64,000 bases of DNA from Ruminiclostridium josui JCM 17888 (GTDB lineage Bacteria > Bacillota > Clostridia > Acetivibrionales > DSM-1351): assembly GCF_000526495.1 (NCBI RefSeq), contig NZ_JAGE01000001.1, forward strand, positions 2,910,001 to 2,974,000. The letters are read 5' to 3'. A program made the position numbers and the translations under genes. Positions 1 through 64,000 of the stretch are shown here, one piece after another. The notes beneath the pieces are model-generated. The model was not told where the DNA came from and ran no database searches. It worked only from the letters and a program-made list of their open reading frames with translations. Position 1 is the stretch's first letter; the number at the start of each line of letters is the position of its first letter.

Positions 1-13
1 GAAAAAATAATGA

Positions 14-41
14 AAGGTAAAATCAGGGAAATATAGAATCT
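14..41 (+). promoter_or_regulatory. Putative sigma-H-type promoter of the spoIIA operon
   Basis: AAGGTAAA (14-21) and TAGAATCT (34-41) are separated by 12 bases, close to the sigma-H consensus (RAGGAWWW and RMGAATWW, 12-14 apart). In Bacillus the spoIIA operon is transcribed by sigma-H. The position, about 36 bases ahead of the spoIIAA start, fits. Each box has one or two mismatches, so this is a pattern match and not proof. Confidence 0.45.
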
Positions 42-77
42 GTTACTGTGAATATTATTACATAGGAGGAAACAGGT

Positions 78-419
78 TTGGATGTTAAGCTTTCAAAAAA
101 AGGGACAACCCTTGTGGTAAGAATAATGGAGGATATGGACCATCATTCTGCACAGTATCTCAGACAAAAGATAGACAGTGAGATTACCAAAGCAACCATA
201 AAAAATATTATATTTGATTTTACCAATGTAAACTTCATGGACAGTTCTGGCATAGGAGTTGTTGTAGGCAGGTACAAAAATGTTTGCAAGTTAAACGGTA
301 AGGCGGCTATAGTAAATGCAAATCCAAAAATATTACAAATATTTGAGATGTCTGGAGTATTGAAGATTATTCCTGTGTACAACAGTTTGGATACAGCTAT
401 TTCAAGCATGTGCGGTTAA
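78..419 (+). CDS. spoIIAA: Anti-sigma F factor antagonist SpoIIAA
   Basis: Small STAS-domain protein (113 residues) that, when unphosphorylated, frees sigma F from SpoIIAB in the forespore. The STAS core is clear, with the phosphorylatable serine motif D-S-S-G-I-G at residues 55-60. The start is TTG at 78, placed 7 bases after an AGGAGGA ribosome-binding site (64-70); no ATG is better placed. It is the first gene of the spoIIA operon, 37 bases ahead of spoIIAB. A sigma-H-like promoter lies just upstream. Length is normal for the family. Confidence 0.95.
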   Translation: MDVKLSKKGTTLVVRIMEDMDHHSAQYLRQKIDSEITKATIKNIIFDFTNVNFMDSSGIGVVVGRYKNVCKLNGKAAIVNANPKILQIFEMSGVLKIIPVYNSLDTAISSMCG

Positions 420-456
420 TATTGTAACATCATGTTAAAGAGAGTGAGGAAGAAAA

Positions 457-882
457 ATGCAACTGGTTAATGAGATGAAGCTTGAATTTATGAGTAAATC
501 CAATAATGAATCTTTTGGTAGAGTTGTTGCTGCGGCATTTGCATCTCAGCTTGACCCTACGGTAGAGGAATTGGCGGATATAAAAACGGCTGTATCCGAG
601 GCTGTGACAAATGCCATAATACATGGATATGAAGATACATCAGGAACAGTAGAAATGATTTGCAGACTATATGACGAAGGTATTCAGATAATCATATCAG
701 ATAAAGGAAAAGGGATAGAAGACATTGAGCTGGCAAGACAGCCTCTTTACACTTCAAAACCGGACATGGAACGCTCGGGAATGGGCTTTACCGTTATGGA
801 GAGTTTTATGGACAGCGTCGAAATAGTTTCTGAGCCCAATAAGGGCACAACTGTCACAATGTTTAAAAAATTAAAATCCTAA
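457..882 (+). CDS. spoIIAB: Anti-sigma F factor / serine kinase SpoIIAB
   Basis: GHKL-fold serine protein kinase (141 residues) that binds and inhibits sigma F and phosphorylates SpoIIAA. The ATP-binding boxes are visible: N box ([11 protein letters not shown]), G1 (DKGKGIED) and G2 ([11 protein letters not shown]). It sits directly after spoIIAA, with a GAGGAAG ribosome-binding site. Unusually, 187 bases separate it from sigF, whereas these genes are tightly coupled in Bacillus. Length and motifs are normal. Confidence 0.95.
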
Positions 883-1069
883 AAAATATTTTTGAATTTA
901 AATAATCCCCGAGGCTGACGATTATTACTTTTAAATGTAAATAATTAGAATTTATGTATAAAAATATAAATTACAGCTAATAATTTGATTATATAAGATT
1001 ATTCCCTGAAGTAATAATATACGGCCCTCGACAGGCAAAATATGTGACAGAAAGGTTTAGGCGGAAAAT

Positions 1070-1816
1070 ATGAAGGAAACATCAGATGATGCTGTTTTAA
1101 CGCTTATAATAAAGGCCAAGGCTGGCGACAAACAAGCCCAATCCGTTCTGGTTGAAAAGAATGTAGGCCTTGTATGGAGTATTGTAAAGAGGTTTCAGAA
1201 TAGAGGATATGAAGTTGACGATTTATTTCAAATAGGAAGCATTGGGTTAATCAAAGCAATAAACAAGTTTGATACATCTTATGATGTCAAATTCTCTACA
1301 TATGCTGTTCCTATGATAATAGGTGAGATAAAAAGATTTATCAGAGATGACGGAATAATTAAAGTAAGCAGATCACTAAAGGAGGTTTCCTCAAAAGCGC
1401 GTATAACCAAGGAAATTATGAGCAAGGAACTTGGGAGGGAGCCTACAATTAATGAAATTGCTCAGCGTATGAATATTTCACCTGAAGAACTTGTAATGGC
1501 AATAGAGGCAGGGTGTATTCCTGAATCTCTGTACAGTACTATAGGTGATGGAGATAATTCACCCATACTGCTTATAGACAGAATTGATGCTGCAGATAAT
1601 AACTGTGAAGTTGATCTTATTGATAAAATTGCCATAAGACAAATACTGGATACATTGGACACAAGAGAGAGACAGATAATCATATTAAGATATTTCAAAG
1701 AAAAGACACAGGTTCAGATAGCAAAGCTACTGGGAATTTCTCAGGTACAAGTTTCCAGAATTGAAAAGAAGATACTTAGGGATATTAAATCTAAAATGAT
1801 TGCAAACAATAATTAA
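1070..1816 (+). CDS. sigF: RNA polymerase sporulation sigma factor SigF (SpoIIAC)
   Basis: Sigma-70 family factor of 248 residues directing early forespore transcription. Region 2 is near residues 35-100 (DDLFQIGSIGLIKAINKFD and the YAVPMIIGEIKRFIRDDG segment), region 3 follows, and region 4 ends with the HTH at KTQVQIAKLLGISQVQVSRIEKK. Its place after spoIIAA and spoIIAB identifies it as sigma F and not sigma G, which is very similar. The 187-base leader between spoIIAB and this gene is AT-rich and shows no clear terminator. Confidence 0.94.
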   Translation: MKETSDDAVLTLIIKAKAGDKQAQSVLVEKNVGLVWSIVKRFQNRGYEVDDLFQIGSIGLIKAINKFDTSYDVKFSTYAVPMIIGEIKRFIRDDGIIKVSRSLKEVSSKARITKEIMSKELGREPTINEIAQRMNISPEELVMAIEAGCIPESLYSTIGDGDNSPILLIDRIDAADNNCEVDLIDKIAIRQILDTLDTRERQIIILRYFKEKTQVQIAKLLGISQVQVSRIEKKILRDIKSKMIANNN

Positions 1817-1847
1817 TGTTTTATACATCATACGAGGTGGCATTTAT

Positions 1848-2036
1848 ATGTTTAACAACTATAAAACTGGAAAAATGTCTTTTTATAAAATTAAAGCTAT
1901 TATTACAATTTTAGCCGTACTAATTTTGGGAGCTATAATAATTGTGCTAGTTCTCACAGGTTTCCCTTCTTCAAAAAAAATACACAACAAGGGAGTTTAT
2001 GTATTAAACAATTGTCCTATTGAATTAAGTTTATAA
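1848..2036 (+). CDS. Small single-pass membrane protein, unknown function
   Basis: A 62-residue protein with a basic N-terminus, one hydrophobic segment (about residues 15-35, rich in I, L, V) and a short polar tail with one cysteine. The ATG at 1848 was chosen because a GAGGTGG ribosome-binding site lies 7-13 bases before it; a longer reading frame from 1800 overlaps sigF and has no ribosome-binding site. It lies between sigF and spoVAC and is followed by a strong terminator, so it is probably co-transcribed with sigF. The family is not recognised; a sporulation role is a guess from context. Confidence 0.6.
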   Translation: MFNNYKTGKMSFYKIKAIITILAVLILGAIIIVLVLTGFPSSKKIHNKGVYVLNNCPIELSL

Positions 2037-2066
2037 CAGAATATAAAATTTACCATAATAAATATA

Positions 2067-2115
2067 ATGAAAATGCAAAGTATATTAATATAATAAATTG
2101 CATTTTCATTTTTTT
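2067..2115 (+). terminator. Intrinsic terminator between sigF unit and spoVAC
   Basis: A perfect 12-bp stem (ATGAAAATGCAA at 2067-2078, TTGCATTTTCAT at 2098-2109) is followed at once by seven T (2109-2115). The spoVAC ribosome-binding site starts only about 8 bases further on. The spoVA genes therefore need read-through or a promoter overlapping this hairpin. Confidence 0.75.
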
Positions 2116-2135
2116 ATGTATATGGGAGGACTTTT

Positions 2136-2579
2136 ATGAAAAAGAGTTTTACCAAGGAGCAATACGCCAAATACGTTGAAGAAGTCTCGCCGAAATCTAA
2201 GATTTTTACAAATGTTTTAAAGGCTTTTTTGGTTGGAGGCATTATATGTGATATTGGGCAGTTAGTTATAAATTTGCTGAAAAACAGAGGTTTGGACAAT
2301 GATACTGTATCGGCCATAACAAGTATAATAATGATATTTATAGCGGCACTCTTAACGGGACTTAACGTTTATGACGAAATAGGCAAATTTGCGGGAGCAG
2401 GCTCTATAGTACCTATTACAGGATTTGCAAATTCCGTTGTATCTCCTGCAATGGAATTCAAGTCAGAAGGATATGTCCTTGGAATGGGTGCAAAAATGTT
2501 TATTGTTGCAGGGCCTGTAATTGTATATGGAATTTGCGCATCAATAATTGCAGGTATTATACATTATCTTATTACTTAA
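2136..2579 (+). CDS. spoVAC: Stage V sporulation protein AC
   Basis: Multi-pass membrane protein (147 residues) of the SpoVA channel that moves dipicolinic acid into the forespore and out during germination; in Bacillus SpoVAC behaves as a mechanosensitive channel. Four hydrophobic segments can be seen, and the family motif around FAGAGSIVPITGFANSVVSPAMEFKSEG is intact (residues ~86-112). A GGGAGGA site precedes the ATG. It heads the short clostridial spoVAC-AD-AE operon. The segment GAGSIVPITGFAN is shared in pattern with SpoVAE (GAGATIPLTGFGY). Confidence 0.95.
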   Translation: MKKSFTKEQYAKYVEEVSPKSKIFTNVLKAFLVGGIICDIGQLVINLLKNRGLDNDTVSAITSIIMIFIAALLTGLNVYDEIGKFAGAGSIVPITGFANSVVSPAMEFKSEGYVLGMGAKMFIVAGPVIVYGICASIIAGIIHYLIT

Positions 2580-2630
2580 TAGCCTAAAAAAAGAGATAGC
2601 TATTGCTAAAGGAGGCTAATAAAATAAACA

Positions 2631-3650
2631 ATGGCAGAAAAACATATTGGAAAACAGACTGTATTCTTAAAAAATCCACCTTCCATTAAAGCAACAGCTT
2701 CATTTGTGGGACCAAAGGAAGGTATGGGTCCTTTAAAAAATGACTTTGATTATATTATCCCCGATGAATTATGGGGAGAGGACAGCTGGGAAAAAGCAGA
2801 AAGTAAGCTTGTAAGAGAGACATTTGCAAAAGTTCTTCAAAAGGCAAAACTCACCAATGATCAAATTGATTATGTTCTGGCAGGGGATCTTCTAAACCAG
2901 TGTATAGCAGCAAACTATGGATTAAGAGAGACGAAGGTTCCATTTTTTGGATTGTACGGAGCATGCTCAACCATGGCTGAATCAATGAGCCTTGGAAGTC
3001 TTTTGGTTGAGGGAGGATTTGCGGAAAACATAGTATGTATGACTTCCAGCCACTTTTGTTCAGCAGAAAAACAGTTTAGGTTTCCTCTTGAATTGGGAAG
3101 TCAGAGAACTCCTACTGCACAGTGGACTGTAACAGGTTCAGGTGCGGCAGTGCTTTCTTCTGGTGGTACAGGCCCGTTCATAAAGCATATTACAACAGGG
3201 AAAATCGTTGATTTGGGAATAAAGGATGCGAATAATATGGGGGCTGCCATGGCTCCGGCAGCGGCGGATACAATATTTGCACATTTTGATGATACCGGGC
3301 TGCAGCCAGAATATTATGATTTGATTGTTACAGGCGACCTGGGCAGAGTTGGAAAGCAAATCTGTCAGGAAATGTTAAAGTCAAATGGTTTGGATATAGA
3401 ATCCAGGTTCAATGACTGCGGTGTAATGATATTTGATGCAGAAACCCAGGATACTCATTCAGGAGGAAGCGGATGTGCATGTTCTGCAACGGTGTTTGCT
3501 GGACATATATACAAGCAGCTAATGCAGGGGAACTTAAATAGAGTACTATTCGTTGCTACTGGGGCATTAATGAGTCCTATAAGTTCCCAACAGAAGGAAT
3601 CTATACCAGGTATAGCACATGCTGTGGCAATTCACAGAACATTAGACTGA
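2631..3650 (+). CDS. spoVAD: Stage V sporulation protein AD
   Basis: Soluble thiolase-fold protein (339 residues) that binds dipicolinic acid as part of the SpoVA complex. The sequence starts MAEKHIGKQTVFLKNPPSI and contains the typical FFGLYGACSTMAE segment near residue 105, and the length is normal. The ribosome-binding site AAGGAGG ends about 15 bases before the ATG, longer spacing than usual, but intervening stop codons rule out an earlier start. It lies between spoVAC and spoVAE. Confidence 0.95.
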   Translation: MAEKHIGKQTVFLKNPPSIKATASFVGPKEGMGPLKNDFDYIIPDELWGEDSWEKAESKLVRETFAKVLQKAKLTNDQIDYVLAGDLLNQCIAANYGLRETKVPFFGLYGACSTMAESMSLGSLLVEGGFAENIVCMTSSHFCSAEKQFRFPLELGSQRTPTAQWTVTGSGAAVLSSGGTGPFIKHITTGKIVDLGIKDANNMGAAMAPAAADTIFAHFDDTGLQPEYYDLIVTGDLGRVGKQICQEMLKSNGLDIESRFNDCGVMIFDAETQDTHSGGSGCACSATVFAGHIYKQLMQGNLNRVLFVATGALMSPISSQQKESIPGIAHAVAIHRTLD

Positions 3651-3675
3651 CAAGTTAAGATAATGAGGTGAAATA

Positions 3676-4032
3676 ATGACTTATTTGAGTGCGTTTATAG
3701 TGGGTGGAATAATTTGTGCTATTGGACAAATATTAATAGATAAAACAAAATTAACATCTGCAAGGATATTGGTAGTTTATGTAGTAGCTGGAGTGGTATT
3801 GGCATCCTTGGGTATATATCAGAAAATAGTTGATATAGGAGGCGCAGGGGCTACTATTCCCCTTACCGGATTTGGGTATAATTTGGCAAAAGGTGTGTTT
3901 AGGGGTGTGGATGAAACAGGATTGCTAGGAGCATTTACGGGAGGGTTTAAGGCAGGAGCTGCAGGACTTGCTGCTGCTGTATTTTTTGGGTTTATGATGG
4001 CTGCAGTATTTAAACCGAAAGCCAAAAGATAA
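3676..4032 (+). CDS. spoVAE: Stage V sporulation protein AE
   Basis: Small membrane protein (118 residues) with three or four hydrophobic helices and the family motif GGAGATIPLTGFGYNLAKG around residues 55-75. It completes the SpoVA set for dipicolinic acid movement. GAGGTG lies 5-10 bases before the ATG. It starts 25 bases after spoVAD and is followed by a strong terminator, which closes the operon. Confidence 0.94.
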   Translation: MTYLSAFIVGGIICAIGQILIDKTKLTSARILVVYVVAGVVLASLGIYQKIVDIGGAGATIPLTGFGYNLAKGVFRGVDETGLLGAFTGGFKAGAAGLAAAVFFGFMMAAVFKPKAKR

Positions 4033-4043
4033 ACATAACAGAG

Positions 4044-4085
4044 GAATATTTAATTAGTTTTTGATGAATTAAATATTCTTCTTTT
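4044..4085 (+). terminator. Terminator of the spoVA operon
   Basis: Perfect 12-bp inverted repeat GAATATTTAATT (4044-4055) and AATTAAATATTC (4067-4078), followed by a T-rich stretch. It begins 12 bases after the spoVAE stop. Confidence 0.75.
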
Positions 4086-4208
4086 ACTTTTAAAAAAATG
4101 TATGGAATTTTACTTTGAAATTGTTTATAATTGAAGAAGATTTTTTATGCTCATCAACGAAATTAAAAATGTTAGAAGAACAATACATAAAAACAAGGTG
4201 GATGAATT

Positions 4209-4673
4209 ATGAACATAGAGTATATAAACCCATTTATTGAAGCAAGCCAGACAGTTCTTAAACAAGTTGTGAACGTTGATGCTAGGTTGGGAAAAGTGTT
4301 TTTGAAAACTTCTCCTTATCAAGGAGAAGCAATACTTATAATTGTAGGAATTACAGGTAAAATTCGTGGACAAGCTATTTTTACGATGTCAAAGAATGTA
4401 GCGTTTAAGATAGCTTCAGCTATGATGATGGGCATGCCTGTTGACGAATTAAATGAGATATCAAAAAGTGCTTTGTCCGAGCTTACAAATATGATTTTGG
4501 GGAATACAGCCACTTTACTTTATAATAAAGGAATTGGTATAGAAATTACCCCGCCTTCATTGCTACTTGGTGAGAATTTGCAGATTTCACAGTCTAAAAT
4601 GAAGACAATATGTATACCCTTATATTTGTCGGATACCGAGATTCTTGAAATTGATATATCTGTTCAGGATTGA
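4209..4673 (+). CDS. cheX: Chemotaxis protein CheX (CheY-P phosphatase)
   Basis: CheX/CheC-type phosphatase (154 residues) that removes phosphate from CheY in the chemotaxis pathway. The single catalytic helix is visible as S-A-L-S-E-L-T-N-M-I-L-G-N, with the family residues E91 and N94 (E-x2-N). One such motif, and not two, points to CheX over CheC. AAGGTGG lies just before the ATG. It is a lone gene between terminators, as is common for cheX in clostridia. A chemoreceptor is encoded at 56907 but not nearby. Confidence 0.85.
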   Translation: MNIEYINPFIEASQTVLKQVVNVDARLGKVFLKTSPYQGEAILIIVGITGKIRGQAIFTMSKNVAFKIASAMMMGMPVDELNEISKSALSELTNMILGNTATLLYNKGIGIEITPPSLLLGENLQISQSKMKTICIPLYLSDTEILEIDISVQD

Positions 4674-4704
4674 GAAATTATAAGTAAAATGATAAAATAA
4701 GATA

Positions 4705-4757
4705 ACATACAATAAAAAGATGGTTCAGTAATGCCATCTTTTTATTGTATGTTTGTT
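4705..4757 (+). terminator. Terminator after cheX
   Basis: A perfect 19-bp stem: ACATACAATAAAAAGATGG at 4705-4723 pairs with 4734-4752, with a 10-base loop and a T-rich tail. It is long and symmetrical, so it could work in both directions. Confidence 0.8.
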
Positions 4758-4799
4758 TTAGTAGATTTTCTTAAGTTACTGAAAGGAATGTGATTAGAT

Positions 4800-5294
4800 A
4801 TGGCACTTAATATAGTACTGGTGGAGCCCGAAATTCCGCAGAATACAGGGAATATAGTGAGAACCTGTGCGGCAACGGGGACTGTGCTGCATCTTGTGGG
4901 GCCTCTTGGCTTTTCAATAGAAGATAAATATCTTAAAAGAGCTGGACTAGACTACTGGGACGAGGCAGATGTAAGGTATTACAACAGCCTTGATGAATTT
5001 TTGAAAAAGTTTCCAGGAAAAACTTTCTATTATTCAACTACTAAAGCAGTAAACAATTATTGTGATGTACAGTTTGAAGATGACTGCTTTATTTTATTCG
5101 GAAAAGAAACAGCAGGTCTTCCAGAGGAATTGCTAAAGGATAATAAGGAATATTGCATTAGAATACCTATGAAAAATGGCATTAGGTCCCTTAATCTTTC
5201 AAATTCCGTAGCAATTGTTTTATACGAGGCTCTTAGACAGCAGAATTTCAAAGAAATGAAACTTGAGGGACATATGGTAAAATACCAGTGGTAA
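4800..5294 (+). CDS. trmL: tRNA (cytidine/uridine-2'-O-)-methyltransferase TrmL
   Basis: SPOUT-class methyltransferase (164 residues) that 2'-O-methylates the wobble base of certain leucine tRNAs. The N-terminal LVEPEIPQNTGNIVRTCAATG and the C-terminal knot motifs (FGKETAGLPEELL near residue 100 and RIPMKNGIRSLNLSNSVAIVLYEA near 120-145) are typical, and the length is normal. AAAGGA precedes the ATG. It is followed 80 bases later by a peptidase gene on the same strand. Confidence 0.9.
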   Translation: MALNIVLVEPEIPQNTGNIVRTCAATGTVLHLVGPLGFSIEDKYLKRAGLDYWDEADVRYYNSLDEFLKKFPGKTFYYSTTKAVNNYCDVQFEDDCFILFGKETAGLPEELLKDNKEYCIRIPMKNGIRSLNLSNSVAIVLYEALRQQNFKEMKLEGHMVKYQW

Positions 5295-5375
5295 AAAATA
5301 TAATGGTGTTAAAATATAAAATATGGGTATATTAAAAAAGTATAATAAAAAAGTGCAATCTGGGAGAGGGTTAAA

Positions 5376-6488
5376 ATGGTTAATAGAACCAGACTTGTTG
5401 ATGAATTTTTAGAACTGGTAAAAATAGATAGCTTATCAGGAAAAGAAAGACAAATGTGTGATCTACTGAAGCGAAAGCTTGAAAATATGGGGTATATGCC
5501 TATAGAGGATAACGCAGGAGAGAAAATCGGAGGAAACAGCGGAAATATAATATGCACAGTTAAAGGAACCAAGAATGTTCCTGCTATTTTACTTGCAGCA
5601 CATATGGACACTGTGGTTCCTGGTGTTGGGAAAAAAGCTATTGTGGACGGTGATATAATAAAAACTGATGGAACGACAATTCTTGGAGGAGATGACGCTT
5701 CCGGGATAGCAATTATACTGGAAACAATTAGGATTCTCAAAGAGGAAAACATTCCTCACGGTGATATACAGGTAGTATTCACAGTAGCTGAAGAAATCGG
5801 ATTACTTGGGGCAAAAAACTTAGATTATAGCAAGATTCACGCAAAATACGGATTTATTCTTGACAGTGACGGAAGAATAGGCTGTGCCGCAGTAAAAGCT
5901 CCTTCACATAACAAAATAAATGTGGTGATTAAAGGTAAAGCTGCTCATGCCGGTATGGAGCCTGAAAACGGGATAAGTGCATTTGCAATTATGACTTATG
6001 CTATGGCAAACATGAAGCTTGGAAGAATCGATGAGGAAACAACGGCAAACATTGGTATAATTCACGGAGGAACGGCTACAAACATTGTATGTGATAGAGT
6101 TGAAATTGAAGGTGAAGCCAGAAGCAGACAACAGGATAAGCTTGAAAAGCAAACTGCCCATATGAGAGACTGTTTTATAGAAGCAGCAGAAAAATTCGGC
6201 GGGCAGGTTGAATTCAACTATGAATTGGAATATCCGGCTTTCGATATACCAACAGATTCCAGAATTGTAAGTATAATGAAGTCGGCGGCAGCGGACTGCG
6301 GTATTGAATTTGAGGCAGTGGTTACTGGAGGCGGAAGCGATACAAACATTATAAACTCAAAAGGAATTGAAGCAGTTGATTTAAGTGTTGGTATGACCAA
6401 GGTACACAGTGTTGAAGAGCAGATATCAATTAAAGATATGGTGGACGCCGTTACTTATCTTACCGCAATAATACAAAATGTTAAATAA
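5376..6488 (+). CDS. PepT-like M20 metallopeptidase (tripeptidase-like)
   Basis: Zinc-dependent peptidase of the M20 clan (370 residues), probably a cytoplasmic aminopeptidase acting on short peptides. Metal-ligand motifs are visible: AAHMDTVVPG (about residue 71), GGDDASG (about 111), the catalytic glutamates in VAEEIGLLGAKN (about 140), LDSDG, and a late H in KVHSVEEQI. The dimerisation domain is inserted at residues ~185-285. This length and motif set match the PepT-like family annotated in Firmicutes. GGGAGAGG precedes the ATG. It is followed after 31 bases by a DUF2156 gene, probably one operon. Confidence 0.85.
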   Translation: MVNRTRLVDEFLELVKIDSLSGKERQMCDLLKRKLENMGYMPIEDNAGEKIGGNSGNIICTVKGTKNVPAILLAAHMDTVVPGVGKKAIVDGDIIKTDGTTILGGDDASGIAIILETIRILKEENIPHGDIQVVFTVAEEIGLLGAKNLDYSKIHAKYGFILDSDGRIGCAAVKAPSHNKINVVIKGKAAHAGMEPENGISAFAIMTYAMANMKLGRIDEETTANIGIIHGGTATNIVCDRVEIEGEARSRQQDKLEKQTAHMRDCFIEAAEKFGGQVEFNYELEYPAFDIPTDSRIVSIMKSAAADCGIEFEAVVTGGGSDTNIINSKGIEAVDLSVGMTKVHSVEEQISIKDMVDAVTYLTAIIQNVK

Positions 6489-6519
6489 CTGACAAGAGGC
6501 AGCTAACAGGGGGATATAT

Positions 6520-7428
6520 ATGTTGCAAACTATTTTAATAGATAAAGATATATCTATTAACGACAAAGAGTGTTTCGATAAATATTTTGAAACAGCTGAT
6601 GTCCTTGCATCTGAAATGACTTTTACAAACTTTTTCATGTGGAAGGATTACTATAAAATAAGATTCAGAATAATAAATGATTTTTTATGCATAATGTCAG
6701 TAAGGGATAATTTAACTCCTTTTTGCTTCTTCCCAGTAGGAGACTATAAAAAAGGAGAAGAATTAAAAAAGACTATATATACAATAAAGGAGTATTTTGA
6801 TTCAGAAGGATGGAAATTAATTTTTTCAAGAGTCACTAAACAACAAATGGGAATTCTTGATGAACTTGGAATAGAGTATAACGCTACAGAAGATAGAGAC
6901 AATGCCGATTATGTATATACTGTGAAAAGTTTGTCAACATTAGCCGGAAAGAAGCTTGACGGCAAGAGAAACCATATTAACAAGTTCAAGAAACTCTACA
7001 GTTATGAGTATGAGAAAATATCACCATTAAATATAAAAGACTGTAAGAACATTGTAGAAAAATGGTACAGCCAGAGAGGTCAAGATAATGAAAGCCTTAC
7101 TCATGAAAGAACAGCAAACTATCAGCTCCTTGACAACTATGGATTACTTGGGCTAAAAGGTGCATTAATCAGGGTTAATGGCGAAGCAGAGGCTTTTACG
7201 GTTGGGGAACAGCTTAATAAAAATACAGCAGTTATTCACGTCGAAAAGGCAAACCCTGGAATTCACGGTATTTATACAGTAATAAATCAGCAGTTTATAA
7301 ACAATGAATGGCTCCATATGGAATATGTAAACAGAGAACAAGATCTGGGAATTCCAGGATTAAGAAAGGCAAAATTATCCTATAATCCTGATCATTTAAT
7401 AGAAAAATATACAATAGAAGTTTCCTAA
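6520..7428 (+). CDS. DUF2156 (GNAT-like, LPG-synthase C-terminal type) protein
   Basis: A 302-residue soluble protein matching the DUF2156 family, related to the C-terminal aminoacyl-transfer domain of phosphatidylglycerol lysyltransferase (MprF). Recognisable segments are EMTFTNFFMWKDYYKIRF near the N-terminus, KKLDGKRNHINKFKK in the middle and VNREQDLGIPGLRKAKLSYNP near the end. No membrane segments are present, so it is not a full MprF. The substrate is unknown. It lies 31 bases after the peptidase and ahead of the gap promoter. Confidence 0.75.
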   Translation: MLQTILIDKDISINDKECFDKYFETADVLASEMTFTNFFMWKDYYKIRFRIINDFLCIMSVRDNLTPFCFFPVGDYKKGEELKKTIYTIKEYFDSEGWKLIFSRVTKQQMGILDELGIEYNATEDRDNADYVYTVKSLSTLAGKKLDGKRNHINKFKKLYSYEYEKISPLNIKDCKNIVEKWYSQRGQDNESLTHERTANYQLLDNYGLLGLKGALIRVNGEAEAFTVGEQLNKNTAVIHVEKANPGIHGIYTVINQQFINNEWLHMEYVNREQDLGIPGLRKAKLSYNPDHLIEKYTIEVS

Positions 7429-7456
7429 ATAAATATTAAATTAAGCGTATATACTA

Positions 7457-7485
7457 TTGAAAATGTTTTTGAAATATTATAGAAT
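7457..7485 (+). promoter_or_regulatory. Sigma-A promoter of gap
   Basis: TTGAAA (7457-7462), a 17-base spacer and TAGAAT (7480-7485), about 92 bases before the gap start. This is close to consensus. The pgk-tpi and AraC-type genes have the same TTGAAA box with the same 17-base spacing. Confidence 0.7.
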
Positions 7486-7564
7486 TATTTTGGTTTAGGA
7501 AAATGAAACCATTTATTTTGTCGATAAGCATTAATTTGCTTGACTAATTAATAAAAAAACTTAG

Positions 7565-8587
<1,023 letters not shown>

Positions 8588-8600
8588 TTAAAGTTTTTAT

Positions 8601-8651
8601 ACAGCACTTTATTTAGATGTGATAAATCCATCTAAGTACAGTGCTGTTTTA
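8601..8651 (+). terminator. Terminator of gap
   Basis: ACAGCAC (8601-8607) pairs with GTGCTGT (8641-8647), and the stem continues imperfectly through TTAGATG and CATCTAA, followed by a T run. It starts 13 bases after the gap stop. Confidence 0.75.
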
Positions 8652-8823
8652 TTATGCTACTTTCTACAATTTCCGAGGAGTTTATCTTTAATTGTCAATG
8701 CCGAAAATTATCACAACGTACAATTAATAGCTACACAAAAATAATACTGGTTTTGTTAGAAATTAATTAATCCACCGTGAAAGATATATTAGATGATCCT
8801 ATTAGCCACACATAAATATTATA

Positions 8824-8858
8824 TTTACAAATATTACATAATATGTTATATTTGTAAA
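8824..8858 (+). promoter_or_regulatory. Leader hairpin before a secreted protein gene
   Basis: TTTACAAATAT (8824-8834) pairs perfectly with ATATTTGTAAA (8848-8858) around a 13-base AT-rich loop. The hairpin ends 24 bases before the start codon at 8883 and is followed by several A, not T, so it is more likely a leader structure or an operator than a terminator. The rest of 8652-8882 shows no gene. Confidence 0.4.
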
Positions 8859-8882
8859 AAATATTATAAAAGTGGTTATTGT

Positions 8883-9734
8883 ATGAGAATGTCTAAAAAG
8901 TTTTTAGCTGGAGTATTGAGTTTAAGTATGATATTATCTTTAACTCAAGTATCATTGGCAAAAGAAGAAGCTACAAAGAATGAATTATCAAGGGATAAAA
9001 AAATTGAGATTTTGCAAAAAGAAGGAATGCCGCTAAGTGTTTTGGAAAAATCATCAGATGCTTATATTGATGAACTATTAAAAGATAAGGGTGAATTTGT
9101 AAGTGTTCGTGAGGTTAGTTTTCATATAGATGAAAACGGAAAGTTTCAAAAAGTATCTGATCGTGATCTATTAAAAGAAGAAAAGTCTAAAGACCAGAAA
9201 AAGGATGAGGGAGATACTGTAACTGTTTCCACTTTAGACCCGAGTAGTGAATTTGGACAAATCTGTACTGCTCAGAGAATATATGAAAAGACAGGTGATA
9301 ATTTTAAATTTACTAATCATGGAGTATGGAATGAAATACCATATTGGAAATTTGTTGATGTTGCAGCATTAGCTTGGTCAGATAATTTTACTCTTTATTA
9401 TGATTCTTGTACTTATAATAATTATGTAAATGGAAGTTGGGTTAGTATAAATTGTCCGCGTAACAATGTTAATGTTGAAGCGGGTGTCTCCCATGATGTT
9501 GATATACCAGCGGGTTGTGATTTTACAGGAGGGGATTATATAGAAGTTGCTAAAGTTAATCTCTATCCTGGAAGCACTGGTAGTGCAAATGTTGTGGCTC
9601 AGTATTGTCATACTGGGGTAGGTATAGGTGGTGTAACAGCAGGATTTTCATCAGCACCAGAAATATCTTTTACCTGCGATGTACAGACTGTTTATGAAAA
9701 ATCTGTTCCAACATATCAATATTTTGAATATTAA
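8883..9734 (+). CDS. Secreted protein of unknown function, cysteine-containing
   Basis: A 283-residue exported protein. The ATG at 8883 gives MRMSKKFLAGVLSLSMILSL, a normal signal peptide likely cut after SLA; the reading frame extends upstream but would bury this signal. An acidic and lysine-rich region (residues ~30-110) is followed by a C-terminal domain of about 150 residues with several cysteines (QICTAQ, DSCTY, INCPRN, AGCDF, QYCHTG, FTCDV), suggesting an extracellular disulfide-stabilised beta fold. The ribosome-binding site is weak. The family is not recognised. A small membrane protein follows 8 bases after its stop. Confidence 0.65.
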   Translation: MRMSKKFLAGVLSLSMILSLTQVSLAKEEATKNELSRDKKIEILQKEGMPLSVLEKSSDAYIDELLKDKGEFVSVREVSFHIDENGKFQKVSDRDLLKEEKSKDQKKDEGDTVTVSTLDPSSEFGQICTAQRIYEKTGDNFKFTNHGVWNEIPYWKFVDVAALAWSDNFTLYYDSCTYNNYVNGSWVSINCPRNNVNVEAGVSHDVDIPAGCDFTGGDYIEVAKVNLYPGSTGSANVVAQYCHTGVGIGGVTAGFSSAPEISFTCDVQTVYEKSVPTYQYFEY

Positions 9735-9742
9735 AGGGGTAT

Positions 9743-9958
9743 ATGTGTAAAATGAAAGAATATCTAACCTCAATATTTCTTGGACTATTTATATTAATAA
9801 TTGGATTTATTATCACGTCAACATTAGGTAGTATATTTGACGGGGGTAATCCAAATAATTCATTTCTATCTGCTATAATGTTCGCTATATTATTTTTATG
9901 TTCTACAATTACTGTCTGTACTAGAGCTATGATTAAAGCGTTTAAAGCTAAGAATTAA
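9743..9958 (+). CDS. Small two-helix membrane protein
   Basis: A 71-residue protein with two hydrophobic segments (about residues 9-31 and 42-60) and a basic C-terminal tail (KAFKAKN). AGGGG at 9735-9739 is very close to the ATG at 9743; the second ATG at 9752 (68 residues, MKEYLTS) is about equally plausible. It lies 8 bases after the secreted protein gene and before a strong terminator, so the two are probably co-transcribed. Function is unknown; it could be a membrane partner of the secreted protein. Confidence 0.6.
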   Translation: MCKMKEYLTSIFLGLFILIIGFIITSTLGSIFDGGNPNNSFLSAIMFAILFLCSTITVCTRAMIKAFKAKN

Positions 9959-9960
9959 AG

Positions 9961-10013
9961 AAATTAAAAAAGTATGATACATCGGTTACGAAGTGTCATG
10001 CTTTTTTAATTTT
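9961..10013 (+). terminator. Terminator after the secreted-protein pair
   Basis: The 17-base arm at 9961-9977 pairs with 9996-10012 with only one G-U pair, with T-rich sequence at the end. The following stretch (10014-10284) has no convincing gene and contains a strong leader hairpin at 10228-10260. Confidence 0.8.
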
Positions 10014-10227
10014 TAGCATTTTTTGAAAGCATCTGTTTTTAGAGTGAAGTACTTTAATCAAATATTGTTTAATCTCTTAGCCGTTAACCTGCATTCTATG
10101 CTGAAATAAAGAGTATTTCCGCCATAATATCTTAAAATGAAAGATATCCTTAGATATATAACTTGTCTAATTTCCATTTTTTGCTTATACTTAACATAAT
10201 GATTTAATAAATACTGATTCAGAGCTT

Positions 10228-10260
10228 TTAAGCCTACAGGTTTATGCCTGATAGGCTTAA
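10228..10260 (+). promoter_or_regulatory. Strong leader hairpin before a secreted protein gene
   Basis: TTAAGCCTACAGG (10228-10240) pairs with CCTG and TAGGCTTAA (10247-10260) with a single bulged A and a six-base loop. The 13-bp stem ends 13 bases before the AGGAGGA site (10274-10280) of the next gene. No long T run follows, so a leader structure, protein-binding site or mRNA stabiliser is more likely than a terminator. It belongs to no riboswitch class I recognise. Confidence 0.5.
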
Positions 10261-10284
10261 TCTTTGTAAGTGCAGGAGGAACAA

Positions 10285-11310
10285 ATGATAAAATCAAACT
10301 TAATCAAGCTTATTTGTGTTATGTTTGCCATATGTTTATTTTTTAGCTTTACATCATATGCATTAACCGGTCTAACTTTTTCTAGCAGTGGAAATCATTT
10401 AATTTATGTTAATAATCCCGAGTCCTTTGGGCTTAACTCAGGGGATTTAGTATATTTGTACGGTACAAACCTTGGGAATTCTTATAAGGATGTTGAATTT
10501 TATCATCATTTATATAACTCTTGGTCAAATGCAGGAGCCTGCAGGGTAGGAGTGGCTATAATGAACAAAGGTCCCAATCCCGCAATAATAACATACAAAG
10601 GAAGTTGTACAGCAACGGTAGACGGATATAACCTTGCTGTCATTGAAGATACTTCACAGGTGCTAAAGAATTTTCAGAATGCAAAATATAAAACTGTAAG
10701 ACTCAATCCCGGAGAAAAGAAAATAGTATGGTCAGATGACTTCAGATTTACACCCGGATTTTCTGAATTTGTGTACGGCAGAGCTCAGTTTAAATCCAAT
10801 CAGAAATTTGGAGTTTGGTTAAGAGTATTTGCAGCCGGACAATCAAAAACTGCTGACGATGTTTTCAAAGAAAAGCTTCCGGTAAAGGGAGTAGGACATG
10901 GCTTTTGCGGTGAATTGGGGTACAACGAGAAAAAAGTTACACTTGATGCCGATTCAAACAACATAACAACCTTTTGTGAATGGCCTCAGTCACTTAATAC
11001 ATATGAGTACGATGGTGTAATAAACTCAAAACAAGGCTCATCAAAATACCATGGTGGAAACTATGGCGTTGTTTACAATATAAAAATAAACAATGCTGCT
11101 AATAAGAAAATAATTATAAGTCCCAAATGGAGCCAGGATAGACCATATGCAACACTTGTTTACAGTGTTAATAATGGTCCTTGGAAGGTTGGTGAAAAGA
11201 TTACAACGGACATGTTCTGGATAGAGGAACTGGGGAGCGGCCAAACTGCGAATTTTAGATTTATGTTGCCTGGAGGCAATTATGGAAATTATTATGTGAC
11301 TTTTGAATAA
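10285..11310 (+). CDS. Secreted protein of unknown function
   Basis: A 341-residue exported protein with a clear signal peptide (MIKSNLIKLICVMFAICLFF, cut near SYA). The ATG at 10285 follows AGGAGGA at 10274-10280; an upstream GTG in frame would overlap that site. The mature part is rich in aromatic residues, glycine and asparagine, consistent with an extracellular beta-sandwich. The C-terminus has repeated glycine-tyrosine motifs (GGNYGNYYVTFE). No catalytic motif or membrane anchor was recognised. It is a lone gene between the leader hairpin and the fabV promoter region. Confidence 0.65.
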   Translation: MIKSNLIKLICVMFAICLFFSFTSYALTGLTFSSSGNHLIYVNNPESFGLNSGDLVYLYGTNLGNSYKDVEFYHHLYNSWSNAGACRVGVAIMNKGPNPAIITYKGSCTATVDGYNLAVIEDTSQVLKNFQNAKYKTVRLNPGEKKIVWSDDFRFTPGFSEFVYGRAQFKSNQKFGVWLRVFAAGQSKTADDVFKEKLPVKGVGHGFCGELGYNEKKVTLDADSNNITTFCEWPQSLNTYEYDGVINSKQGSSKYHGGNYGVVYNIKINNAANKKIIISPKWSQDRPYATLVYSVNNGPWKVGEKITTDMFWIEELGSGQTANFRFMLPGGNYGNYYVTFE

Positions 11311-11456
11311 TTAAAGTAAGAATATTTATTACCAAGTATTAATATCTAGTTTTAAATCTTATCATACTGTGCTATAATATATAGTGGAGATTAAAATAAT
11401 ATACTAAGCATTAATCCGGCTTGTGATATATAAAGCTAAAATTCAAGGAGGATTTT

Positions 11457-12644
11457 ATGATAGTTACACCTAAATTTCGTGGATTTATTTGTACAACAGC
11501 TCATCCTGTCGGCTGTGAATACAGTGTCAGAAAACAGGTTGAGTATGTAAAAAACCAGAAAAAGATAAATGGTGCTAAAAAAGTACTGGTTATTGGAGCT
11601 TCGACGGGTTATGGATTGGCATCCAGAATAACTGCTGCATTTGGCTGCGGAGCAGCTACAATCGGTATATTCTTTGAAAGGCCTGCAACTAAAACTAAAA
11701 CTGCTTCTGCAGGATGGTACAATTCAGCTGCTTTTGAAAAGATAGCAAAAGAAGAAGGTCTGTATGCAAAAAGCATAAACGGTGATGCATTTTCAAATGA
11801 AATCAAGCAGAAAACTATAGATTTGATAAAAAAAGATCTTGGTAAAGTAGATATGGTAGTTTACAGTCTAGCTTCTCCAAGAAGAACACACCCTGTATCT
11901 GGTGAGGTTTTCAATTCAGTTATAAAGCCAATTGGCTCAACTTATAAATCAAAAACTGTGGATTTTCATACGCAGCTTATTTCTGAAACTACCATTGAAC
12001 CAGCCAGTGATGATGAAATAAAGCAAACTATTGCAGTAATGGGCGGGGAAGACTGGGCCATGTGGATGGATGCCCTTAATAAGGCAGATGTTCTTGATAA
12101 AAATGTAATTACACTTGCATATTCCTACGTAGGTCCTGAAATGACTCATTCTATTTATAGAGAGGGTACTATAGGAAAAGCCAAGGATGACCTTGAGGCT
12201 ACTGTGGTAAAAATTAATGAAAATCTTAAGGGTATCGGCGGAAAAGCTTATGTTTCCCTTAATAAGGCGGTTGTAACACAAGCCAGTGCAGCCATACCTG
12301 TTATATCCCTTTATATTAGTGCATTATTTAAAGTAATGAAAGAAAAAAATATCCATGAGGGCTGTATCGAACAAATGTACAGAATGTTCAGTGATAGGAT
12401 TTATTCAGGGGATTTGAAACTAGACAGCAAGGGTAGAATCTGTATGGATGATTTGGAAATGCAGACGGAGGTTCAGGCTGAGGTAACAAAACTTTGGAAT
12501 GAGGCCAATAACGATAATGTAAAAGACACTACTGATATTGAAGGCTACAGAAAAGAATTTTTCAGACTTTTCGGATTTGAATTTGAAGATGTTGATTATG
12601 ATGCTGATGTTGATATAGAAGTAAGTATTGAAGGTATAGACTAA
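11457..12644 (+). CDS. fabV: Trans-2-enoyl-CoA / enoyl-ACP reductase (FabV/Ter family)
   Basis: NADH-dependent reductase (395 residues) of the FabV/TER type, reducing the 2-enoyl thioester in fatty acid synthesis or, as Ter, crotonyl-CoA in butyrate-type metabolism. The N-terminus MIVTPKFRGFICTTAHPVGC is typical. The cofactor motif is VLVIGASTGYGLASRI (about residue 44) and the catalytic Y-x8-K is in Y-REGTIGKA-K (about residues 233-242). AAGGAGG precedes the ATG. A lone gene with its own terminator. Sequence alone does not separate the FabV role from the Ter role. Confidence 0.92.
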   Translation: MIVTPKFRGFICTTAHPVGCEYSVRKQVEYVKNQKKINGAKKVLVIGASTGYGLASRITAAFGCGAATIGIFFERPATKTKTASAGWYNSAAFEKIAKEEGLYAKSINGDAFSNEIKQKTIDLIKKDLGKVDMVVYSLASPRRTHPVSGEVFNSVIKPIGSTYKSKTVDFHTQLISETTIEPASDDEIKQTIAVMGGEDWAMWMDALNKADVLDKNVITLAYSYVGPEMTHSIYREGTIGKAKDDLEATVVKINENLKGIGGKAYVSLNKAVVTQASAAIPVISLYISALFKVMKEKNIHEGCIEQMYRMFSDRIYSGDLKLDSKGRICMDDLEMQTEVQAEVTKLWNEANNDNVKDTTDIEGYRKEFFRLFGFEFEDVDYDADVDIEVSIEGID

Positions 12645-12660
12645 ACTATTTATTATTTGA

Positions 12661-12719
12661 AAAGCATAAAATCGGTTGAATTCTGCACAGTGCAGTTGCT
12701 CCGAGTTTATGCTTTTTTT
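12661..12719 (+). terminator. Terminator of fabV
   Basis: AAAGCATAAA plus ATCGG (12661-12675) pairs with CCGAG plus TTTATGCTTT (12701-12715), followed by more T. A second small hairpin (CTGCAC-a-GTGCAG) sits in the loop. Confidence 0.75.
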
Positions 12720-12824
12720 ATGAAAATCATTCTATAAAACATTGGTATAGTGATATATAATAAAATAAATAATCAGAATGTAAATTTTTGTTGAAGCAAG
12801 TGACGAGTAAAAGGGGGCAGAGCG

Positions 12825-14390
12825 TTGATTAATCCTGCTTATGAGATTGAGCGGCTTCTTCAATATGGTGAAAGACATGGAATGATAGATAAATTAGATA
12901 AAATTATTGCAAGAAATAAGCTTTTGGACTTACTAAAGATTAAAGAGCCATTCTATGGAGAAATACCAGATGAATATCTGAAATACCCTTGGGAAATACT
13001 TGAAAAAATTGTAGATTATGCCGAGGAAGCGGGACTTTTTGATAAGGACATCTATGTATACCGTGAACTTTTTGATACCGCAATAATGGGGACGATGATG
13101 CCCAGAGAGTCTGAAATAATAAGAAAATTTACGGATTTGACTGAAAAAGAATCCATTAAAGCTGCAACGGATTATTTTTATGATTTATGCCTTGCATCAA
13201 ATTATATAAGAATGTCACAAATAGAGAAGAACATTAAATGGGTCAATGAATCAAAATATGGCAAGTTGGAAATTACCATTAATCTGACCAAGCCGGAAAA
13301 AGACCCTAAAACTATTGCAATGGAGAGGCTTCAGCCTAAAAGTAATTATCCTGAGTGCATGCTGTGTATAGACAATATAGGATATGCAGGGAGAATTAAT
13401 TTTCCTCCAAGACAGACTCACAGGATTATACCGGTTACCCTTTGCGGGGAACAATGGTATTTGCAGTACTCTCCATATGTTTATTACAATGAGCATTGCA
13501 TAGTATTAAGTGAAAAACATGAGCCTATGGCTATTTCAAAAATGACTTTCAAATTGCTGTTGGACTTTGTCAGACAGTTCCCACATTACATTTGCGGCTC
13601 AAATGCAGACCTGCCTATTGTGGGAGGCTCCATATTAAGCCATAACCATTTTCAGGGCGGAAATTACCTATTCCCAATGCAAAAGGCACCTGTTACTGCA
13701 AAATATAAGTTTGATAAATTCAAAAATATAGACATTGGTTTGGTAAAATGGCCATTGTCAGTTATCCGTTTATCCTGTAATAGAATAGATGAATTAGTTG
13801 AGTTTTCTGATTATATTTTGACCTGTTGGAAAGGTTATAGTGACGAAAGGGTGGATGTTTTAGCATATACCGACAATGAGGAAGGTAGAGTTCCTCATAA
13901 TACAATAACTCCTATAGCAAGGATAAACGAATTAGGTAAATATGAAATGGATTTAGTATTGAGAAACAACCGGACTTCAATGGAGCATCCCGATGGTATT
14001 TTTCATCCTCATAAGGAAATCCATCATATAAAGAAAGAGAATATCGGATTAATTGAGGTAATGGGTTTGGCAATACTGCCGGGAAGATTGAAAAATGAAC
14101 TCATTAATATAAAAGAAATTTTAGTGGGGAATTCGGGTACTGATAGTATTTACGAAAGTGATAATGTCCTTTTCAAACACAAAGACTGGATAGAGCAGCT
14201 TGTTTCAAAATACGGGACATCTATGACGGAGGATGATGCAGACCGAGTACTTAAGCATGAAATTGGTAAGAAATTTGAAATTTGTCTAGAGCATTCGGGA
14301 GTGTTTAAACAGGATGAAAAGGGGCTTGAAGCCTTTAACAGATTTTTGAAATCAATGGGATTGGAGCTAAAATATGAACAAGAACTATGA
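12825..14390 (+). CDS. galT: UDP-glucose--hexose-1-phosphate uridylyltransferase (Firmicute type)
   Basis: Leloir-pathway enzyme (521 residues) swapping UMP between UDP-glucose and galactose-1-phosphate. The length and segments such as CMLCIDNIGYAGRINFPPRQTHRIIP and SILSHNHFQGG (about residue 275, histidine-rich active-site region) are those of the Gram-positive GalT family, larger than the E. coli type. The start is TTG at 12825 after AAGGGGG (12811-12817). galK overlaps its end by 17 bases, so the two are translationally coupled. No epimerase gene is in the window. Confidence 0.92.
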   Translation: MINPAYEIERLLQYGERHGMIDKLDKIIARNKLLDLLKIKEPFYGEIPDEYLKYPWEILEKIVDYAEEAGLFDKDIYVYRELFDTAIMGTMMPRESEIIRKFTDLTEKESIKAATDYFYDLCLASNYIRMSQIEKNIKWVNESKYGKLEITINLTKPEKDPKTIAMERLQPKSNYPECMLCIDNIGYAGRINFPPRQTHRIIPVTLCGEQWYLQYSPYVYYNEHCIVLSEKHEPMAISKMTFKLLLDFVRQFPHYICGSNADLPIVGGSILSHNHFQGGNYLFPMQKAPVTAKYKFDKFKNIDIGLVKWPLSVIRLSCNRIDELVEFSDYILTCWKGYSDERVDVLAYTDNEEGRVPHNTITPIARINELGKYEMDLVLRNNRTSMEHPDGIFHPHKEIHHIKKENIGLIEVMGLAILPGRLKNELINIKEILVGNSGTDSIYESDNVLFKHKDWIEQLVSKYGTSMTEDDADRVLKHEIGKKFEICLEHSGVFKQDEKGLEAFNRFLKSMGLELKYEQEL

Positions 14391-15567
14391 GGAACTAAAA
14401 AGTAAATTCTGCCGTATTTACGGAGGAGAGAAAGAGAATTTACGAATTTTTTCTGCACCGGGCAGGGTAAATCTTATTGGAGAACATATTGATTATTGCG
14501 GAGGATATGTACTTCCGGCGGCATTAAGTCTGGATTCAACAGTAATAGCTAGGCCAAACGGAAAAAATACTATAAGCCTTGCAGCAACGGATTTGCCAGA
14601 TAGGGTTGAAATTAGTCTAGATAGCCTTGAGAGCGCAAAAGGATTGAAATGGGGAAACTATCAGGCAGGGGTAGCATATATGCTTCAGAAGGCAGGCTAC
14701 AGCCTCACAGGGGTAGATATGTTATTCCATGATACTGTACCCCTGGGGTCTGGACTTTCTTCATCAGCTGCTATAGAAATGGTTACTGCCATTACACTGG
14801 TAACTCTGGGGAATAGGGCAAACGGAATTAATAACCAAATAGATATGGTGGAAATGGCAGCTTTAGGCCAAAAGACAGAAAATGAATTCTGCGGAGTCAG
14901 CTGTGGAATAATGGATCAGTTTGCTTCTGCCATGGGAAAAAAGGATCATGCAATTCTTCTTGATTGCGGAGCTTTAAAATATAAGTATTTGCCGCTAAAA
15001 CTAGATGAATACCAGATTGTTCTTGGAAATACAAAGAAAAAGCGTGCCTTGGGAGAATCAAAATACAATGAAAGAGTCAGTGAATGTACTGAGGGTTTGA
15101 GAATACTAAAGCAATACATGCCTGACAAAAAAAATCTATGTGATATAACCGTAGATGAATTTGAAAAATATAAATCAAAAATAGAAAATAAAGTAGTCAG
15201 AAAAAGAGTAACCCATGTTATTTGTGAAAATGCCAGAGTATTGAAAGCAGCAGATGCCTTGCAGAGAAATGATATAGGTGAATTGGGAAGACTAATGGTG
15301 GAAGCAAATGACTCAATCAGGGATTTATATGAAGTTACAGGCAGAGAGCTTGATATTATGACAGAAGAGGCATTAAAAGTTGAAGGTGTAATTGGTGCAA
15401 GAATGACAGGGGCCGGTTTTGGAGGCTGCACTGTAAATATTGTCAGAGAAGATAAGGTCGAGCTTTTTATAAATCAAGTTGGCAGGAATTACAAAGACCG
15501 GACAGGCCTGACTCCTGAATTTTATATAAGTGAGATAGGTGACGGGGCAAGAGAGATAACTCCTTAA
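14374..15567 (+). CDS. galK: Galactokinase
   Basis: GHMP-family kinase (397 residues) phosphorylating galactose at C1. The signature GRVNLIGEHIDYCGGYVLPAA (about residues 31-51), the ATP-binding PLGSGLSSSAA (about 130) and the C-terminal GARMTGAGFGGC are all present. The ATG lies inside the end of galT. Only 18 bases separate its stop from the following secA2-like gene, with no terminator between them. Confidence 0.95.
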   Translation: MNKNYEELKSKFCRIYGGEKENLRIFSAPGRVNLIGEHIDYCGGYVLPAALSLDSTVIARPNGKNTISLAATDLPDRVEISLDSLESAKGLKWGNYQAGVAYMLQKAGYSLTGVDMLFHDTVPLGSGLSSSAAIEMVTAITLVTLGNRANGINNQIDMVEMAALGQKTENEFCGVSCGIMDQFASAMGKKDHAILLDCGALKYKYLPLKLDEYQIVLGNTKKKRALGESKYNERVSECTEGLRILKQYMPDKKNLCDITVDEFEKYKSKIENKVVRKRVTHVICENARVLKAADALQRNDIGELGRLMVEANDSIRDLYEVTGRELDIMTEEALKVEGVIGARMTGAGFGGCTVNIVREDKVELFINQVGRNYKDRTGLTPEFYISEIGDGAREITP

Positions 15568-15585
15568 GTATTATGGAGGTATATT

Positions 15586-17895
15586 ATGTTTTTTAAAAGA
15601 AAAAAAGTTATAAAGCCGGCGCAGTACAAAACATTGGTTGATATAATTAACAAGAAAGATTTTTCTATGTTTTCTGATTATGAGTTGAAGAAATTAATTA
15701 GTACTTATAGAAATAACTATTCCCAGTATTTTAATAATAACAATAATTCAAACATTGACCATAATCAGCAGTTTGTTAATGAATACATGACTGAATGTTA
15801 TGCAATTACCAAAGAGATTTGCAGGAGAGTCTTATCTGTTAATCCCTATGATTCACAATTGTTGACGGGAATAGCTCTATATTTTGGAAAAATTGCAGAA
15901 CTACCAACAGGAGAGGGAAAAACCCTTGCGGCAGTGTTTCCAGCAGTATTAAATGCCCTAAAGGGAAAAGGTGTTCATATCTTTACATTTAACGATTACC
16001 TTGCAAAAAGAGATGCCCAATGGATGCTGGGAATATATGAATTTTGGGGATTGAAAGCGGCGTATGTTCAAGAGAACATGGACAGGCTTCAAAGAAAAAA
16101 TGCATATTTGGCTGATATAACCTACGTTACCCCCAAAGAAGCAGGTTTTGATTATTTAAAGGATTCCATAGTTTATCATAAAGATGAAATTGTACATAGG
16201 CCATTCAACGCCGTAATTGTTGACGAGGCAGATGCAATTCTTATTGATGAAGCCAGAATACCTTTGGTTATTGCAGGAAATACTGGCAATCAGCACCAAA
16301 TAGATAGCAGACTTCTAGAACTGGTGGGGTTATTAAGGCGGAATATTGATTACATGACTGATGAGAACAGCAGAAATGTGTATTTAACTGAAAAAGGAAG
16401 TTCTCTTGTGGAAAATTATCTTGGCTGCGGCAATCTGTACAGCAGCAAGAATGTAGAAACGCTTACAGACATAAACAACCTTCTTCATGCAAAAGTCCTT
16501 TTAAAACAAGATATTGATTACATTATAAAAGACGGACAAATCGAAATTATAGACGAATTTACCGGAAGAGTTGCAGATAGAAGAAAATGGGACTATGGCC
16601 TACAGATGGCCTTGGAAGCTCTCCGAGGAATTAAATGCACAGCCAGTAACAGAATACTGGGGAAAATATCAATTCAGAACTTCGTAAGCTTATATCCTGA
16701 AATGTCAGGAATGACGGCAACTGCAAAGTCGTCTGAAGACGAATTTAGAAGTACGTATAAACATGATGTATATGTTGTCCCTCCAAATAAAAAATGTATT
16801 CGTGTTGATTATGATGATTATGTTTTTACCCACAAAGAAGCAAAATACAATGCTGTAGTTAAAGAGGTATGTGCCTGCCATAAAATTGGGCGTCCTGTAC
16901 TTATAGGGACTTCTAATATAAAGGAATCAGAGATGCTGGCGACTATGCTCAAACAACAGGGGATAGAATGTGTTGTATTAAACGCAAAAAATGACGAAGA
17001 GGAAGCGAAAATAATCGCTCTTGCAGGAAAGCTTGGAGCTGTTACCGTTTCAACTAATATGGCAGGGCGGGGAGTAGACATAAAGTTGGGCGGAGAGGAT
17101 TCTCCGGAAGAAAGAAAAAAAGTTTTGGAATTGGGAGGCCTTTATGTTATAGGTATTAGCAGAAATGAGTGTGTCAGAATAGACAATCAGTTGAGGGGTA
17201 GGGCAGGAAGACAGGGGGATCCCGGCTCTTCACGTTTTTTTGTATGCTTGGAAGACGATTTACTAGTGCAATTCGGTATAAAAAAGGTTATTCCATCAAA
17301 ATATTATGGATTCAGGCAAGGGGAAAGGATTGATGACAGAAAGCTGTTGTCACTTATATGTCATATACAGAGAGTAGTCGATGGCCAGAATTTTGAGATA
17401 AGAAAAACATTGGCGAAATATTCATATCTCCTTGAATGGCAAAGAAGGACATTTATGAAAAGCAGGTTTGACGTCTTGTCTTGCAATAAACCAGGGCTTT
17501 TGGCCATTGAGAAAAAAGAAATGTATAAAGAACTGTGCATAAAGTACGGAAAAGAAAGAGTTGATGAAATTCAGAGAAGAATATCTCTTAATTGTATGGA
17601 TGAGGTATGGTATGACTTTCTTGAATACTGCGAAAACATAAAGGAAGGAATAAATCTGGTATCAGCAGGCAGAAAGGACCCTGTGGACGAGTTTAACAGA
17701 CTTAGTATAAATAAATTTGAACACCTTGAGAAAGAAATACATGATAAAATACTCCATACTCTTGAAAATACTGATTTTTCCATGGATGACAGTGAACTTG
17801 TTGATAAGGGACTGCAAACTCCTTCGGCCACTTGGACGTATATAATTAACGACAGCATCAAAGTAAAAAATTTCTCGATTTTTAGCAGATTATAA
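15586..17895 (+). CDS. Accessory SecA-type preprotein translocase ATPase (SecA2-like)
   Basis: A 769-residue SecA homologue. Walker A is AELPTGEGKTLAAVFPA (about residue 105) and the DEAD region is VDEADAILIDEARIPLVIAG; housekeeping SecA usually has DEVDSILIDEARTPLI. The helicase motifs VSTNMAGRGVDIKLGG and QLRGRAGRQGDPGSSRFF are also present. It is shorter than housekeeping SecA (about 840-900) and lacks the C-terminal cysteine-rich zinc motif, both features of accessory SecA2 proteins. AGGAGG-like TATGGAGG precedes the ATG. It follows galT-galK by 18 bases, an odd partner. No secY2 or recognisable dedicated substrate lies beside it, although several secreted proteins are encoded within 10 kb. 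Confidence 0.85.
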   Translation: MFFKRKKVIKPAQYKTLVDIINKKDFSMFSDYELKKLISTYRNNYSQYFNNNNNSNIDHNQQFVNEYMTECYAITKEICRRVLSVNPYDSQLLTGIALYFGKIAELPTGEGKTLAAVFPAVLNALKGKGVHIFTFNDYLAKRDAQWMLGIYEFWGLKAAYVQENMDRLQRKNAYLADITYVTPKEAGFDYLKDSIVYHKDEIVHRPFNAVIVDEADAILIDEARIPLVIAGNTGNQHQIDSRLLELVGLLRRNIDYMTDENSRNVYLTEKGSSLVENYLGCGNLYSSKNVETLTDINNLLHAKVLLKQDIDYIIKDGQIEIIDEFTGRVADRRKWDYGLQMALEALRGIKCTASNRILGKISIQNFVSLYPEMSGMTATAKSSEDEFRSTYKHDVYVVPPNKKCIRVDYDDYVFTHKEAKYNAVVKEVCACHKIGRPVLIGTSNIKESEMLATMLKQQGIECVVLNAKNDEEEAKIIALAGKLGAVTVSTNMAGRGVDIKLGGEDSPEERKKVLELGGLYVIGISRNECVRIDNQLRGRAGRQGDPGSSRFFVCLEDDLLVQFGIKKVIPSKYYGFRQGERIDDRKLLSLICHIQRVVDGQNFEIRKTLAKYSYLLEWQRRTFMKSRFDVLSCNKPGLLAIEKKEMYKELCIKYGKERVDEIQRRISLNCMDEVWYDFLEYCENIKEGINLVSAGRKDPVDEFNRLSINKFEHLEKEIHDKILHTLENTDFSMDDSELVDKGLQTPSATWTYIINDSIKVKNFSIFSRL

Positions 17896-17923
17896 TATAT
17901 CTTAATCTTATGTTATAAAAATA

Positions 17924-17952
17924 TTCAGAATATTAGGAAATTATGGTACAAT
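17924..17952 (+). promoter_or_regulatory. Putative sigma-A promoter of the LytTR/AgrC-like pair
   Basis: TTCAGA (17924-17929), a 17-base spacer and TACAAT (17947-17952), 30 bases before the response regulator start. The spacing is ideal, the -35 box moderate. Confidence 0.5.
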
Positions 17953-17981
17953 ATACATAATATTTTTTTGCAGGTGATTGA

Positions 17982-18686
17982 ATGATACGAATTTCCCTAT
18001 GCGATGATGAAACCCAAATTACTGAAACATTAGCCGCTAACATAAAAGACATAAGACCTGATATAGAAGTACTTTCCTTTGATTGTGGAGAGAATTTGCT
18101 TTACAGCAAGTACCTGTACAATGATATTGTATTACTGGATATTGAAATGAAAGGAATAAACGGTATTGAAACAGCCGAAGAGCTTCGCAAAGGCGGTTAT
18201 GAGGGAATGATAATATTTCTCACATCTCACAAGGAAATGGTATTTGATTCTTTTCGGGTCAAGCCGTATAACTATATTGTAAAGCCCATTGACATAGACA
18301 AAGTAAACAATATTCTCAACAATGCCATAAATGAAGTTATTGACAGGAAAACTACTCATTTTGAAGCCGTATTTAATAATCATACTTTTAGAATTCCAAT
18401 AGAGGATATTTACTACTTTGAGAGTAATGGAAGAAAAATAGATATTCATTCAAAAAACGGTACAATTACTATTTTGGGGAAAATGAATCAAATAGAAGCC
18501 TCTCTCAGAAACAAGCAGTTCTTTAGATGTCATAAGGGTTATCTTGTAAATCTTGAGCACGTTTGCGAATTTTCAAATAATGAGATTATTTTGACAAATA
18601 ACCAGAGAGTTTTAATTAGCAGATTAAAAATTAGCTTGTTCAAGGAGGCTTTTAAGGCGTTTATGAAAGGAAATATAAAATGCTAG
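17982..18686 (+). CDS. LytTR-family response regulator (AgrA/ComE-like)
   Basis: Two-domain regulator (234 residues). The receiver domain (1-120) has the phosphoacceptor in VLLDIEMKGINGIE, the switch residues in FLTSHKE and the lysine in YIVKPIDI. The LytTR DNA-binding domain (about 130-232) is marked by YYFESNGRKIDIHS and FFRCHKGYLVNLEHV. Regulators of this type usually answer peptide sensors and bind pairs of short direct repeats. AGGTGA precedes the ATG. The kinase gene overlaps its end by 7 bases, and the peptide gene begins 1.5 kb downstream. Confidence 0.92.
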   Translation: MIRISLCDDETQITETLAANIKDIRPDIEVLSFDCGENLLYSKYLYNDIVLLDIEMKGINGIETAEELRKGGYEGMIIFLTSHKEMVFDSFRVKPYNYIVKPIDIDKVNNILNNAINEVIDRKTTHFEAVFNNHTFRIPIEDIYYFESNGRKIDIHSKNGTITILGKMNQIEASLRNKQFFRCHKGYLVNLEHVCEFSNNEIILTNNQRVLISRLKISLFKEAFKAFMKGNIKC

Positions 18687-20008
18687 AAATTTTGGGGAAC
18701 AGCCTAATTGACTTGATTTCAAGTATATTTGAAATATTGATTTTTGTTTTTATGATTTCAATTTTTTTAGACTTTACCGAAAGAGCAAAAAAAAATGTAA
18801 TATTGTATTTTGTTATATACGGATTACTTAAAGTTGCTAAAATCATTTTTCCTATTGTATTTTTAGTTGATTTCGTCACTTCATTATTCGTACTCTTTTT
18901 TGTTTTTACTGCTTTTAAAGGGAACTTTGCACATAAAATATTTGCATTTAGTATAGCAATTTGTATTAACTATGTTGTTGATATTTTTATTATCTCATTT
19001 ACAAATATGGGATTTAACTATAATTTGTTTTTCAGCACATTATCAGGAGGAATAAGGGGAATATGGGTTACAGTAATAAAAATAATAATGGTTATACTTG
19101 TATATATTCTCCTAAGGAACTTTGCAACTGACACAACATTAAAAATAGACATACTTTCATCTGTTCAGACATTAATTCTTATCATGCTTCCCGCCTTCAG
19201 CTTTGCTACAATCACAATTCTTGACTGGGGAGTAAGAAATTTCGTAGATATACCCATAAATACATCTGCTTTTCTGCTTATAGCATCTTTATGTACTATA
19301 ATATACAACGTTATAGTAATGATTTTAATTGATAAGATGATTCTTAATAAAAAATATAAACATCTAAATGAAATTTCGCAAGCTCAGCTGCGAACTCAGT
19401 TTAATCATTATGAACAGATAATGGATAAAAATCAGGAAACCAGAAAACTAAAGCATGATATGAAAAATCACCTGAGACTCATTAGAACCCTGATTGAAAA
19501 TAATGATATAGACCAAGCAAAGGGGCTCCTTGACGAAATCGAGGACACAATGCGAGGTTTAGATCTTGAAATAAGCAGTGGTAATAGTATCACAGATGCA
19601 ATATTAAACGAAAAGAACAAGTTGGCCCATAACTTGGGGATAAAATTCGAGTTTTCCGGGATATTGCCAAGGGAGAACTTTATTAATCCATTTGATATCA
19701 GTACAATTTTTTCAAACGCATTGGATAATGCTATAGAAGCAGCAGTGAAATCCAATGATTCTGAACGATTTGTCAAGATTTTCACACACATTCAAGGTAA
19801 ATGCCTGTTTATTCTAATTGAAAATTCAGTTGAAAAGGATATAAAAATTACAGGCAAAGAGATTGAAACTACAAAGCAAAACAAGGAACATCATGGTTTC
19901 GGGCTTAAAAATATCAATGATAGTGTGGAAAAATACGGTGGTAGTCTAAGTATCATGTGTGAAAACAAAGTATTTAAGTTGGAAATATTACTTAATATTA
20001 AAATATGA
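18680..20008 (+). CDS. AgrC/ComD-like sensor histidine kinase
   Basis: A 442-residue kinase. About six or seven hydrophobic segments fill residues 1-215. The dimerisation box carries the phospho-histidine in KLKHDMKNHLRLIRTLIEN (about residues 258-276). A GHKL ATPase domain follows, with the N box SNALDNAIEAAV and a late glycine box HHGFGLKNINDSVEKYGG. This layout is the peptide-quorum-sensing class (AgrC, ComD, VirS). It overlaps the regulator gene and ends 130 bases before a double-glycine peptide gene, its most likely ligand. Confidence 0.92.
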   Translation: MLEILGNSLIDLISSIFEILIFVFMISIFLDFTERAKKNVILYFVIYGLLKVAKIIFPIVFLVDFVTSLFVLFFVFTAFKGNFAHKIFAFSIAICINYVVDIFIISFTNMGFNYNLFFSTLSGGIRGIWVTVIKIIMVILVYILLRNFATDTTLKIDILSSVQTLILIMLPAFSFATITILDWGVRNFVDIPINTSAFLLIASLCTIIYNVIVMILIDKMILNKKYKHLNEISQAQLRTQFNHYEQIMDKNQETRKLKHDMKNHLRLIRTLIENNDIDQAKGLLDEIEDTMRGLDLEISSGNSITDAILNEKNKLAHNLGIKFEFSGILPRENFINPFDISTIFSNALDNAIEAAVKSNDSERFVKIFTHIQGKCLFILIENSVEKDIKITGKEIETTKQNKEHHGFGLKNINDSVEKYGGSLSIMCENKVFKLEILLNIKI

Positions 20009-20077
20009 ACATATACATCTTATGACATAATTAAGACATGTTATGCAAAAAATATTGAATATAACTGTAAATATAAT

Positions 20078-20125
20078 AAACTGTATTTGGTTGAAGTTTA
20101 GACATTGCCAAATACAGTTTTTTTT
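20078..20125 (+). terminator. Terminator or attenuator directly before the peptide gene
   Basis: A perfect 13-bp stem (AAACTGTATTTGG at 20078-20090, CCAAATACAGTTT at 20108-20120) is followed by a T run to 20125. The AAGGAGG site of the peptide gene starts at once after it. It either ends the kinase transcript or, if the peptide promoter lies upstream, attenuates the peptide. ATAAACTGT (20076-20084) resembles the reverse complement of a LytTR half-site, and AACTGT also occurs 16 bases earlier. Confidence 0.7.
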
Positions 20126-20138
20126 AAGGAGGATTTTT

Positions 20139-20294
20139 ATGAGTAAGAAAAACGTTTGTATGGAAATTAAGGCAGATCAATTTGAAAGTTTAAACAACGA
20201 AGAGGCTATGTACATAGATGGTGGTATTGATTCGCCAAGGCAATGCGTAACAACTATTATTTTAGGAATAATCAAAATTATAAATTATTTTTAG
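20139..20294 (+). CDS. Double-glycine leader peptide precursor (signal or bacteriocin-like)
   Basis: A 51-residue precursor. The leader ends ...SLNNEEAMYIDGG and matches the double-glycine consensus, with L at -12, E at -8, I at -4 and G at -2 and -1. Cleavage after GG (residue 29) would release a 22-residue hydrophobic peptide with one cysteine (start IDSPRQC, end INYF). A strong AAGGAGG lies 7-13 bases before the ATG at 20139; a longer frame from 20043 runs through the terminator hairpin and was discarded. Its neighbours are the sensor kinase upstream and a C39-peptidase exporter downstream, the machinery that processes such leaders. Whether it is an autoinducer or an antimicrobial cannot be told from sequence. 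Confidence 0.8.
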   Translation: MSKKNVCMEIKADQFESLNNEEAMYIDGGIDSPRQCVTTIILGIIKIINYF

Positions 20295-20340
20295 TGACTA
20301 TTGATTTTTGTAGGAATAGAAGGTGGAATAAATTGTAAGT

Positions 20341-20595
20341 TTGTCTTTTGTAAATAATGAACCGGATTGTATGGACAAAGCCCGTACTTCGTTTATATTA
20401 GGCATAGTTGATACTGTGGCTTGGTTGTTGCCTATTATAGGGATTCCGGTTTCGATTGTGGGACTGATATTAGGGATACTTGGGATAAAATCGACTAAAA
20501 GATGGATGTCAGTTGTAGGTATTATACTTTCCAGTATTTTTCTGGTTGCTGCAATAATAAATGTAATAATTGGAGCTTTAAATAAACTTGGTTAA
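20341..20595 (+). CDS. Small two-helix membrane protein in the peptide locus
   Basis: An 84-residue protein with two long hydrophobic stretches (about residues 20-48 and 54-80) rich in I, L, V and G, similar in layout to DUF4190-type proteins. The start is uncertain: TTG at 20341 is used here, but AGGTGG (20321-20326) is better placed for a rare ATT at 20332, and ATG at 20371 gives a 74-residue form. It lies 46 bases after the peptide gene, the usual place for an immunity protein. That role is an inference. Confidence 0.6.
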   Translation: MSFVNNEPDCMDKARTSFILGIVDTVAWLLPIIGIPVSIVGLILGILGIKSTKRWMSVVGIILSSIFLVAAIINVIIGALNKLG

Positions 20596-20613
20596 GCTCA
20601 AAGGAGAATCCAA

Positions 20614-21012
20614 ATGGTATTATCAGCAGTAGAAAAGGACTATCGATTGAGAAATGTCCTTACTTTAAGAAAGAAAATGACAAGTCAAGAGATTATTTTT
20701 GAAATTATAAAACTAATGAAATTTCTTAAAGAAAATGGACTAGAAAAGGCTGGCACAATAACAACGGTAACATTTTCAATAGAGATGCAAAATGGAGTAC
20801 CTTTGATAGATATGGAAATACTTGTTCCGCTGTCAAAAAGGATAACCATTTCCAGTGAATATGTTTTTAAACCTATTTTTCATATGGTTAATGCGGTGTG
20901 TATTTTACAAGAAAGTGAACAGGAAACAAGTAAAATCCATAACTTTTTGTGCAGAAATATCTATGACAAACTAAACATGAACTCACAGCAAAAGGATTTC
21001 CTTCTTGCTTGA
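20614..21012 (+). CDS. Small soluble protein of unknown function in the peptide locus
   Basis: A 132-residue protein with no membrane segment or signal. The strand pattern GTITTVTFSIEMQNGVPLIDMEILVPL recalls the small GyrI-like/DUF5085-type effector-binding fold, a memory-based impression that has not been checked. AAAGGAG precedes the ATG. It starts 18 bases after the two-helix protein and ends before a terminator, so it belongs with the peptide transcript. Its job is unknown; sensing or immunity are possible. Confidence 0.6.
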   Translation: MVLSAVEKDYRLRNVLTLRKKMTSQEIIFEIIKLMKFLKENGLEKAGTITTVTFSIEMQNGVPLIDMEILVPLSKRITISSEYVFKPIFHMVNAVCILQESEQETSKIHNFLCRNIYDKLNMNSQQKDFLLA

Positions 21013-21102
21013 AAATATGATGTATTTAATTCATTAAGCTTTTCTAAGGTATCGATTTTACCGATACTCATTTCTTTTTACAACTTATATTGTATTCTTT
21101 GA

Positions 21103-21141
21103 AAAGGCATTCAGGTTTCTAATAAGAAGCTGAATGCCTTT
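21103..21141 (+). terminator. Hairpin ending the peptide transcript
   Basis: AAAGGCATTCAG (21103-21114) pairs perfectly with CTGAATGCCTTT (21130-21141). A smaller hairpin, GTATCG...CGATAC with T-rich sequence after it, lies just upstream at about 21048-21067. Together they separate the peptide genes from the exporter genes. Confidence 0.6.
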
Positions 21142-21254
21142 CATCTTTCTAAAGAGATTTTACAAACTTCAGATTTTTTCTTCTATGTATCAAACAAATA
21201 TGTTAAACTATGTAATTAAATAGTAGAATTTGAGAGTTAAAAAAATTCATACCA

Positions 21255-21416
21255 ATGTTTATTGCTATATTAGGATTATATCTTTTAGATATATTTTATT
21301 TTAGACGTGACGAATTCAGAATCAGTTATGTAATAATTATTTTAATAACTTGTTTTGCTGTTGTGAGCATATCAAGTATTGCAAATACAAATAAAGATAA
21401 TAATGGAGTTAACTAA
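21255..21416 (+). CDS. Short membrane protein coupled to the C39 exporter
   Basis: A 53-residue open frame: MFIAILGLYLLDIFYFRRDE, a second hydrophobic segment (SYVIIILITCFAVVSISSIA) and a polar tail. Its stop TAA overlaps the exporter ATG by one base (taATG), so translation is probably coupled. No good ribosome-binding site is seen ahead of its ATG, which lowers confidence. Two short membrane segments suggest a small membrane subunit or immunity peptide. Confidence 0.5.
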   Translation: MFIAILGLYLLDIFYFRRDEFRISYVIIILITCFAVVSISSIANTNKDNNGVN

Positions 21417-23617
21417 TGCAAACCCTATTTAAACGCTATTATTGTGTCAAACAACATGACATCACAGATTGCGGAGCAGCTTGTCTGGCTACTATCAGCA
21501 AGCAGTACGGCTTCAAAACATCAATAACAAAGATAAGAGAAGCAGCTGGCACCGACAAACAAGGTACAAATGCATATGGATTGATAAAGGCAGCTGAAAG
21601 TCTAGGTTTCACAGCAAAAGGAGTGAAGGGCAATCAAGAGGCCTTTTTTTCTGAGTTTCCTCTTCCATGTATAGCACATGTTGTCGTGGAAGGTACATTG
21701 CTTCATTATGTTGTTATACATAAAATAACTAAAAAACAGGTTTTGGTTGCTGACCCGGGAAAGGGCATTGTAGAGTATACGCCGGAGGATTTTTTTAGAA
21801 TATGGACAGGTGTACTTATTCTAATGGTTCCAAATGTTTCTTTTAGCAAGGGTAATGAAACCAAAGGGTTATTTTCAAGATTTTACAGTCTGCTTTTGCC
21901 GCAAAAGAAACTAATAATTAATATATTTTTAGCATCTTTAATGTATACTGTATTAGGAATTTTGGGTTCATTTTATTTTAAATTTTTACTTGATGATATT
22001 TTGCAATACAATCTGGAAAAGACCTTGCATGTCATATCAATAGGTATTATTTTGCTGTATCTTTTTCAGACGCTATTAGGTGCATTTCGCTCTCACATGG
22101 TACTGTACTTGTCACAAAAAATCGATATCCCGCTTATATTGGGCTACTATCAGCATGTTCTTGGACTTCCCATGAACTTCTTCAGCACAAGGAAGGTTGG
22201 AGAAATTATTTCAAGATTTATGGATGCATCAAAGGTAAGAGATGCAATTTCAGGTGCTACTCTTACAATTATGATTGACACATTAATGGCACTGGCGGGA
22301 GCAATTATACTCTATATGCAGAATCATACACTTTTTCTGATAACTTTTATGATAGGAGTAATATACGCGATTATTGTTTTTGCATTTAATAAGCCAATTA
22401 AGAAAGTAAATCAGGAGCAAATGGAGGAAAATGCACAACTTACTTCTTATCTTGTTGAATCATTAAATGGAATTGAAACAGTAAAGGCCTTTAATGCTGA
22501 GGATGAAGCAGCGATAAAAACCGAAGCAAGGTTTGTAAAGCTCCTCAAATCTATATTCAAAAGCGGTATAATTAATAATGTACGTTCATCAATTACATCC
22601 TTCACTGCACTGGCCGGAGGCGTAGTTATCTTGTGGGTAGGTGCATGGAATGTAATAAAAGGCAGCATGTCGGTAGGACAGCTTTTAACTTTTAATGCGC
22701 TCCTGGTGTATTTTCTTGATCCCATAAAAAACCTCATAAATCTACAGCCAATGCTGCAAACCGCAATAGTAGCGTCCGACCGTCTGGGAGAAATTTTTGA
22801 CCTTGAGTTGGAAAAGAGTAAAAATGAAAGGGAGAAAATTAAACCCGTTGATTTAAAAGGAGATATTTCTTTTAAAAATGTTGATTTCAGATATGGAACA
22901 CGTTCTCTGGTATTAAAGAATATTGATTTTACTATAAAGCAGGGTGAAAAAATTGCTTTGGTAGGGGAAAGCGGCTCAGGTAAAACTACGCTGGTAAAGC
23001 TTTTATTGAACCTGTATACATGGGAAAAAGGTGAAATCACAATAAAAGACTACAATATAAAGGATATATCCTTTGATTATCTTAGAGAAAGGCTTGCCTA
23101 TATCTCTCAGGATATATTTATGTTCAGCGGAACAATCCGGGAAAATCTTACTTTAGGTAACCCCAATATAAATATGGAGGAAATTGTTGAGGCATGCAGA
23201 ATGGCGAAAGCACATGATTTTATAAATAAGCTTCCAATGAGGTATGAAACTTATCTTGAGGAAAACGGTGCAAATTTATCGGGAGGGCAAAAGCAAAGGC
23301 TTGCAATAGCTAGAGCTATATTGAAAAAACCTGACATATTTATAATGGACGAAGCCACAAGCAATCTGGATTCAATTACTGAGAAGGCAATAGAGAGAAC
23401 GCTGGAAACTGTTTGCAGTGGTGTAACAACTATTATAATAGCCCATAGATTAAGCACTATTAAACGCTGTGACAGAATATATGTAATGGAGGAAGGCAGC
23501 ATTATTGAACACGGCAGCCACCAGGAGCTTATGAAGCTTGGAGGTAAATATTTTGAATTATGGCAGGGTCAGTTGCCCGAAACAGATGCATATTCACTGA
23601 CAGGAGGTAAACTCTAG
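21416..23617 (+). CDS. C39-peptidase bacteriocin/peptide ABC exporter
   Basis: A 733-residue fused protein that cuts double-glycine leaders and exports the peptide. The N-terminal C39 protease (1-130) has the catalytic cysteine in QHDITDCGAACLA, the histidine in LLHYVVIHK and the aspartate in VADPGKG. Membrane domain: about 165-450. ATPase domain: Walker A VGESGSGKTTLVKLL (about 520), signature LSGGQKQRLAIARA, Walker B IFIMDEATSNLDS and switch histidine IIAHRLST. The organisation is that of ComA/LagD. The ribosome-binding site GGAG lies inside the end of the preceding short ORF. The HlyD-like gene starts 1 base after its stop. Confidence 0.95.
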   Translation: MQTLFKRYYCVKQHDITDCGAACLATISKQYGFKTSITKIREAAGTDKQGTNAYGLIKAAESLGFTAKGVKGNQEAFFSEFPLPCIAHVVVEGTLLHYVVIHKITKKQVLVADPGKGIVEYTPEDFFRIWTGVLILMVPNVSFSKGNETKGLFSRFYSLLLPQKKLIINIFLASLMYTVLGILGSFYFKFLLDDILQYNLEKTLHVISIGIILLYLFQTLLGAFRSHMVLYLSQKIDIPLILGYYQHVLGLPMNFFSTRKVGEIISRFMDASKVRDAISGATLTIMIDTLMALAGAIILYMQNHTLFLITFMIGVIYAIIVFAFNKPIKKVNQEQMEENAQLTSYLVESLNGIETVKAFNAEDEAAIKTEARFVKLLKSIFKSGIINNVRSSITSFTALAGGVVILWVGAWNVIKGSMSVGQLLTFNALLVYFLDPIKNLINLQPMLQTAIVASDRLGEIFDLELEKSKNEREKIKPVDLKGDISFKNVDFRYGTRSLVLKNIDFTIKQGEKIALVGESGSGKTTLVKLLLNLYTWEKGEITIKDYNIKDISFDYLRERLAYISQDIFMFSGTIRENLTLGNPNINMEEIVEACRMAKAHDFINKLPMRYETYLEENGANLSGGQKQRLAIARAILKKPDIFIMDEATSNLDSITEKAIERTLETVCSGVTTIIIAHRLSTIKRCDRIYVMEEGSIIEHGSHQELMKLGGKYFELWQGQLPETDAYSLTGGKL

Positions 23618-23618
23618 C

Positions 23619-25496
23619 ATGAAGGAAGTACTGGTTGACATAAATGAACTTACGGATAGCCGAGAAATGTACCATTCAAAGCCTCATCCCTTCGTGTGGA
23701 TATTTACATATATTTTAATGGGGTTGATTGTAACAGCTGTAATATGGGCAGCTTTCAGTAAAAAGGAAATAGTAGTGAAGGCCCATGGACAAGTAAGGCC
23801 AGAATCAGGAATAAGTACTGTCAGAAATATTCTGGAAGGAGAACTGGAAAGTACTCATTACAAACAAGGGATGACAGTAAAGGCCGGAGATATTCTATAC
23901 ATTATCAAACACGACAAATTGCTAATGGAAAGAGAATCCGCAGAAGAAAAGCTTAAAGAGCTGGAAAACGAGCTGGAAAACCTTAAAATATATAGAAACT
24001 GTATTACTACGGAAGAAAACCATTTTGATTCAATAAATGAGCCTGTATATTATGAAAAAGTAAGGAAACTTCTGATGGATTTAAGATTTTCTAAAACAGA
24101 TGCAGAATATAAAACTACAAGGCTTAGTGAAGAAAAGATTCTGAATAGTACACAACTGGACAAAAATCTTAAAGAAATAGAATACTTAAAAAAGTACATA
24201 AAATCCTTGGATAATAATAAAAACTATTTAAATTCGGTAAATGAACTGGAAAAGCAATACAAGCAAAAATATGATAAGTACCTCATAGCAAAGGCAGAAA
24301 TAGAAAGAAAATATGACCAACAAGCTAATGATATTAAAAGTAACAGCCTAGATGCCATGAAGCAATCATTGGAAGAGGAAAAAACTCAGTTAAAGGCATA
24401 TGAGACACTGAAAAAAAGTGTCAGTGAATCAAAAAATAATTTTTCATCCGGTGACAGATATTCGTATCTTTACACGGAGTATGAAAATAGATTGAACTTA
24501 CTGAAAAATACATATGATGAGAAAAAGCGAATTTATGAAGCATATCTTTCTCTTAGCGGAATAGCAGTTACAAAATCTGAATTGGAAGATGCACGTGTGC
24601 AGATGCAGAATGCGCAAAGTGAGTATACATCATATAAAAGTAAGTTTTTATCAGAATTGGAATATAACATTAATAGCACTGAAATTAGCATAAAGGAAAA
24701 GGAAAGTAAGATTTCTGGCACCCAGGACAAACAGGGGCTTCTAAATTTAAACGACAAGGACAGGAAAAACAGCTTGAAAGCATTGTATTTACAGGAGAGA
24801 AATGCTGCAGCTCAGGAAATAGACAGTTTAACCGATACAGTGGAAACCCTAAGACAAAAAAATGTACTTTCTGATGCAGAACTAAAAACTATAACAGATG
24901 CTGACGGTGATAACGAAGACTCATTGGATTACTCATTGGTTGAAAGAACAAAGGTCCAGGAATTAGTTGCTGCTGATGAAAAGATTAAAGAAGTAACAGA
25001 TAGTATTACAGGAGTTAAAGATAATATAAAAAAACTGCAGCTAAGTATAAATAATGCCATTGTAAAGGCCAGTGTAGGTGGAGAGGTTAACATAATTACA
25101 GAAATATACCCTGGAGATTTGGTGGCTGCAGGTACTGAAATATTAACAATAATACCTAATACCAACTCAGCATTTAAAATGCAGATAACTGTAAGTAACA
25201 AAGACATTGGTGAAATAAATATAGGGGATACGGTTAAATACAATTTTGCAGCTTTGCCTTACAGAGAATACGGACAAGCAGCAGGAAAAATAACAAGTAT
25301 ATCAAAGGACGCCGTAAATATTGAAAACGGCCAAAGCTACTATAATGTTGAAGCTACAGTTCCGGGAACAAAAATGATAGGCAGTTCCGGAAGGCAGGGA
25401 GAAATAAAGGCAGGGATGATATGTGAAGCAAATGTAATAACAAAGCAAAAGAGCTTTCTACGTTATTTTCTTGAAAAGATAAATTTGCTTGACTAA
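23619..25496 (+). CDS. HlyD-family adaptor of the peptide exporter (unusually long)
   Basis: Membrane-fusion-type protein (625 residues) expected to bridge the ABC exporter and the outside. One membrane segment (about residues 29-48) is followed by a lipoyl-like half, a very long coiled-coil region (about 100-480, rich in K, E, Q and L) and the second lipoyl plus beta-barrel part (about 480-610; NAIVKASVGGEVN, IGDTVKYNF). Gram-positive ComB-type adaptors are typically about 450 residues, so the coiled coil is extended. It lies 1 base after the exporter and 46 bases before a TolC-like gene. Confidence 0.88.
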   Translation: MKEVLVDINELTDSREMYHSKPHPFVWIFTYILMGLIVTAVIWAAFSKKEIVVKAHGQVRPESGISTVRNILEGELESTHYKQGMTVKAGDILYIIKHDKLLMERESAEEKLKELENELENLKIYRNCITTEENHFDSINEPVYYEKVRKLLMDLRFSKTDAEYKTTRLSEEKILNSTQLDKNLKEIEYLKKYIKSLDNNKNYLNSVNELEKQYKQKYDKYLIAKAEIERKYDQQANDIKSNSLDAMKQSLEEEKTQLKAYETLKKSVSESKNNFSSGDRYSYLYTEYENRLNLLKNTYDEKKRIYEAYLSLSGIAVTKSELEDARVQMQNAQSEYTSYKSKFLSELEYNINSTEISIKEKESKISGTQDKQGLLNLNDKDRKNSLKALYLQERNAAAQEIDSLTDTVETLRQKNVLSDAELKTITDADGDNEDSLDYSLVERTKVQELVAADEKIKEVTDSITGVKDNIKKLQLSINNAIVKASVGGEVNIITEIYPGDLVAAGTEILTIIPNTNSAFKMQITVSNKDIGEINIGDTVKYNFAALPYREYGQAAGKITSISKDAVNIENGQSYYNVEATVPGTKMIGSSGRQGEIKAGMICEANVITKQKSFLRYFLEKINLLD

Positions 25497-25542
25497 TGTT
25501 GTTAAAGAGTAAAATTTACTACAGGCTATGGGAGAGAATATA

Positions 25543-26766
25543 ATGTTTATAAAGAGACTTTGTACGGTATTATTAGCAGTATCACTGATGACAGCGTCTA
25601 TAAGTACTACTGGAGCAGCTTCGGTGGTGTCCCCTGGAACTTGGAGTATAGGGGATAGCTTTAACCTTGTGTCGGGTACGGGAAACCAGGCAAATTATAC
25701 ATATGACGAAATGTGTAATTTATATTTGAATAATTATTACAATGTTCAAGGTACAGAAATAGATATAGAAAACAGTAATTTACTTTATCAGCAATATTCT
25801 GTGGAGTTTGATAAAATCAATAATGATATTGCAAGCATAAAAAAACTCATTGACAAAGACAAGGATAATGTTGAGTATCAACAGAAGCTTGGTGAGTTAA
25901 TAACACAGAAGGCAGAACTGTATGTAAACAAAGAAACCAGTATTATAACCTATAATAACTCTTCACGATATCGTGATATACAGCGTGCTTCACAAATATC
26001 AGAATTCAGAGACAATATATTTAAGACGAAACTTATATATGAAAAGAGTTTGATTCAGAAAACCATGGCTGAATACGCCAAATTGCAAGCAAATACAAAG
26101 GAAATTAGCAAATCAAAAGATATGGCCTTTCAGTCAGATATAGACATATATAATGCTGATTATGACTATTACATTAGCCAGCAGGAGTTACTCACACAGA
26201 AAGTCAACTCGAATATGGAAAATTTATTAAGTAGCTGCGGTATAGATATGTCAAGGGCTTTAACAATTAAAGTTACTTTAGCACCAATCAGAGCTATTTC
26301 TCTAAAAAAATTTTCTGACATAGAGAAAAGCTTTTACTTAAATGATTACAAAAATATGCAGATGGGGGAAAGGCTAAGAATACTTGAGGGGAAAATAAGT
26401 ATATTAAAGGAGTATTATAAGGATTCCTCAAACGAGGTAAAACTTGCTGTTAACGAAAAAAAACAGGCAGAACTTGAAGCAAGGAGATGGCTTATTGAAA
26501 GAAGAGCTTTACTCCAGAATTATTATTCTGACTATAAAAATAAATACTATGAATTTAATATAAAAGAAAAAAAGGCAAATGCACTGTATCAAAAGTATAT
26601 AATACTACTCAATAAATACAACTACAAACTTGCAACCGAGCTATCCTTAAAGGAAGCTGAAGTAAATTACAAAATTGCCGCCCAAGAAGTTTGGGACAGC
26701 CTTTTCGGGTATGTAGAAGCACTCGGAAAAATAGAGAAGGCAGTAAGCGGTAATGTTAGTCCTTAA
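25543..26766 (+). CDS. Secreted helical TolC-like protein of the export locus
   Basis: A 407-residue protein with a signal peptide (MFIKRLCTVLLAVSLMTASI, cut near GAA). The mature part is almost all predicted helix, with heptad patterns and internal similarity of two halves (stretches beginning YDEMCNLYLNNYYNVQG and KSFYLNDYKNMQMGERL), as in the outer-membrane-efflux (TolC) family. ATG 25543 follows GGAGAG at 25531-25536. No lipobox or LPXTG was seen. Placement after the ABC and HlyD genes completes a type-I-secretion-like trio, surprising for a presumed single-membrane Firmicute. A perfect hairpin follows. Confidence 0.7.
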   Translation: MFIKRLCTVLLAVSLMTASISTTGAASVVSPGTWSIGDSFNLVSGTGNQANYTYDEMCNLYLNNYYNVQGTEIDIENSNLLYQQYSVEFDKINNDIASIKKLIDKDKDNVEYQQKLGELITQKAELYVNKETSIITYNNSSRYRDIQRASQISEFRDNIFKTKLIYEKSLIQKTMAEYAKLQANTKEISKSKDMAFQSDIDIYNADYDYYISQQELLTQKVNSNMENLLSSCGIDMSRALTIKVTLAPIRAISLKKFSDIEKSFYLNDYKNMQMGERLRILEGKISILKEYYKDSSNEVKLAVNEKKQAELEARRWLIERRALLQNYYSDYKNKYYEFNIKEKKANALYQKYIILLNKYNYKLATELSLKEAEVNYKIAAQEVWDSLFGYVEALGKIEKAVSGNVSP

Positions 26767-26772
26767 TGATTA

Positions 26773-26821
26773 TGCAAAGCAGGTATATATATGTTTTTTA
26801 TTCAACAAAACCTGCTTTGCA
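26773..26821 (+). terminator. Terminator of the export operon, probably once bidirectional
   Basis: TGCAAAGCAGGT (26773-26784) pairs perfectly with ACCTGCTTTGCA (26810-26821). It ends one base before the insertion-site repeat of the IS element. Before the insertion it would have lain between two convergent operons and could have served both. Confidence 0.7.
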
Positions 26822-26822
26822 A

Positions 26823-26832
26823 CTATTTATCG
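26823..26832 (+). repeat. Left copy of the IS target-site repeat
   Basis: CTATTTATCG is identical to 28395-28404 on the other side of the IS. Ten bases is one or two longer than the 8-9 usual for IS256 elements, so the exact element ends may be a base or two off. Confidence 0.75.
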
Positions 26833-26835
26833 ACG

Positions 26836-26858
26836 CTGTAAATAATTTTGTGTATGAA
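26836..26858 (+). repeat. Left terminal inverted repeat of the IS
   Basis: Starts CTGTAAATAATTTTGTG and is identical over 23 bases to the reverse complement of 28369-28391. Confidence 0.9.
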
Positions 26859-26919
26859 ACATAGGAAATACTCTTTTATGGTTAAGAATTTAAGTATTAA
26901 CCAGAAAGGAATATTTTTT

Positions 26920-28137
26920 ATGAGCGTATTATCAAAAGAGCTAGTACAGGAAATAATTGCGGAGAATGATTTTAAAAATCCCGGAGAAATAATCTCCTTT
27001 TTAAAGGAGGCATTTAAAGATGTTCTTCAGGAAATGCTTGAAGCCGAAATGGATGTTTCTCTTGGGTATTCCCGAGATGAGTCAAGACATAAAATTACCG
27101 ACAACAGTAGAAACGGTTACTCAACAAAAAAACTAAAGAGTGAATTCGGCCCTGTACAGATTGATATTCCAAGGGACAGAAAAGGTGAGTTTGAGCCTAA
27201 AATAGTTCCCAAGTACAAAAGGGATGTATCAGGAATTGAGGATAAGGTGATTTCTCTTTATGCCCGAGGCATGTCTACCAGAGATATTCACGATCAGGTT
27301 AAAGAGCTTTATGGAATAGATATTTCTGCTGAAATGGTTAGTAAAATAACTGAAAGAATCCTTCCTGAAATAAAAGAATGGCAAGGTAGGCCCCTTGAGG
27401 CTATCTATCCTTTTGTATTTATGGATGCTATCCATTACAAGGTAAGAACTGATGGACAAATAGTAAATAGAGCTGCTTATGTTGTTATGGGTGTAGATAT
27501 TTCAGGTAAGAAAGATATCCTTGGAATATGGATTGGAGAGAACGAATCCTCCAAGTTCTGGTTAGGTGTGTTAAATGACCTTAAAAACAGAGGTATAGAA
27601 GATGTACTCATATTCTGTGTGGACGGACTTACAGGGCTCAAAGAAGCTATTGCAGCTGCTTTTCCAAAGTCAGAAATTCAAAGGTGTATAATTCATCAAC
27701 TAAGAAACTCATTTAAATATGTTTCATATAAGGATTTGAAGGCTTTTTCAAAGGATTTTAAAACTGTCTACACAAGCCCCAGTGAAGAAATAGCATTAAA
27801 CCGGTTTGAAGACCTGAAAAACAAATGGGGCAAGGATTATCCATATGCATTTAAAAGTTGGGAAAACAATTGGGAAGTTTTATCACCATATTACAAGTTC
27901 CCAGAGCAGATAAGAAAAATAATATATACAACCAATATAATTGAAGGATTGCATCGGCAGTTCAGAAAAGTTACTAAGACAAAATCCGTTTTTCCTTCTG
28001 ATACTTCTCTTGAAAAGATGCTTTATTTGGCATCAATGAATGTAATAAAAAAATGGACTCAACGATACCGGAATTGGGATCAGGTCATGAGTCAATTAAT
28101 GATTATGTACGATGGGAGACTGGATAACTATATTTAA
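26920..28137 (+). CDS. IS256-family transposase
   Basis: DDE transposase (405 residues). The catalytic aspartates are visible in FVFMDAIHYKVR and FCVDGLTGLKEAI, and the glutamate in TTNIIEGLHRQFRK. The family C-terminus (SLEKMLYLASMNVIKKWTQRYRNWDQ) is complete. ATG 26920 follows AGAAAGGA at 26903-26910; an upstream frame from 26848 begins inside the terminal repeat. No frameshift or truncation. Confidence 0.95.
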   Translation: MSVLSKELVQEIIAENDFKNPGEIISFLKEAFKDVLQEMLEAEMDVSLGYSRDESRHKITDNSRNGYSTKKLKSEFGPVQIDIPRDRKGEFEPKIVPKYKRDVSGIEDKVISLYARGMSTRDIHDQVKELYGIDISAEMVSKITERILPEIKEWQGRPLEAIYPFVFMDAIHYKVRTDGQIVNRAAYVVMGVDISGKKDILGIWIGENESSKFWLGVLNDLKNRGIEDVLIFCVDGLTGLKEAIAAAFPKSEIQRCIIHQLRNSFKYVSYKDLKAFSKDFKTVYTSPSEEIALNRFEDLKNKWGKDYPYAFKSWENNWEVLSPYYKFPEQIRKIIYTTNIIEGLHRQFRKVTKTKSVFPSDTSLEKMLYLASMNVIKKWTQRYRNWDQVMSQLMIMYDGRLDNYI

Positions 28138-28240
28138 AACATAGAGCAAAGCCCCCACCGCCCTGAAGGGCTCGTCCTCATTGCCGGACGGGCTAGACCT
28201 TCAAAATACAGGTATAAGCATAGAAATACCATTATTAAAT

Positions 28241-28297
28241 AATTATTGCCAGATTTAATCTAAATAATGCATAAAAATAGAATAATCTGGCAATAAT
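28241..28297 (+). terminator. Hairpin at the end of the IS
   Basis: AATTATTGCCAGATT (28241-28255) pairs perfectly with AATCTGGCAATAATT (28283-28297). It lies inside the element, after the transposase, and may stop transcription leaving or entering it. Confidence 0.55.
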
Positions 28298-28368
28298 TTG
28301 AAATATAGTATTAAATTTTTGAGAGTTAATACTTTGGAAATACTTAGCCATCATTGAGTTTGAAAGGC

Positions 28369-28391
28369 TTCATACACAAAATTATTTACAG
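28369..28391 (-). repeat. Right terminal inverted repeat of the IS
   Basis: Reverse complement identical to 26836-26858 over 23 bases. Confidence 0.9.
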
Positions 28392-28394
28392 TCC

Positions 28395-28404
28395 CTATTT
28401 ATCG
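28395..28404 (+). repeat. Right copy of the IS target-site repeat
   Basis: CTATTTATCG, matching 26823-26832. It contains the stop codon and last codons of the minus-strand gene ending at 28395, so the insertion left that gene intact. Confidence 0.75.
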
Positions 28405-29039
28405 CTTATATTTGTACTTTCTGAACGGGGAATTCTTGATATTTTCCAATCACCTTTTACTTTCTTCAAGTAAAAAGTGGTTTGAATATGATTTGAACCT
28501 GAAATTTCCTCATTAGTGGAGGCAGACTGAATTTCCAAAATGTCTGTACCACTAAAGAAGCACATAGAACCGTTTACTTTGTAATCTAATTTGTAAGATA
28601 ATTTAACCGTTATATGAGATGCAAAGGGTATCTTAAATATTGAAATTATTTTAAATGATTTAAGATCCAACTTTTTTAGCTCACCTTTTTTATTAAGCAT
28701 ATTTTGAATACCTAAATCATAGGAATTGAAAATATACTTGAGCTTATCATTATTACTGTCGTTAGCAAAATAATATTTTTTATAGAAATCACGAAAACCT
28801 GTTATTTTCTTATCCGCTATGTTTTTTACTCCTATATCATTATCAGGGATATAATCGGTAGAAAGCATATTTATTCCTTCAATGGACTGCATATACTTAT
28901 TTATAAATCCAGTAATTTCAGGTTTGTTTGTAAAAAATATAAGCTGATCGATTAGTATGTAGGCTAACAGTACAAATGCAATAAGCAACACATTACCGAT
29001 AATTATTTTTTTCTTTTTAGAGAATTTATTCATTATCAA
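28395..29039 (-). CDS. Membrane-anchored protein of the MacB-like export locus
   Basis: A 214-residue protein with a lysine-rich start (NKFSKKKK), one membrane segment (about residues 12-32) and an extracytoplasmic domain of about 180 residues. The domain ends KVKGDWKISRIPRS, a pattern seen in secreted NTF2-like or lumazine-binding-like proteins. The TTG at 29039 is 9 bases after GGAGG; ATG at 29033 is the alternative. Its start overlaps the ATPase gene by 14 bases, so it is the last gene of the operon. The IS lies directly after its stop codon. Function is unknown. Confidence 0.7.
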   Translation of the reverse strand: MIMNKFSKKKKIIIGNVLLIAFVLLAYILIDQLIFFTNKPEITGFINKYMQSIEGINMLSTDYIPDNDIGVKNIADKKITGFRDFYKKYYFANDSNNDKLKYIFNSYDLGIQNMLNKKGELKKLDLKSFKIISIFKIPFASHITVKLSYKLDYKVNGSMCFFSGTDILEIQSASTNEEISGSNHIQTTFYLKKVKGDWKISRIPRSESTNISDK

Positions 29040-29727
29040 TACAATTATCCTCCAATACTTTATCGCTACTGAGCATACCGTCGGCTATTTCAATGATTCT
29101 TTTGCAGTAGCCCGCGATTTTTATATCATGAGTTACGATTACAACAGTAACGCCCTTTTTATTGAAATTCTGCAACAGGAGCATAATTTCATCTGCAGTA
29201 TTACTGTCAAGTGCTCCTGTAGGCTCATCGGCTAAAATAACTGACGGATTATTAACAAGAGTTCTTGCAAGAGCTACTCTCTGCTTTTGACCTCCAGACA
29301 TTGTTCCTACCTTTTGATTGCATAATGCTTCAATACCCACCATTGCCATTGCCTCTCTTGCTTTTGTTTTCATTTTTAATATTGGCACTTTACTGAAAAA
29401 TAATGGAGTCATAACATTTTGAAGAGCCGTATCATTATTCACAAGAGCGAAGTCTTGCAGGAGAATTCCAATATAATTATTTCTGTAAAATGCAAGCTTT
29501 CCCTCTGATAAGCCATCTATCTGCTTTCCGTCTAAATAATAGGAACCACTTGTTGGATTATCAAGACAGCCAAGGATGTGCATAAGGGTTGATTTTCCGG
29601 CGCCTGATCTTCCCATAATTGCTACCATTTCTCCATTGTTTATGGTTAAGGATATATCCTTTATAGCAGTTAGTTCATTTTTTTTGCCAATATTGAATTT
29701 CTTTGATAAATTATTAATTTCAATCAT
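29026..29727 (-). CDS. ABC transporter ATP-binding protein (MacB/LolD type)
   Basis: A 233-residue ATPase. Walker A: MGRSGAGKSTLMHILGCLDNPTSG (about residues 38-61). Signature: MSGGQKQRVALARTL. Walker B: VILADEPTGALDS. Switch: VTHD. The glycine-rich and DEPTGALDS sequences place it in the MacB/LolD/FtsE group, which work with FtsX-type permeases. GGAG precedes the ATG. It lies between two permeases upstream and a membrane-anchored protein downstream, all minus strand. Related ATPases occur in lactococcin-972-type export loci. Confidence 0.92.
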   Translation of the reverse strand: MIEINNLSKKFNIGKKNELTAIKDISLTINNGEMVAIMGRSGAGKSTLMHILGCLDNPTSGSYYLDGKQIDGLSEGKLAFYRNNYIGILLQDFALVNNDTALQNVMTPLFFSKVPILKMKTKAREAMAMVGIEALCNQKVGTMSGGQKQRVALARTLVNNPSVILADEPTGALDSNTADEIMLLLQNFNKKGVTVVIVTHDIKIAGYCKRIIEIADGMLSSDKVLEDNCIDNE

Positions 29728-29739
29728 AAATAAGTCTCC

Positions 29740-30975
29740 TTAATTTATATTAAGCATTTCCACAGGATTGTTTTTTCTTAATGCATAGAATGGAATAATA
29801 AAAGAAAGCAAAGCCAGTAGTATGCATACCACTGCTGTTAAAGTAATACTTTGGGAATTCATAATAAAATATACATTTACGATTCTGGAGTTATTACTGT
29901 GATAAAAAGCAGATAGTCCGATAACAAACAAGATTCCGGCAAAAATAAAATATAAAAGTGAGTAAACTCCGGTGATAATAATTGTTTTCTTTCTTGAGCA
30001 ACCTGTTAGGTAATAGATGCTGAAGGTTTCCATGTTAGTAAGTGTTGTAAGAAGGCACATGGTGATAATCCCACACATGGATATTAAAACCAGCATGAAT
30101 ACAAAGGGCAGTATAATTGCTACAAGCTGAGAATTTTCGTTTTTTTCAGATTCAATTAATTCCGTATCCATTTTAGTGTAAGAAAATGTAAGTCTTTTCC
30201 GCAGACTCTCAATTTCACTTCTAGGACAAGATTTGTCCAGATAAATAAGGGCATTTGGAGTTATTTGGGAAGGAATTTGTAATTGTGAGCCCGGAGCTAT
30301 CAAAAAAAGCTCATTTTCTATCATATTTATAAAGAGCTTTGAAACTGGTAAATCTAAATTAATAGAGGTATAGTCAAGAATCAACACTTGTTCAGGTTTT
30401 GCAAGCTTACCTGTAATAACTAGATTACATTTTTGAATTCTATAATTATTATCAACAAAAGTATATCCTGTGAGTTTGTCTCCTATCTTATAGTTTTTAG
30501 CATAGATTCCCCCTATGACACAGGGAACATAACCATTAACTTTTTCCACACCGAACCATTTTCCTTCGGACAAGGGATATCTGATTGCTTTAGCTGTTTC
30601 ATCATCATATAAAATTACATTGGAAGCTTCCTTGCCGTTTGCGGGTAATTTGTCTTCAAGTTGCTTTCTGTTAAAATATATAAAAGTTCCGCCTATTTCA
30701 GAAATACCTTTGAACCACTTGAAATCCTTTGTTTTAACGCGTAAGTCAGAATAAAAATCAAGTGTTATTTTATCTTTCTTATACCAATTGGGATCTATGC
30801 AGTAGATAATTCGGTCACTGCTGTTCTTAAATGTATTTATACTGCTGTTACTGTATAGAGACATATTTGACCCAACTACCATTATTATCCCTATGATTGC
30901 AAATTCTAAAACCAGTATGATATTCAAAACCTTATTTTTGTTAAATAATTTTAAAGCTAAAAAAAGGATTTTCAC
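29740..30975 (-). CDS. FtsX/MacB-like permease, second
   Basis: A 411-residue membrane protein with one N-terminal membrane helix (about 15-37), a large extracytoplasmic domain (about 40-285) and three C-terminal helices (about 288-400), ending FYALRKNNPVEMLNIN, a typical FtsX-family tail. The start is GTG at 30975 after AGGTGG. It is 12 bases ahead of the ATPase. Together with the neighbouring permease it probably forms a heteromeric mechanotransmission-type transporter, not a pore-type exporter. Confidence 0.82.
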   Translation of the reverse strand: MKILFLALKLFNKNKVLNIILVLEFAIIGIIMVVGSNMSLYSNSSINTFKNSSDRIIYCIDPNWYKKDKITLDFYSDLRVKTKDFKWFKGISEIGGTFIYFNRKQLEDKLPANGKEASNVILYDDETAKAIRYPLSEGKWFGVEKVNGYVPCVIGGIYAKNYKIGDKLTGYTFVDNNYRIQKCNLVITGKLAKPEQVLILDYTSINLDLPVSKLFINMIENELFLIAPGSQLQIPSQITPNALIYLDKSCPRSEIESLRKRLTFSYTKMDTELIESEKNENSQLVAIILPFVFMLVLISMCGIITMCLLTTLTNMETFSIYYLTGCSRKKTIIITGVYSLLYFIFAGILFVIGLSAFYHSNNSRIVNVYFIMNSQSITLTAVVCILLALLSFIIPFYALRKNNPVEMLNIN

Positions 30976-30992
30976 ACTTTCACCACCTATAA

Positions 30993-32087
30993 TTACGTAT
31001 TAAATTTCTGACTTGAAATTAATGAATTTCTAAAAAAGCTTAAAGCAAATGGAGCTATAATCGTAATGATTATTAATACAAAACAGGTATAAATAATAAT
31101 GCAGTCTTGAAATGTTACAGTTATATCAGAAATAACTCTTCCCAGAGATAATTGCCGTAAAAGGAAAAACAGGCACATACTAATTATATATGAAAACGAA
31201 AAAATGAGAACAAGCTGGGCGAACACTAGAAAAATAGTCATAAAACGGGAGCAGCCACAAATGCGGAGAATTATGTAATCCCTTCTGCATTTTTTCATCA
31301 TATATTTATATATAAATATAAAATTTAATATTGCAATAATGCCGATAAAAACACTCGCAATCAAAGGAAAGAATAAGCTAGATATAGTTTTCTGAGAGAC
31401 TGGCTTCGGAAGACGTACCGTTCCTTGAAATGTATTTTCAAAATACTGCTGAAGATCTTCTTTTTGATTTTGAGAAACATCTGGGTGAATAATTACCCGG
31501 AAGGATGAAAGATATAACAAATTAAGCCCAGTTGTATATGGTATTTCATCTAAATATCCACCATGACGTATTCCAGAGGCCCTAAAACTATTTCCTGCAA
31601 TTCTCAGTGTATCATCTATTTTATATTCTTCTGCGGAGGGATTAAGCTCTTTGTTCTGATTGCTGGGTATGACTACTTTTTTGCACTTTTTGATGTCTTC
31701 CTGTGAAATTGGTGTTCCAAATACATCATTACTGCAAAGTTCTGGATGTAAATAAGCTATAAGTTCTCTTGGCTGTTTTTCGGATGAGCTCTTATCAAAA
31801 AAATGGAATTCAATATTTTCTATCTCGGCTATTCCGTTATTTGCTATCTTAGCTGCAATGTCATGATTCTTAGCATTATATTTACCGTTTGACATATTTA
31901 CGGCTATTGTACGCATTGCTGTATATGTAGCCACGTATGATGCCCTTGACTTAACTATAGTTGTGAAGAAAAATGTGACAGATAGGATTGTAATAATCTG
32001 AACTAGCAAAAGCACAGCTGATATCAGACGGTTGTTTTTTATTAGTGAAATAGTTTTGCAAAATAATAAATATATGTTCTTTTTCAT
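30993..32087 (-). CDS. FtsX/MacB-like permease, first
   Basis: A 364-residue protein with the same plan: one N-terminal helix (about 20-42), an extracytoplasmic domain (about 45-235) and three helices near the C-terminus (about 240-355). The ATG at 32087 follows GGAG by 6 bases; a longer frame starts at a TTG at 32105 with no ribosome-binding site. It is the first transporter gene after the secreted 161-residue protein and is separated from it by a terminator-like hairpin. Confidence 0.78.
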   Translation of the reverse strand: MKKNIYLLFCKTISLIKNNRLISAVLLLVQIITILSVTFFFTTIVKSRASYVATYTAMRTIAVNMSNGKYNAKNHDIAAKIANNGIAEIENIEFHFFDKSSSEKQPRELIAYLHPELCSNDVFGTPISQEDIKKCKKVVIPSNQNKELNPSAEEYKIDDTLRIAGNSFRASGIRHGGYLDEIPYTTGLNLLYLSSFRVIIHPDVSQNQKEDLQQYFENTFQGTVRLPKPVSQKTISSLFFPLIASVFIGIIAILNFIFIYKYMMKKCRRDYIILRICGCSRFMTIFLVFAQLVLIFSFSYIISMCLFFLLRQLSLGRVISDITVTFQDCIIIYTCFVLIIITIIAPFALSFFRNSLISSQKFNT

Positions 32088-32123
32088 ATTGAACTCCAAT
32101 TCCAATATTTAATAAATTTTTAT

Positions 32124-32165
32124 AAAGGCAACAGATTACTGTATTGCAGTAAATCTGCTGCCTTT
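32124..32165 (-). terminator. Hairpin between the secreted-protein gene and its transporter genes
   Basis: AAAGGCAACAGATTACTG (32124-32141) pairs with 32147-32165 with one bulge and one G-U pair. On the minus strand it follows the secreted-protein gene and precedes the permease gene. It would give much more secreted-protein mRNA than transporter mRNA. Confidence 0.65.
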
Positions 32166-32186
32166 TGTAATTTATATTTGTAGATT

Positions 32187-32672
32187 TTAATAAATATTCA
32201 GTCTTGAATCCTTATTTATAGTTTGACCATATGTAGGATCATATCCGTTTTGGAAGGTATAACCATTATATGTGGCTGCATAGGCATAACCGGTTGCATG
32301 GTCATATCCTGATAGTTCTGCAGCAATAGAAATATTTTGAATTCCGCTCCCAATCGCACTGAATGAGGAATGTCTTTGTACACCTGTTGTGGCAGAGCCA
32401 TTAACTAAATAAGCATAAACCTCGCGGGCTTTATATGTTGCTGCACCAGCTGTTGCGGTACAACGAGCATCATCATATGGGAATGAAGTACCATAATCAT
32501 ACGATACTTGAAGATAATATGTACCGCCGCTGTCAGTAAAGGTTTGGCTGTCCGAACTAGAACAGGAATGAGCAAATGTTGCTGCACCTGAGCCGTAAGC
32601 AAGAATAGAAAAAGTGACTAAAAGAGATAAAATGATAGTTATTAATTTACCACTATTTACTTTTGCAAGCAT
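32187..32672 (-). CDS. Secreted 161-residue protein, candidate substrate of the MacB-like locus
   Basis: An exported protein with a signal peptide (LITIILSLLVTFSILAYGSG, cut around residue 30). The mature part (about 130 residues) is rich in S, T, G, Y and A, with only two cysteines (37 and 71), which could form one disulfide. The start is ATG after AAAGGAG. It leads a unit with two FtsX-like permeases, an ATPase and a membrane-anchored protein. That order resembles lactococcin-972-type bacteriocin loci, but I do not recognise the lactococcin 972 motif itself, so a bacteriocin role is only a possibility. Confidence 0.7.
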   Translation of the reverse strand: MLAKVNSGKLITIILSLLVTFSILAYGSGAATFAHSCSSSDSQTFTDSGGTYYLQVSYDYGTSFPYDDARCTATAGAATYKAREVYAYLVNGSATTGVQRHSSFSAIGSGIQNISIAAELSGYDHATGYAYAATYNGYTFQNGYDPTYGQTINKDSRLNIY

Positions 32673-32910
32673 AAATAACTCCTTTCAATAGTGTTAAATT
32701 TAGTTAATCAACTTGCCACATATTAACATATATTAAAATCAATGTCAATGAATGTAAATTTCTATTTATTGTGATGAAATATTCAAAATATAACTTAGAT
32801 GAAATGTATAATACGTTAAATTCATAGGGATAAATGGTAAAACTAAAACTCATTTAGCATTCCAGAAATATATCACATAGTCGTAAAACTGTTAATTTGC
32901 TAACAAAGTA
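32673..32910. other. Gene-free spacer between divergent units
   Basis: AT-rich intergenic DNA between the start of the minus-strand secreted-protein gene and the pgk-tpi promoter at 32911. It should hold the promoter of the minus-strand unit. No open frame with a ribosome-binding site and no clear hairpin was seen. Confidence 0.5.
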
Positions 32911-32939
32911 TTGAAATAGCATGTAAAAAGAGGTAAAAT
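32911..32939 (+). promoter_or_regulatory. Sigma-A promoter of pgk-tpi
   Basis: TTGAAA (32911-32916), a 17-base spacer and TAAAAT (32934-32939), 107 bases before the start codon. The -35 box and spacing are the same as for gap. Confidence 0.65.
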
Positions 32940-33046
32940 TACTTTGGTTATTTGGATGGAAATTTGGATATTATACATATTGCAATCATTTCCTAAATTT
33001 TGACTCATCTTATAAATAAATAAAATATATACAGGAGCGTGAAGTT

Positions 33047-34987
33047 ATGAGCATGATGAACAAAAAAACAATTGAAGACATTGATGTTGCCGGCAAAAAG
33101 GTAATAGTAAGAGTTGATTTTAACGTGCCATTGGACGCAGACAGAAAGATTACTGATGACAAGAGAATAGTTGGAGCACTTCCTACTATTAAGTATCTTG
33201 TTGACAAGGGAGCTAAGACTATACTTGTATCCCATTTAGGAAGACCAAAGGATGGTTTTGAAGATAAATTCAGCATGAAGCCGACAGCTGTAAGACTTGG
33301 CGAACTTCTTGGAAAAGAAGTAATAATGGCTAAGGATGTTATAGGAGAAGATGCAAAGGCAAAGGCTGCTGCATTAAAAGACGGCGAAGTTCTTATGCTT
33401 GAGAACGTAAGATTCCACAAGGAAGAAACAAAGAACGATGCTAACTTTGCAAAAGAACTTGCAAGCATGGCTGAAATATTCGTAAATGATGCATTCGGAA
33501 CTGCTCACAGAGCACACGCTTCTACTGCAGGTTTGGCTGACTATCTCCCTGCTGTATGCGGATTCCTTATAAAGAAAGAAATTGAATTCATGGGTAAGGC
33601 ATTGGCTAACCCTGCAAGACCATTTGTAGCAATCCTGGGTGGTGCAAAGGTTTCTGACAAAATCGCAGTTATCGAAAACCTCATTGACAAAGTTGATACT
33701 TTGATAATCGGTGGTGGTATGGCTTATACCTTCTTAAAGGCAAAAGGATATCACATCGGAAATTCAATCTGTGAAGATGACAAGATTGATTTGGCTAAGA
33801 CTCTTATGGAAAAAGCAGAAGCTAAGGGAGTTGACTTGATGCTTCCAATTGGAAGTATGGTAGCTCAGGAATTCAAGAACGATACTGAAATCAAATACGT
33901 TCCATCAGATGCAATGCCAGACGGATGGATGGGTATGGATATCGGATCACTTACAATAGAAAAATTCGCAAAAGAAATAAAGAAAGCAAAGACAGTTATC
34001 TGGAACGGACCTATGGGAGTATTTGAATTCCCTAACTTCGCAACAGGTACAAAGGAAATAGCAAAGGCAGTTGCAGAATCAGGAGCACTTTCAATAGTTG
34101 GTGGTGGAGACTCAGCTGCTGCAGTTGAACAACTAGGTTTTGCTGATAAGATTACACATATTTCCACTGGTGGAGGAGCTTCTCTTGAATTCTTGGAAGG
34201 AAAAGTACTTCCTGGAATAGCAGTACTTATGGATAAGAACCCAAGAAAAGTAATTGCTGCTGGTAACTGGAAAATGAATAAAACTCCTTCTGAAGCTGTT
34301 GAATTTATAAATGCATTAAAGCCTGCTGTTGCGGATGCAGATAATGAAGTAGTAGTTGGTGTTCCATTTGTATGTCTACCTGGAGTTGTTGAAGCTGCTA
34401 AAGGTTCAAATATAAAGGTTGCAGCACAGAATATGCACTGGGAAGAAAAAGGAGCATTTACAGGGGAAGTTTCCGGCCCAATGCTTGCAGACCTCGGTGT
34501 TGATTATGTAATTATCGGTCACTCTGAAAGAAGAGAATATTTTGCTGAAACCGACGAAATGATAAACAAAAAGGCTCATGCAATATTCAAATATGGTATG
34601 ACTCCAATCATCTGCTGTGGTGAAACACTCACTCAGAGAGAACAGGGAGTTACAGCTGACCATATCAGATATCAGATTAAGGTAGCGTTACTTGGTTTGA
34701 CTGCGGAACAAGTTAGCAAGCTTGTTATTGCATACGAACCAATCTGGGCTATTGGAACAGGTAAGACTGCTACAAATGAACAAGCAAATGAAGTTTGCTC
34801 AGTTATCAGAGAATTGGTTGCTGAACTTTATGGTGCAGACGTAGCTGAAAAAGTTAGAATTCAGTACGGCGGAAGCGTTAATGCAAAGAACGCTGCTGAT
34901 TTGTTTGCAATGTCTGATATAGATGGTGGACTTGTTGGTGGAGCAAGCTTAAAGGTTGAGGATTTCTCAATAATAGCAAAAGCATAA
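33047..34987 (+). CDS. pgk-tpiA: Bifunctional phosphoglycerate kinase / triosephosphate isomerase fusion
   Basis: One uninterrupted 646-residue frame carrying two complete glycolytic enzymes. The Pgk part (about 1-395) has [23 protein letters not shown] and the C-terminal nucleotide motif [13 protein letters not shown]. The TIM part (about 399-646) starts [15 protein letters not shown] and has the catalytic histidine in [11 protein letters not shown], the glutamate in [14 protein letters not shown] and the phosphate loop YGGSVNAKN. An internal methionine (residue 395, ATG at 34229) at the junction could allow separate TIM synthesis, but has only a weak upstream site. Such fusions are known from Thermotoga, where the join uses frameshifting; here no shift is needed. 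AGGAG precedes the start. Confidence 0.96.
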
Positions 34988-35037
34988 GTTTTCTCTGTCT
35001 GGAGATAATTTAGATTTAAGTATAAAATTGAATTATC

Positions 35038-35065
35038 TGACCCTCCGGTTAGTACTGGAGGGTCA
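35038..35065 (+). promoter_or_regulatory. Intergenic hairpin between pgk-tpi and gpmI
   Basis: Perfect 9-bp stem TGACCCTCC (35038-35046) and GGAGGGTCA (35057-35065) with a 10-base loop. No T run follows, so mRNA processing or stabilisation is more likely than termination. gpmI starts 32 bases later. Confidence 0.5.
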
Positions 35066-35097
35066 AACTATAGTAACATTAAGAGGGAGATAACCAC

Positions 35098-36633
35098 ATG
35101 GAAAAGAAATTAGTAACATTAATGATCCTTGATGGTTTCGGAAACAACCCGAAACAAGAAGGAAATGCCATACAGGCTGCTAACAAGCCAAATTTGGACA
35201 GCTATCTTGCCAAATATCCAAATACCATTATTCATACAAGCGGTATGGATGTAGGACTACCTGAAGGTCAGATGGGAAACTCTGAGGTTGGACATACTAA
35301 TATAGGTGCAGGAAGAATAGTTTATCAGGAATTAACTAGAATAACAAAGTCAATAAATGATGGAGATTTCTTTAATAAAGAGGAATTTCTTAAGGCAGTT
35401 GAAAATTGCAAAAAGAATAATTCAAAGCTTCACCTGTTCGGACTTTTATCTGATGGTGGAGTGCACAGCCACAACACACATTTGTATGGTTTAGTTGAGA
35501 TGGCAAAGAGAAATGGTCTAAAAGATGTATTTATACACTGTTTCTACGACGGCAGGGATGTTCCGCCAGATAGCTCAAAGATATATACTGAAGAACTTGA
35601 AGCAAAGTTGAAGGAAATCGGAGTGGGCAAAATTGCATCTGTAATGGGAAGATACTATTCCATGGACAGAGACAACCGTTGGGAAAGAGTACAGCTTGCA
35701 TACGATGCAATGGTATCCGGAAAAGGTTTAACTGCAAATTCAGCAGTTGAAGCTGTAGAGGCATCTTTTGCAAGAAACGAATTTGATGAATTTGTTAAAC
35801 CAACAGTAATAATGGAGAATGGCAAACCAGTTGCTACAATAGCTGAAAATGACTCAATAATATTCTTCAATTTCAGACCTGACAGGGCAAGAGAAATAAC
35901 AAGAACTTTTGTTGATCCTGAATTCAAAGGATTTGAAAGAGCAAAAGGCTTCTTCCCATTATGCTTTGTTTGTATGACACAGTATGATAAGACAATGCCA
36001 AATGTTTTGGTTGCGTTTAAGCCTCAGACTCTGGATAACACCTTCGGAGAATATGTAAGCAGACTTGGCTACAGACAGCTGAGAATTGCTGAAACCGAGA
36101 AGTATGCACATGTTACTTTCTTCTTCAACGGTGGTGTTGAAACTCAGTACGAAGGAGAAGACAGAGCACTTATCCCTTCACCGAAAGTAGCTACTTACGA
36201 TTTAAAACCTGAAATGAGTGCATATGAAGTTGCTGAAGAAGCGGTTAAGAGAATTGACTCAAAACAATACGATGTCATAATTCTTAATTTTGCTAACTGT
36301 GACATGGTTGGACACACAGGTGTATTTGATGCTGCAAAAGCTGCTGTTGAAGCAGTTGATGAATGTGTAGGAAAAGTAGTTGATGCTGTTACTGCACAGG
36401 GTGGAGTGGTTTTAATAACTGCTGACCATGGAAATGCAGAGCAGATGATTGATTATGATAATGGAGGAGCATTTACTGCACACACTACAAACGTAGTACC
36501 GCTTATCGGTATTGGTTTGGGAAATGCAACTCTTAAAGAAGGAAGACTTGCTGACTTGGCACCTACAATGCTTGACATAATGGGTGTTGATAAACCTGCA
36601 GAAATGACAGGAACTTCACTTCTTCAAAAATAA
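35098..36633 (+). CDS. gpmI: 2,3-bisphosphoglycerate-independent phosphoglycerate mutase
   Basis: Alkaline-phosphatase-superfamily mutase (511 residues) converting 3- to 2-phosphoglycerate using two manganese ions. The N-terminal LMILDGFG metal site and the catalytic serine in GQMGNSEVGHTNIGAGR (about residue 61) are visible. The FYDGRDVPP and NFRPDRAREI segments and the late metal ligands NCDMVGHTG and TADHGNAEQM are also intact. Length is normal. AGAGGGAGA precedes the ATG. It is probably transcribed with pgk-tpi. Confidence 0.96.
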   Translation: MEKKLVTLMILDGFGNNPKQEGNAIQAANKPNLDSYLAKYPNTIIHTSGMDVGLPEGQMGNSEVGHTNIGAGRIVYQELTRITKSINDGDFFNKEEFLKAVENCKKNNSKLHLFGLLSDGGVHSHNTHLYGLVEMAKRNGLKDVFIHCFYDGRDVPPDSSKIYTEELEAKLKEIGVGKIASVMGRYYSMDRDNRWERVQLAYDAMVSGKGLTANSAVEAVEASFARNEFDEFVKPTVIMENGKPVATIAENDSIIFFNFRPDRAREITRTFVDPEFKGFERAKGFFPLCFVCMTQYDKTMPNVLVAFKPQTLDNTFGEYVSRLGYRQLRIAETEKYAHVTFFFNGGVETQYEGEDRALIPSPKVATYDLKPEMSAYEVAEEAVKRIDSKQYDVIILNFANCDMVGHTGVFDAAKAAVEAVDECVGKVVDAVTAQGGVVLITADHGNAEQMIDYDNGGAFTAHTTNVVPLIGIGLGNATLKEGRLADLAPTMLDIMGVDKPAEMTGTSLLQK

Positions 36634-36782
36634 AAAGTAAATTCCTTCAAAGCACAGTAATAACTAGATTTGAAGAAAATCCACCGGGGTAAAGTAATGC
36701 TTCGGTGGATATTTTTATTACCACAAAAAGGATATTTTTACCATATATAGAATATATTATGTAAAAAGAGGAGGTGCAATAA

Positions 36783-37859
36783 ATGAAAAAACCTTCAAAA
36801 GTAATTTTACAGCTTAAGAAGCTTTCAGACAATTACAAAAAGCTGGGCTCAATACTTTATTGCTTTTATAGATTGCTCAAGTCCTCGTATTTCAGAACTT
36901 TTGTGAACTTTCTTTTTACTTTTGTATTCGCTTTTCAAATGCAACTTACCGATTTTAAGACATATAATATCTATGAAAAGGAATTTTACAGAGATAAGCT
37001 GCATATACTGGTAACATTCGTGTTTATTATCATGTACAACTGGATAACACTAACTATTGATAATTATCAGAAATACAAGGAGAGCCGAGTAAAATGCCTG
37101 AAAGAAGTTATAAACCGGGAAGCTGTAATTAATCAGACAATTAGCAGAAAACTCAACGACATAACCAGAAGTATCTGTGTTAAAGCAGTTCTGATACCGT
37201 CAAAAGCTGACTTTAGTACTCTAAGTTATCAGGATATTGCCTCTCTGGTATGTCATAACATTTATGATGCTATTAAAATTTCAACGGAAAAAGACACTCA
37301 TCAGGTTTCTCTGATGCATAGGTTTAAAGAGAAAAAAACAGGTCGAGAATATATTAAAATGATTAGCTATGGTAATTCAAATCAGATTTCGCCAAGTATA
37401 TTTGATAAACACTTTTATCTTGACAGTGATTTGAGTTATTATCATGTAAAAATATTTAATGAACAGCAGAATGATATATATATATTAAAAAATGCAGGTG
37501 AGATTAAAAAAGAATTTGTATATGGTAAAAAGTATACTAAAAAGAATATAGAGCAATATATTGCTATTCCCGTATTCTGCGAAAATGAGGGGATAGTTTC
37601 ACTTCTACAGATTGAAATATCTGAAAAACAACTATTAGGAAGAACTAGTGAAGAAATCAGAGAGTTTGTAAAGCCATTTATGGCCTATGTACATATTCTT
37701 ATGGTTAATTACTATAGAGAAGAACTGTTTAATGTATTAATTAAAAAATTTGACATACTAAAGAAAAGCAAAGAAAAAAGAAAGAGTTATTTGGAAAGGA
37801 TGAGTAAGTATGAGCAACACTATGGGGAAAATAATTCATATATTGCCCCAAGGGACTAA
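36783..37859 (+). CDS. Membrane protein with a GAF-like cytoplasmic domain
   Basis: A 358-residue protein with two hydrophobic segments (about residues 37-56 and 76-95), a short coiled region, and a soluble domain (about 120-320) whose strand-helix pattern, ending IAIPVFCENEGIVSLLQIEIS, looks GAF-like. No kinase, cyclase or HTH motif follows, so it would be a sensor without an attached output domain. AGGAGG precedes the ATG. The next gene overlaps its end by 50 bases in another frame. The family is not recognised with certainty. Confidence 0.65.
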   Translation: MKKPSKVILQLKKLSDNYKKLGSILYCFYRLLKSSYFRTFVNFLFTFVFAFQMQLTDFKTYNIYEKEFYRDKLHILVTFVFIIMYNWITLTIDNYQKYKESRVKCLKEVINREAVINQTISRKLNDITRSICVKAVLIPSKADFSTLSYQDIASLVCHNIYDAIKISTEKDTHQVSLMHRFKEKKTGREYIKMISYGNSNQISPSIFDKHFYLDSDLSYYHVKIFNEQQNDIYILKNAGEIKKEFVYGKKYTKKNIEQYIAIPVFCENEGIVSLLQIEISEKQLLGRTSEEIREFVKPFMAYVHILMVNYYREELFNVLIKKFDILKKSKEKRKSYLERMSKYEQHYGENNSYIAPRD

Positions 37860-38007
37860 TGACAATTTAGACAGCATTGGATTTATCCATGAAGATACTG
37901 ATTTTATCCAAGATCACGGTACTTTTGAAGACAGAAGGCAACAGCTTATAAGCGAGTATGAAAAGGAACTGAGGATATTAAAAAGAAATTCAATGCTAAT
38001 GACATAG
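37810..38007 (+). CDS. Small soluble protein overlapping the GAF-like gene
   Basis: A 65-residue protein with an acidic middle (DTDFIQDHGTFEDRR) and a basic helical end. AAAGGA lies 10-15 bases before the ATG at 37810, inside the upstream gene, giving a 50-base overlap and likely translational coupling. It is followed by a hairpin. No known family; it could be the missing partner of the membrane sensor. Confidence 0.6.
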   Translation: MSNTMGKIIHILPQGTNDNLDSIGFIHEDTDFIQDHGTFEDRRQQLISEYEKELRILKRNSMLMT

Positions 38008-38026
38008 TAAAAATATTATTTATGTT

Positions 38027-38060
38027 TACTCCCGAGTAATAGTCCGGGAGTATTTATTTT
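38027..38060 (+). terminator. Terminator between convergent genes
   Basis: TACTCCCG (38027-38034) pairs with CGGGAGTA (38045-38052), followed by T-rich sequence. It lies between the plus-strand small gene and the minus-strand XRE regulator, so it may serve both. Confidence 0.6.
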
Positions 38061-38065
38061 ACTTT

Positions 38066-38413
38066 TTAAGTTTTTTTATCAGTTTTGTATTTGGTTTTAA
38101 TTAAATCAATATATTCTTCTACTTTCTTCAAAGCCTCATCAGGAAGCCCATTAACGTCCAGATTATAAGGAATTTTTGATTCTGCCACAATGTCCTCGGA
38201 GAACTGTCTGATGTCGGTACGGCCCACAAGATAATCTACCGACACATTAAAGTAATCAGCAATAGTTTTCAAAACATTCTCGTCCTTTGGAAATCTGTCA
38301 TTGGCTTCATAATAACCAATAACTCTAGCAGAAACATTTACTAATTTTCCTAATTCCTTTTGAGTGATATCTCGTTCTTCTCTTAGTTCTCTTAATCTGT
38401 CACCAAATCTCAT
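38066..38413 (-). CDS. XRE-family HTH transcriptional regulator
   Basis: A 115-residue repressor-type protein. The Cro/C1 HTH occupies residues 5-65 (RLRELREERDITQKELGKLVNVSARVIGYYE), followed by a short acidic linker and a helical C-terminus (DEALKKVEEYIDLIKTKY) likely for dimerisation. GGAGG precedes the ATG. It faces away from an AraC-type gene. An AGAATA-aaa-TATTCT inverted repeat (38466-38480) lies in the shared intergenic region and could be its operator. Confidence 0.88.
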   Translation of the reverse strand: MRFGDRLRELREERDITQKELGKLVNVSARVIGYYEANDRFPKDENVLKTIADYFNVSVDYLVGRTDIRQFSEDIVAESKIPYNLDVNGLPDEALKKVEEYIDLIKTKYKTDKKT

Positions 38414-38465
38414 AATATGCCTCCAAATATAAATATATCAGGCAAAAAAAATCATTTGATAAAAT

Positions 38466-38480
38466 AGAATAAAATATTCT
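38466..38480. promoter_or_regulatory. Possible XRE operator
   Basis: Inverted repeat AGAATA-AAA-TATTCT, placed between the two divergent genes and just upstream of the AraC-type promoter. This is a symmetry-based guess. Confidence 0.35.
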
Positions 38481-38488
38481 AAAAAATA

Positions 38489-38517
38489 TTGAAATCGAAC
38501 AAAATATGCGATATAAT
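38489..38517 (+). promoter_or_regulatory. Sigma-A promoter of the AraC/GyrI-like gene
   Basis: TTGAAA (38489-38494), a 17-base spacer and a perfect TATAAT (38512-38517). The leader after it holds a perfect 14-base palindrome TTCTTTGCAAAGAA (38559-38572), possibly an operator. Confidence 0.75.
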
Positions 38518-38624
38518 CTTAGTGTAAGGAAAAACCTCAAATTTATACTTGAGATTTATTCTTTGCAAAGAAAGTCAAGAAATCCGTTGTACCTGATGGT
38601 ATCCTTTTATATGAGGTGATTAAA

Positions 38625-39539
38625 ATGGATACATGGAGTAAGATAAAAATCGTTGAAAAAATGCAAAACTACATTGAGAAGCACATCTCAGAACCGATTT
38701 CGCTTCACATGCTGGCTAACGAAGCGGGATACTCCCCGTGGTATGCTGCGAGGATTTTTAAAGAGATTACCGGTAAAGCTCCCTTCGAGTATATCAGGTT
38801 ATTGAGATTGAATATGGCTGCTGAAAGACTCAGAGATGACAATATTAAAGTTATTGATGCTGCTTTTGACTTTGTGTTTGATTCTCACGAGGGTTTCACA
38901 AGAGCTTTTTCAAAGCAGTTTGGCATAACACCGAAGCAATATTCAAAAACAAAACCGGAAATAAAGTTCTATATTCCAGAAAGAATCCGTGGATATTACC
39001 TTAGAATTCAAAAAGGAGTGGATAATATGGCTGAGAATCCTAACCCATGTACCGAAACCGTATTTGTACAAGTCGTTGAAAGACCTGCAAGAAAGCTCAT
39101 ATTAAAGAGAGGGCAAAAAGCTGAACATTACTTTGAATACTGTGAAGAAGTTGGTTGCGGTGTATGGGATATATTATCAGGTATAAAGGAGGCAATTTAC
39201 GAGCCCACAGGAATGTGGCTGCCGGAAAAAATGATTAAGCCCGGTACGTCACTATATGTTCAGGGGGTAGAAGTACCCCTGGACTATTCCGGAGACATTC
39301 CCGAGGGATTTGAGATAATAGACTTAAATCCTTGCAAGATGATGGTTTTTCAGGGACAGTCTTACGAAGATGAAAAGTTTGAGGAATCTATATCACATCT
39401 ATGGAAGGTAATAAATAACTATAACCCTGAGATATATGGATTTCAGTGGGCGGACGATGAAGCTCCGAGAGTTCAGCTTGCACCAATGGGATACAGAGGG
39501 TACATTGAGGCAAGGCCTGTTAAAGAGCTAAATCCATAA
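38625..39539 (+). CDS. AraC-family regulator with GyrI-like effector domain
   Basis: A 304-residue regulator. Two HTH motifs of the AraC type fill residues 1-105 (ISLHMLANEAGYSPWYAARIFKEITGKAPFEYIR and SHEGFTRAFSKQFGITPKQY), followed by a GyrI-like ligand-binding domain (about 140-300). Such proteins (MarA/Rob-like, SoxS-associated) sense small hydrophobic molecules. ATG 38625 follows GAGGTGAT (38614-38621). It lies alone between a strong promoter and a perfect terminator, divergent from the XRE gene. The target genes are unknown. Confidence 0.85.
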   Translation: MDTWSKIKIVEKMQNYIEKHISEPISLHMLANEAGYSPWYAARIFKEITGKAPFEYIRLLRLNMAAERLRDDNIKVIDAAFDFVFDSHEGFTRAFSKQFGITPKQYSKTKPEIKFYIPERIRGYYLRIQKGVDNMAENPNPCTETVFVQVVERPARKLILKRGQKAEHYFEYCEEVGCGVWDILSGIKEAIYEPTGMWLPEKMIKPGTSLYVQGVEVPLDYSGDIPEGFEIIDLNPCKMMVFQGQSYEDEKFEESISHLWKVINNYNPEIYGFQWADDEAPRVQLAPMGYRGYIEARPVKELNP

Positions 39540-39555
39540 AAATTTTGGCTTAGTC

Positions 39556-39602
39556 AAGCGAAAGCAGTGTTCTTGACAGGCACTGCTTTCGCTTATTTAT
39601 TT
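39556..39602 (+). terminator. Terminator of the AraC-type gene
   Basis: A perfect 14-bp stem AAGCGAAAGCAGTG (39556-39569) and CACTGCTTTCGCTT (39581-39594) with T-rich sequence after it. Confidence 0.85.
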
Positions 39603-39686
39603 TTCATGTTTAAAATTCACCCCCAGTGGTAGGTATGTATTGAATGAAAATTATAATAAGAATACCAATTAATGTTAAGTCATATT

Positions 39687-39716
39687 TTGTATTTTAACTG
39701 AACATCTACATATAAT
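39687..39716 (+). promoter_or_regulatory. Possible eno promoter
   Basis: TTGTAT (39687-39692), an 18-base spacer and a perfect TATAAT (39711-39716), 100 bases before eno. The -35 box is weak. Confidence 0.4.
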
Positions 39717-39789
39717 AAGATACGATATATAAATAACGTTCAGGGAAATATTTTACAATAAAGCAAATCAAATGGTATTCTAATTATGA

Positions 39790-41112
<1,323 letters not shown>

Positions 41113-41158
41113 CACTAAATATAAAAGCCAGATACAAAACATATCCTTCCTAGTATAC

Positions 41159-41291
41159 GGGGTACGGCTTAGCTTTAGAACACTTGCTTTATGCTTCTAA
41201 ATTGAACCATTAGTTGAATTATTATGGGTAAAGAGAAATGCTAAGTGGAAATCATATATCATAGAAAAAATGGGTGCTAAGCTTGTACCCC
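41159..41291 (+). ncRNA. Candidate structured RNA between eno and secG
   Basis: A long-range stem closes this 133-base segment: GGGGTACGGCTTAGC (41159-41173) pairs with GCTAAGCTTGTACCCC (41276-41291), giving 14 Watson-Crick pairs plus one G-U pair with one bulge. A second stem TTTAGAA...TTCTAAA follows immediately inside (41174 to about 41201), and a smaller ACCAT...ATGGGT pairing lies beyond. Seven T follow shortly after the closing stem. I do not recognise a known riboswitch, 6S, SRP or tmRNA signature. It could be a small RNA or a leader of secG. Confidence 0.4.
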
Positions 41292-41333
41292 ATAAATTTT
41301 TTTGGGGAAAAGTGTTTTTATAAAATAAATTAG

Positions 41334-41360
41334 AAAAACAAGTCTCCGGACTTGTTTTTT
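41334..41360 (+). terminator. Terminator before secG
   Basis: AAAAACAAGTC (41334-41344) and GACTTGTTTTT (41349-41359) form a perfect 11-bp stem with a four-base loop, and T continues. It ends the eno transcript or the candidate RNA. secG begins about 50 bases later. Confidence 0.8.
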
Positions 41361-41410
41361 CCATTTAAGTATGATAAAATTTGACTTGTCTATTTTAGGA
41401 GGTGTTTAGG

Positions 41411-41662
41411 TTGGAAGCTGCAAAATGGATTGTTAATATACTTCACATTATCTTTGCTATTTCAATTATCATTATCGTATTGCTACAGTCAGGAAAACAG
41501 GCTGGTTTGTCTGGCTCAATAGCAGGAGGAGCAGAGACATTCTTTGGCAAGAATAAGGGTCGTACTATTGATGCATTGCTTGGAAAGTATACAGCTTTTG
41601 CTGCAATTGCATTTCTCGTTACATCTATTGCTCTTTACTTGTTGATAGATAAAGTTGGTTAA
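41411..41662 (+). CDS. secG: Preprotein translocase subunit SecG
   Basis: An 83-residue protein with two membrane helices (about residues 5-25 and 57-78). Between them is the conserved cytoplasmic loop QSGKQAGLSGSIAGGAETFFGKNKGR, typical of SecG. It assists SecYE during protein export. The TTG at 41411 lies 8 bases after AGGAGGT; the upstream GTG at 41402 overlaps that site. It follows eno, the usual Firmicute order, but rnr is 5.4 kb further on. Confidence 0.95.
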   Translation: MEAAKWIVNILHIIFAISIIIIVLLQSGKQAGLSGSIAGGAETFFGKNKGRTIDALLGKYTAFAAIAFLVTSIALYLLIDKVG

Positions 41663-41677
41663 TATGTACTTAAAAGT

Positions 41678-41712
41678 TAAGCCTAAGTGTATATTGTACA
41701 CTTGGGCTTTTT
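41678..41712 (+). terminator. Terminator of secG
   Basis: AAGCCTAAGTGTA (41678-41690) pairs with TACACTTGGGCTT (41696-41708) with one G-U pair, followed by T. Confidence 0.8.
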
Positions 41713-41831
41713 GCATTTTAAGTGCATTTTCGCATATAATATGGATATATATTGGTTGATATTCTACATAATACTATGCTAATATTAGAAAAGAGTTTTA
41801 GATGATATTTGCGGCTTCTGGAGGGGTTATT

Positions 41832-42380
41832 ATGAATAGAGATGAGGCTTTTGAAGAACTTAAAGCTCGTTTATACGACAAGGATCTTCTTAGACATTCT
41901 TTAGCGGTGGAAGCAGTAATGAGAGAGTTTGCAAAATATTATGATGCCGACATTGAGATGTGGGGATTGGCCGGTTTGCTCCATGATATTGATATTGAAA
42001 AAACAGCCGGCAATCCGGAAAAACATTGTCTTGTAGCTGCACAAATACTTGAGAATTTTGATATAGACGAATCTATTATATACAGCATCCGGGCTCAAAA
42101 TGATTACCATAAAATACCGCGTAAACGAAAAATGGATAAAGTATTGTATGCAGTAGATTATCTTACTCAGTTAATATCTTACTGTGCCGATAAATTGCCT
42201 GATAAAAACCTTTCAGATGTTACAGTCCAAATGGTAATTGAAAATATTACAAAAGAAGATGTTAAAGGAATAAACTTTGAACATATAAAGCAGTATAAAG
42301 AATTGAATATTACACTACAAGAATTTGTAGAAATAACCTTACACGCAATGAAAAAGGCTTTTGACAATTTGAGGATATAA
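41832..42380 (+). CDS. HD-domain phosphohydrolase-like protein
   Basis: A 182-residue metal-dependent hydrolase of the HD superfamily. The first histidine is in LLRHSLAVEAVMREF, the HD pair in WGLAGLLHDIDIEKT (about residues 52-66), and a late aspartate in DKVLYAVDYLTQLI. Such clostridial proteins are usually annotated only as HDIG-domain proteins; the substrate is unknown. The ATG at 41832 follows GGAGGGG; a frame from 41802 has no ribosome-binding site. Lone gene with its own terminator. Confidence 0.82.
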   Translation: MNRDEAFEELKARLYDKDLLRHSLAVEAVMREFAKYYDADIEMWGLAGLLHDIDIEKTAGNPEKHCLVAAQILENFDIDESIIYSIRAQNDYHKIPRKRKMDKVLYAVDYLTQLISYCADKLPDKNLSDVTVQMVIENITKEDVKGINFEHIKQYKELNITLQEFVEITLHAMKKAFDNLRI

Positions 42381-42408
42381 AGGTTACTTATTTGTAACTT
42401 TTTTTTTG
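42379..42408 (+). terminator. Terminator of the HD-domain gene
   Basis: AAAGGTTAC (42379-42387) pairs with GTAACTTTT (42394-42402) with one G-U pair, within a run of T. It overlaps the stop codon. Confidence 0.75.
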
Positions 42409-42502
42409 TTATTTTGTAACTACTGAAAAAAGAAATAAATATAAAATGAAGGTAGTTGAAATAATTAATATATAATATAAATAGGGGTATGGGTGAGAAT
42501 AA

Positions 42503-43405
42503 TTGAAGAAATTTTTTGGGGTTACAATTGCGATTTTGCTAGTAATATTTTTTGTTGAAGCATTAATTATTAAAGAATATAAAGTATTAGAGAAAAATAA
42601 TAGTGAAAGCAGTATTGAAGCAAAAATAAACAATGAGAAAAATGTAGTTGATGATAAAAAAGAACCTTCACAGGAGACTAAGGAGAATCCTTCGGCTCCT
42701 TCAAATACAAAAAAACCGGATGAAAAAAAACCTGTAGAACCACAAAAGGTAAATCCGGAAAAGGTTAATCCAAAACCTCCGGCCCCTGCTAAAGTCCAAC
42801 CTATGGTTGCGCTTACGTTTGATGATGGGCCTCATCCGCAGTATACAGTTCAGATACTCAAAGCTTTAAAAAAATATAATGGACATGCAACCTTTTTTGT
42901 TGTAGGTAACAGAGTAGAGAAATATAAGGATACTATAAAGCAAATTTCAAATAATGGAAACCAAATTGGCAATCACAGTTATAGCCATAAACAGTTAACA
43001 AAGCTAAATGAAGCAGGCATAAAGCAAGAATTAAATAAGGCATCTGATATAATAAAGAAATTTACTCAAAAAAAGCCGACTATAATGAGACCTACTTATG
43101 GCAGTGTAAATAATAAGGTAAAATCATCCTCAGGCACTCCGTTAATTCTTTGGTCCATAGATACTCAAGACTGGAAGACAAAGAATAAGACAACTACAGT
43201 AAATAGAGTGGTTGGTAAAGTAAAGGACGGAGACATTGTGTTAATGCACGACTTGTATAAACCAACTGCCCAAGCAGCAGAAGTAATAATACAAAAATTA
43301 ACTGAAAAGGGATATAAATTGGTTACTATTGATGAGCTTTTTTCTGCCAGAGGGGTAAAGCTTCAGAATGGGCAAGTATATAATAATGGTTACAAGAAAA
43401 AGTAG
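42503..43405 (+). CDS. Membrane-anchored polysaccharide deacetylase
   Basis: A 300-residue NodB-domain carbohydrate esterase (CE4), likely removing acetyl groups from peptidoglycan or another polysaccharide outside the cell. An N-terminal signal anchor (about 4-24) is followed by a Lys/Pro/Glu-rich linker (about 35-95) and the catalytic domain (about 100-285). Motif 1, with the catalytic base, is ALTFDDGPHP; the zinc-binding H-x3-H is in GNHSYSHKQL; the RPTYGSVN motif and the late LMHDLY histidine are present. The start is TTG; the ribosome-binding site is weak. A two-component system follows 16 bases after its stop. Confidence 0.88.
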   Translation: MKKFFGVTIAILLVIFFVEALIIKEYKVLEKNNSESSIEAKINNEKNVVDDKKEPSQETKENPSAPSNTKKPDEKKPVEPQKVNPEKVNPKPPAPAKVQPMVALTFDDGPHPQYTVQILKALKKYNGHATFFVVGNRVEKYKDTIKQISNNGNQIGNHSYSHKQLTKLNEAGIKQELNKASDIIKKFTQKKPTIMRPTYGSVNNKVKSSSGTPLILWSIDTQDWKTKNKTTTVNRVVGKVKDGDIVLMHDLYKPTAQAAEVIIQKLTEKGYKLVTIDELFSARGVKLQNGQVYNNGYKKK

Positions 43406-43421
43406 GAAGGAATTCTTTTAT

Positions 43422-44117
43422 ATGGAAAATAAAGTTCTTATAATAGAAGATGAAGAGAGTATAAGAGGTTTCTTGAAAATAAACTTCAAAAAACATAATT
43501 TCATTGTTATCGAAGCAGCTACAGGGGAAGAAGGACTATTGAAAGCAAGACAGGAAAATCCTGATGTTGTGCTTTTGGATGTTATGCTACCTGGGATAAG
43601 TGGATTTACGGTTTGCGAAACACTTAGAAAAGAATTACCTGACGTGGGAATTATAATGCTGACAGCCAGAGGACAGGACATTGACAAAATAAAGGGTTTG
43701 GAATATGGTGCTGATGACTATGTTGTTAAACCTTTCAATACTACAGAGCTTATTTTAAGGGCAAAATCCCTTTTAAGACGGTTGGGAGGCAAAAGTGCAT
43801 CAGACAGTAAAGAGGATACCTTAAAAAGCGGAGTATTCAAGCTTGAGCTTTATTCTCAAAGAGTATTTAAGGAAGATAAGGAGATTCTTCTTACACCAAA
43901 AGAATTTTTCTTATTAAAAATTTTCCTAGAAAACAAGAATAAAGCATTTACCAGAGATGAGCTTTTGGACAAGATATGGGGCTATGACTATATGGGAGAT
44001 ACTAAGATAGTTGATGTCAATATAAGGAGATTGCGAAGCAAGATTGAAGATAAGGATTCCCATGGTATGTATATCGAAACAGTGTGGGGTATTGGGTACA
44101 GATGGCGGAAGGAATGA
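43422..44117 (+). CDS. OmpR/PhoB-family response regulator
   Basis: A 231-residue regulator. The receiver domain has acidic residues in VLIIEDEES, the phosphoacceptor in VVLLDVMLPGISG and the lysine in DDYVVKPFNTTEL. The winged-helix DNA-binding domain (about 130-230) ends with IVDVNIRRLRSKIEDKD...IETVWGIGYRW. The ATG at 43422 is preceded by AGGAAGG; the longer frame from 43368 overlaps the deacetylase. Its stop overlaps or abuts the kinase start. It may control the deacetylase and lipoprotein genes around it. Confidence 0.93.
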   Translation: MENKVLIIEDEESIRGFLKINFKKHNFIVIEAATGEEGLLKARQENPDVVLLDVMLPGISGFTVCETLRKELPDVGIIMLTARGQDIDKIKGLEYGADDYVVKPFNTTELILRAKSLLRRLGGKSASDSKEDTLKSGVFKLELYSQRVFKEDKEILLTPKEFFLLKIFLENKNKAFTRDELLDKIWGYDYMGDTKIVDVNIRRLRSKIEDKDSHGMYIETVWGIGYRWRKE

Positions 44118-44122
44118 CTTCT

Positions 44123-45517
44123 ATGAAATTTAAAAACAGTATTCAAGCCAGATTAGTAAGAAATTTCATACTGATTATCCTCATAAGCGTTCTTGCTTTT
44201 GAAGCACTGCTTATCTATTTTACGCGTTTTTATTTCTATAACAATGTTGAAAGTATTTTGACAAATCAAATTAAGACAGCTTCTGATTTTTATACCAGAT
44301 ATTTTTCTGATGTTCCATTGGATGTTAATATAATGGACAATGCTGATTTGTTCTGGAAACAAACTACAGGTCAGGTTCAAATAGTAAAAAATAACGGAGA
44401 AGTACTGTTGGATTCACAAGGCCTTGAGTGGGGGGAATATGTGTCCGGCAACGACTTCAAGCAGGCTCAGCAGGGTAAAAAGGGTGTTTGGATAGGAAAA
44501 CTCAATAATAGCAGCGAGCATATTATGATAGTATCTTATCCTTTAAAATCTGATACCGAGCAGGTTGGAGTAGTGAGGTTTATAACTTCCTTAAAAGATG
44601 TAGATAAAATAATATTTAATATATCAATGATATTTATAGTCATTGGTATTGTTGTTATTCTTGTTGCAGGAACTATAAGTATAGCTCTAGCCCACAGTAT
44701 CATACACCCATTAAAAAATGTAACTGGAGCAGCCGAATTAATGGCCGAAGGAAATCTTGATGTAAGAATAAATAAAAGCAGAAACGATGAGATTGGTAAG
44801 CTTTCAGACACATTGAACTACATGGCATCAGAAATTCAAAAAAGAGAAAGAATCAAAAATGACTTTATATCTACAGTTTCACATGAGCTGAGGACTCCTC
44901 TTACATCAATAAAAGGCTGGGCAAATACTATTATAGATGATGATTACAGTGACAGGGAAATTCTTAGCGATGGATTAAATATTATCGTAAAGGAAAGCGA
45001 TAGACTAACAGATATGGTTGAGGAACTTTTGGACTTTTCCCGTTTTGTTTCTGGAAATGTTGAGCTTAAAAAAGAAAAGACCGATGTCTGTTTGATTATT
45101 AAGCATTTAGAAAAGCAAATGAGCGATAGGGCAAAAAAAGAAAAAATAAGCTTTAGTGTAAGTTGTGAAAAGATGCCAAATGTAGAGTTGGACAGAAATA
45201 GGATAACCCAGCTTTTGATTAATTTGTTGGGAAACGCCTTCAATTTTACCCCTCAAAACGGAAAGGTATCTTTAATTTCATTTTTGGAGAATGAGAATAT
45301 TGTTTTCAGGGTTGAGGATACTGGCTGCGGAATAAGTCCGGAAGAATTACCTCTTGTGACGGAAAAATTTTACAAAGGAAAGAGTAGTAATTCTCACACT
45401 GGATTGGGGCTTTCAATATGTGATGAGATAGTAAAGCTTCACAACGGAAGTCTTGATATTCAAAGCGAACTTAATAAAGGAACAATTGTAACAGTAAGGA
45501 TTCCTTTTGGAGGCTGA
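44123..45517 (+). CDS. Sensor histidine kinase (OmpR-type partner)
   Basis: A 464-residue membrane kinase with two membrane helices (about 14-36 and 160-185) around an extracytoplasmic sensor, then HAMP (about 186-240). The phospho-histidine is in FISTVSHELRTPLTSIKGW and the ATPase boxes are LLINLLGNAFNFTP, VEDTGCGISPEELP and HTGLGLSICDEIVKLHNG. ATG 44123 is best placed after GGAAGGA; an ATG at 44114 overlaps the regulator stop. The layout is that of PhoR/WalK-like kinases. It is followed directly by a lipoprotein gene that could act with the sensor. Confidence 0.92.
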   Translation: MKFKNSIQARLVRNFILIILISVLAFEALLIYFTRFYFYNNVESILTNQIKTASDFYTRYFSDVPLDVNIMDNADLFWKQTTGQVQIVKNNGEVLLDSQGLEWGEYVSGNDFKQAQQGKKGVWIGKLNNSSEHIMIVSYPLKSDTEQVGVVRFITSLKDVDKIIFNISMIFIVIGIVVILVAGTISIALAHSIIHPLKNVTGAAELMAEGNLDVRINKSRNDEIGKLSDTLNYMASEIQKRERIKNDFISTVSHELRTPLTSIKGWANTIIDDDYSDREILSDGLNIIVKESDRLTDMVEELLDFSRFVSGNVELKKEKTDVCLIIKHLEKQMSDRAKKEKISFSVSCEKMPNVELDRNRITQLLINLLGNAFNFTPQNGKVSLISFLENENIVFRVEDTGCGISPEELPLVTEKFYKGKSSNSHTGLGLSICDEIVKLHNGSLDIQSELNKGTIVTVRIPFGG

Positions 45518-45521
45518 TATT

Positions 45522-46997
45522 TTGGAAAGGAAAATCAGAATACTTTTAACAACATTATTGTTAATTTCTGCATCCTTATTTTCAGGATGTAGTACCGTTA
45601 ATTTCAGTATTGAGGATACCATAAAGCCGCCGGAAGGCAAGAACATTGCCGTAAAAGGTACATGGAAAATACAGAATTACATTTTAACTGACAACAGCTC
45701 ACAAGTCCCTGAAAAACAGGAGAAGTATGAACAGTTTATCGGGAAGGAAGCTGTTTTTGATAATGAAGTCAGTGCTATTTACAAGGATGTCTGTATTAAT
45801 CCTCAATACAAAAGTATAAGAACTTCTGTAGGTACTTTTATTCAAAATAAATACCGTATAAGTGAAGACATACTTGGAATTACTACCGAGAATGTTAATG
45901 TGGTCACAATTACAACAGATAACCAGCTGTTTCATGAGCTTATAGTTACAGATGCAAATACAGCATATGTATACATGGAAGGTGGTTTTTTAGCATTGAA
46001 AAGAATTTCTGTGGATATAGATGAAAAAATCAGAGCAGAAAGTCTTGGAAGTGTTGGTTTGGATATAGACAGCGGCGGAGATTATAAGGAAGACCCTTTG
46101 CTTAGGTCGGGGGTTCTTATGGGAATAAGATCTCCAGATAACACTTACCATACACTATGGCTTTATTTTAAAAACCGTGAAATAAAAGCAAAATTATATA
46201 CAAGCCAACTAGTTGTACCTAGAGCAAAGGGGTTTTGGGAGATTGGTTCTATATACACCGACGATTCAGTAAGTATATATGCTGAACCTTTTGCAGACCT
46301 ATCCCAAAAGCAGAAATCTAAGACTATGAGTAAAATAAATACAATAAATATAAAGTCTGACTCTAAAGTATTATTCGTGGGGAATGATTATATAGGTATT
46401 GAAAGCGACATGCGACTTGGAGTTTTACCCATAGACAATCTGGGAACAAAAAAACCGGTGCTACTGTCAGATATAATTGAAGGTGACTCTGCAAATATTT
46501 TAAAGCAATCGGCAGAGGCATTTATTTCATCGTTGGATAGAGAAAAGGTAAGTAAATTAAACCATCAGCCTCAAGAAAGCAATTTTACATTGCAGAGAAG
46601 AAATGGGCATTGGATTATGAAAAGCCGCCTTTATTATAAAGACACATCCAGTAATAAAAAGTATGAAGATTTTGATGTGAAGCAGATGGTACCATCAAAG
46701 CTAATACACTATGACGAAATGAATATTCCGTGGAATGAAATTAAATTCAGAGCACCTTGGACAAGGGATGCATATATGTCGCCTAATAAAGATATTCTTA
46801 TACTGGTATCAGAGGATAATATAATAGTTTATACAGTTCAAAACAAGAATACTATAAATAAGCAGCTGCTTAAAATACCTCTTAAAAACGGAGAGTCCAT
46901 TATCATGACGGAATGGTCTACCGGGAAGTATGCGGATATGTGGGGGGAATTTGCGGATACGGCCTTTGATAATAGTTATGACAACGGTGAATTTTAA
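45522..46997 (+). CDS. Lipoprotein of unknown function in the two-component operon
   Basis: A 491-residue lipoprotein. The lipobox LFSGC is at about residues 20-24 after a basic, hydrophobic leader (MERKIRILLTTLLLISA). The mature part looks like a beta-rich, possibly propeller-like domain, with no catalytic motif I recognise. The TTG at 45522 lies 8 bases after GGAGG, which sits in the end of the kinase gene, so translation is coupled. It is likely an extracytoplasmic partner of the kinase, by context only. Confidence 0.75.
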   Translation: MERKIRILLTTLLLISASLFSGCSTVNFSIEDTIKPPEGKNIAVKGTWKIQNYILTDNSSQVPEKQEKYEQFIGKEAVFDNEVSAIYKDVCINPQYKSIRTSVGTFIQNKYRISEDILGITTENVNVVTITTDNQLFHELIVTDANTAYVYMEGGFLALKRISVDIDEKIRAESLGSVGLDIDSGGDYKEDPLLRSGVLMGIRSPDNTYHTLWLYFKNREIKAKLYTSQLVVPRAKGFWEIGSIYTDDSVSIYAEPFADLSQKQKSKTMSKINTINIKSDSKVLFVGNDYIGIESDMRLGVLPIDNLGTKKPVLLSDIIEGDSANILKQSAEAFISSLDREKVSKLNHQPQESNFTLQRRNGHWIMKSRLYYKDTSSNKKYEDFDVKQMVPSKLIHYDEMNIPWNEIKFRAPWTRDAYMSPNKDILILVSEDNIIVYTVQNKNTINKQLLKIPLKNGESIIMTEWSTGKYADMWGEFADTAFDNSYDNGEF

Positions 46998-47083
46998 TTG
47001 AAATACTTGGAATAATATATTAGTATAAGGAAGTAAAAGGAGAACATTGAATTTATAAAAAACGTAGGAAAGGTAATTAATAC

Positions 47084-49456
47084 ATGGCAGATTTGGAAGA
47101 ACGTAAAGAACGAATAGTCGCATTTATGAGGGATAAAGCGTATAAACCTCTTTTATTTAAGGAACTTATAATGGTTCTAGATGTGCCTGAAGAAGATATT
47201 GGACTTTTCACCCTGGTAATGGATGAACTTGAAGAAGAAGGAAGGATTTTTAAGACCCATGGGAAAAGGTATGCTGTACCTTCAAGGCTAAACCTAGTAA
47301 CAGGAAGGCTGCAAGGCCATGAAAGGGGATATGGATTTCTTATACCTGATGATGAACTTATGGAGGATATATTTATCCCCGCAGACGGTCTTAACGGGGC
47401 CATGCATAATGACAGGGTTGTAGCACGAGTAAATAAGAAAAGTTCTGCAGACAGGCGAATGGAAGGCGAAATAATACGTATACTTAAAAGGGCTAATACT
47501 ACTTTGGTAGGAACCTTTGAAAACAGTATGAGTTTTGGTTTTGTTGTTCCTGATAATAAGAGAATTTCCGGTGATATTTTTATTTCAAAAAGTGAGTTTA
47601 ACGGAGCGAAAAAAGGGCAGAAGGTTGTTGTTGAGATTCTAAAATACCCGGAAGCCAGAAGAAACGCCGAGGGCAGAATAATTGAAATAATCGGTGATAG
47701 GAATGAACCGGGTACAGATATATTGTCAATTATAAAATCTTATAATCTCGAAGAGGATTTTCCAGAGGATGTTCTCAATCAGGCAAATTCCATTAGCGAA
47801 ACAGTAACAGAGGAAATGATACAAGGAAGGCGTGATTTAAGGGGACTTCGTATGGTTACCATAGACGGAGAAGATGCAAAAGACCTTGATGATGCGGTTT
47901 CAATAGAAATACTGGAAAATGGGAATTACAGACTTGGGGTTCATATTGCGGATGTAACTAATTATGTTACAGAAAATTCTCCTCTAGATTTGGAAGCGCT
48001 TAACAGAGGCACAAGTGTATATCTGGTTGACAGGGTTATTCCAATGCTTCCAAGAAAACTATCCAATGGTATTTGTAGTCTTAATCCACATGTTGACAGA
48101 CTCAGCTTTACCGTAATGATGGACATAGATAAAAACGGTAAGGTGTATAACCATGAAATTTTTGAAAGCGTAATTAATATAGATGAAAGAATGACTTACA
48201 CCAACGTATACAAAATACTGGTGGATAATGACCAAGAACTAATAAAACGTTATAGTCATGTGGTTCCTGATTTCTACAAAATGCAGGAACTTGCACTGAT
48301 TTTAAGAAAGAAAAGATTTCAAAGAGGCGCTATTGATTTCGATTTTGATGAAGCAAAGGTGGTACTGGATGAAAATGGAAAACCTATTGATGTAAAAAGA
48401 TATGAGATAACCATTGCAAACCAGATAATTGAAGAATTCATGCTTGTCTGTAACGAAACTGTTGCAGAGCATTTTTTCTGGACAAATACACCATTTGTAT
48501 ATAGAATACATGAAGACCCTGATGAAGAAAAAATACGCAATCTAAACGAGTTTCTTTACAATCTGGGATACAGCATAAAGGGCATAAATAAAGTTCATCC
48601 CAGAGCCTTACAGGACCTTTTGGAAAAGGTCAAAGGAACCAGACATGAGAGAATAATAAGTACAGTTATGCTAAGATCCCTGCAAAAAGCACGGTATAGT
48701 GATGAAAGTATAGGTCATTTTGGTTTGGCTGCAAAATACTACTGCCATTTCACTTCGCCCATTAGAAGATACCCTGACTTAATAATTCACAGAATAATGA
48801 AACTTTATCTAAAAGGCGAAATGAGTGAAGAAAAAATCAGCCAATTGGAAGGAATGCTGCCTGAAATTGCAAAACACTGTTCAGAATGTGAAAGAGGGGC
48901 AGATGAAGCAGAACGAGAAAGTGAAGACTTAAAAAAGGTAGAATATATGAAAGCCCATGAGGGAGAAATATTTGAAGGTATTATTGCAAATGTAACTTCC
49001 TTTGGTATGTTCATAGAACTTGATAACACCATAGAGGGTCTGGTCAGAATGAGCAGTATGGAAGATGATTACTATAACTATGATGAAGCTCATTACTGCC
49101 TTGTAGGAGAGAGAACACGTAAAATTTACAGAATAGGTGATATAGTCAAGGTAATACTTGCAAAAGCTGATATAACTGCAAGGAAAATAGAGTTTTTACT
49201 GGTTGAATCTGATGATATGGATGATTTTGACAACATAGATGAGGAAGCGGAAGATGAAATAATATTTACAAAGCACAAAAAAGAACCCTCATATGTTAAG
49301 AGAAACAGTCGTAGCACAAAATCGGATAAAGCTGAAGAAAAGGGCAGAAGGAATTCATCTTCAGGCAAAAAGTCCGTGAAAAAAGGGAAAATCATCGATA
49401 AAAAAGTTTATGAAAAAATAATGGGGAAAAGAAAAAGGAAGAAAAGGAAGGGTTAA
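47084..49456 (+). CDS. rnr: Ribonuclease R
   Basis: 3'-5' exoribonuclease (790 residues) that degrades structured RNA and works with SmpB/tmRNA in ribosome rescue. Order: winged helix (about 5-60), cold-shock domains, and the RNB catalytic domain (about 250-580) with the metal-binding aspartates in MVTIDGEDAKDLDDAVSIE. The S1 domain follows (about 625-710; GEIFEGIIANVTSFGMFIEL), then a lysine-rich tail. AGGAAAGG precedes the ATG. smpB and ssrA, often next to it, are not seen here; instead a DUF523 gene follows with no gap. Confidence 0.95.
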   Translation: MADLEERKERIVAFMRDKAYKPLLFKELIMVLDVPEEDIGLFTLVMDELEEEGRIFKTHGKRYAVPSRLNLVTGRLQGHERGYGFLIPDDELMEDIFIPADGLNGAMHNDRVVARVNKKSSADRRMEGEIIRILKRANTTLVGTFENSMSFGFVVPDNKRISGDIFISKSEFNGAKKGQKVVVEILKYPEARRNAEGRIIEIIGDRNEPGTDILSIIKSYNLEEDFPEDVLNQANSISETVTEEMIQGRRDLRGLRMVTIDGEDAKDLDDAVSIEILENGNYRLGVHIADVTNYVTENSPLDLEALNRGTSVYLVDRVIPMLPRKLSNGICSLNPHVDRLSFTVMMDIDKNGKVYNHEIFESVINIDERMTYTNVYKILVDNDQELIKRYSHVVPDFYKMQELALILRKKRFQRGAIDFDFDEAKVVLDENGKPIDVKRYEITIANQIIEEFMLVCNETVAEHFFWTNTPFVYRIHEDPDEEKIRNLNEFLYNLGYSIKGINKVHPRALQDLLEKVKGTRHERIISTVMLRSLQKARYSDESIGHFGLAAKYYCHFTSPIRRYPDLIIHRIMKLYLKGEMSEEKISQLEGMLPEIAKHCSECERGADEAERESEDLKKVEYMKAHEGEIFEGIIANVTSFGMFIELDNTIEGLVRMSSMEDDYYNYDEAHYCLVGERTRKIYRIGDIVKVILAKADITARKIEFLLVESDDMDDFDNIDEEAEDEIIFTKHKKEPSYVKRNSRSTKSDKAEEKGRRNSSSGKKSVKKGKIIDKKVYEKIMGKRKRKKRKG

Positions 49457-49924
49457 ATGATATTGGTCAGTGCATGTCTGGCAGGACTTGACAGTAAATA
49501 TAACGGTAAAAACAATTATAATGAGTGCATAGAGAGACTTGTCAGGGAAGGTAAGGCGATTATGGTATGCCCTGAACAGATGGGAGGGTTGCCTACTCCA
49601 AGGGACTCTTGTGAGATTGTGTGCGGTGACGGAGGCGATGTCCTATCGGGTAAATCAAAAATAATAGACTCTAAAGGACAAAATCAAACCGAGAAATTTT
49701 TAAAAGGTGCTGAAGAAACTCTCAAGGTAGCCAGACTCTATAACATAAACAAAGCAATATTAAAATCAAAAAGTCCGTCCTGCGGCGTTGGAAAGATATA
49801 TGACGGAACATTCTCTGGAAAGCTTATTAAAGGTAATGGAGTTACAGCGGAACTTTTAATAAGAAATGGTTTTGAAGTAGTAACTGAAGATGACGTGACC
49901 AACAGTTGCTGTGATTTAAAATAA
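49457..49924 (+). CDS. DUF523 family protein
   Basis: A 155-residue protein of the DUF523 family. The start MILVSACLAGLDSKYNGKNN, the middle CPEQMGGLPTPRDSCEI and the cysteine pair in KSKSPSCGVGKIYDG are characteristic. Conserved cysteines suggest a metal or redox role, but no biochemical function is established to my knowledge. Its ATG directly follows the rnr stop codon, so it is translationally linked. Confidence 0.85.
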   Translation: MILVSACLAGLDSKYNGKNNYNECIERLVREGKAIMVCPEQMGGLPTPRDSCEIVCGDGGDVLSGKSKIIDSKGQNQTEKFLKGAEETLKVARLYNINKAILKSKSPSCGVGKIYDGTFSGKLIKGNGVTAELLIRNGFEVVTEDDVTNSCCDLK

Positions 49925-49926
49925 CA

Positions 49927-49952
49927 AAAAGCGAGTTCCTAAACTCGCTTTT
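49927..49952 (+). terminator. Terminator between convergent genes
   Basis: AAAAGCGAGTT (49927-49937) and AACTCGCTTTT (49942-49952), a perfect 11-bp stem with A and T flanks on both sides. It can serve DUF523 and the convergent HPr-like gene. Confidence 0.85.
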
Positions 49953-49974
49953 ATCTTTCTTAATTTATAAATAA

Positions 49975-50202
49975 TTATACTACGAAACGTTTAATTTCAT
50001 CACAGAATTTTTCGCAATCATCGTTTTGAATTTCAACTTTGATTGGCTTGCTAAGGTCAAGACTGAAAATTCCCATTATTGACTTTGCATCTACGATATA
50101 ACGTCCTGATGATAAATCAACATCAAAGTCATATTTGTTAACGATATTTACAAAATCCTTTACGTCGTTAATAGATTTTAAAGAAATATCAAATGATTTC
50201 AT
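49975..50202 (-). CDS. HPr-like protein lacking the catalytic histidine
   Basis: A 75-residue HPr-fold protein. The regulatory region DAKSIMGIFSLDLSK matches the Ser46 site of HPr (KSIMG). The His15 region (normally HARPA) is replaced by SINDVKDF, with no histidine, so it cannot take phosphate from enzyme I. This pattern recalls Crh of Bacillus, which keeps only the serine site and acts with CcpA in carbon control. Start MKSFDI at 50202 lies 9 bases after GGAGG; two upstream in-frame methionines are too close to or before that site. Confidence 0.82.
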   Translation of the reverse strand: MKSFDISLKSINDVKDFVNIVNKYDFDVDLSSGRYIVDAKSIMGIFSLDLSKPIKVEIQNDDCEKFCDEIKRFVV

Positions 50203-50639
50203 ATTATCCATCCTCCTTATAATTAAGGTAAAAAACAATAATTTTTTTTACATTTTAATATTAACCGCTTTTGAATTAATAGTCAATGAAGATGTTTAAA
50301 GGCTAAGTATAAAAAATACCACCAAATACCACTATATAAAGGGTTTGGAAGTTTGTTGTGCATTTCTTACAAAGTTTGGGCAATGTTTTCATTCAATAAT
50401 TCATTAATAAATTTCTTTGAGTTGAGACAAGGTGGGTAGTTGAGTTTATAGGTATGGAGAAGACCATTTTATACGAATTCAGTGTAAAATAATAACATAT
50501 GTAGCACAATATTGTATAATTATATCAGACGATAAGAAACGGAAATTATAATAATCTGGGAAATATATGAAGGAGGTGCGGTTTATTACAGAAAGATACC
50601 TAAAGGGTAAAAATTATAAATAATTTAAAGGAGGTTTTT
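50203..50639. other. Long intergenic region before the pectinase gene
   Basis: Over 430 bases without a convincing gene. TATAAT boxes occur at 50515-50520 and 50547-50552, the likely promoter area of the pectinase; upstream -35 boxes are weak. A 19-codon frame at 50567-50623 contains AGGAGG itself and was not called. No riboswitch was recognised. Confidence 0.5.
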
Positions 50640-52862
50640 ATGTTAAGGAAAATAAAAATTTTTCTTTTGGCCGGGGCTGTCATGGCACAATCACTTATAG
50701 GACTTGGCGTGGTTAATAAAGCTCAAGGTGCAGAAAATGGCCTGTTTGGTTTGATTGGTTTTGCTACGCTAAATGGTGGAACCACTGGAGGCGCCGGTGG
50801 AAAAGAAGTGACCGTAAAAAGTGCTACAGAAATGTCAGATCTTTTAAACAAGAGAAAAAAAGACAATGACACTTCTCCGTTGATTATAAAAGTAGCATCT
50901 AAGCTTACCGGAACAGGTGCCATTGGAGTTAAAGAGGTTTCAAACGTTTCAATTATAGGTGTTGGAAATGCCGGAGAACTGGAAGGCGTTGGGCTTAATA
51001 TTGTTAAGTCCAGCAACATAATTGTTCAAAACCTGAAGATACACCATACTCTGGCTCCTACCGATTGCATAGGCATAGAGAATAGTAAAAATGTATGGAT
51101 TGACCATTGTGAGTTATACAATATGATAGGAGATTGCAATGGCGATGGAATAATAGACGAGAAGGGTGACATTTCCGGCGGTGATGTAGATTGGTATGAC
51201 GGTCTGCTGGATTGCAAAAAAGATAGTGCATATATTACAGTTTCATGGAATTACTTTCATGATTCTTTTAAGACAAGTTTAGTTGGGTCATCTGACAGTG
51301 ACAACTATGATAGAAAAATGACTTATCACCATAATATGTTTATAAACCTGAAGGAACGCTTACCTAGCTACAGATTTGGAACAGGACATATATTTAGCAA
51401 CTATTATGCTGATGTGTGGAGCAGTGCTGTAAATTCCAGAATGGGAGCTCAGCTCAAAGTTGAAAGCAATTATTTTGAAAGAGTCGGTTCAGGTTCAGTT
51501 AATAAAGAATCGGGACTGGCTGCCGGCCCTATAGGATCCTATAATAGTGAATTAATAGGTTATTACGATGTAAAGGATAATACATATGTAAACTGTAAGG
51601 GTAATCAACCCACAACTTCAACTTGCAGCTATACTCCACCGTACCAGTATGCGAACTACCTGACGCCTTCAAGCCAGGTAAAGGAATTGGTTACACGGTA
51701 TGCGGGAGTTGGCAAACTGGATGGCTCAAATCCAACTAACCCTACTGACCCAACCAATCCACAAGAGCCAGAGCAAACTATAAAATGCGGTGATATAAAT
51801 GGTGATGGTAGTATAGATACCATCGACTTTGCAACATTAAAAATGTATTTGCTTGGACAATCGGTTCCAATCAAAACTGAGGCTTCTGACTTGGACGGCG
51901 ATAAAGAAATATCCATCCTTGACCTTGCGGTATTAAAAAAATATTTGTTGGGACAGGTAAACACTCTGCCAGTTAACAATGGAACTGGTAATCCCGCTGA
52001 CGGCGATATTATAATTGAGCCTAATGGTTCAACTACTTTACAACAGGCTATTGATAATATTAAACCGGGTAAGACAATTTACCTAAAGAGCGGCACATAC
52101 TCATTTTCCAAGACAGTAATTATAGCAGAGGGTAACAATGGAAATGAGGGCAGTATGAAAAATATAGCTGTTCTGGGTAATGAAAAGGCAGTATTGGATT
52201 TTTCTAGCATGACATTTAATTCATCCAACAGGGGCGTAGTATTGGCTGGTAATTACTGGAATATAAAAGGGCTCAAAATCCAGAAAGCCGGTGACAATGG
52301 AATGTTGCTGGCAGGGAACAATAACATAATTGAAGACTGTGAGTTTTATGCAAACTGTGATACTGGTCTGCAGATTTCAAGATTTAATTCAAACTACAAC
52401 ACAATCTCACAATGGCCAAGTAATAATACTGTGAAAAATTGCTATTCTCACAGCAACTACGACCCTGACGATGGTGAGGATGCTGACGGATTTGCAGCAA
52501 AACTCACATGTGGTCAGGGTAATAAGTTTATCGGATGTATATCCAAATATAATGTTGATGACGGTTGGGATTTGTATACAAAAGATGATACTGGTCCAAT
52601 TGGTTCAGTTTATTTTGAAAACTGTGAAGCTAGCTACAACGGGAAGACTGAAAACGGTTCTACAACCACAGACAGTGACGGAAACGGGTTCAAATTAGGC
52701 GGCAGCGGCATAAGTGTTGATCACAAATTAGTTAACTGCAAAGCATTCAATAATAAAAAGCACGGTTTTACCTGGAACAGTAATCCCGGTAAGTTAACAC
52801 TGATAGGATGTCAGGCAAGTGGTAATGGAGGAAACAACTTTGAGAAAGTAGCGAATCAGTAG
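50640..52862 (+). CDS. Cellulosomal pectate lyase PL1-dockerin-PL9
   Basis: A 740-residue secreted enzyme with two lyase modules. After the signal peptide (cut near AQGA, about residue 30) comes a PL1 pectate lyase (about 55-350; VWIDHCELYN, VSWNYFHDSFKTSLVG). A Pro/Thr linker leads to a type I dockerin (about 382-440) with two calcium repeats, GDINGDGSIDTIDFATLKMY and SDLDGDKEISILDLAVLKKY. The PL9-type beta-helix (about 450-740) has the calcium/lysine motif DADGFAAKLTCGQGN. The dockerin places it on the cellulosome. It sits between the two enzymes, and not at the C-terminus where most clostridial dockerins lie. AAAGGAGG precedes the ATG. Confidence 0.92.
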   Translation: MLRKIKIFLLAGAVMAQSLIGLGVVNKAQGAENGLFGLIGFATLNGGTTGGAGGKEVTVKSATEMSDLLNKRKKDNDTSPLIIKVASKLTGTGAIGVKEVSNVSIIGVGNAGELEGVGLNIVKSSNIIVQNLKIHHTLAPTDCIGIENSKNVWIDHCELYNMIGDCNGDGIIDEKGDISGGDVDWYDGLLDCKKDSAYITVSWNYFHDSFKTSLVGSSDSDNYDRKMTYHHNMFINLKERLPSYRFGTGHIFSNYYADVWSSAVNSRMGAQLKVESNYFERVGSGSVNKESGLAAGPIGSYNSELIGYYDVKDNTYVNCKGNQPTTSTCSYTPPYQYANYLTPSSQVKELVTRYAGVGKLDGSNPTNPTDPTNPQEPEQTIKCGDINGDGSIDTIDFATLKMYLLGQSVPIKTEASDLDGDKEISILDLAVLKKYLLGQVNTLPVNNGTGNPADGDIIIEPNGSTTLQQAIDNIKPGKTIYLKSGTYSFSKTVIIAEGNNGNEGSMKNIAVLGNEKAVLDFSSMTFNSSNRGVVLAGNYWNIKGLKIQKAGDNGMLLAGNNNIIEDCEFYANCDTGLQISRFNSNYNTISQWPSNNTVKNCYSHSNYDPDDGEDADGFAAKLTCGQGNKFIGCISKYNVDDGWDLYTKDDTGPIGSVYFENCEASYNGKTENGSTTTDSDGNGFKLGGSGISVDHKLVNCKAFNNKKHGFTWNSNPGKLTLIGCQASGNGGNNFEKVANQ

Positions 52863-53028
52863 TCCCAATAGTATTTCCGTTAGTTTGTTTTGTAAGTATT
52901 CCTTTATAAGCAAAAGTATGGAAATTGTTAATAGCTTCACATTTTATGATTTGGTAAAATAATTATTATAGATTAGAGAATAAAATTATTGTGTGTTAAC
53001 AAGGTTATTTAAAAAGGAGATGGGGTTT

Positions 53029-53954
53029 ATGAAAACTGAGTTTATACATAGTACAGATACAGGTAATTTTCCTTTAATATCTGTGATTATTCCTGCATAT
53101 AATGCGGGAAAATATATTGAAAGATGTCTTAGTAGCATAACTAACCAGAGTTATCCAAAAGAAAAAATGGAAATCATTGTTGTGGATAATAATTCAACGG
53201 ATAATACGGCAAATATAATAAAATCCTTTAATGTAAGGTATGCATTTAATGAAAAAAAGGCCCATCTCCTTCAAGAAACAAGGGAATATCCATTGCCAGT
53301 GGAGAATATTTGATTTTTACAGATTCAGATTGTATTGCTGATAGTGATTTTGTTCTCAACCATGTAAAAGCTCATTTAGATTTAAAAACAAGTAATCCTA
53401 AAGTAAGAATGGTAGGCGGCGGAATAGGAGGTTATAACAAAAACTTTTGGGCGGTATGTGATGACTTCTGTTCATGGTCTACATATCATCCTAATCTGAA
53501 ACCACAAATAGATAAATACTATTTTCCGTCTGCTAATATCAGTATTCCAAGAAGCTTAGTCGAAGAAATAGGAATGTTCAATGAAGATTTGAAAACAGGA
53601 GAAGATGTCGAATTTTGCTTAAGAGTAAGCAATAAGGGATACTTGCTATATTTTGAGCCAAAAGCAAAAGTTCAGCACATTAACAGGGATACATTTAGTG
53701 AATTTATGGGACACGGAAAGTCCTGGGCAAAACCTGTGGGGGAAAAGAGTCAACTGGATAGAAACCATAAAGGGTTACTAAAAAATATACTGGTATTCAC
53801 CAAAAATTATTTTAAATCCATAAATGAAGTAATATATTATGGTTTTAAGGCCAAACGTTTCTATGTGATTTTCTTTATTCCCTTCATTATACTCTATAAA
53901 ACTTATTTTGCTTATCATCGTATATTGTTTATACTTGGATATGCTAAGAGATAG
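53029..53954 (+). pseudogene. Family 2 glycosyltransferase, split by a -1 frameshift
   Basis: Two overlapping frames together encode one GT2 enzyme of about 308 residues. The first (53029-53313) gives ISVIIPAYNAGKYIERCL and IIVVDNNSTDNT. The second continues as GPSPSRNKGISIASGEYLIF, TDSD (the DxD metal site), TGEDVEFCLRV and a C-terminal membrane segment. The switch falls at 53252-53258, a run of seven A; an eighth A would restore the frame. The run reads gA-AAA-AAG in frame, the classic -1 slippery heptamer, so a programmed shift could also produce the full protein. ATG 53029 follows AAGGAG. It could be a pseudogene, a phase-variable gene, a programmed shift or a sequencing error. Confidence 0.8.
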
Positions 53955-53987
53955 ATATCAAATATGAATAATAAGTAAAAAATAAGC

Positions 53988-54018
53988 AAATAGCTCTACA
54001 ATGTAGAGCTATTTTAAT
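53988..54018 (+). terminator. Terminator between glycosyltransferase and mtaB
   Basis: AAATAGCTCTACA (53988-54000) and TGTAGAGCTATTT (54002-54014) form a tight hairpin followed by T-rich sequence. Confidence 0.8.
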
Positions 54019-54066
54019 TTGTGTGTTAGAATATTGTTGTTAATTGCTTAAGGAGAAAACTATACT

Positions 54067-55458
54067 ATGATGGATAAAAATACAAGTACTGAATCAGTAG
54101 ATTTGACACTAAATAATGAAGAATTTTATAGAGCATATGGACGTAGAAAAACCATATCAATGTATACTCTAGGCTGTAAAGTTAATCAATACGAATCGGA
54201 AGCAGTTTCTTCAATATTTGAGCAAAACGGATATGAAGTAGTTTCTTTTGAACAGGCTTCAGATGTTTATGTAATAAATACATGTACGGTTACAAATCTA
54301 AGTGACAGAAAATCTAGACAGGCTATAAGAAGAGCAAAAAAAACAAACCCTGATTCTATAGTTATTGTTATGGGCTGTTATGCGCAGACATCCTCAGAAG
54401 AAGTCTTGAAGATTCCAGGTGTTAATATGGTTATAGGCACTAAGGACCGTAACAAGATTATAGAGTATGTAGAAAGAATTGTAGCAGGAGAATGCAGAAT
54501 AAATGCTGTGGACAATATAATGACATCAAGAGCTTTTGAGGAGCTTAAACTAAATACATATAAAGAGAGGACAAGGGCATACCTGAAAATACAGGAAGGG
54601 TGCAGCCAGTTTTGCTCTTATTGTATAATTCCTTATGCAAGGGGGCCTATACGAAGCCGAAAACCGGATGATATAATAGAAGAGGTAAAGCAGCTTGCAG
54701 ACAGTGGATTTTTGGAGATTGTATTAACAGGTATTCATCTCGCTTCATACGGCAGAGAACTAGAGGGCACTGACCTGCTTGATATTATTCAGAAAATACA
54801 CAGTATTGATGGGATTAAGAGAATAAGGTTGGGTTCTATAGAGCCTACTACAATTACAAAGAAGTTTGTTGAAGCTGCTGGTAGACTACCCAAGCTTTGT
54901 CCCCATTATCATTTGTCATTGCAAAGCGGTTGTGATAAAACTCTTGCGGAAATGAACAGAAAATATAACACTGATGAGTATAGAAAAAGTGCAGAGCTGC
55001 TTAAAGACAATATTCCTGATGTTGCTATAACTACTGATTTGATGGTAGGCTTTCCCGGTGAAACGGAAGAGGACTTTTATACGTCCCGTGATTTTGCAGA
55101 GGAAATTGGTTTTTCAAAAATTCACGTATTTAAATATTCACCAAGAAAGGGAACCCCTGCGGCGGAAATGAAAAACCAGATAAGTCCTGAAGAAAAGGAG
55201 AGAAGAAGCGAAATAATGCTGGCCCTCTCGGATGAACTTGAAAAAAAATATCTGGAAAGGTATGTTGGAAGGAATATGGAAGTTTTATACGAGCAGGAGA
55301 TGCATGGACATGAGGGATATATTGAAGGACTGACAAATAATTATATCAGAGTTATGGCAAAAGGAGATATTAGTTTAAAAGGAAAACTTGCTCAAACGCA
55401 ACTGTCAAAAGTTAATGGAGTGATATTTGAAGGAAAATTGTTGCAAAAGCCTGATTAA
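54067..55458 (+). CDS. mtaB: tRNA t6A37 methylthiotransferase MtaB
   Basis: Radical-SAM enzyme (463 residues) that adds a methylthio group to t6A at position 37 of ANN-decoding tRNAs. The UPF0004 domain (about 35-135) has the iron-sulfur cysteines in TLGCKVNQYES, NTCTVTN and VMGCYAQ. The radical-SAM cluster is GCSQFCSYCIIPYARGPIRSR (C-x3-C-x2-C), followed by a TRAM domain at the C-terminus. The TLGCKVNQYE motif separates MtaB from MiaB and RimO. AGGAG lies 11 bases before the ATG. Confidence 0.95.
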   Translation: MMDKNTSTESVDLTLNNEEFYRAYGRRKTISMYTLGCKVNQYESEAVSSIFEQNGYEVVSFEQASDVYVINTCTVTNLSDRKSRQAIRRAKKTNPDSIVIVMGCYAQTSSEEVLKIPGVNMVIGTKDRNKIIEYVERIVAGECRINAVDNIMTSRAFEELKLNTYKERTRAYLKIQEGCSQFCSYCIIPYARGPIRSRKPDDIIEEVKQLADSGFLEIVLTGIHLASYGRELEGTDLLDIIQKIHSIDGIKRIRLGSIEPTTITKKFVEAAGRLPKLCPHYHLSLQSGCDKTLAEMNRKYNTDEYRKSAELLKDNIPDVAITTDLMVGFPGETEEDFYTSRDFAEEIGFSKIHVFKYSPRKGTPAAEMKNQISPEEKERRSEIMLALSDELEKKYLERYVGRNMEVLYEQEMHGHEGYIEGLTNNYIRVMAKGDISLKGKLAQTQLSKVNGVIFEGKLLQKPD

Positions 55459-55542
55459 TGAGGTACTATATATACTATATAGCCTTATGCAAATTTAGAA
55501 AAAGATGGATGTTGACTAGAGGTAACTGGGAAGGTGATATAA

Positions 55543-55809
55543 ATGGGAATTAACGAGACTATGATGTTTAAAGTGGATAACGAAAAAGAGAATGAAGCAA
55601 AAGAAATCTTAGTTTCTGTATATCAGGCACTAAAAGAAAAAGGCTACAATCCGATAAACCAGATGGTTGGGTATATTTTGTCTGGAGATCCTACTTACAT
55701 CACAAATTATAAGAATGCCAGAAGTATTGTTCGAAGACTTGAGAGAGATGAGTTACTGGAAGAAGTCCTTAAATTTTACCTGGAAAATCATAATAATGAA
55801 CCTGAATAA
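55543..55809 (+). CDS. ireB: IreB-family regulatory phosphoprotein
   Basis: An 88-residue DUF965/UPF0297 protein. In Enterococcus, IreB is phosphorylated by the Ser/Thr kinase IreK and lowers cephalosporin resistance. The start NETMMFKVD and the core [41 protein letters not shown] are highly typical. AAGGTGAT precedes the ATG. It leads the conserved ireB-ruvX-DUF1292 series seen in many Firmicutes. Confidence 0.95.
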
Positions 55810-55820
55810 TTGATTAAAAT

Positions 55821-55846
55821 AGGCACTCTCAAATGAGAGTGCCTGT
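55821..55846 (+). terminator. Hairpin between ireB and ruvX
   Basis: AGGCACTCTC (55821-55830) and GAGAGTGCCT (55835-55844) form a perfect 10-bp stem with a four-base loop. The T content after it is moderate, so it may be a partial terminator. Confidence 0.65.
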
Positions 55847-55873
55847 TAATTTTATCTGCTTACGGAGGCAAGA

Positions 55874-56302
55874 ATGAGAATACTTGGAATAGACTATGGA
55901 GATTCAAGAATAGGAGTAGCAATAAGTGACCCTATGGGCTGGACAGCGCAAGGGTTGGAGATGATTAAGATTAAGGATAGTTTGAAAAAGGCTGTCTTTC
56001 GTTTATCAGAAATAATAAAGGAATATGATGTCACAGACATAGTTATAGGGTATCCTATCAATATGAATGGTACTAAAGGGCCAAGAACGGAAAGAACAGA
56101 AGAATTTATAAAAAAGATTTCTGATTTGGGTCAGTTTAATATAATAAAATGGGATGAAAGACTTACTACAGTGTCAGCACACAGAACTATGAATGAACTG
56201 GGGATAAAAGCTTCAAAGAAAAAGGGCATTGTGGATACAATGTCAGCGGTGCTAATTCTCCAAGGTTATCTTGATAGAATGGCAGGTAATAAAAAAAGTT
56301 GA
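55874..56302 (+). CDS. ruvX: RuvX/YqgF-type RNase H-fold nuclease
   Basis: A 142-residue protein, described as a putative Holliday junction resolvase and, in some bacteria, as a pre-16S rRNA 5' end nuclease. The RNase H-fold acidic residues are visible in RILGIDYGDSRIGVAISDP, in the WDERLTTVSA segment and in the late GIVDTMSAVLILQGYL. GGAGG precedes the ATG. Standard position after ireB. Confidence 0.93.
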   Translation: MRILGIDYGDSRIGVAISDPMGWTAQGLEMIKIKDSLKKAVFRLSEIIKEYDVTDIVIGYPINMNGTKGPRTERTEEFIKKISDLGQFNIIKWDERLTTVSAHRTMNELGIKASKKKGIVDTMSAVLILQGYLDRMAGNKKS

Positions 56303-56401
56303 TATTGGAAATCATCTACATGTGTGTTATTATAAACTTAATGCATTCAGATTCCTGATGCATTCTAGGGCATTCAAAGACTATACTAGGAGGAAGTATA
56401 T

Positions 56402-56689
56402 ATGAACGATGAAGAAAGAGATGATATTGTAGTACTGTTAGGAGAGGATGGAGAGGAAGTTGAATTTGAACATCTCGACACTATAGAAATGGACGGTAAC
56501 GAGTATGTTGTTTTACTCCCCCTTGATGAGCAGGAAAACGAAGAAGTTGATGAAGTAGTTATTCTGAAAATTGAACACAATGAAGATGACGAAGACTCGT
56601 TTATTACTGTTGATGACGAAGAAGAACTTAACAGAGTATTTGAAGAATTCAAAACCAGAATGGAAGACGAATACGATTTTGATGAGTAG
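56402..56689 (+). CDS. DUF1292 family acidic protein (YrzB-like)
   Basis: A 95-residue, strongly acidic protein (long runs of D and E) of the DUF1292 family, with the central EYVVLLPLDEQENEEVDEVVILKIE typical of YrzB-like proteins. Function is unknown; its conserved neighbourhood with ireB and ruvX supports the call. AGGAGG precedes the ATG and a terminator follows. Confidence 0.9.
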   Translation: MNDEERDDIVVLLGEDGEEVEFEHLDTIEMDGNEYVVLLPLDEQENEEVDEVVILKIEHNEDDEDSFITVDDEEELNRVFEEFKTRMEDEYDFDE

Positions 56690-56732
56690 TCAAATTCAGA
56701 TTAAACGAATAGATAAACACACAAAAAATAAG

Positions 56733-56768
56733 TTGGATTGTAGCTTTTGAGGCTACAGTCCAATTTTT
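56733..56768 (+). terminator. Terminator of the ireB-ruvX-DUF1292 unit
   Basis: TTGGATTGTAGC (56733-56744) pairs with GCTACAGTCCAA (56752-56763) with one mismatch, followed by a T run. Confidence 0.8.
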
Positions 56769-56906
56769 ATTTTGTGAAGCAATAAATAATTAAAAATTTT
56801 TAAAATAGTATTCCATATCATAATAGAATAATGTAAAATATATTTATGTAAACTTCATAAAAATTGTGCACATTTACTAAACTCTAAAGATGTAAAGGAG
56901 ACCTAT

Positions 56907-58937
56907 ATGAATATCAGAAAAAAGCTTACTATCTTTATGGCAGGTTTAGCAATATTCTCCATCGGAGTGACTCAAACAGCGTCATTTATTAAATCCAATG
57001 ACATTATTATATCCCAAACAAATACAATGGCAAAGGATTTAAGTTCATCGTATGCAGAAAATATTTCTAATCGTATTGATTCGGAAAAATCAGTAGTAAG
57101 TATGCTTTCAACTCAAACAAGCATTATTGAATTACTTGAACACTATCAGCCAGGTCAGAAAACATTACCAAACCCGGAGCTAAATAATTATTGTATTGGA
57201 CTGTTAAAAAATGTAGCAGAAAATGACCCTAATATAGAACATGCTTATATTGTTAACACTGAAAATATAATAATTGCAGATACACATAATGAAACACTGG
57301 GGAGTAATATATCTGACCGTCCATATTCAACACAAACCTTATCAGAAGGTAAACCAGTAATAAGTGATGTAATGACGTCTAAAGCAACTAGCAAAAACGT
57401 TTCTGCATTTACATATCCTGTAAGGAATGCTGCTGGAACTTTGCTGGGATATGTAGCTGCAACGGTTTATATGGATTCCTTTAGTAGTTTCTTAGAGGAT
57501 AAGAAGATTCTTGGAACAAAATCAAGCTATACCTTTCTAGTGGATAAGACGGGTAATATCTTATTCCATCCAGACAGGGTTAAAATCGGAAAAGCCATAG
57601 ATATACCTCAAATAAAAGAAATAATTAAAAATCCTGGAAACAAAATATCAGATGTTCTTAGTTATGAATATGAAGGACAAAAACAAATAGCAGCCTATAA
57701 AATTATAAATAAAACAGGATGGTTGCTTGTTTTAACAGGAACAGTTAATGAGGTTACTGCACCTGTAAAAACTATGCAAGTTTTTATTGTGTATTTAAGT
57801 TTGATAATGTACTTAGTTGCTTCCGTGATTGGATTTTTAATAGCAATGCGTATATCAAAACCTTTAGAAAAAGTAGCACAGATTATTATAAAAACATCCA
57901 AGTTAGATTTAGAATATCAAACCTCATTTGAAAAATATCTGCGGGGTAAAGATGAAATAGGGACCATTGCCAGAGCTATAAGAGATATGCGACAGGTTCT
58001 GCGTGGTATTGCAGGTAAGCTGATTGAAGTATCAGAAAAGATAAATGATAATGCACAGCAGGTAAGTACTCTTGCAAATGATGTAAAAATGAACTCACAG
58101 GATAATTCCGCCACTACACAGGAGTTGTCAGCGGGAGCTGAAGAGTCTGCTGCTTCCACAGAGGAAATTTTAGCATCAATTAATGAAGTTGAAAATAATG
58201 TGAACACCATTGCACAAAGAACCAAAAAGGGTGCCGATGTGTGCAATCAGATTACTGAAAGAGCTTTGAAACTCAAGGAAGACGCTCTTATATCCAGTGA
58301 TAATGCAAAATCTATATATGAAGACGTAAAACACAAAATAGAGAAATCTATTGAGCAATCCAAGAGTATACAGCAAATAAACCTATTGGCAGATACTATT
58401 CTGCAAATCACTGAACAGACAAACCTCCTGGCACTTAATGCGGCCATAGAGGCAGCTAGAGCTGGTGAATCCGGAAGAGGATTTGCAGTGGTTGCAGAAG
58501 AAATAAGAAAACTTGCAGAACAATCATCACAAACAGTTGGAAGCATCCAGAATATGGTTGAAGAAGTCAATCAGGCAGTTAAAAGTATGAATGAAAGCTC
58601 AATCTCTATACTGTCCTTTGTAGACCAGGATGTATTAGCAGACTATAATAAATTAATAGGTATCAGTGAACAATACAATGATGATTCAAACCTGGTTAAT
58701 GGAATAATGTCTGACTTTATTCAGACTTCAGAAGAACTTAATAGTACAATAACAAGTGTATCAACTGCAATTAATGAAGTGGCACATACAGTTGTTGAAA
58801 GTGCTAGAGGTATTGAAAATATTGCCATAAAGACATCATCCATTGTTATAAAAACAGAAGAGGTTGATGAAAAAGCGGCAGAAAATCTTGACAGTGCCAA
58901 AGAACTTTATGACATTGTAACTAAGTTTAAGCTGTAA
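56907..58937 (+). CDS. Methyl-accepting chemotaxis protein with dCache-type sensor
   Basis: A 676-residue chemoreceptor. Membrane helix 1 (about 8-28) is followed by a large extracellular sensor (about 30-285, double-Cache-like; [17 protein letters not shown] and [16 protein letters not shown]), helix 2 (about 290-315), HAMP and the signalling domain. The hairpin tip [38 protein letters not shown] (about 505-542) is conserved. AAGGAG precedes the ATG. PYST and FHPD motifs suggest a small-molecule (amino acid or organic acid) ligand, but this is a family-level guess. Two terminators follow. Confidence 0.94.
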
Positions 58938-58952
58938 CAATTTAAATATTGA

Positions 58953-58990
58953 AAACCCACTCTGCTTTAAGAGAATGGCAGGGTGGGTTT
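58953..58990 (+). terminator. First terminator after the chemoreceptor
   Basis: AAACCCAC (58953-58960) pairs with GTGGGTTT (58983-58990), and an inner CTGC/GCAG pairing extends the stem. Confidence 0.75.
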
Positions 58991-59005
58991 ATTATTATAA
59001 AGAAT

Positions 59006-59046
59006 TAAAAGCAGAATTCAAACATTGAATTCTGCTTTTATATTGA
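59006..59046 (+). terminator. Second terminator after the chemoreceptor
   Basis: TAAAAGCAGAATTCAA (59006-59021) pairs perfectly with TTGAATTCTGCTTTTA (59025-59040) around a three-base loop. The 16-bp symmetry makes it work in both directions. The rest of 59047-59173 shows no gene. Confidence 0.75.
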
Positions 59047-59173
59047 CAAATAATATCAAAAGTTATATTATTAAATTTAGTGATTTTAATAAAACGATTA
59101 AAATCTACCCAATTATACTATATCATAAAAGCCAATGATTGTCAAGGGGATTTTTAATAAAAGGAGGAATTTT

Positions 59174-59644
59174 ATGAAAGATTTCTTACAAATCAAAAAT
59201 CTGTTTTCTGATAACGAGTCTGAAATTAATCAAATTGAAAAATGTAATGAGTTTTCGTCAAAATTTGGTTTAGTTCTTACAAATGAGCAAATCAGAATTC
59301 TTTTAGAAGAAAGATATACTACACTAAAAAAATATGGCCGTGTAGAACTGGGTAAGGGAATTTTAGAAAAACTGATTTTTGAGTTTTCTGATTCGCCGTT
59401 TATCTGGCAGGAAAACTACATGGATACTTTATCAGAACTACAGGATATTTTTTATTATTTTAAAAATGAATCTCTAGATGAATTTACAGATGATGAACTG
59501 ATACGCTATATGCGCAAGAGTTTTGATAATGAGTGTCAAGGTTCACTTGAATACTTGCGGGAAACCAGCTTGGAAGATGTATGCAGAAGTATAAGATACG
59601 GGCGGGAGGCGTATAAGTATTTTGATTCTTACGATGATGAGTAA
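59174..59644 (+). CDS. DUF6323-like protein
   Basis: A 156-residue acidic soluble protein. The segments FGLVLTNEQIRILLEERYTTLKKYGRVELGKGILEKLI, SDSPFIWQENYMDTLSELQDIFYYFKNES and NECQGSLEYLRETS match what I remember of DUF6323, a family paired with DUF6179. ATG 59174 follows AAAAGGAGG by 6 bases; the upstream frame from 59135 is not supported. The next gene begins 27 bases after its stop, one operon. Function is unknown. Confidence 0.75.
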   Translation: MKDFLQIKNLFSDNESEINQIEKCNEFSSKFGLVLTNEQIRILLEERYTTLKKYGRVELGKGILEKLIFEFSDSPFIWQENYMDTLSELQDIFYYFKNESLDEFTDDELIRYMRKSFDNECQGSLEYLRETSLEDVCRSIRYGREAYKYFDSYDDE

Positions 59645-59671
59645 CAGATGTATGAAGGAGGAGAACCTATT

Positions 59672-60952
59672 ATGGATACATTACGGAGATATGAGCATAT
59701 TCAAACTGTAAGAAACGAGTACTTCTTGTCTCTTTTACAGGGTGCAGCAAAAGAGGGCATCATCAGCTCTGAGCAGGTAAAGAAAATACAAGTGGGGCTG
59801 CTAGGTCTCCTTTCCAGACAAATAGAAAAATACACTTTAGGAGAGAGTAGTTCTGTAACAGAGGAAAAAGCTGAAAATTTACTTAAATCAATTTGCTTCT
59901 CTATAAGTGTAGCATTAAAGCAGCAGGGCAATATTATTTCTGCCTCAGAATTACTTAAACATGAAAGAGTTGAAGAACTGTTCAATAAAGGAAACGAGCT
60001 GATAAGACAATATTTTGAGGATTCAAAAAGACTTTGGTTTGAAATAAAAACAGATGGCTTTAGAACCGGTAATATAGCCTACAATTCTACTATTAATGAA
60101 GGATTGAAGGAATTCTTTAACTTTTATGATTACAAATTTTCTGCACATGAAACGAACGGCAGTATAGATTATCCTCTTTCCTACGATGAAATGGATTTAA
60201 AAGGAATAGAATATATCCATGAATACTTAACACATCTTACTATGGAAAATGCTTTCTGTTTGCACTATGATTCACATAGCATTGAGTGTCTTCTGAGGGG
60301 GTATAGCAAGTATTTCAGAGAAGATCTGCTAAATATATTTGAGTTAATTCTTACGAATTTACTTGGTAGAAGTATGCTGGGATATACCCTTGACAGACTG
60401 GATATAAGTGAGGAAGATAGGGCTTGGCTGTTAGTACAACTTAATAAAGTCGATGACACGGTACTTGTACAAAAAATGGAGCGGGCTTTTTATGAAGTAT
60501 TATCCTTTATGAAAGTTGAATCACAGGCTACTATTGATTATTTTAAACTAACTTTAAAAAATATTATCTCAAGAGTTAAACATAATATAAATCTGAGGAA
60601 GCTGGAAAAAGTGTTTGTAACTTTAAAAGAAGGGGAAGATGAAAACTTAATTTCGGGATATATTGATGGTAATAAAATGGAAGACGAAGCTTTAAGAGTA
60701 TTAATTGATGAAATGAAGGACTGCAGGTTTTTGGAGGATAAAATTGCAATGGTTATGCAGAGTATAAAAAGCCTGGAGGATTTATCTGAAGTTCTTAATG
60801 AATGTTTCTTTGAAGGGGAGTACGAAAGTGTGTTTAAACTCCTTGATAAACGAGAAATACAAGAACTGAAAAAGAGGATTGTCGAAAATAAGAATGATCC
60901 TTCCTCCTTTTATGAGTGGGAATGTGCATTGCTTGAGTTTGCAGCAGACTAA
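59672..60952 (+). CDS. DUF6179-like protein
   Basis: A 426-residue soluble, mainly helical protein. The N-terminal segment (EYFLSLLQGAAKEGIISSEQVKKIQVGLLGLLSRQIEKYTLGESSSV) and the CRFLEDKIAMVMQSIKSLEDLSEVL stretch near the end match what I remember of DUF6179. The ATG at 59672 is preceded by GAAGGAGGAG; a frame from 59648 would start before that site. It is the second gene of the pair. No membrane segments or catalytic motif were recognised; function unknown. Confidence 0.75.
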   Translation: MDTLRRYEHIQTVRNEYFLSLLQGAAKEGIISSEQVKKIQVGLLGLLSRQIEKYTLGESSSVTEEKAENLLKSICFSISVALKQQGNIISASELLKHERVEELFNKGNELIRQYFEDSKRLWFEIKTDGFRTGNIAYNSTINEGLKEFFNFYDYKFSAHETNGSIDYPLSYDEMDLKGIEYIHEYLTHLTMENAFCLHYDSHSIECLLRGYSKYFREDLLNIFELILTNLLGRSMLGYTLDRLDISEEDRAWLLVQLNKVDDTVLVQKMERAFYEVLSFMKVESQATIDYFKLTLKNIISRVKHNINLRKLEKVFVTLKEGEDENLISGYIDGNKMEDEALRVLIDEMKDCRFLEDKIAMVMQSIKSLEDLSEVLNECFFEGEYESVFKLLDKREIQELKKRIVENKNDPSSFYEWECALLEFAAD

Positions 60953-61059
60953 CAAGAGGTTATTCACTTTTATCCATATGACGTGATATTATAAATACTT
61001 AACCCATATAATAATATGTATATAGTTGCATGTTGAATAATTATTAGGAGGATAATTAA

Positions 61060-62511
61060 TTGAGATTATTTGAAATAGTACTTATTATTATTAACTTTTT
61101 CATACTAGGATGGCTATTATTTAGTAAAAAGAATAACAAGAAAATATTTTATATTTTATTTGGAATTTCACTTGTAATAACACTTATCCAAATAATTATA
61201 GAAGGTTACAGAATACAAATGGTGCCGACATACATCTGTATTCCACTAAATGTACTGATTTTCTTTCGTAAAGGTAAAAAGCCCGGAAAAATATGGTAAA
61301 TTGTTCTTGCTTCAATTTTTTCATTTCTATACCTTGTAATAGCTGCTGCATTTCCAGTACTATTTCCCGTTTTTTCTCTCGAAAAACCAACCGGGCCATA
61401 CCAAGTAGGCACAGTTACATATGATTGGACTGATGAAAACCGTTTGGAAGAGGCAACGAAGGAACCTAATGATAAAAGAGAGTTGATGGTGCAGGTATGG
61501 TATCCTTCTGAAAAAACTGATAACTTGAAGAAAGCACCATATATAAAAAATGTCCCGGAGGTAACGAAAGGACTTGAGGAGTCAGATGGTATACCTTCCG
61601 TATTGTTTAGCCACTTAAAGTATGTGAAAAGTAACTCTTGGTTAAATACTAAGATATCCGCAAAACAACAGAAATATCCACTTCTGATTTTTTCACATGG
61701 ATTTGGGAATTTTAGAAATATAAACACATTTGAAGTAGAAGAATTAGCAAGTCAGGGTTATATTGTTGTTGGAATTGACCATACTTACGATGCAGCGGCT
61801 ACAGTGTTTTCGGACGGGAGGGTTGCTTTATATAACAGTGATAATAAAAAAATGATCTCTGAAGACTTTGAAAAAATGGATAGTCATAATAAAATATGGG
61901 TAGAAGATGTACAGTTTGTACTTGATAAAATTGAAGAGATAAATAAAAAGGATCCACTTAATTATTTTACAGGAAGAATAGATTTAGATAAAATAGGAAT
62001 ATTCGGGCACTCCTATGGAGGTGCAACTGCAGGACAAATTATTATGCAGGATTCAAGAATTAAAGCGGGCATAAACATGGATGGTGCTTTTATGGGAGCT
62101 CCTATTCCACAAAAAGGGCTAGGAAAGCCATTTTTGGTGATGGATTCTGAAGATACTTTGAACTCATACAAAGGTAAAGATGATATATTTATCAAAAATG
62201 GAATATCTGGTGATTTGTTAAAAAAATACAAAGACTTTTTTGCAAAAATGTACATTAAAAGAAATAATGCTATTTCAAACGGAGGGTATTCTCTTTTAAT
62301 AAATAATACGCAACATATTAGTTATACCGATTTAAGCCTTTTTACTCCATTATTATCTATTGGCTATAATCCACATGATGTACATAAAATAATAAATGAC
62401 TTTACTTTAACTTTTTTTAACAAATATTTATTGGGAGATTCGTCTGCTTCTCTTGAAAATACCGCAAATAATTATAAAAATATAGAGTTCACACAGACAA
62501 AAAATGATTAA
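61060..62511 (+). pseudogene. Membrane-anchored alpha/beta hydrolase (PAF-acetylhydrolase-like), interrupted by an in-frame stop
   Basis: One reading frame of about 483 codons broken by TAA at 61297-61299. Before it are 79 codons with two or three membrane helices (MRLFEIVLIIINFFILGWLL). After it the same frame stays open and resumes with a further helix (IVLASIFSFLYLVIAAAFPV) and the typical entry EKPTGPYQVGTVTYDWTDE. Next come RELMVQVWYPSE, the oxyanion-type LLIFSHGFGNFRN, the nucleophile GHSYGGATAG and late D and H residues. There is no good ribosome-binding site after the stop. One base change (for example AAA to TAA) would explain it. The 61444-62511 part alone could still fold as the hydrolase domain if reinitiated. 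Confidence 0.78.
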
Positions 62512-62628
62512 TATTGAAAAGACTTAATCCATTAATTAATAAAAAATTAATACATTCTCTTCAGGAATAATATATAATAGATGTTGTTTTGCAATTTTAT
62601 ATTGATAAAATGGAAAGAGTGTTTATTA

Positions 62629-64000
62629 ATGAACTGGAAAAATTTAATTATAAGTCTTACTCTGGCAGGCAGTTTAATTTTCACCATGAGTTCCTGTACT
62701 TCAAAGCCTGTAAGCAGCGATGTTTCAGAAAAAACTATAGAAGTAGAGGAGAATATGTCTAAGAATTTGAAAATTGAAAATGAACTAAGTGATGAAATCC
62801 ACATAGACCAGTTGGGCTACAAGACACTTGCAAAAAAAATAGCTGTAATTAAGGGGCAATATAAAAAGTTTCAGGTGATTAACAGTAAAACAGGTGTGGC
62901 AGTTTTAACAGGAGATTTGACAGGTAATCTAAAAGATGAATCCAGTGGAGATACTGTATGTTATGCAGACTTTAGTAAAATTACAGTACCCGGTAAGTAC
63001 TTTATGTCCATATCTGGATTAGGTAAATCTTACGATTTTTTAATAGATGACAGTGTATATACAAAGATTAACGATGCAATGCAAAAAGCGCTATATTATC
63101 AACGGTGTGGAATGGCTTTGACAACCGAATATGCAGGCGAATACAGTCATGCAGATTGCCATAAAGCTTTATCCAAATTATATAGCGATGAGACGAAAAA
63201 GATTGATGTAAGCGGAGGCTGGCATGATGCAGGAGATTACGGAAAATACGTTGTACCTGCATCTGTTACAGCAGCAGGCTTACTTTTGGCATATGAATTT
63301 TATCCACAAGCTTTTACAGATGCAACACGTATTCCTGAAAGCGGAAATGGGATACCTGATATTCTTGATGAAGCAAAATATGGAATACAATGGATTCTAA
63401 AAATGCAGGACAGCGAGTCAGGGGGAGTATATCACAAGGTTACTTCAAGGGGATTTCCCGAAATAACAACAATGCCTGACAAAGATGTTGACGATCAGCT
63501 TGTAATGCCTATATCCACTACTGCTACTGCGGATTTTGCAGCAGTTACGGCAATGGCTTCAAGAATATATATGACTATAGATCCGGCATTTGCTCAAAAC
63601 TGTCTGCAAGCATCCAAAAAAGCCTGGGAATGGCTTGAGAATAACAAGAATTTCGTGGAGTTCAAGAACCCATCGGATGTTGCAACTGGCGAGTATGGAG
63701 ACAGCTCGGGAAAAGATGAGAAGGCCTGGGCAGCAGCAGAGCTTTTCAGAGCCACAGGAAATGAGAAGTACAATAAATATTTTGTAGACAATTATCAAGT
63801 TGAAGGCTTTGGACTTGGATGGCAGAATGTAAGCGGATTTGCTGCAATTGCATATCTGTTCTCAGATGTATCTGGAACAGATCAGGAAAAAGTGGATGAA
63901 ATCAAAAAGTCGTGGTTGGCCAAAGCTGATATGTTTACTTCTACAGGGCAAAAAGACGGATATCTGGTTGCAATGCACAAAATGGAGTATAACTGGGGAA
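62629..64000 (+). CDS. GH9 cellulase-type lipoprotein (partial, runs off the window)
   Basis: The open frame runs 457 codons to the window end without a stop. The N-terminus is a lipoprotein signal (IISLTLAGSLIFTMSSC, lipobox cysteine about residue 24). Next come an acidic linker, an N-terminal Ig-like domain starting IHIDQLGYKTLAKK (about 60-150) and the GH9 domain, with the catalytic-base region GGWHDAGDYGKYVVP (about residue 203) and PDILDEAKYGIQWILKMQD. The proton-donor glutamate would lie beyond the window. No dockerin has appeared so far. As a lipoprotein it would act at the cell surface on cello- or xylogluco-oligosaccharides, by analogy with similar enzymes. AAAGAG lies before the ATG. 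Confidence 0.9.
   Translation, partial: MNWKNLIISLTLAGSLIFTMSSCTSKPVSSDVSEKTIEVEENMSKNLKIENELSDEIHIDQLGYKTLAKKIAVIKGQYKKFQVINSKTGVAVLTGDLTGNLKDESSGDTVCYADFSKITVPGKYFMSISGLGKSYDFLIDDSVYTKINDAMQKALYYQRCGMALTTEYAGEYSHADCHKALSKLYSDETKKIDVSGGWHDAGDYGKYVVPASVTAAGLLLAYEFYPQAFTDATRIPESGNGIPDILDEAKYGIQWILKMQDSESGGVYHKVTSRGFPEITTMPDKDVDDQLVMPISTTATADFAAVTAMASRIYMTIDPAFAQNCLQASKKAWEWLENNKNFVEFKNPSDVATGEYGDSSGKDEKAWAAAELFRATGNEKYNKYFVDNYQVEGFGLGWQNVSGFAAIAYLFSDVSGTDQEKVDEIKKSWLAKADMFTSTGQKDGYLVAMHKMEYNWG

What the first reader, a model, noticed from the sequence alone, without database searches (positions are those of the whole stretch)
17982..26766. Complete peptide signalling and export locus with its own sensor, peptide and three-part exporter
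Seen: a LytTR regulator, AgrC-like kinase, double-glycine precursor, three small accessory proteins, C39-peptidase ABC exporter, long HlyD-like adaptor and secreted TolC-like protein, all on one strand. Known: C39 exporters cut double-glycine leaders, and AgrC/ComD-class kinases sense exported peptides. Inference: the kinase senses the 22-residue product or the locus makes a regulated antimicrobial. A TolC-like third component in such a locus of a Firmicute is unusual.
Basis: partly seen in the sequence, partly recalled or inferred. Interest (0 to 1): 0.75.

Follow-up and report, generated by a model that had tools for sequence, protein, structure and literature searches.

The report
Self-controlled peptide export locus, TolC-like outlet
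A clostridium carries a conserved gene set that probably makes, senses and exports its own small peptide, using an exporter that adds a TolC-like outlet although the cell has no outer membrane and, it seems, the outlet has no membrane barrel.

Summary
RR-HK-peptide-TM84-p132-ABC-HlyD-TolC-like is collinear in 5 of 11 Ruminiclostridium genomes, under purifying selection (dN/dS 0.06-0.19). G003 has a divergent version with another short peptide after the kinase and three extra double-glycine peptides. A LytTR-type direct repeat lies upstream of the peptide gene, with no second close copy in these genomes, so the locus most likely induces only itself; sensing by the kinase is inferred. Corrections: the third small protein (21255-21416) is a window-only remnant. 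OEP-family matches are common in this order (38 of 58 genomes; at least one is an adaptor), and TolC-like proteins are already published for monoderm pumps. Less ordinary: a TolC-like protein, apparently without barrel strands, encoded with a PCAT1-type peptide exporter and a 625-residue HlyD; it follows long HlyDs in 9 of 11 loci, short ones in 0 of 8. Second, p132 belongs to a DUF5085/GyrI-like group recurring beside C39 exporters; DUF5085 proteins elsewhere sequester membrane toxins before export. Best reading: an autoinduced class-II-like peptide locus with cytoplasmic self-protection and a wall-spanning three-part exporter. A new variant of a known kind; function untested.

The parts
17982..18686 (+). 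response regulator, receiver + LytTR DNA-binding domain (234 aa)
   Evidence: LytTR 8.4e-24, Response_reg 1.6e-13; dN/dS 0.095
18680..20008 (+). AgrC/ComD-class sensor kinase (GHKL ATPase; six predicted hydrophobic stretches)
   Evidence: HATPase_c_5 6.4e-26; hydropathy; 50% identical to the G003 kinase
20015..20045 (+). LytTR-type direct repeat ACATCTTATG-N11-ACATGTTATG, 21-base period, upstream of the peptide gene
   Evidence: one site with 0-1 mismatch in each of 6 of 11 congeners, all at this place; none in the other 5
20079..20119 (+). stem-loop (12-13 bp) then a U run, directly before the peptide's ribosome-binding site; intrinsic-terminator-like
   Evidence: -15.2 kcal/mol, z -4.66; stem invariant in 5 species. 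If transcription starts inside the stem the shorter form is weak (z -1.38)
20139..20294 (+). double-glycine precursor peptide (51 aa: 29-residue leader, 22-residue product)
20341..20595 (+). TM84: small membrane protein, weak DUF4190 likeness; possible immunity protein (inferred)
   Evidence: 92-99% identical in 4 relatives, no match in the G003 locus
20614..21012 (+). p132: DUF5085/GyrI-like soluble protein, C-terminally shorter than relatives; predicted cytoplasmic sequestering or immunity protein
   Evidence: papers PMC10434224, PMC12744356
21101..21143 (+). conserved RNA hairpin between the small genes and the exporter genes
   Evidence: z -6.03 for 21040-21150; conserved in 5 species
21255..21416 (+). 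53-aa ORF: N-truncated remnant related to a second, decayed locus; not a conserved accessory gene
   Evidence: absent here in 4 relatives; 87% aa identity; 88.7% DNA identity over 21237-21697 to L195
21416..23617 (+). PCAT1-type peptidase-C39 ABC exporter (733 aa)
   Evidence: 4ry2, 9.3e-275; name PCAT1 from PMC6959990/recall
23619..25496 (+). long HlyD-type adaptor (625 aa)
   Evidence: 8dck chain C, 3.3e-16
25528..26766 (+). TolC-like (OEP-related) helical protein with a hydrophobic N-terminal stretch (signal-like), no visible beta-hairpin inserts

Best explanation
A self-contained, autoinduced peptide locus. Shown: gene content, conserved order, selection, regulatory box, family relationships. 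Inferred: the C39 domain of the PCAT1-type exporter cuts the leader after Gly-Gly and exports the 22-mer. The mature peptide outside activates the AgrC/ComD-class kinase; the phosphorylated LytTR regulator binds the direct repeat upstream of the peptide gene and raises the peptide-TM84-p132(-exporter) transcript. The peptide, or cargo peptides that share the exporter as in G003, acts on membranes; p132 holds the hydrophobic peptide in the cytoplasm and TM84 may protect from outside. The long HlyD and the TolC-like helical protein extend the exporter through the thick wall or S-layer zone. Likelihood of the steps: C39 export of this peptide 0.9; autoinduction through this kinase 0.65; p132 as sequestering protein 0.5; wall-zone duct 0.55; antimicrobial action of the 22-mer itself 0.35.
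For: Collinear locus in 5 of 11 congeners and a divergent one in G003. dN/dS 0.06-0.19. LytTR-type box once per genome at 0-1 mismatch, only ahead of the peptide, in a 94% conserved promoter region. Exporter nearest to PCAT1. GG leader in all 6 genomes. G003 carries three further GG peptides between p132 and the exporter. p132 group matches DUF5085 (4 of 10, best 1.6e-6) and GyrI-like (2 of 10, best 3.8e-6); 13 of 24 genes found by its own profile in 60 genomes have a C39 domain within 6 kb. DUF5085 proteins TipE and ExiAB neutralise glycine-zipper membrane toxins in the cytoplasm (PMC10434224, PMC12744356, passages). TolC-like gene follows long HlyD in 9 of 11 loci, short HlyD in 0 of 8.
Against: No experiment, transcript or mass-spectrometry data. 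Peptide below the Pfam cut-off, with a single glycine in the product and so no glycine zipper: not the DUF5085 partner seen in print. Zippers elsewhere (5 of 10 p132-linked peptides kept by a leader filter v 0 of 5 others) are reached by 49-319 of 1000 shuffles each. p132 is below the DUF5085 cut-off where it matches; the window member has no Pfam match, was not found with PF16895 in its own genome, and lacks about 25 C-terminal residues. p132 relatives also stand alone or in a T7SS-like locus (10 of 28 contexts without exporter genes in view). TolC-like profile v E. coli TolC: no significant match. Structure models were poor (pLDDT 42.9 and 53.2). In G006 a long HlyD has no TolC-like neighbour.
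Confidence: 0.6

Rival explanations
1. The 22-mer is only a pheromone. The cargo bacteriocins that G003 still has were lost in this lineage, or lie elsewhere; the exporter now serves signalling alone.
For: G003 has a short GG peptide right after the kinase region plus three longer GG peptides after p132, which are missing there in the five. Own genome has a Bacteriocin_IIc peptide above the cut-off (31.5 bits) beside a decayed exporter copy. No second LytTR box at 0-1 mismatch.
Against: TM84 and p132, immunity-like, stay under purifying selection (0.077, 0.19). Costly three-part exporter kept.
Confidence: 0.35
2. The peptide is the bacteriocin itself, and the kinase senses another signal.
For: Hydrophobic, weakly cationic 22-mer (pI 8.2, GRAVY 0.93); immunity-like neighbours; Bacteriocin_IIc 5.2e-4.
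Against: Short for a class II bacteriocin (recalled); first GG peptide after the kinase in all 6 genomes, as pheromone genes are (recalled); box directly upstream.
Confidence: 0.2
3. The last protein is not a duct part but an unrelated secreted coiled-coil protein whose OEP match is coiled-coil noise.
For: No OEP match for the window protein; other weak coiled-coil matches (Apo-CIII, laminin); no match to E. coli TolC.
Against: 6 of 10 relatives match OEP, best 1.3e-11; hhalign to four clostridial OEP proteins E 4.5e-5, probability 69, control with the window HlyD none; the G009 match falls on the same OEP half as in other clostridial OEPs; in every locus where its upstream gene was seen it follows a long or contig-cut HlyD.
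Confidence: 0.12

Closest known systems
PCAT1 / peptidase-containing ABC transporters (Clostridium thermocellum; PDB 4ry2; PMC6959990)
   Same: C39-TMD-NBD exporter, best match among solved structures; double-glycine substrate
   Different: PMC6959990 has no hit for HlyD, TolC, adaptor or operon in its main text; here both extra parts are encoded with the exporter
Three-component class II bacteriocin / competence loci (ComCDE, blp, pln; recalled)
   Same: GG pheromone-like peptide, GHKL kinase, LytTR regulator, C39 exporter plus accessory protein, direct-repeat box
   Different: TolC-like third part, 625-aa adaptor, DUF5085-like protein; ligand not tested
TolC-like proteins of monoderm Firmicutes (PMC8809574)
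   Same: OEP-family protein encoded with adaptor and pump in cells without outer membrane; that paper also saw an omission in the beta-barrel of a Clostridioides difficile model
   Different: those are presented as efflux pumps; here the partner is a C39 peptide exporter
DUF5085 immunity proteins TipE (PMC10434224) and ExiAB (PMC12744356)
   Same: p132 group matches DUF5085 and GyrI-like; soluble, beside hydrophobic peptides
   Different: those serve type VII secreted LXG toxins; p132 is truncated, below cut-off and in C39 loci
HlyBD-TolC type I secretion (E. coli)
   Same: ABC + HlyD + TolC-like set of parts
   Different: no outer membrane, no visible barrel, C39 with GG-leader substrate, adaptor 147 aa longer than 8dck chain C (478 aa)

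Membership tests
PCAT / C39 bacteriocin exporters (TIGR01193) | C39 peptidase + ABC membrane + NBD above curated cut-off | tested here: met
   715 v 523.85 bits; C39, ABC_membrane, ABC_tran over cut-offs
PCAT / C39 bacteriocin exporters (TIGR01193) | cleaves and exports the neighbouring GG peptide | not testable with these tools
   needs biochemistry
Class II double-glycine peptides (PF10439) | GG leader pattern | tested here: met
   leader ends ...EEAMYIDGG; GG kept in all 6 genomes
Class II double-glycine peptides (PF10439) | score over the curated cut-off | tested here: not met
   20.4 v 27.1 bits; 18.2 in the genome search
Peptide-sensing LytTR/GHKL two-component systems | polytopic GHKL kinase next to LytTR regulator, direct-repeat box at the target promoter | tested here: met
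   that LytTR proteins bind such repeats is recalled
Peptide-sensing LytTR/GHKL two-component systems | kinase responds to the locus peptide | not testable with these tools
   inferred from position only
TolC / outer membrane efflux proteins (PF02321) | homology to OEP | tested here: met
   family level only: 6 of 10 members at E <= 10, best 1.3e-11; G009 orthologue 23.3 v 22 bits, 19.6; window protein itself no match
TolC / outer membrane efflux proteins (PF02321) | transmembrane beta-hairpin in each repeat | tested here: inconclusive
   leans to not met: G009 match covers profile 81-165 where the best stretches of E. coli TolC and CusC start at 2 and 6; helix-short loop-helix there in a low-confidence model and alignment. 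So called TolC-like, not an outer membrane factor
HlyD adaptors | HlyD_3 over cut-off; TIGR01843 over cut-off | tested here: inconclusive
   HlyD_3 53.6 v 22.2 met; TIGR01843 160.4 v 208.65 not met
DUF5085 (PF16895) | score over cut-off 30 | tested here: not met
   G003 member 23.2 bits; 4 of 10 members match, best 1.6e-6; window member none

The most novel reading that the evidence does not exclude
Monoderm clostridia have a dedicated three-part, wall-crossing peptide secretion machine: PCAT1-type ABC, long HlyD and a barrel-less TolC homologue. Since it needs no outer membrane and no BAM, it would answer how TolC-like proteins assemble in monoderms. With it travels a general self-protection device: DUF5085-like proteins that hold membrane-active peptides in the cytoplasm before export, used by both C39 and type VII systems.
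Probability: 0.4. Interest if true: 0.7.

Novelty: new variant of a known kind. Interest (0 to 1): 0.5.

Why it matters
It joins a well-understood peptide exporter with a part thought to belong to outer membranes, and offers a testable answer to the published question (PMC8809574) of how TolC-like proteins assemble in monoderm Firmicutes without BAM: they may have no barrel to insert. It also suggests a shared way of handling membrane-active peptides before export in two unrelated secretion routes, and gives a compact candidate autoinduction circuit in Ruminiclostridium.

Tried and rejected
Structure of p132: pLDDT 53.2, Foldseek gave nothing under E 0.001. PDB profile searches of the p132 and TolC-like families: nothing useful. 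Glycine-zipper test: 5 of 10 p132-linked against 0 of 5 other peptides, but each is reached by 49-319 of 1000 shuffles; the leader filter also dropped peptides, the window's own and those of L195 among them. SecA2 (15586-17895) as part of the system: rejected, since 4 of 5 locus-free congeners have a close copy and G003 has the locus without one. Third accessory protein: rejected as conserved. G354's secreted 355-aa protein after its long HlyD as TolC-like: unconfirmed, counted as a miss. Rows dropped before the HlyD count: G022 (contig ends 298 bases after HlyD; I had first counted it, giving 0 of 9), G063 (HlyD frame ends at 398 aa, contig begins within the ABC gene), G155 (HlyD cut by contig end; TolC-like present), and the separate exporter clade L196-L199, L204, L186. 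In one search the 300-base identity steps for G002 are out of register and were not used. Literature: six Ccel locus tags, no paper (tags recalled); on Ruminiclostridium bacteriocin or quorum-sensing papers gave only listings with no use of that genus name among the 12 shown; PMC12184118 (a PCAT and its cargo in Faecalibacterium, passages) has no TolC or HlyD. I ran no search of viral or metagenome collections.
Full report
Observation. Family searches name them: LytTR response regulator, GHKL sensor kinase, double-glycine peptide, small membrane protein TM84, soluble protein p132, a 53-aa ORF, C39 ABC exporter, HlyD adaptor, and a last helical protein with a signal-like hydrophobic N-terminus (the 53-aa ORF was not scanned). 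The window lies in a Ruminiclostridium genome, unnamed; one related locus is named R. papyrosolvens C7.

Conservation. The TolC-like protein was found in 6 of 11 congeners (own included) and in none of the other 49 of 60 genomes in the first set. In five (own, G002, G005, G007, G009) the order RR-HK-peptide-TM84-p132-ABC-HlyD-TolC-like is the same and sits beside the same SecA2 gene. Mean dN/dS is 0.06-0.19 for the eight locus genes and SecA2, 0.17 for the peptide (the G005 kinase, split into two frames in its draft, was left out, so 6 pairs there and 10 elsewhere). G003 has a divergent locus at another place: RR 65%, HK 50%, ABC 84%, HlyD 61%, TolC-like 38-40% identical, another short GG peptide (a 37-codon ORF lies between it and the kinase), p132, and three longer GG peptides before the exporter.

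Regulation. A direct repeat with 21-base period, typical in form of LytTR sites (form recalled), starts 7 bases past the kinase stop, at 20015-20045. Searched over 11 congeners with up to 2 mismatches, sites with 0-1 mismatch occur once in each of the 6 genomes with the locus, all at this place, and nowhere in the other 5; the remaining 15 matches have 2 mismatches, against 27 for the reversed-pattern control. The pattern was made from these sites, so the news is the lack of a second one. The stretch 20000-20160 is 94% conserved in five species and contains a 12-13 bp stem-loop followed by a U run just before the ribosome-binding site; it may end read-through from the kinase gene or act as an attenuator, and is weak (z -1.38) if transcription starts inside it. 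A second strong hairpin (z -6.03) separates the small genes from the exporter genes.

Exporter. Among solved structures the ABC protein is closest to PCAT1 (4ry2, 9.3e-275). The adaptor matches the HlyD of 8dck (chain C, 3.3e-16). Among loci with a PCAT1-like ABC, a complete HlyD and the following stretch in view, the TolC-like family follows in 9 of 11 with HlyD of 623-635 aa and in 0 of 8 with HlyD of 389-511 aa (Fisher 0.0007, but the loci are related, so this overstates). Exceptions: G006 has a long HlyD and no such gene; G354 has an unconfirmed secreted protein. Dropped rows are in Tried and rejected. The family reaches another genus: HlyD then TolC-like in 4 of 4 loci of three genomes, with the ABC gene before them in 3, each time cut by the contig end. 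In a sample of 391 Clostridia genomes it was found in 8.

TolC-like protein. It is an OEP relative: 6 of 10 family members match PF02321 at E <= 10, best 1.3e-11, a G009 orthologue passes the cut-off in the genome search (19.6 bits as an isolated protein), and hhalign to four clostridial OEP proteins gives E 4.5e-5, probability 69, with no match to HlyD as control. Against: no match for the window protein itself, none to E. coli TolC. The best OEP stretch of E. coli TolC and CusC starts at profile position 2 and 6; in four clostridial OEP proteins and the G009 orthologue it starts at 81-97, and in every row listed (a cut list) at 65 or later. The missing part is where TolC's barrel hairpins lie (placement recalled). 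There the window protein has a short loop between helices, and relatives a longer stretch that looks helical. I read this as loss of the barrel, but a local match can also stop because of divergence. PF02321 matches occur in 38 of 58 genomes of the order. Of three places opened, G000 and G049 hold pairs of OEP-like genes, in G049 beside MacA/MacB-like genes, and in the own genome next to surface proteins, one with a clear SLH domain and one just under the cut-off; the third, in G006, is a MacA-like adaptor, so the 38 is an upper figure for true OEP carriers. PMC8809574 (passages) reports TolC-like proteins in monoderm Firmicutes with pumps, proposes S-layer seating, notes an omission in the barrel of a C. 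difficile model, and asks how they assemble without BAM. So the part is known; its use with a C39 peptide exporter I did not find in searches (listings; the large review PMC8277102 among them was not opened).

p132. The window member has no Pfam match; of 10 relatives 4 match DUF5085 (best 1.6e-6) and 2 GyrI-like (best 3.8e-6). PF16895 itself finds 12 of 391 Clostridia genomes at E <= 0.01, 3 over its cut-off, and misses the window's p132. By the p132 profile in 60 genomes 24 genes were found (25 rows, one gene split); 13 have a C39 domain within 6 kb and 2 more stand before an HlyD on short contigs. All 28 contexts examined, some chosen by way of the exporter: 16 with C39, 2 with HlyD, 5 orthologous lone genes, 3 beside DUF2589 genes, 1 in a T7SS-like locus, 1 at a contig end. 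In print, the DUF5085 proteins TipE and ExiAB neutralise membrane toxins in the cytoplasm, ExiB by binding the glycine zipper, and TelE's toxic end is described as weakly like bacteriocin IIc (PMC10434224, PMC12744356; passages). Of the five papers found for DUF5085 (listing), all are on staphylococci or streptococci and four name type VII secretion in title or abstract start. Hence my reading of p132 as a pre-export sequestering protein. Against it: scores below cut-off, a product without zipper, a shortened C-terminus in all five species (132-140 v 155-161 aa; a stop inside the match in G000 and G002).

Second locus. At G000 C1 about 1.567 Mb lies a decayed relative: p132 in two frames, a GG peptide over the Bacteriocin_IIc cut-off (L195 7027-7179, in an ORF of 109 aa), another GG-leader ORF of 78 aa, a 78-aa longer version of the 53-aa ORF, and only the start of the ABC gene. 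Window 21237-21697 is 88.7% identical to it, across the ORF and the ABC start, against 82-85% for relatives' ABC starts. The 53-aa ORF is therefore most likely a recombination remnant.

Verdict. Observation right; interpretation partly right. An autoinduced class-II-like peptide locus with a TolC-bearing PCAT exporter and a DUF5085-like protein: a new variant of a known kind.

Noticed in passing
window 15586-17895: Second SecA (SecA2_Mycobac, TIGR04221 over cut-off) between galK and the locus; a close copy (60% or more) is in 9 of 11 congeners, also in 4 without the locus.
   Followed up: partly
window 26836-28391: Transposase-bearing insertion element with 23-bp inverted repeats, about 70 bases after the TolC-like gene; in the 4 relatives a convergent 215-aa gene stands there instead, pentapeptide-repeat in the one scanned.
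   Followed up: partly
L195 (G000 C1 about 1.567 Mb): Decayed second peptide/exporter locus with a Bacteriocin_IIc peptide over cut-off at L195 7027-7179 and a second GG-leader ORF at 6731-6967.
   Followed up: partly
window 20320-20345: TM84 has a ribosome-binding site but no ATG at the right distance; ATT or TTG start likely, the TTG missing in G002.
   Followed up: no
L196, L197, L198, L199, L204, L186: A second exporter clade (C39 ABC 43-46% identical where seen, HlyD of about 350-382 aa) with a p132-like gene just before or overlapping the HlyD start.
   Followed up: partly
L101 8-16 kb: Two OEP-family genes of the own genome next to two Big_5 surface proteins, one with a clear SLH domain, in line with an S-layer link.
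   Followed up: no
L141, L145, L203: p132-like gene followed by two DUF2589-type proteins in 3 congeners (Pfam run on L141 only); unknown system.
   Followed up: no
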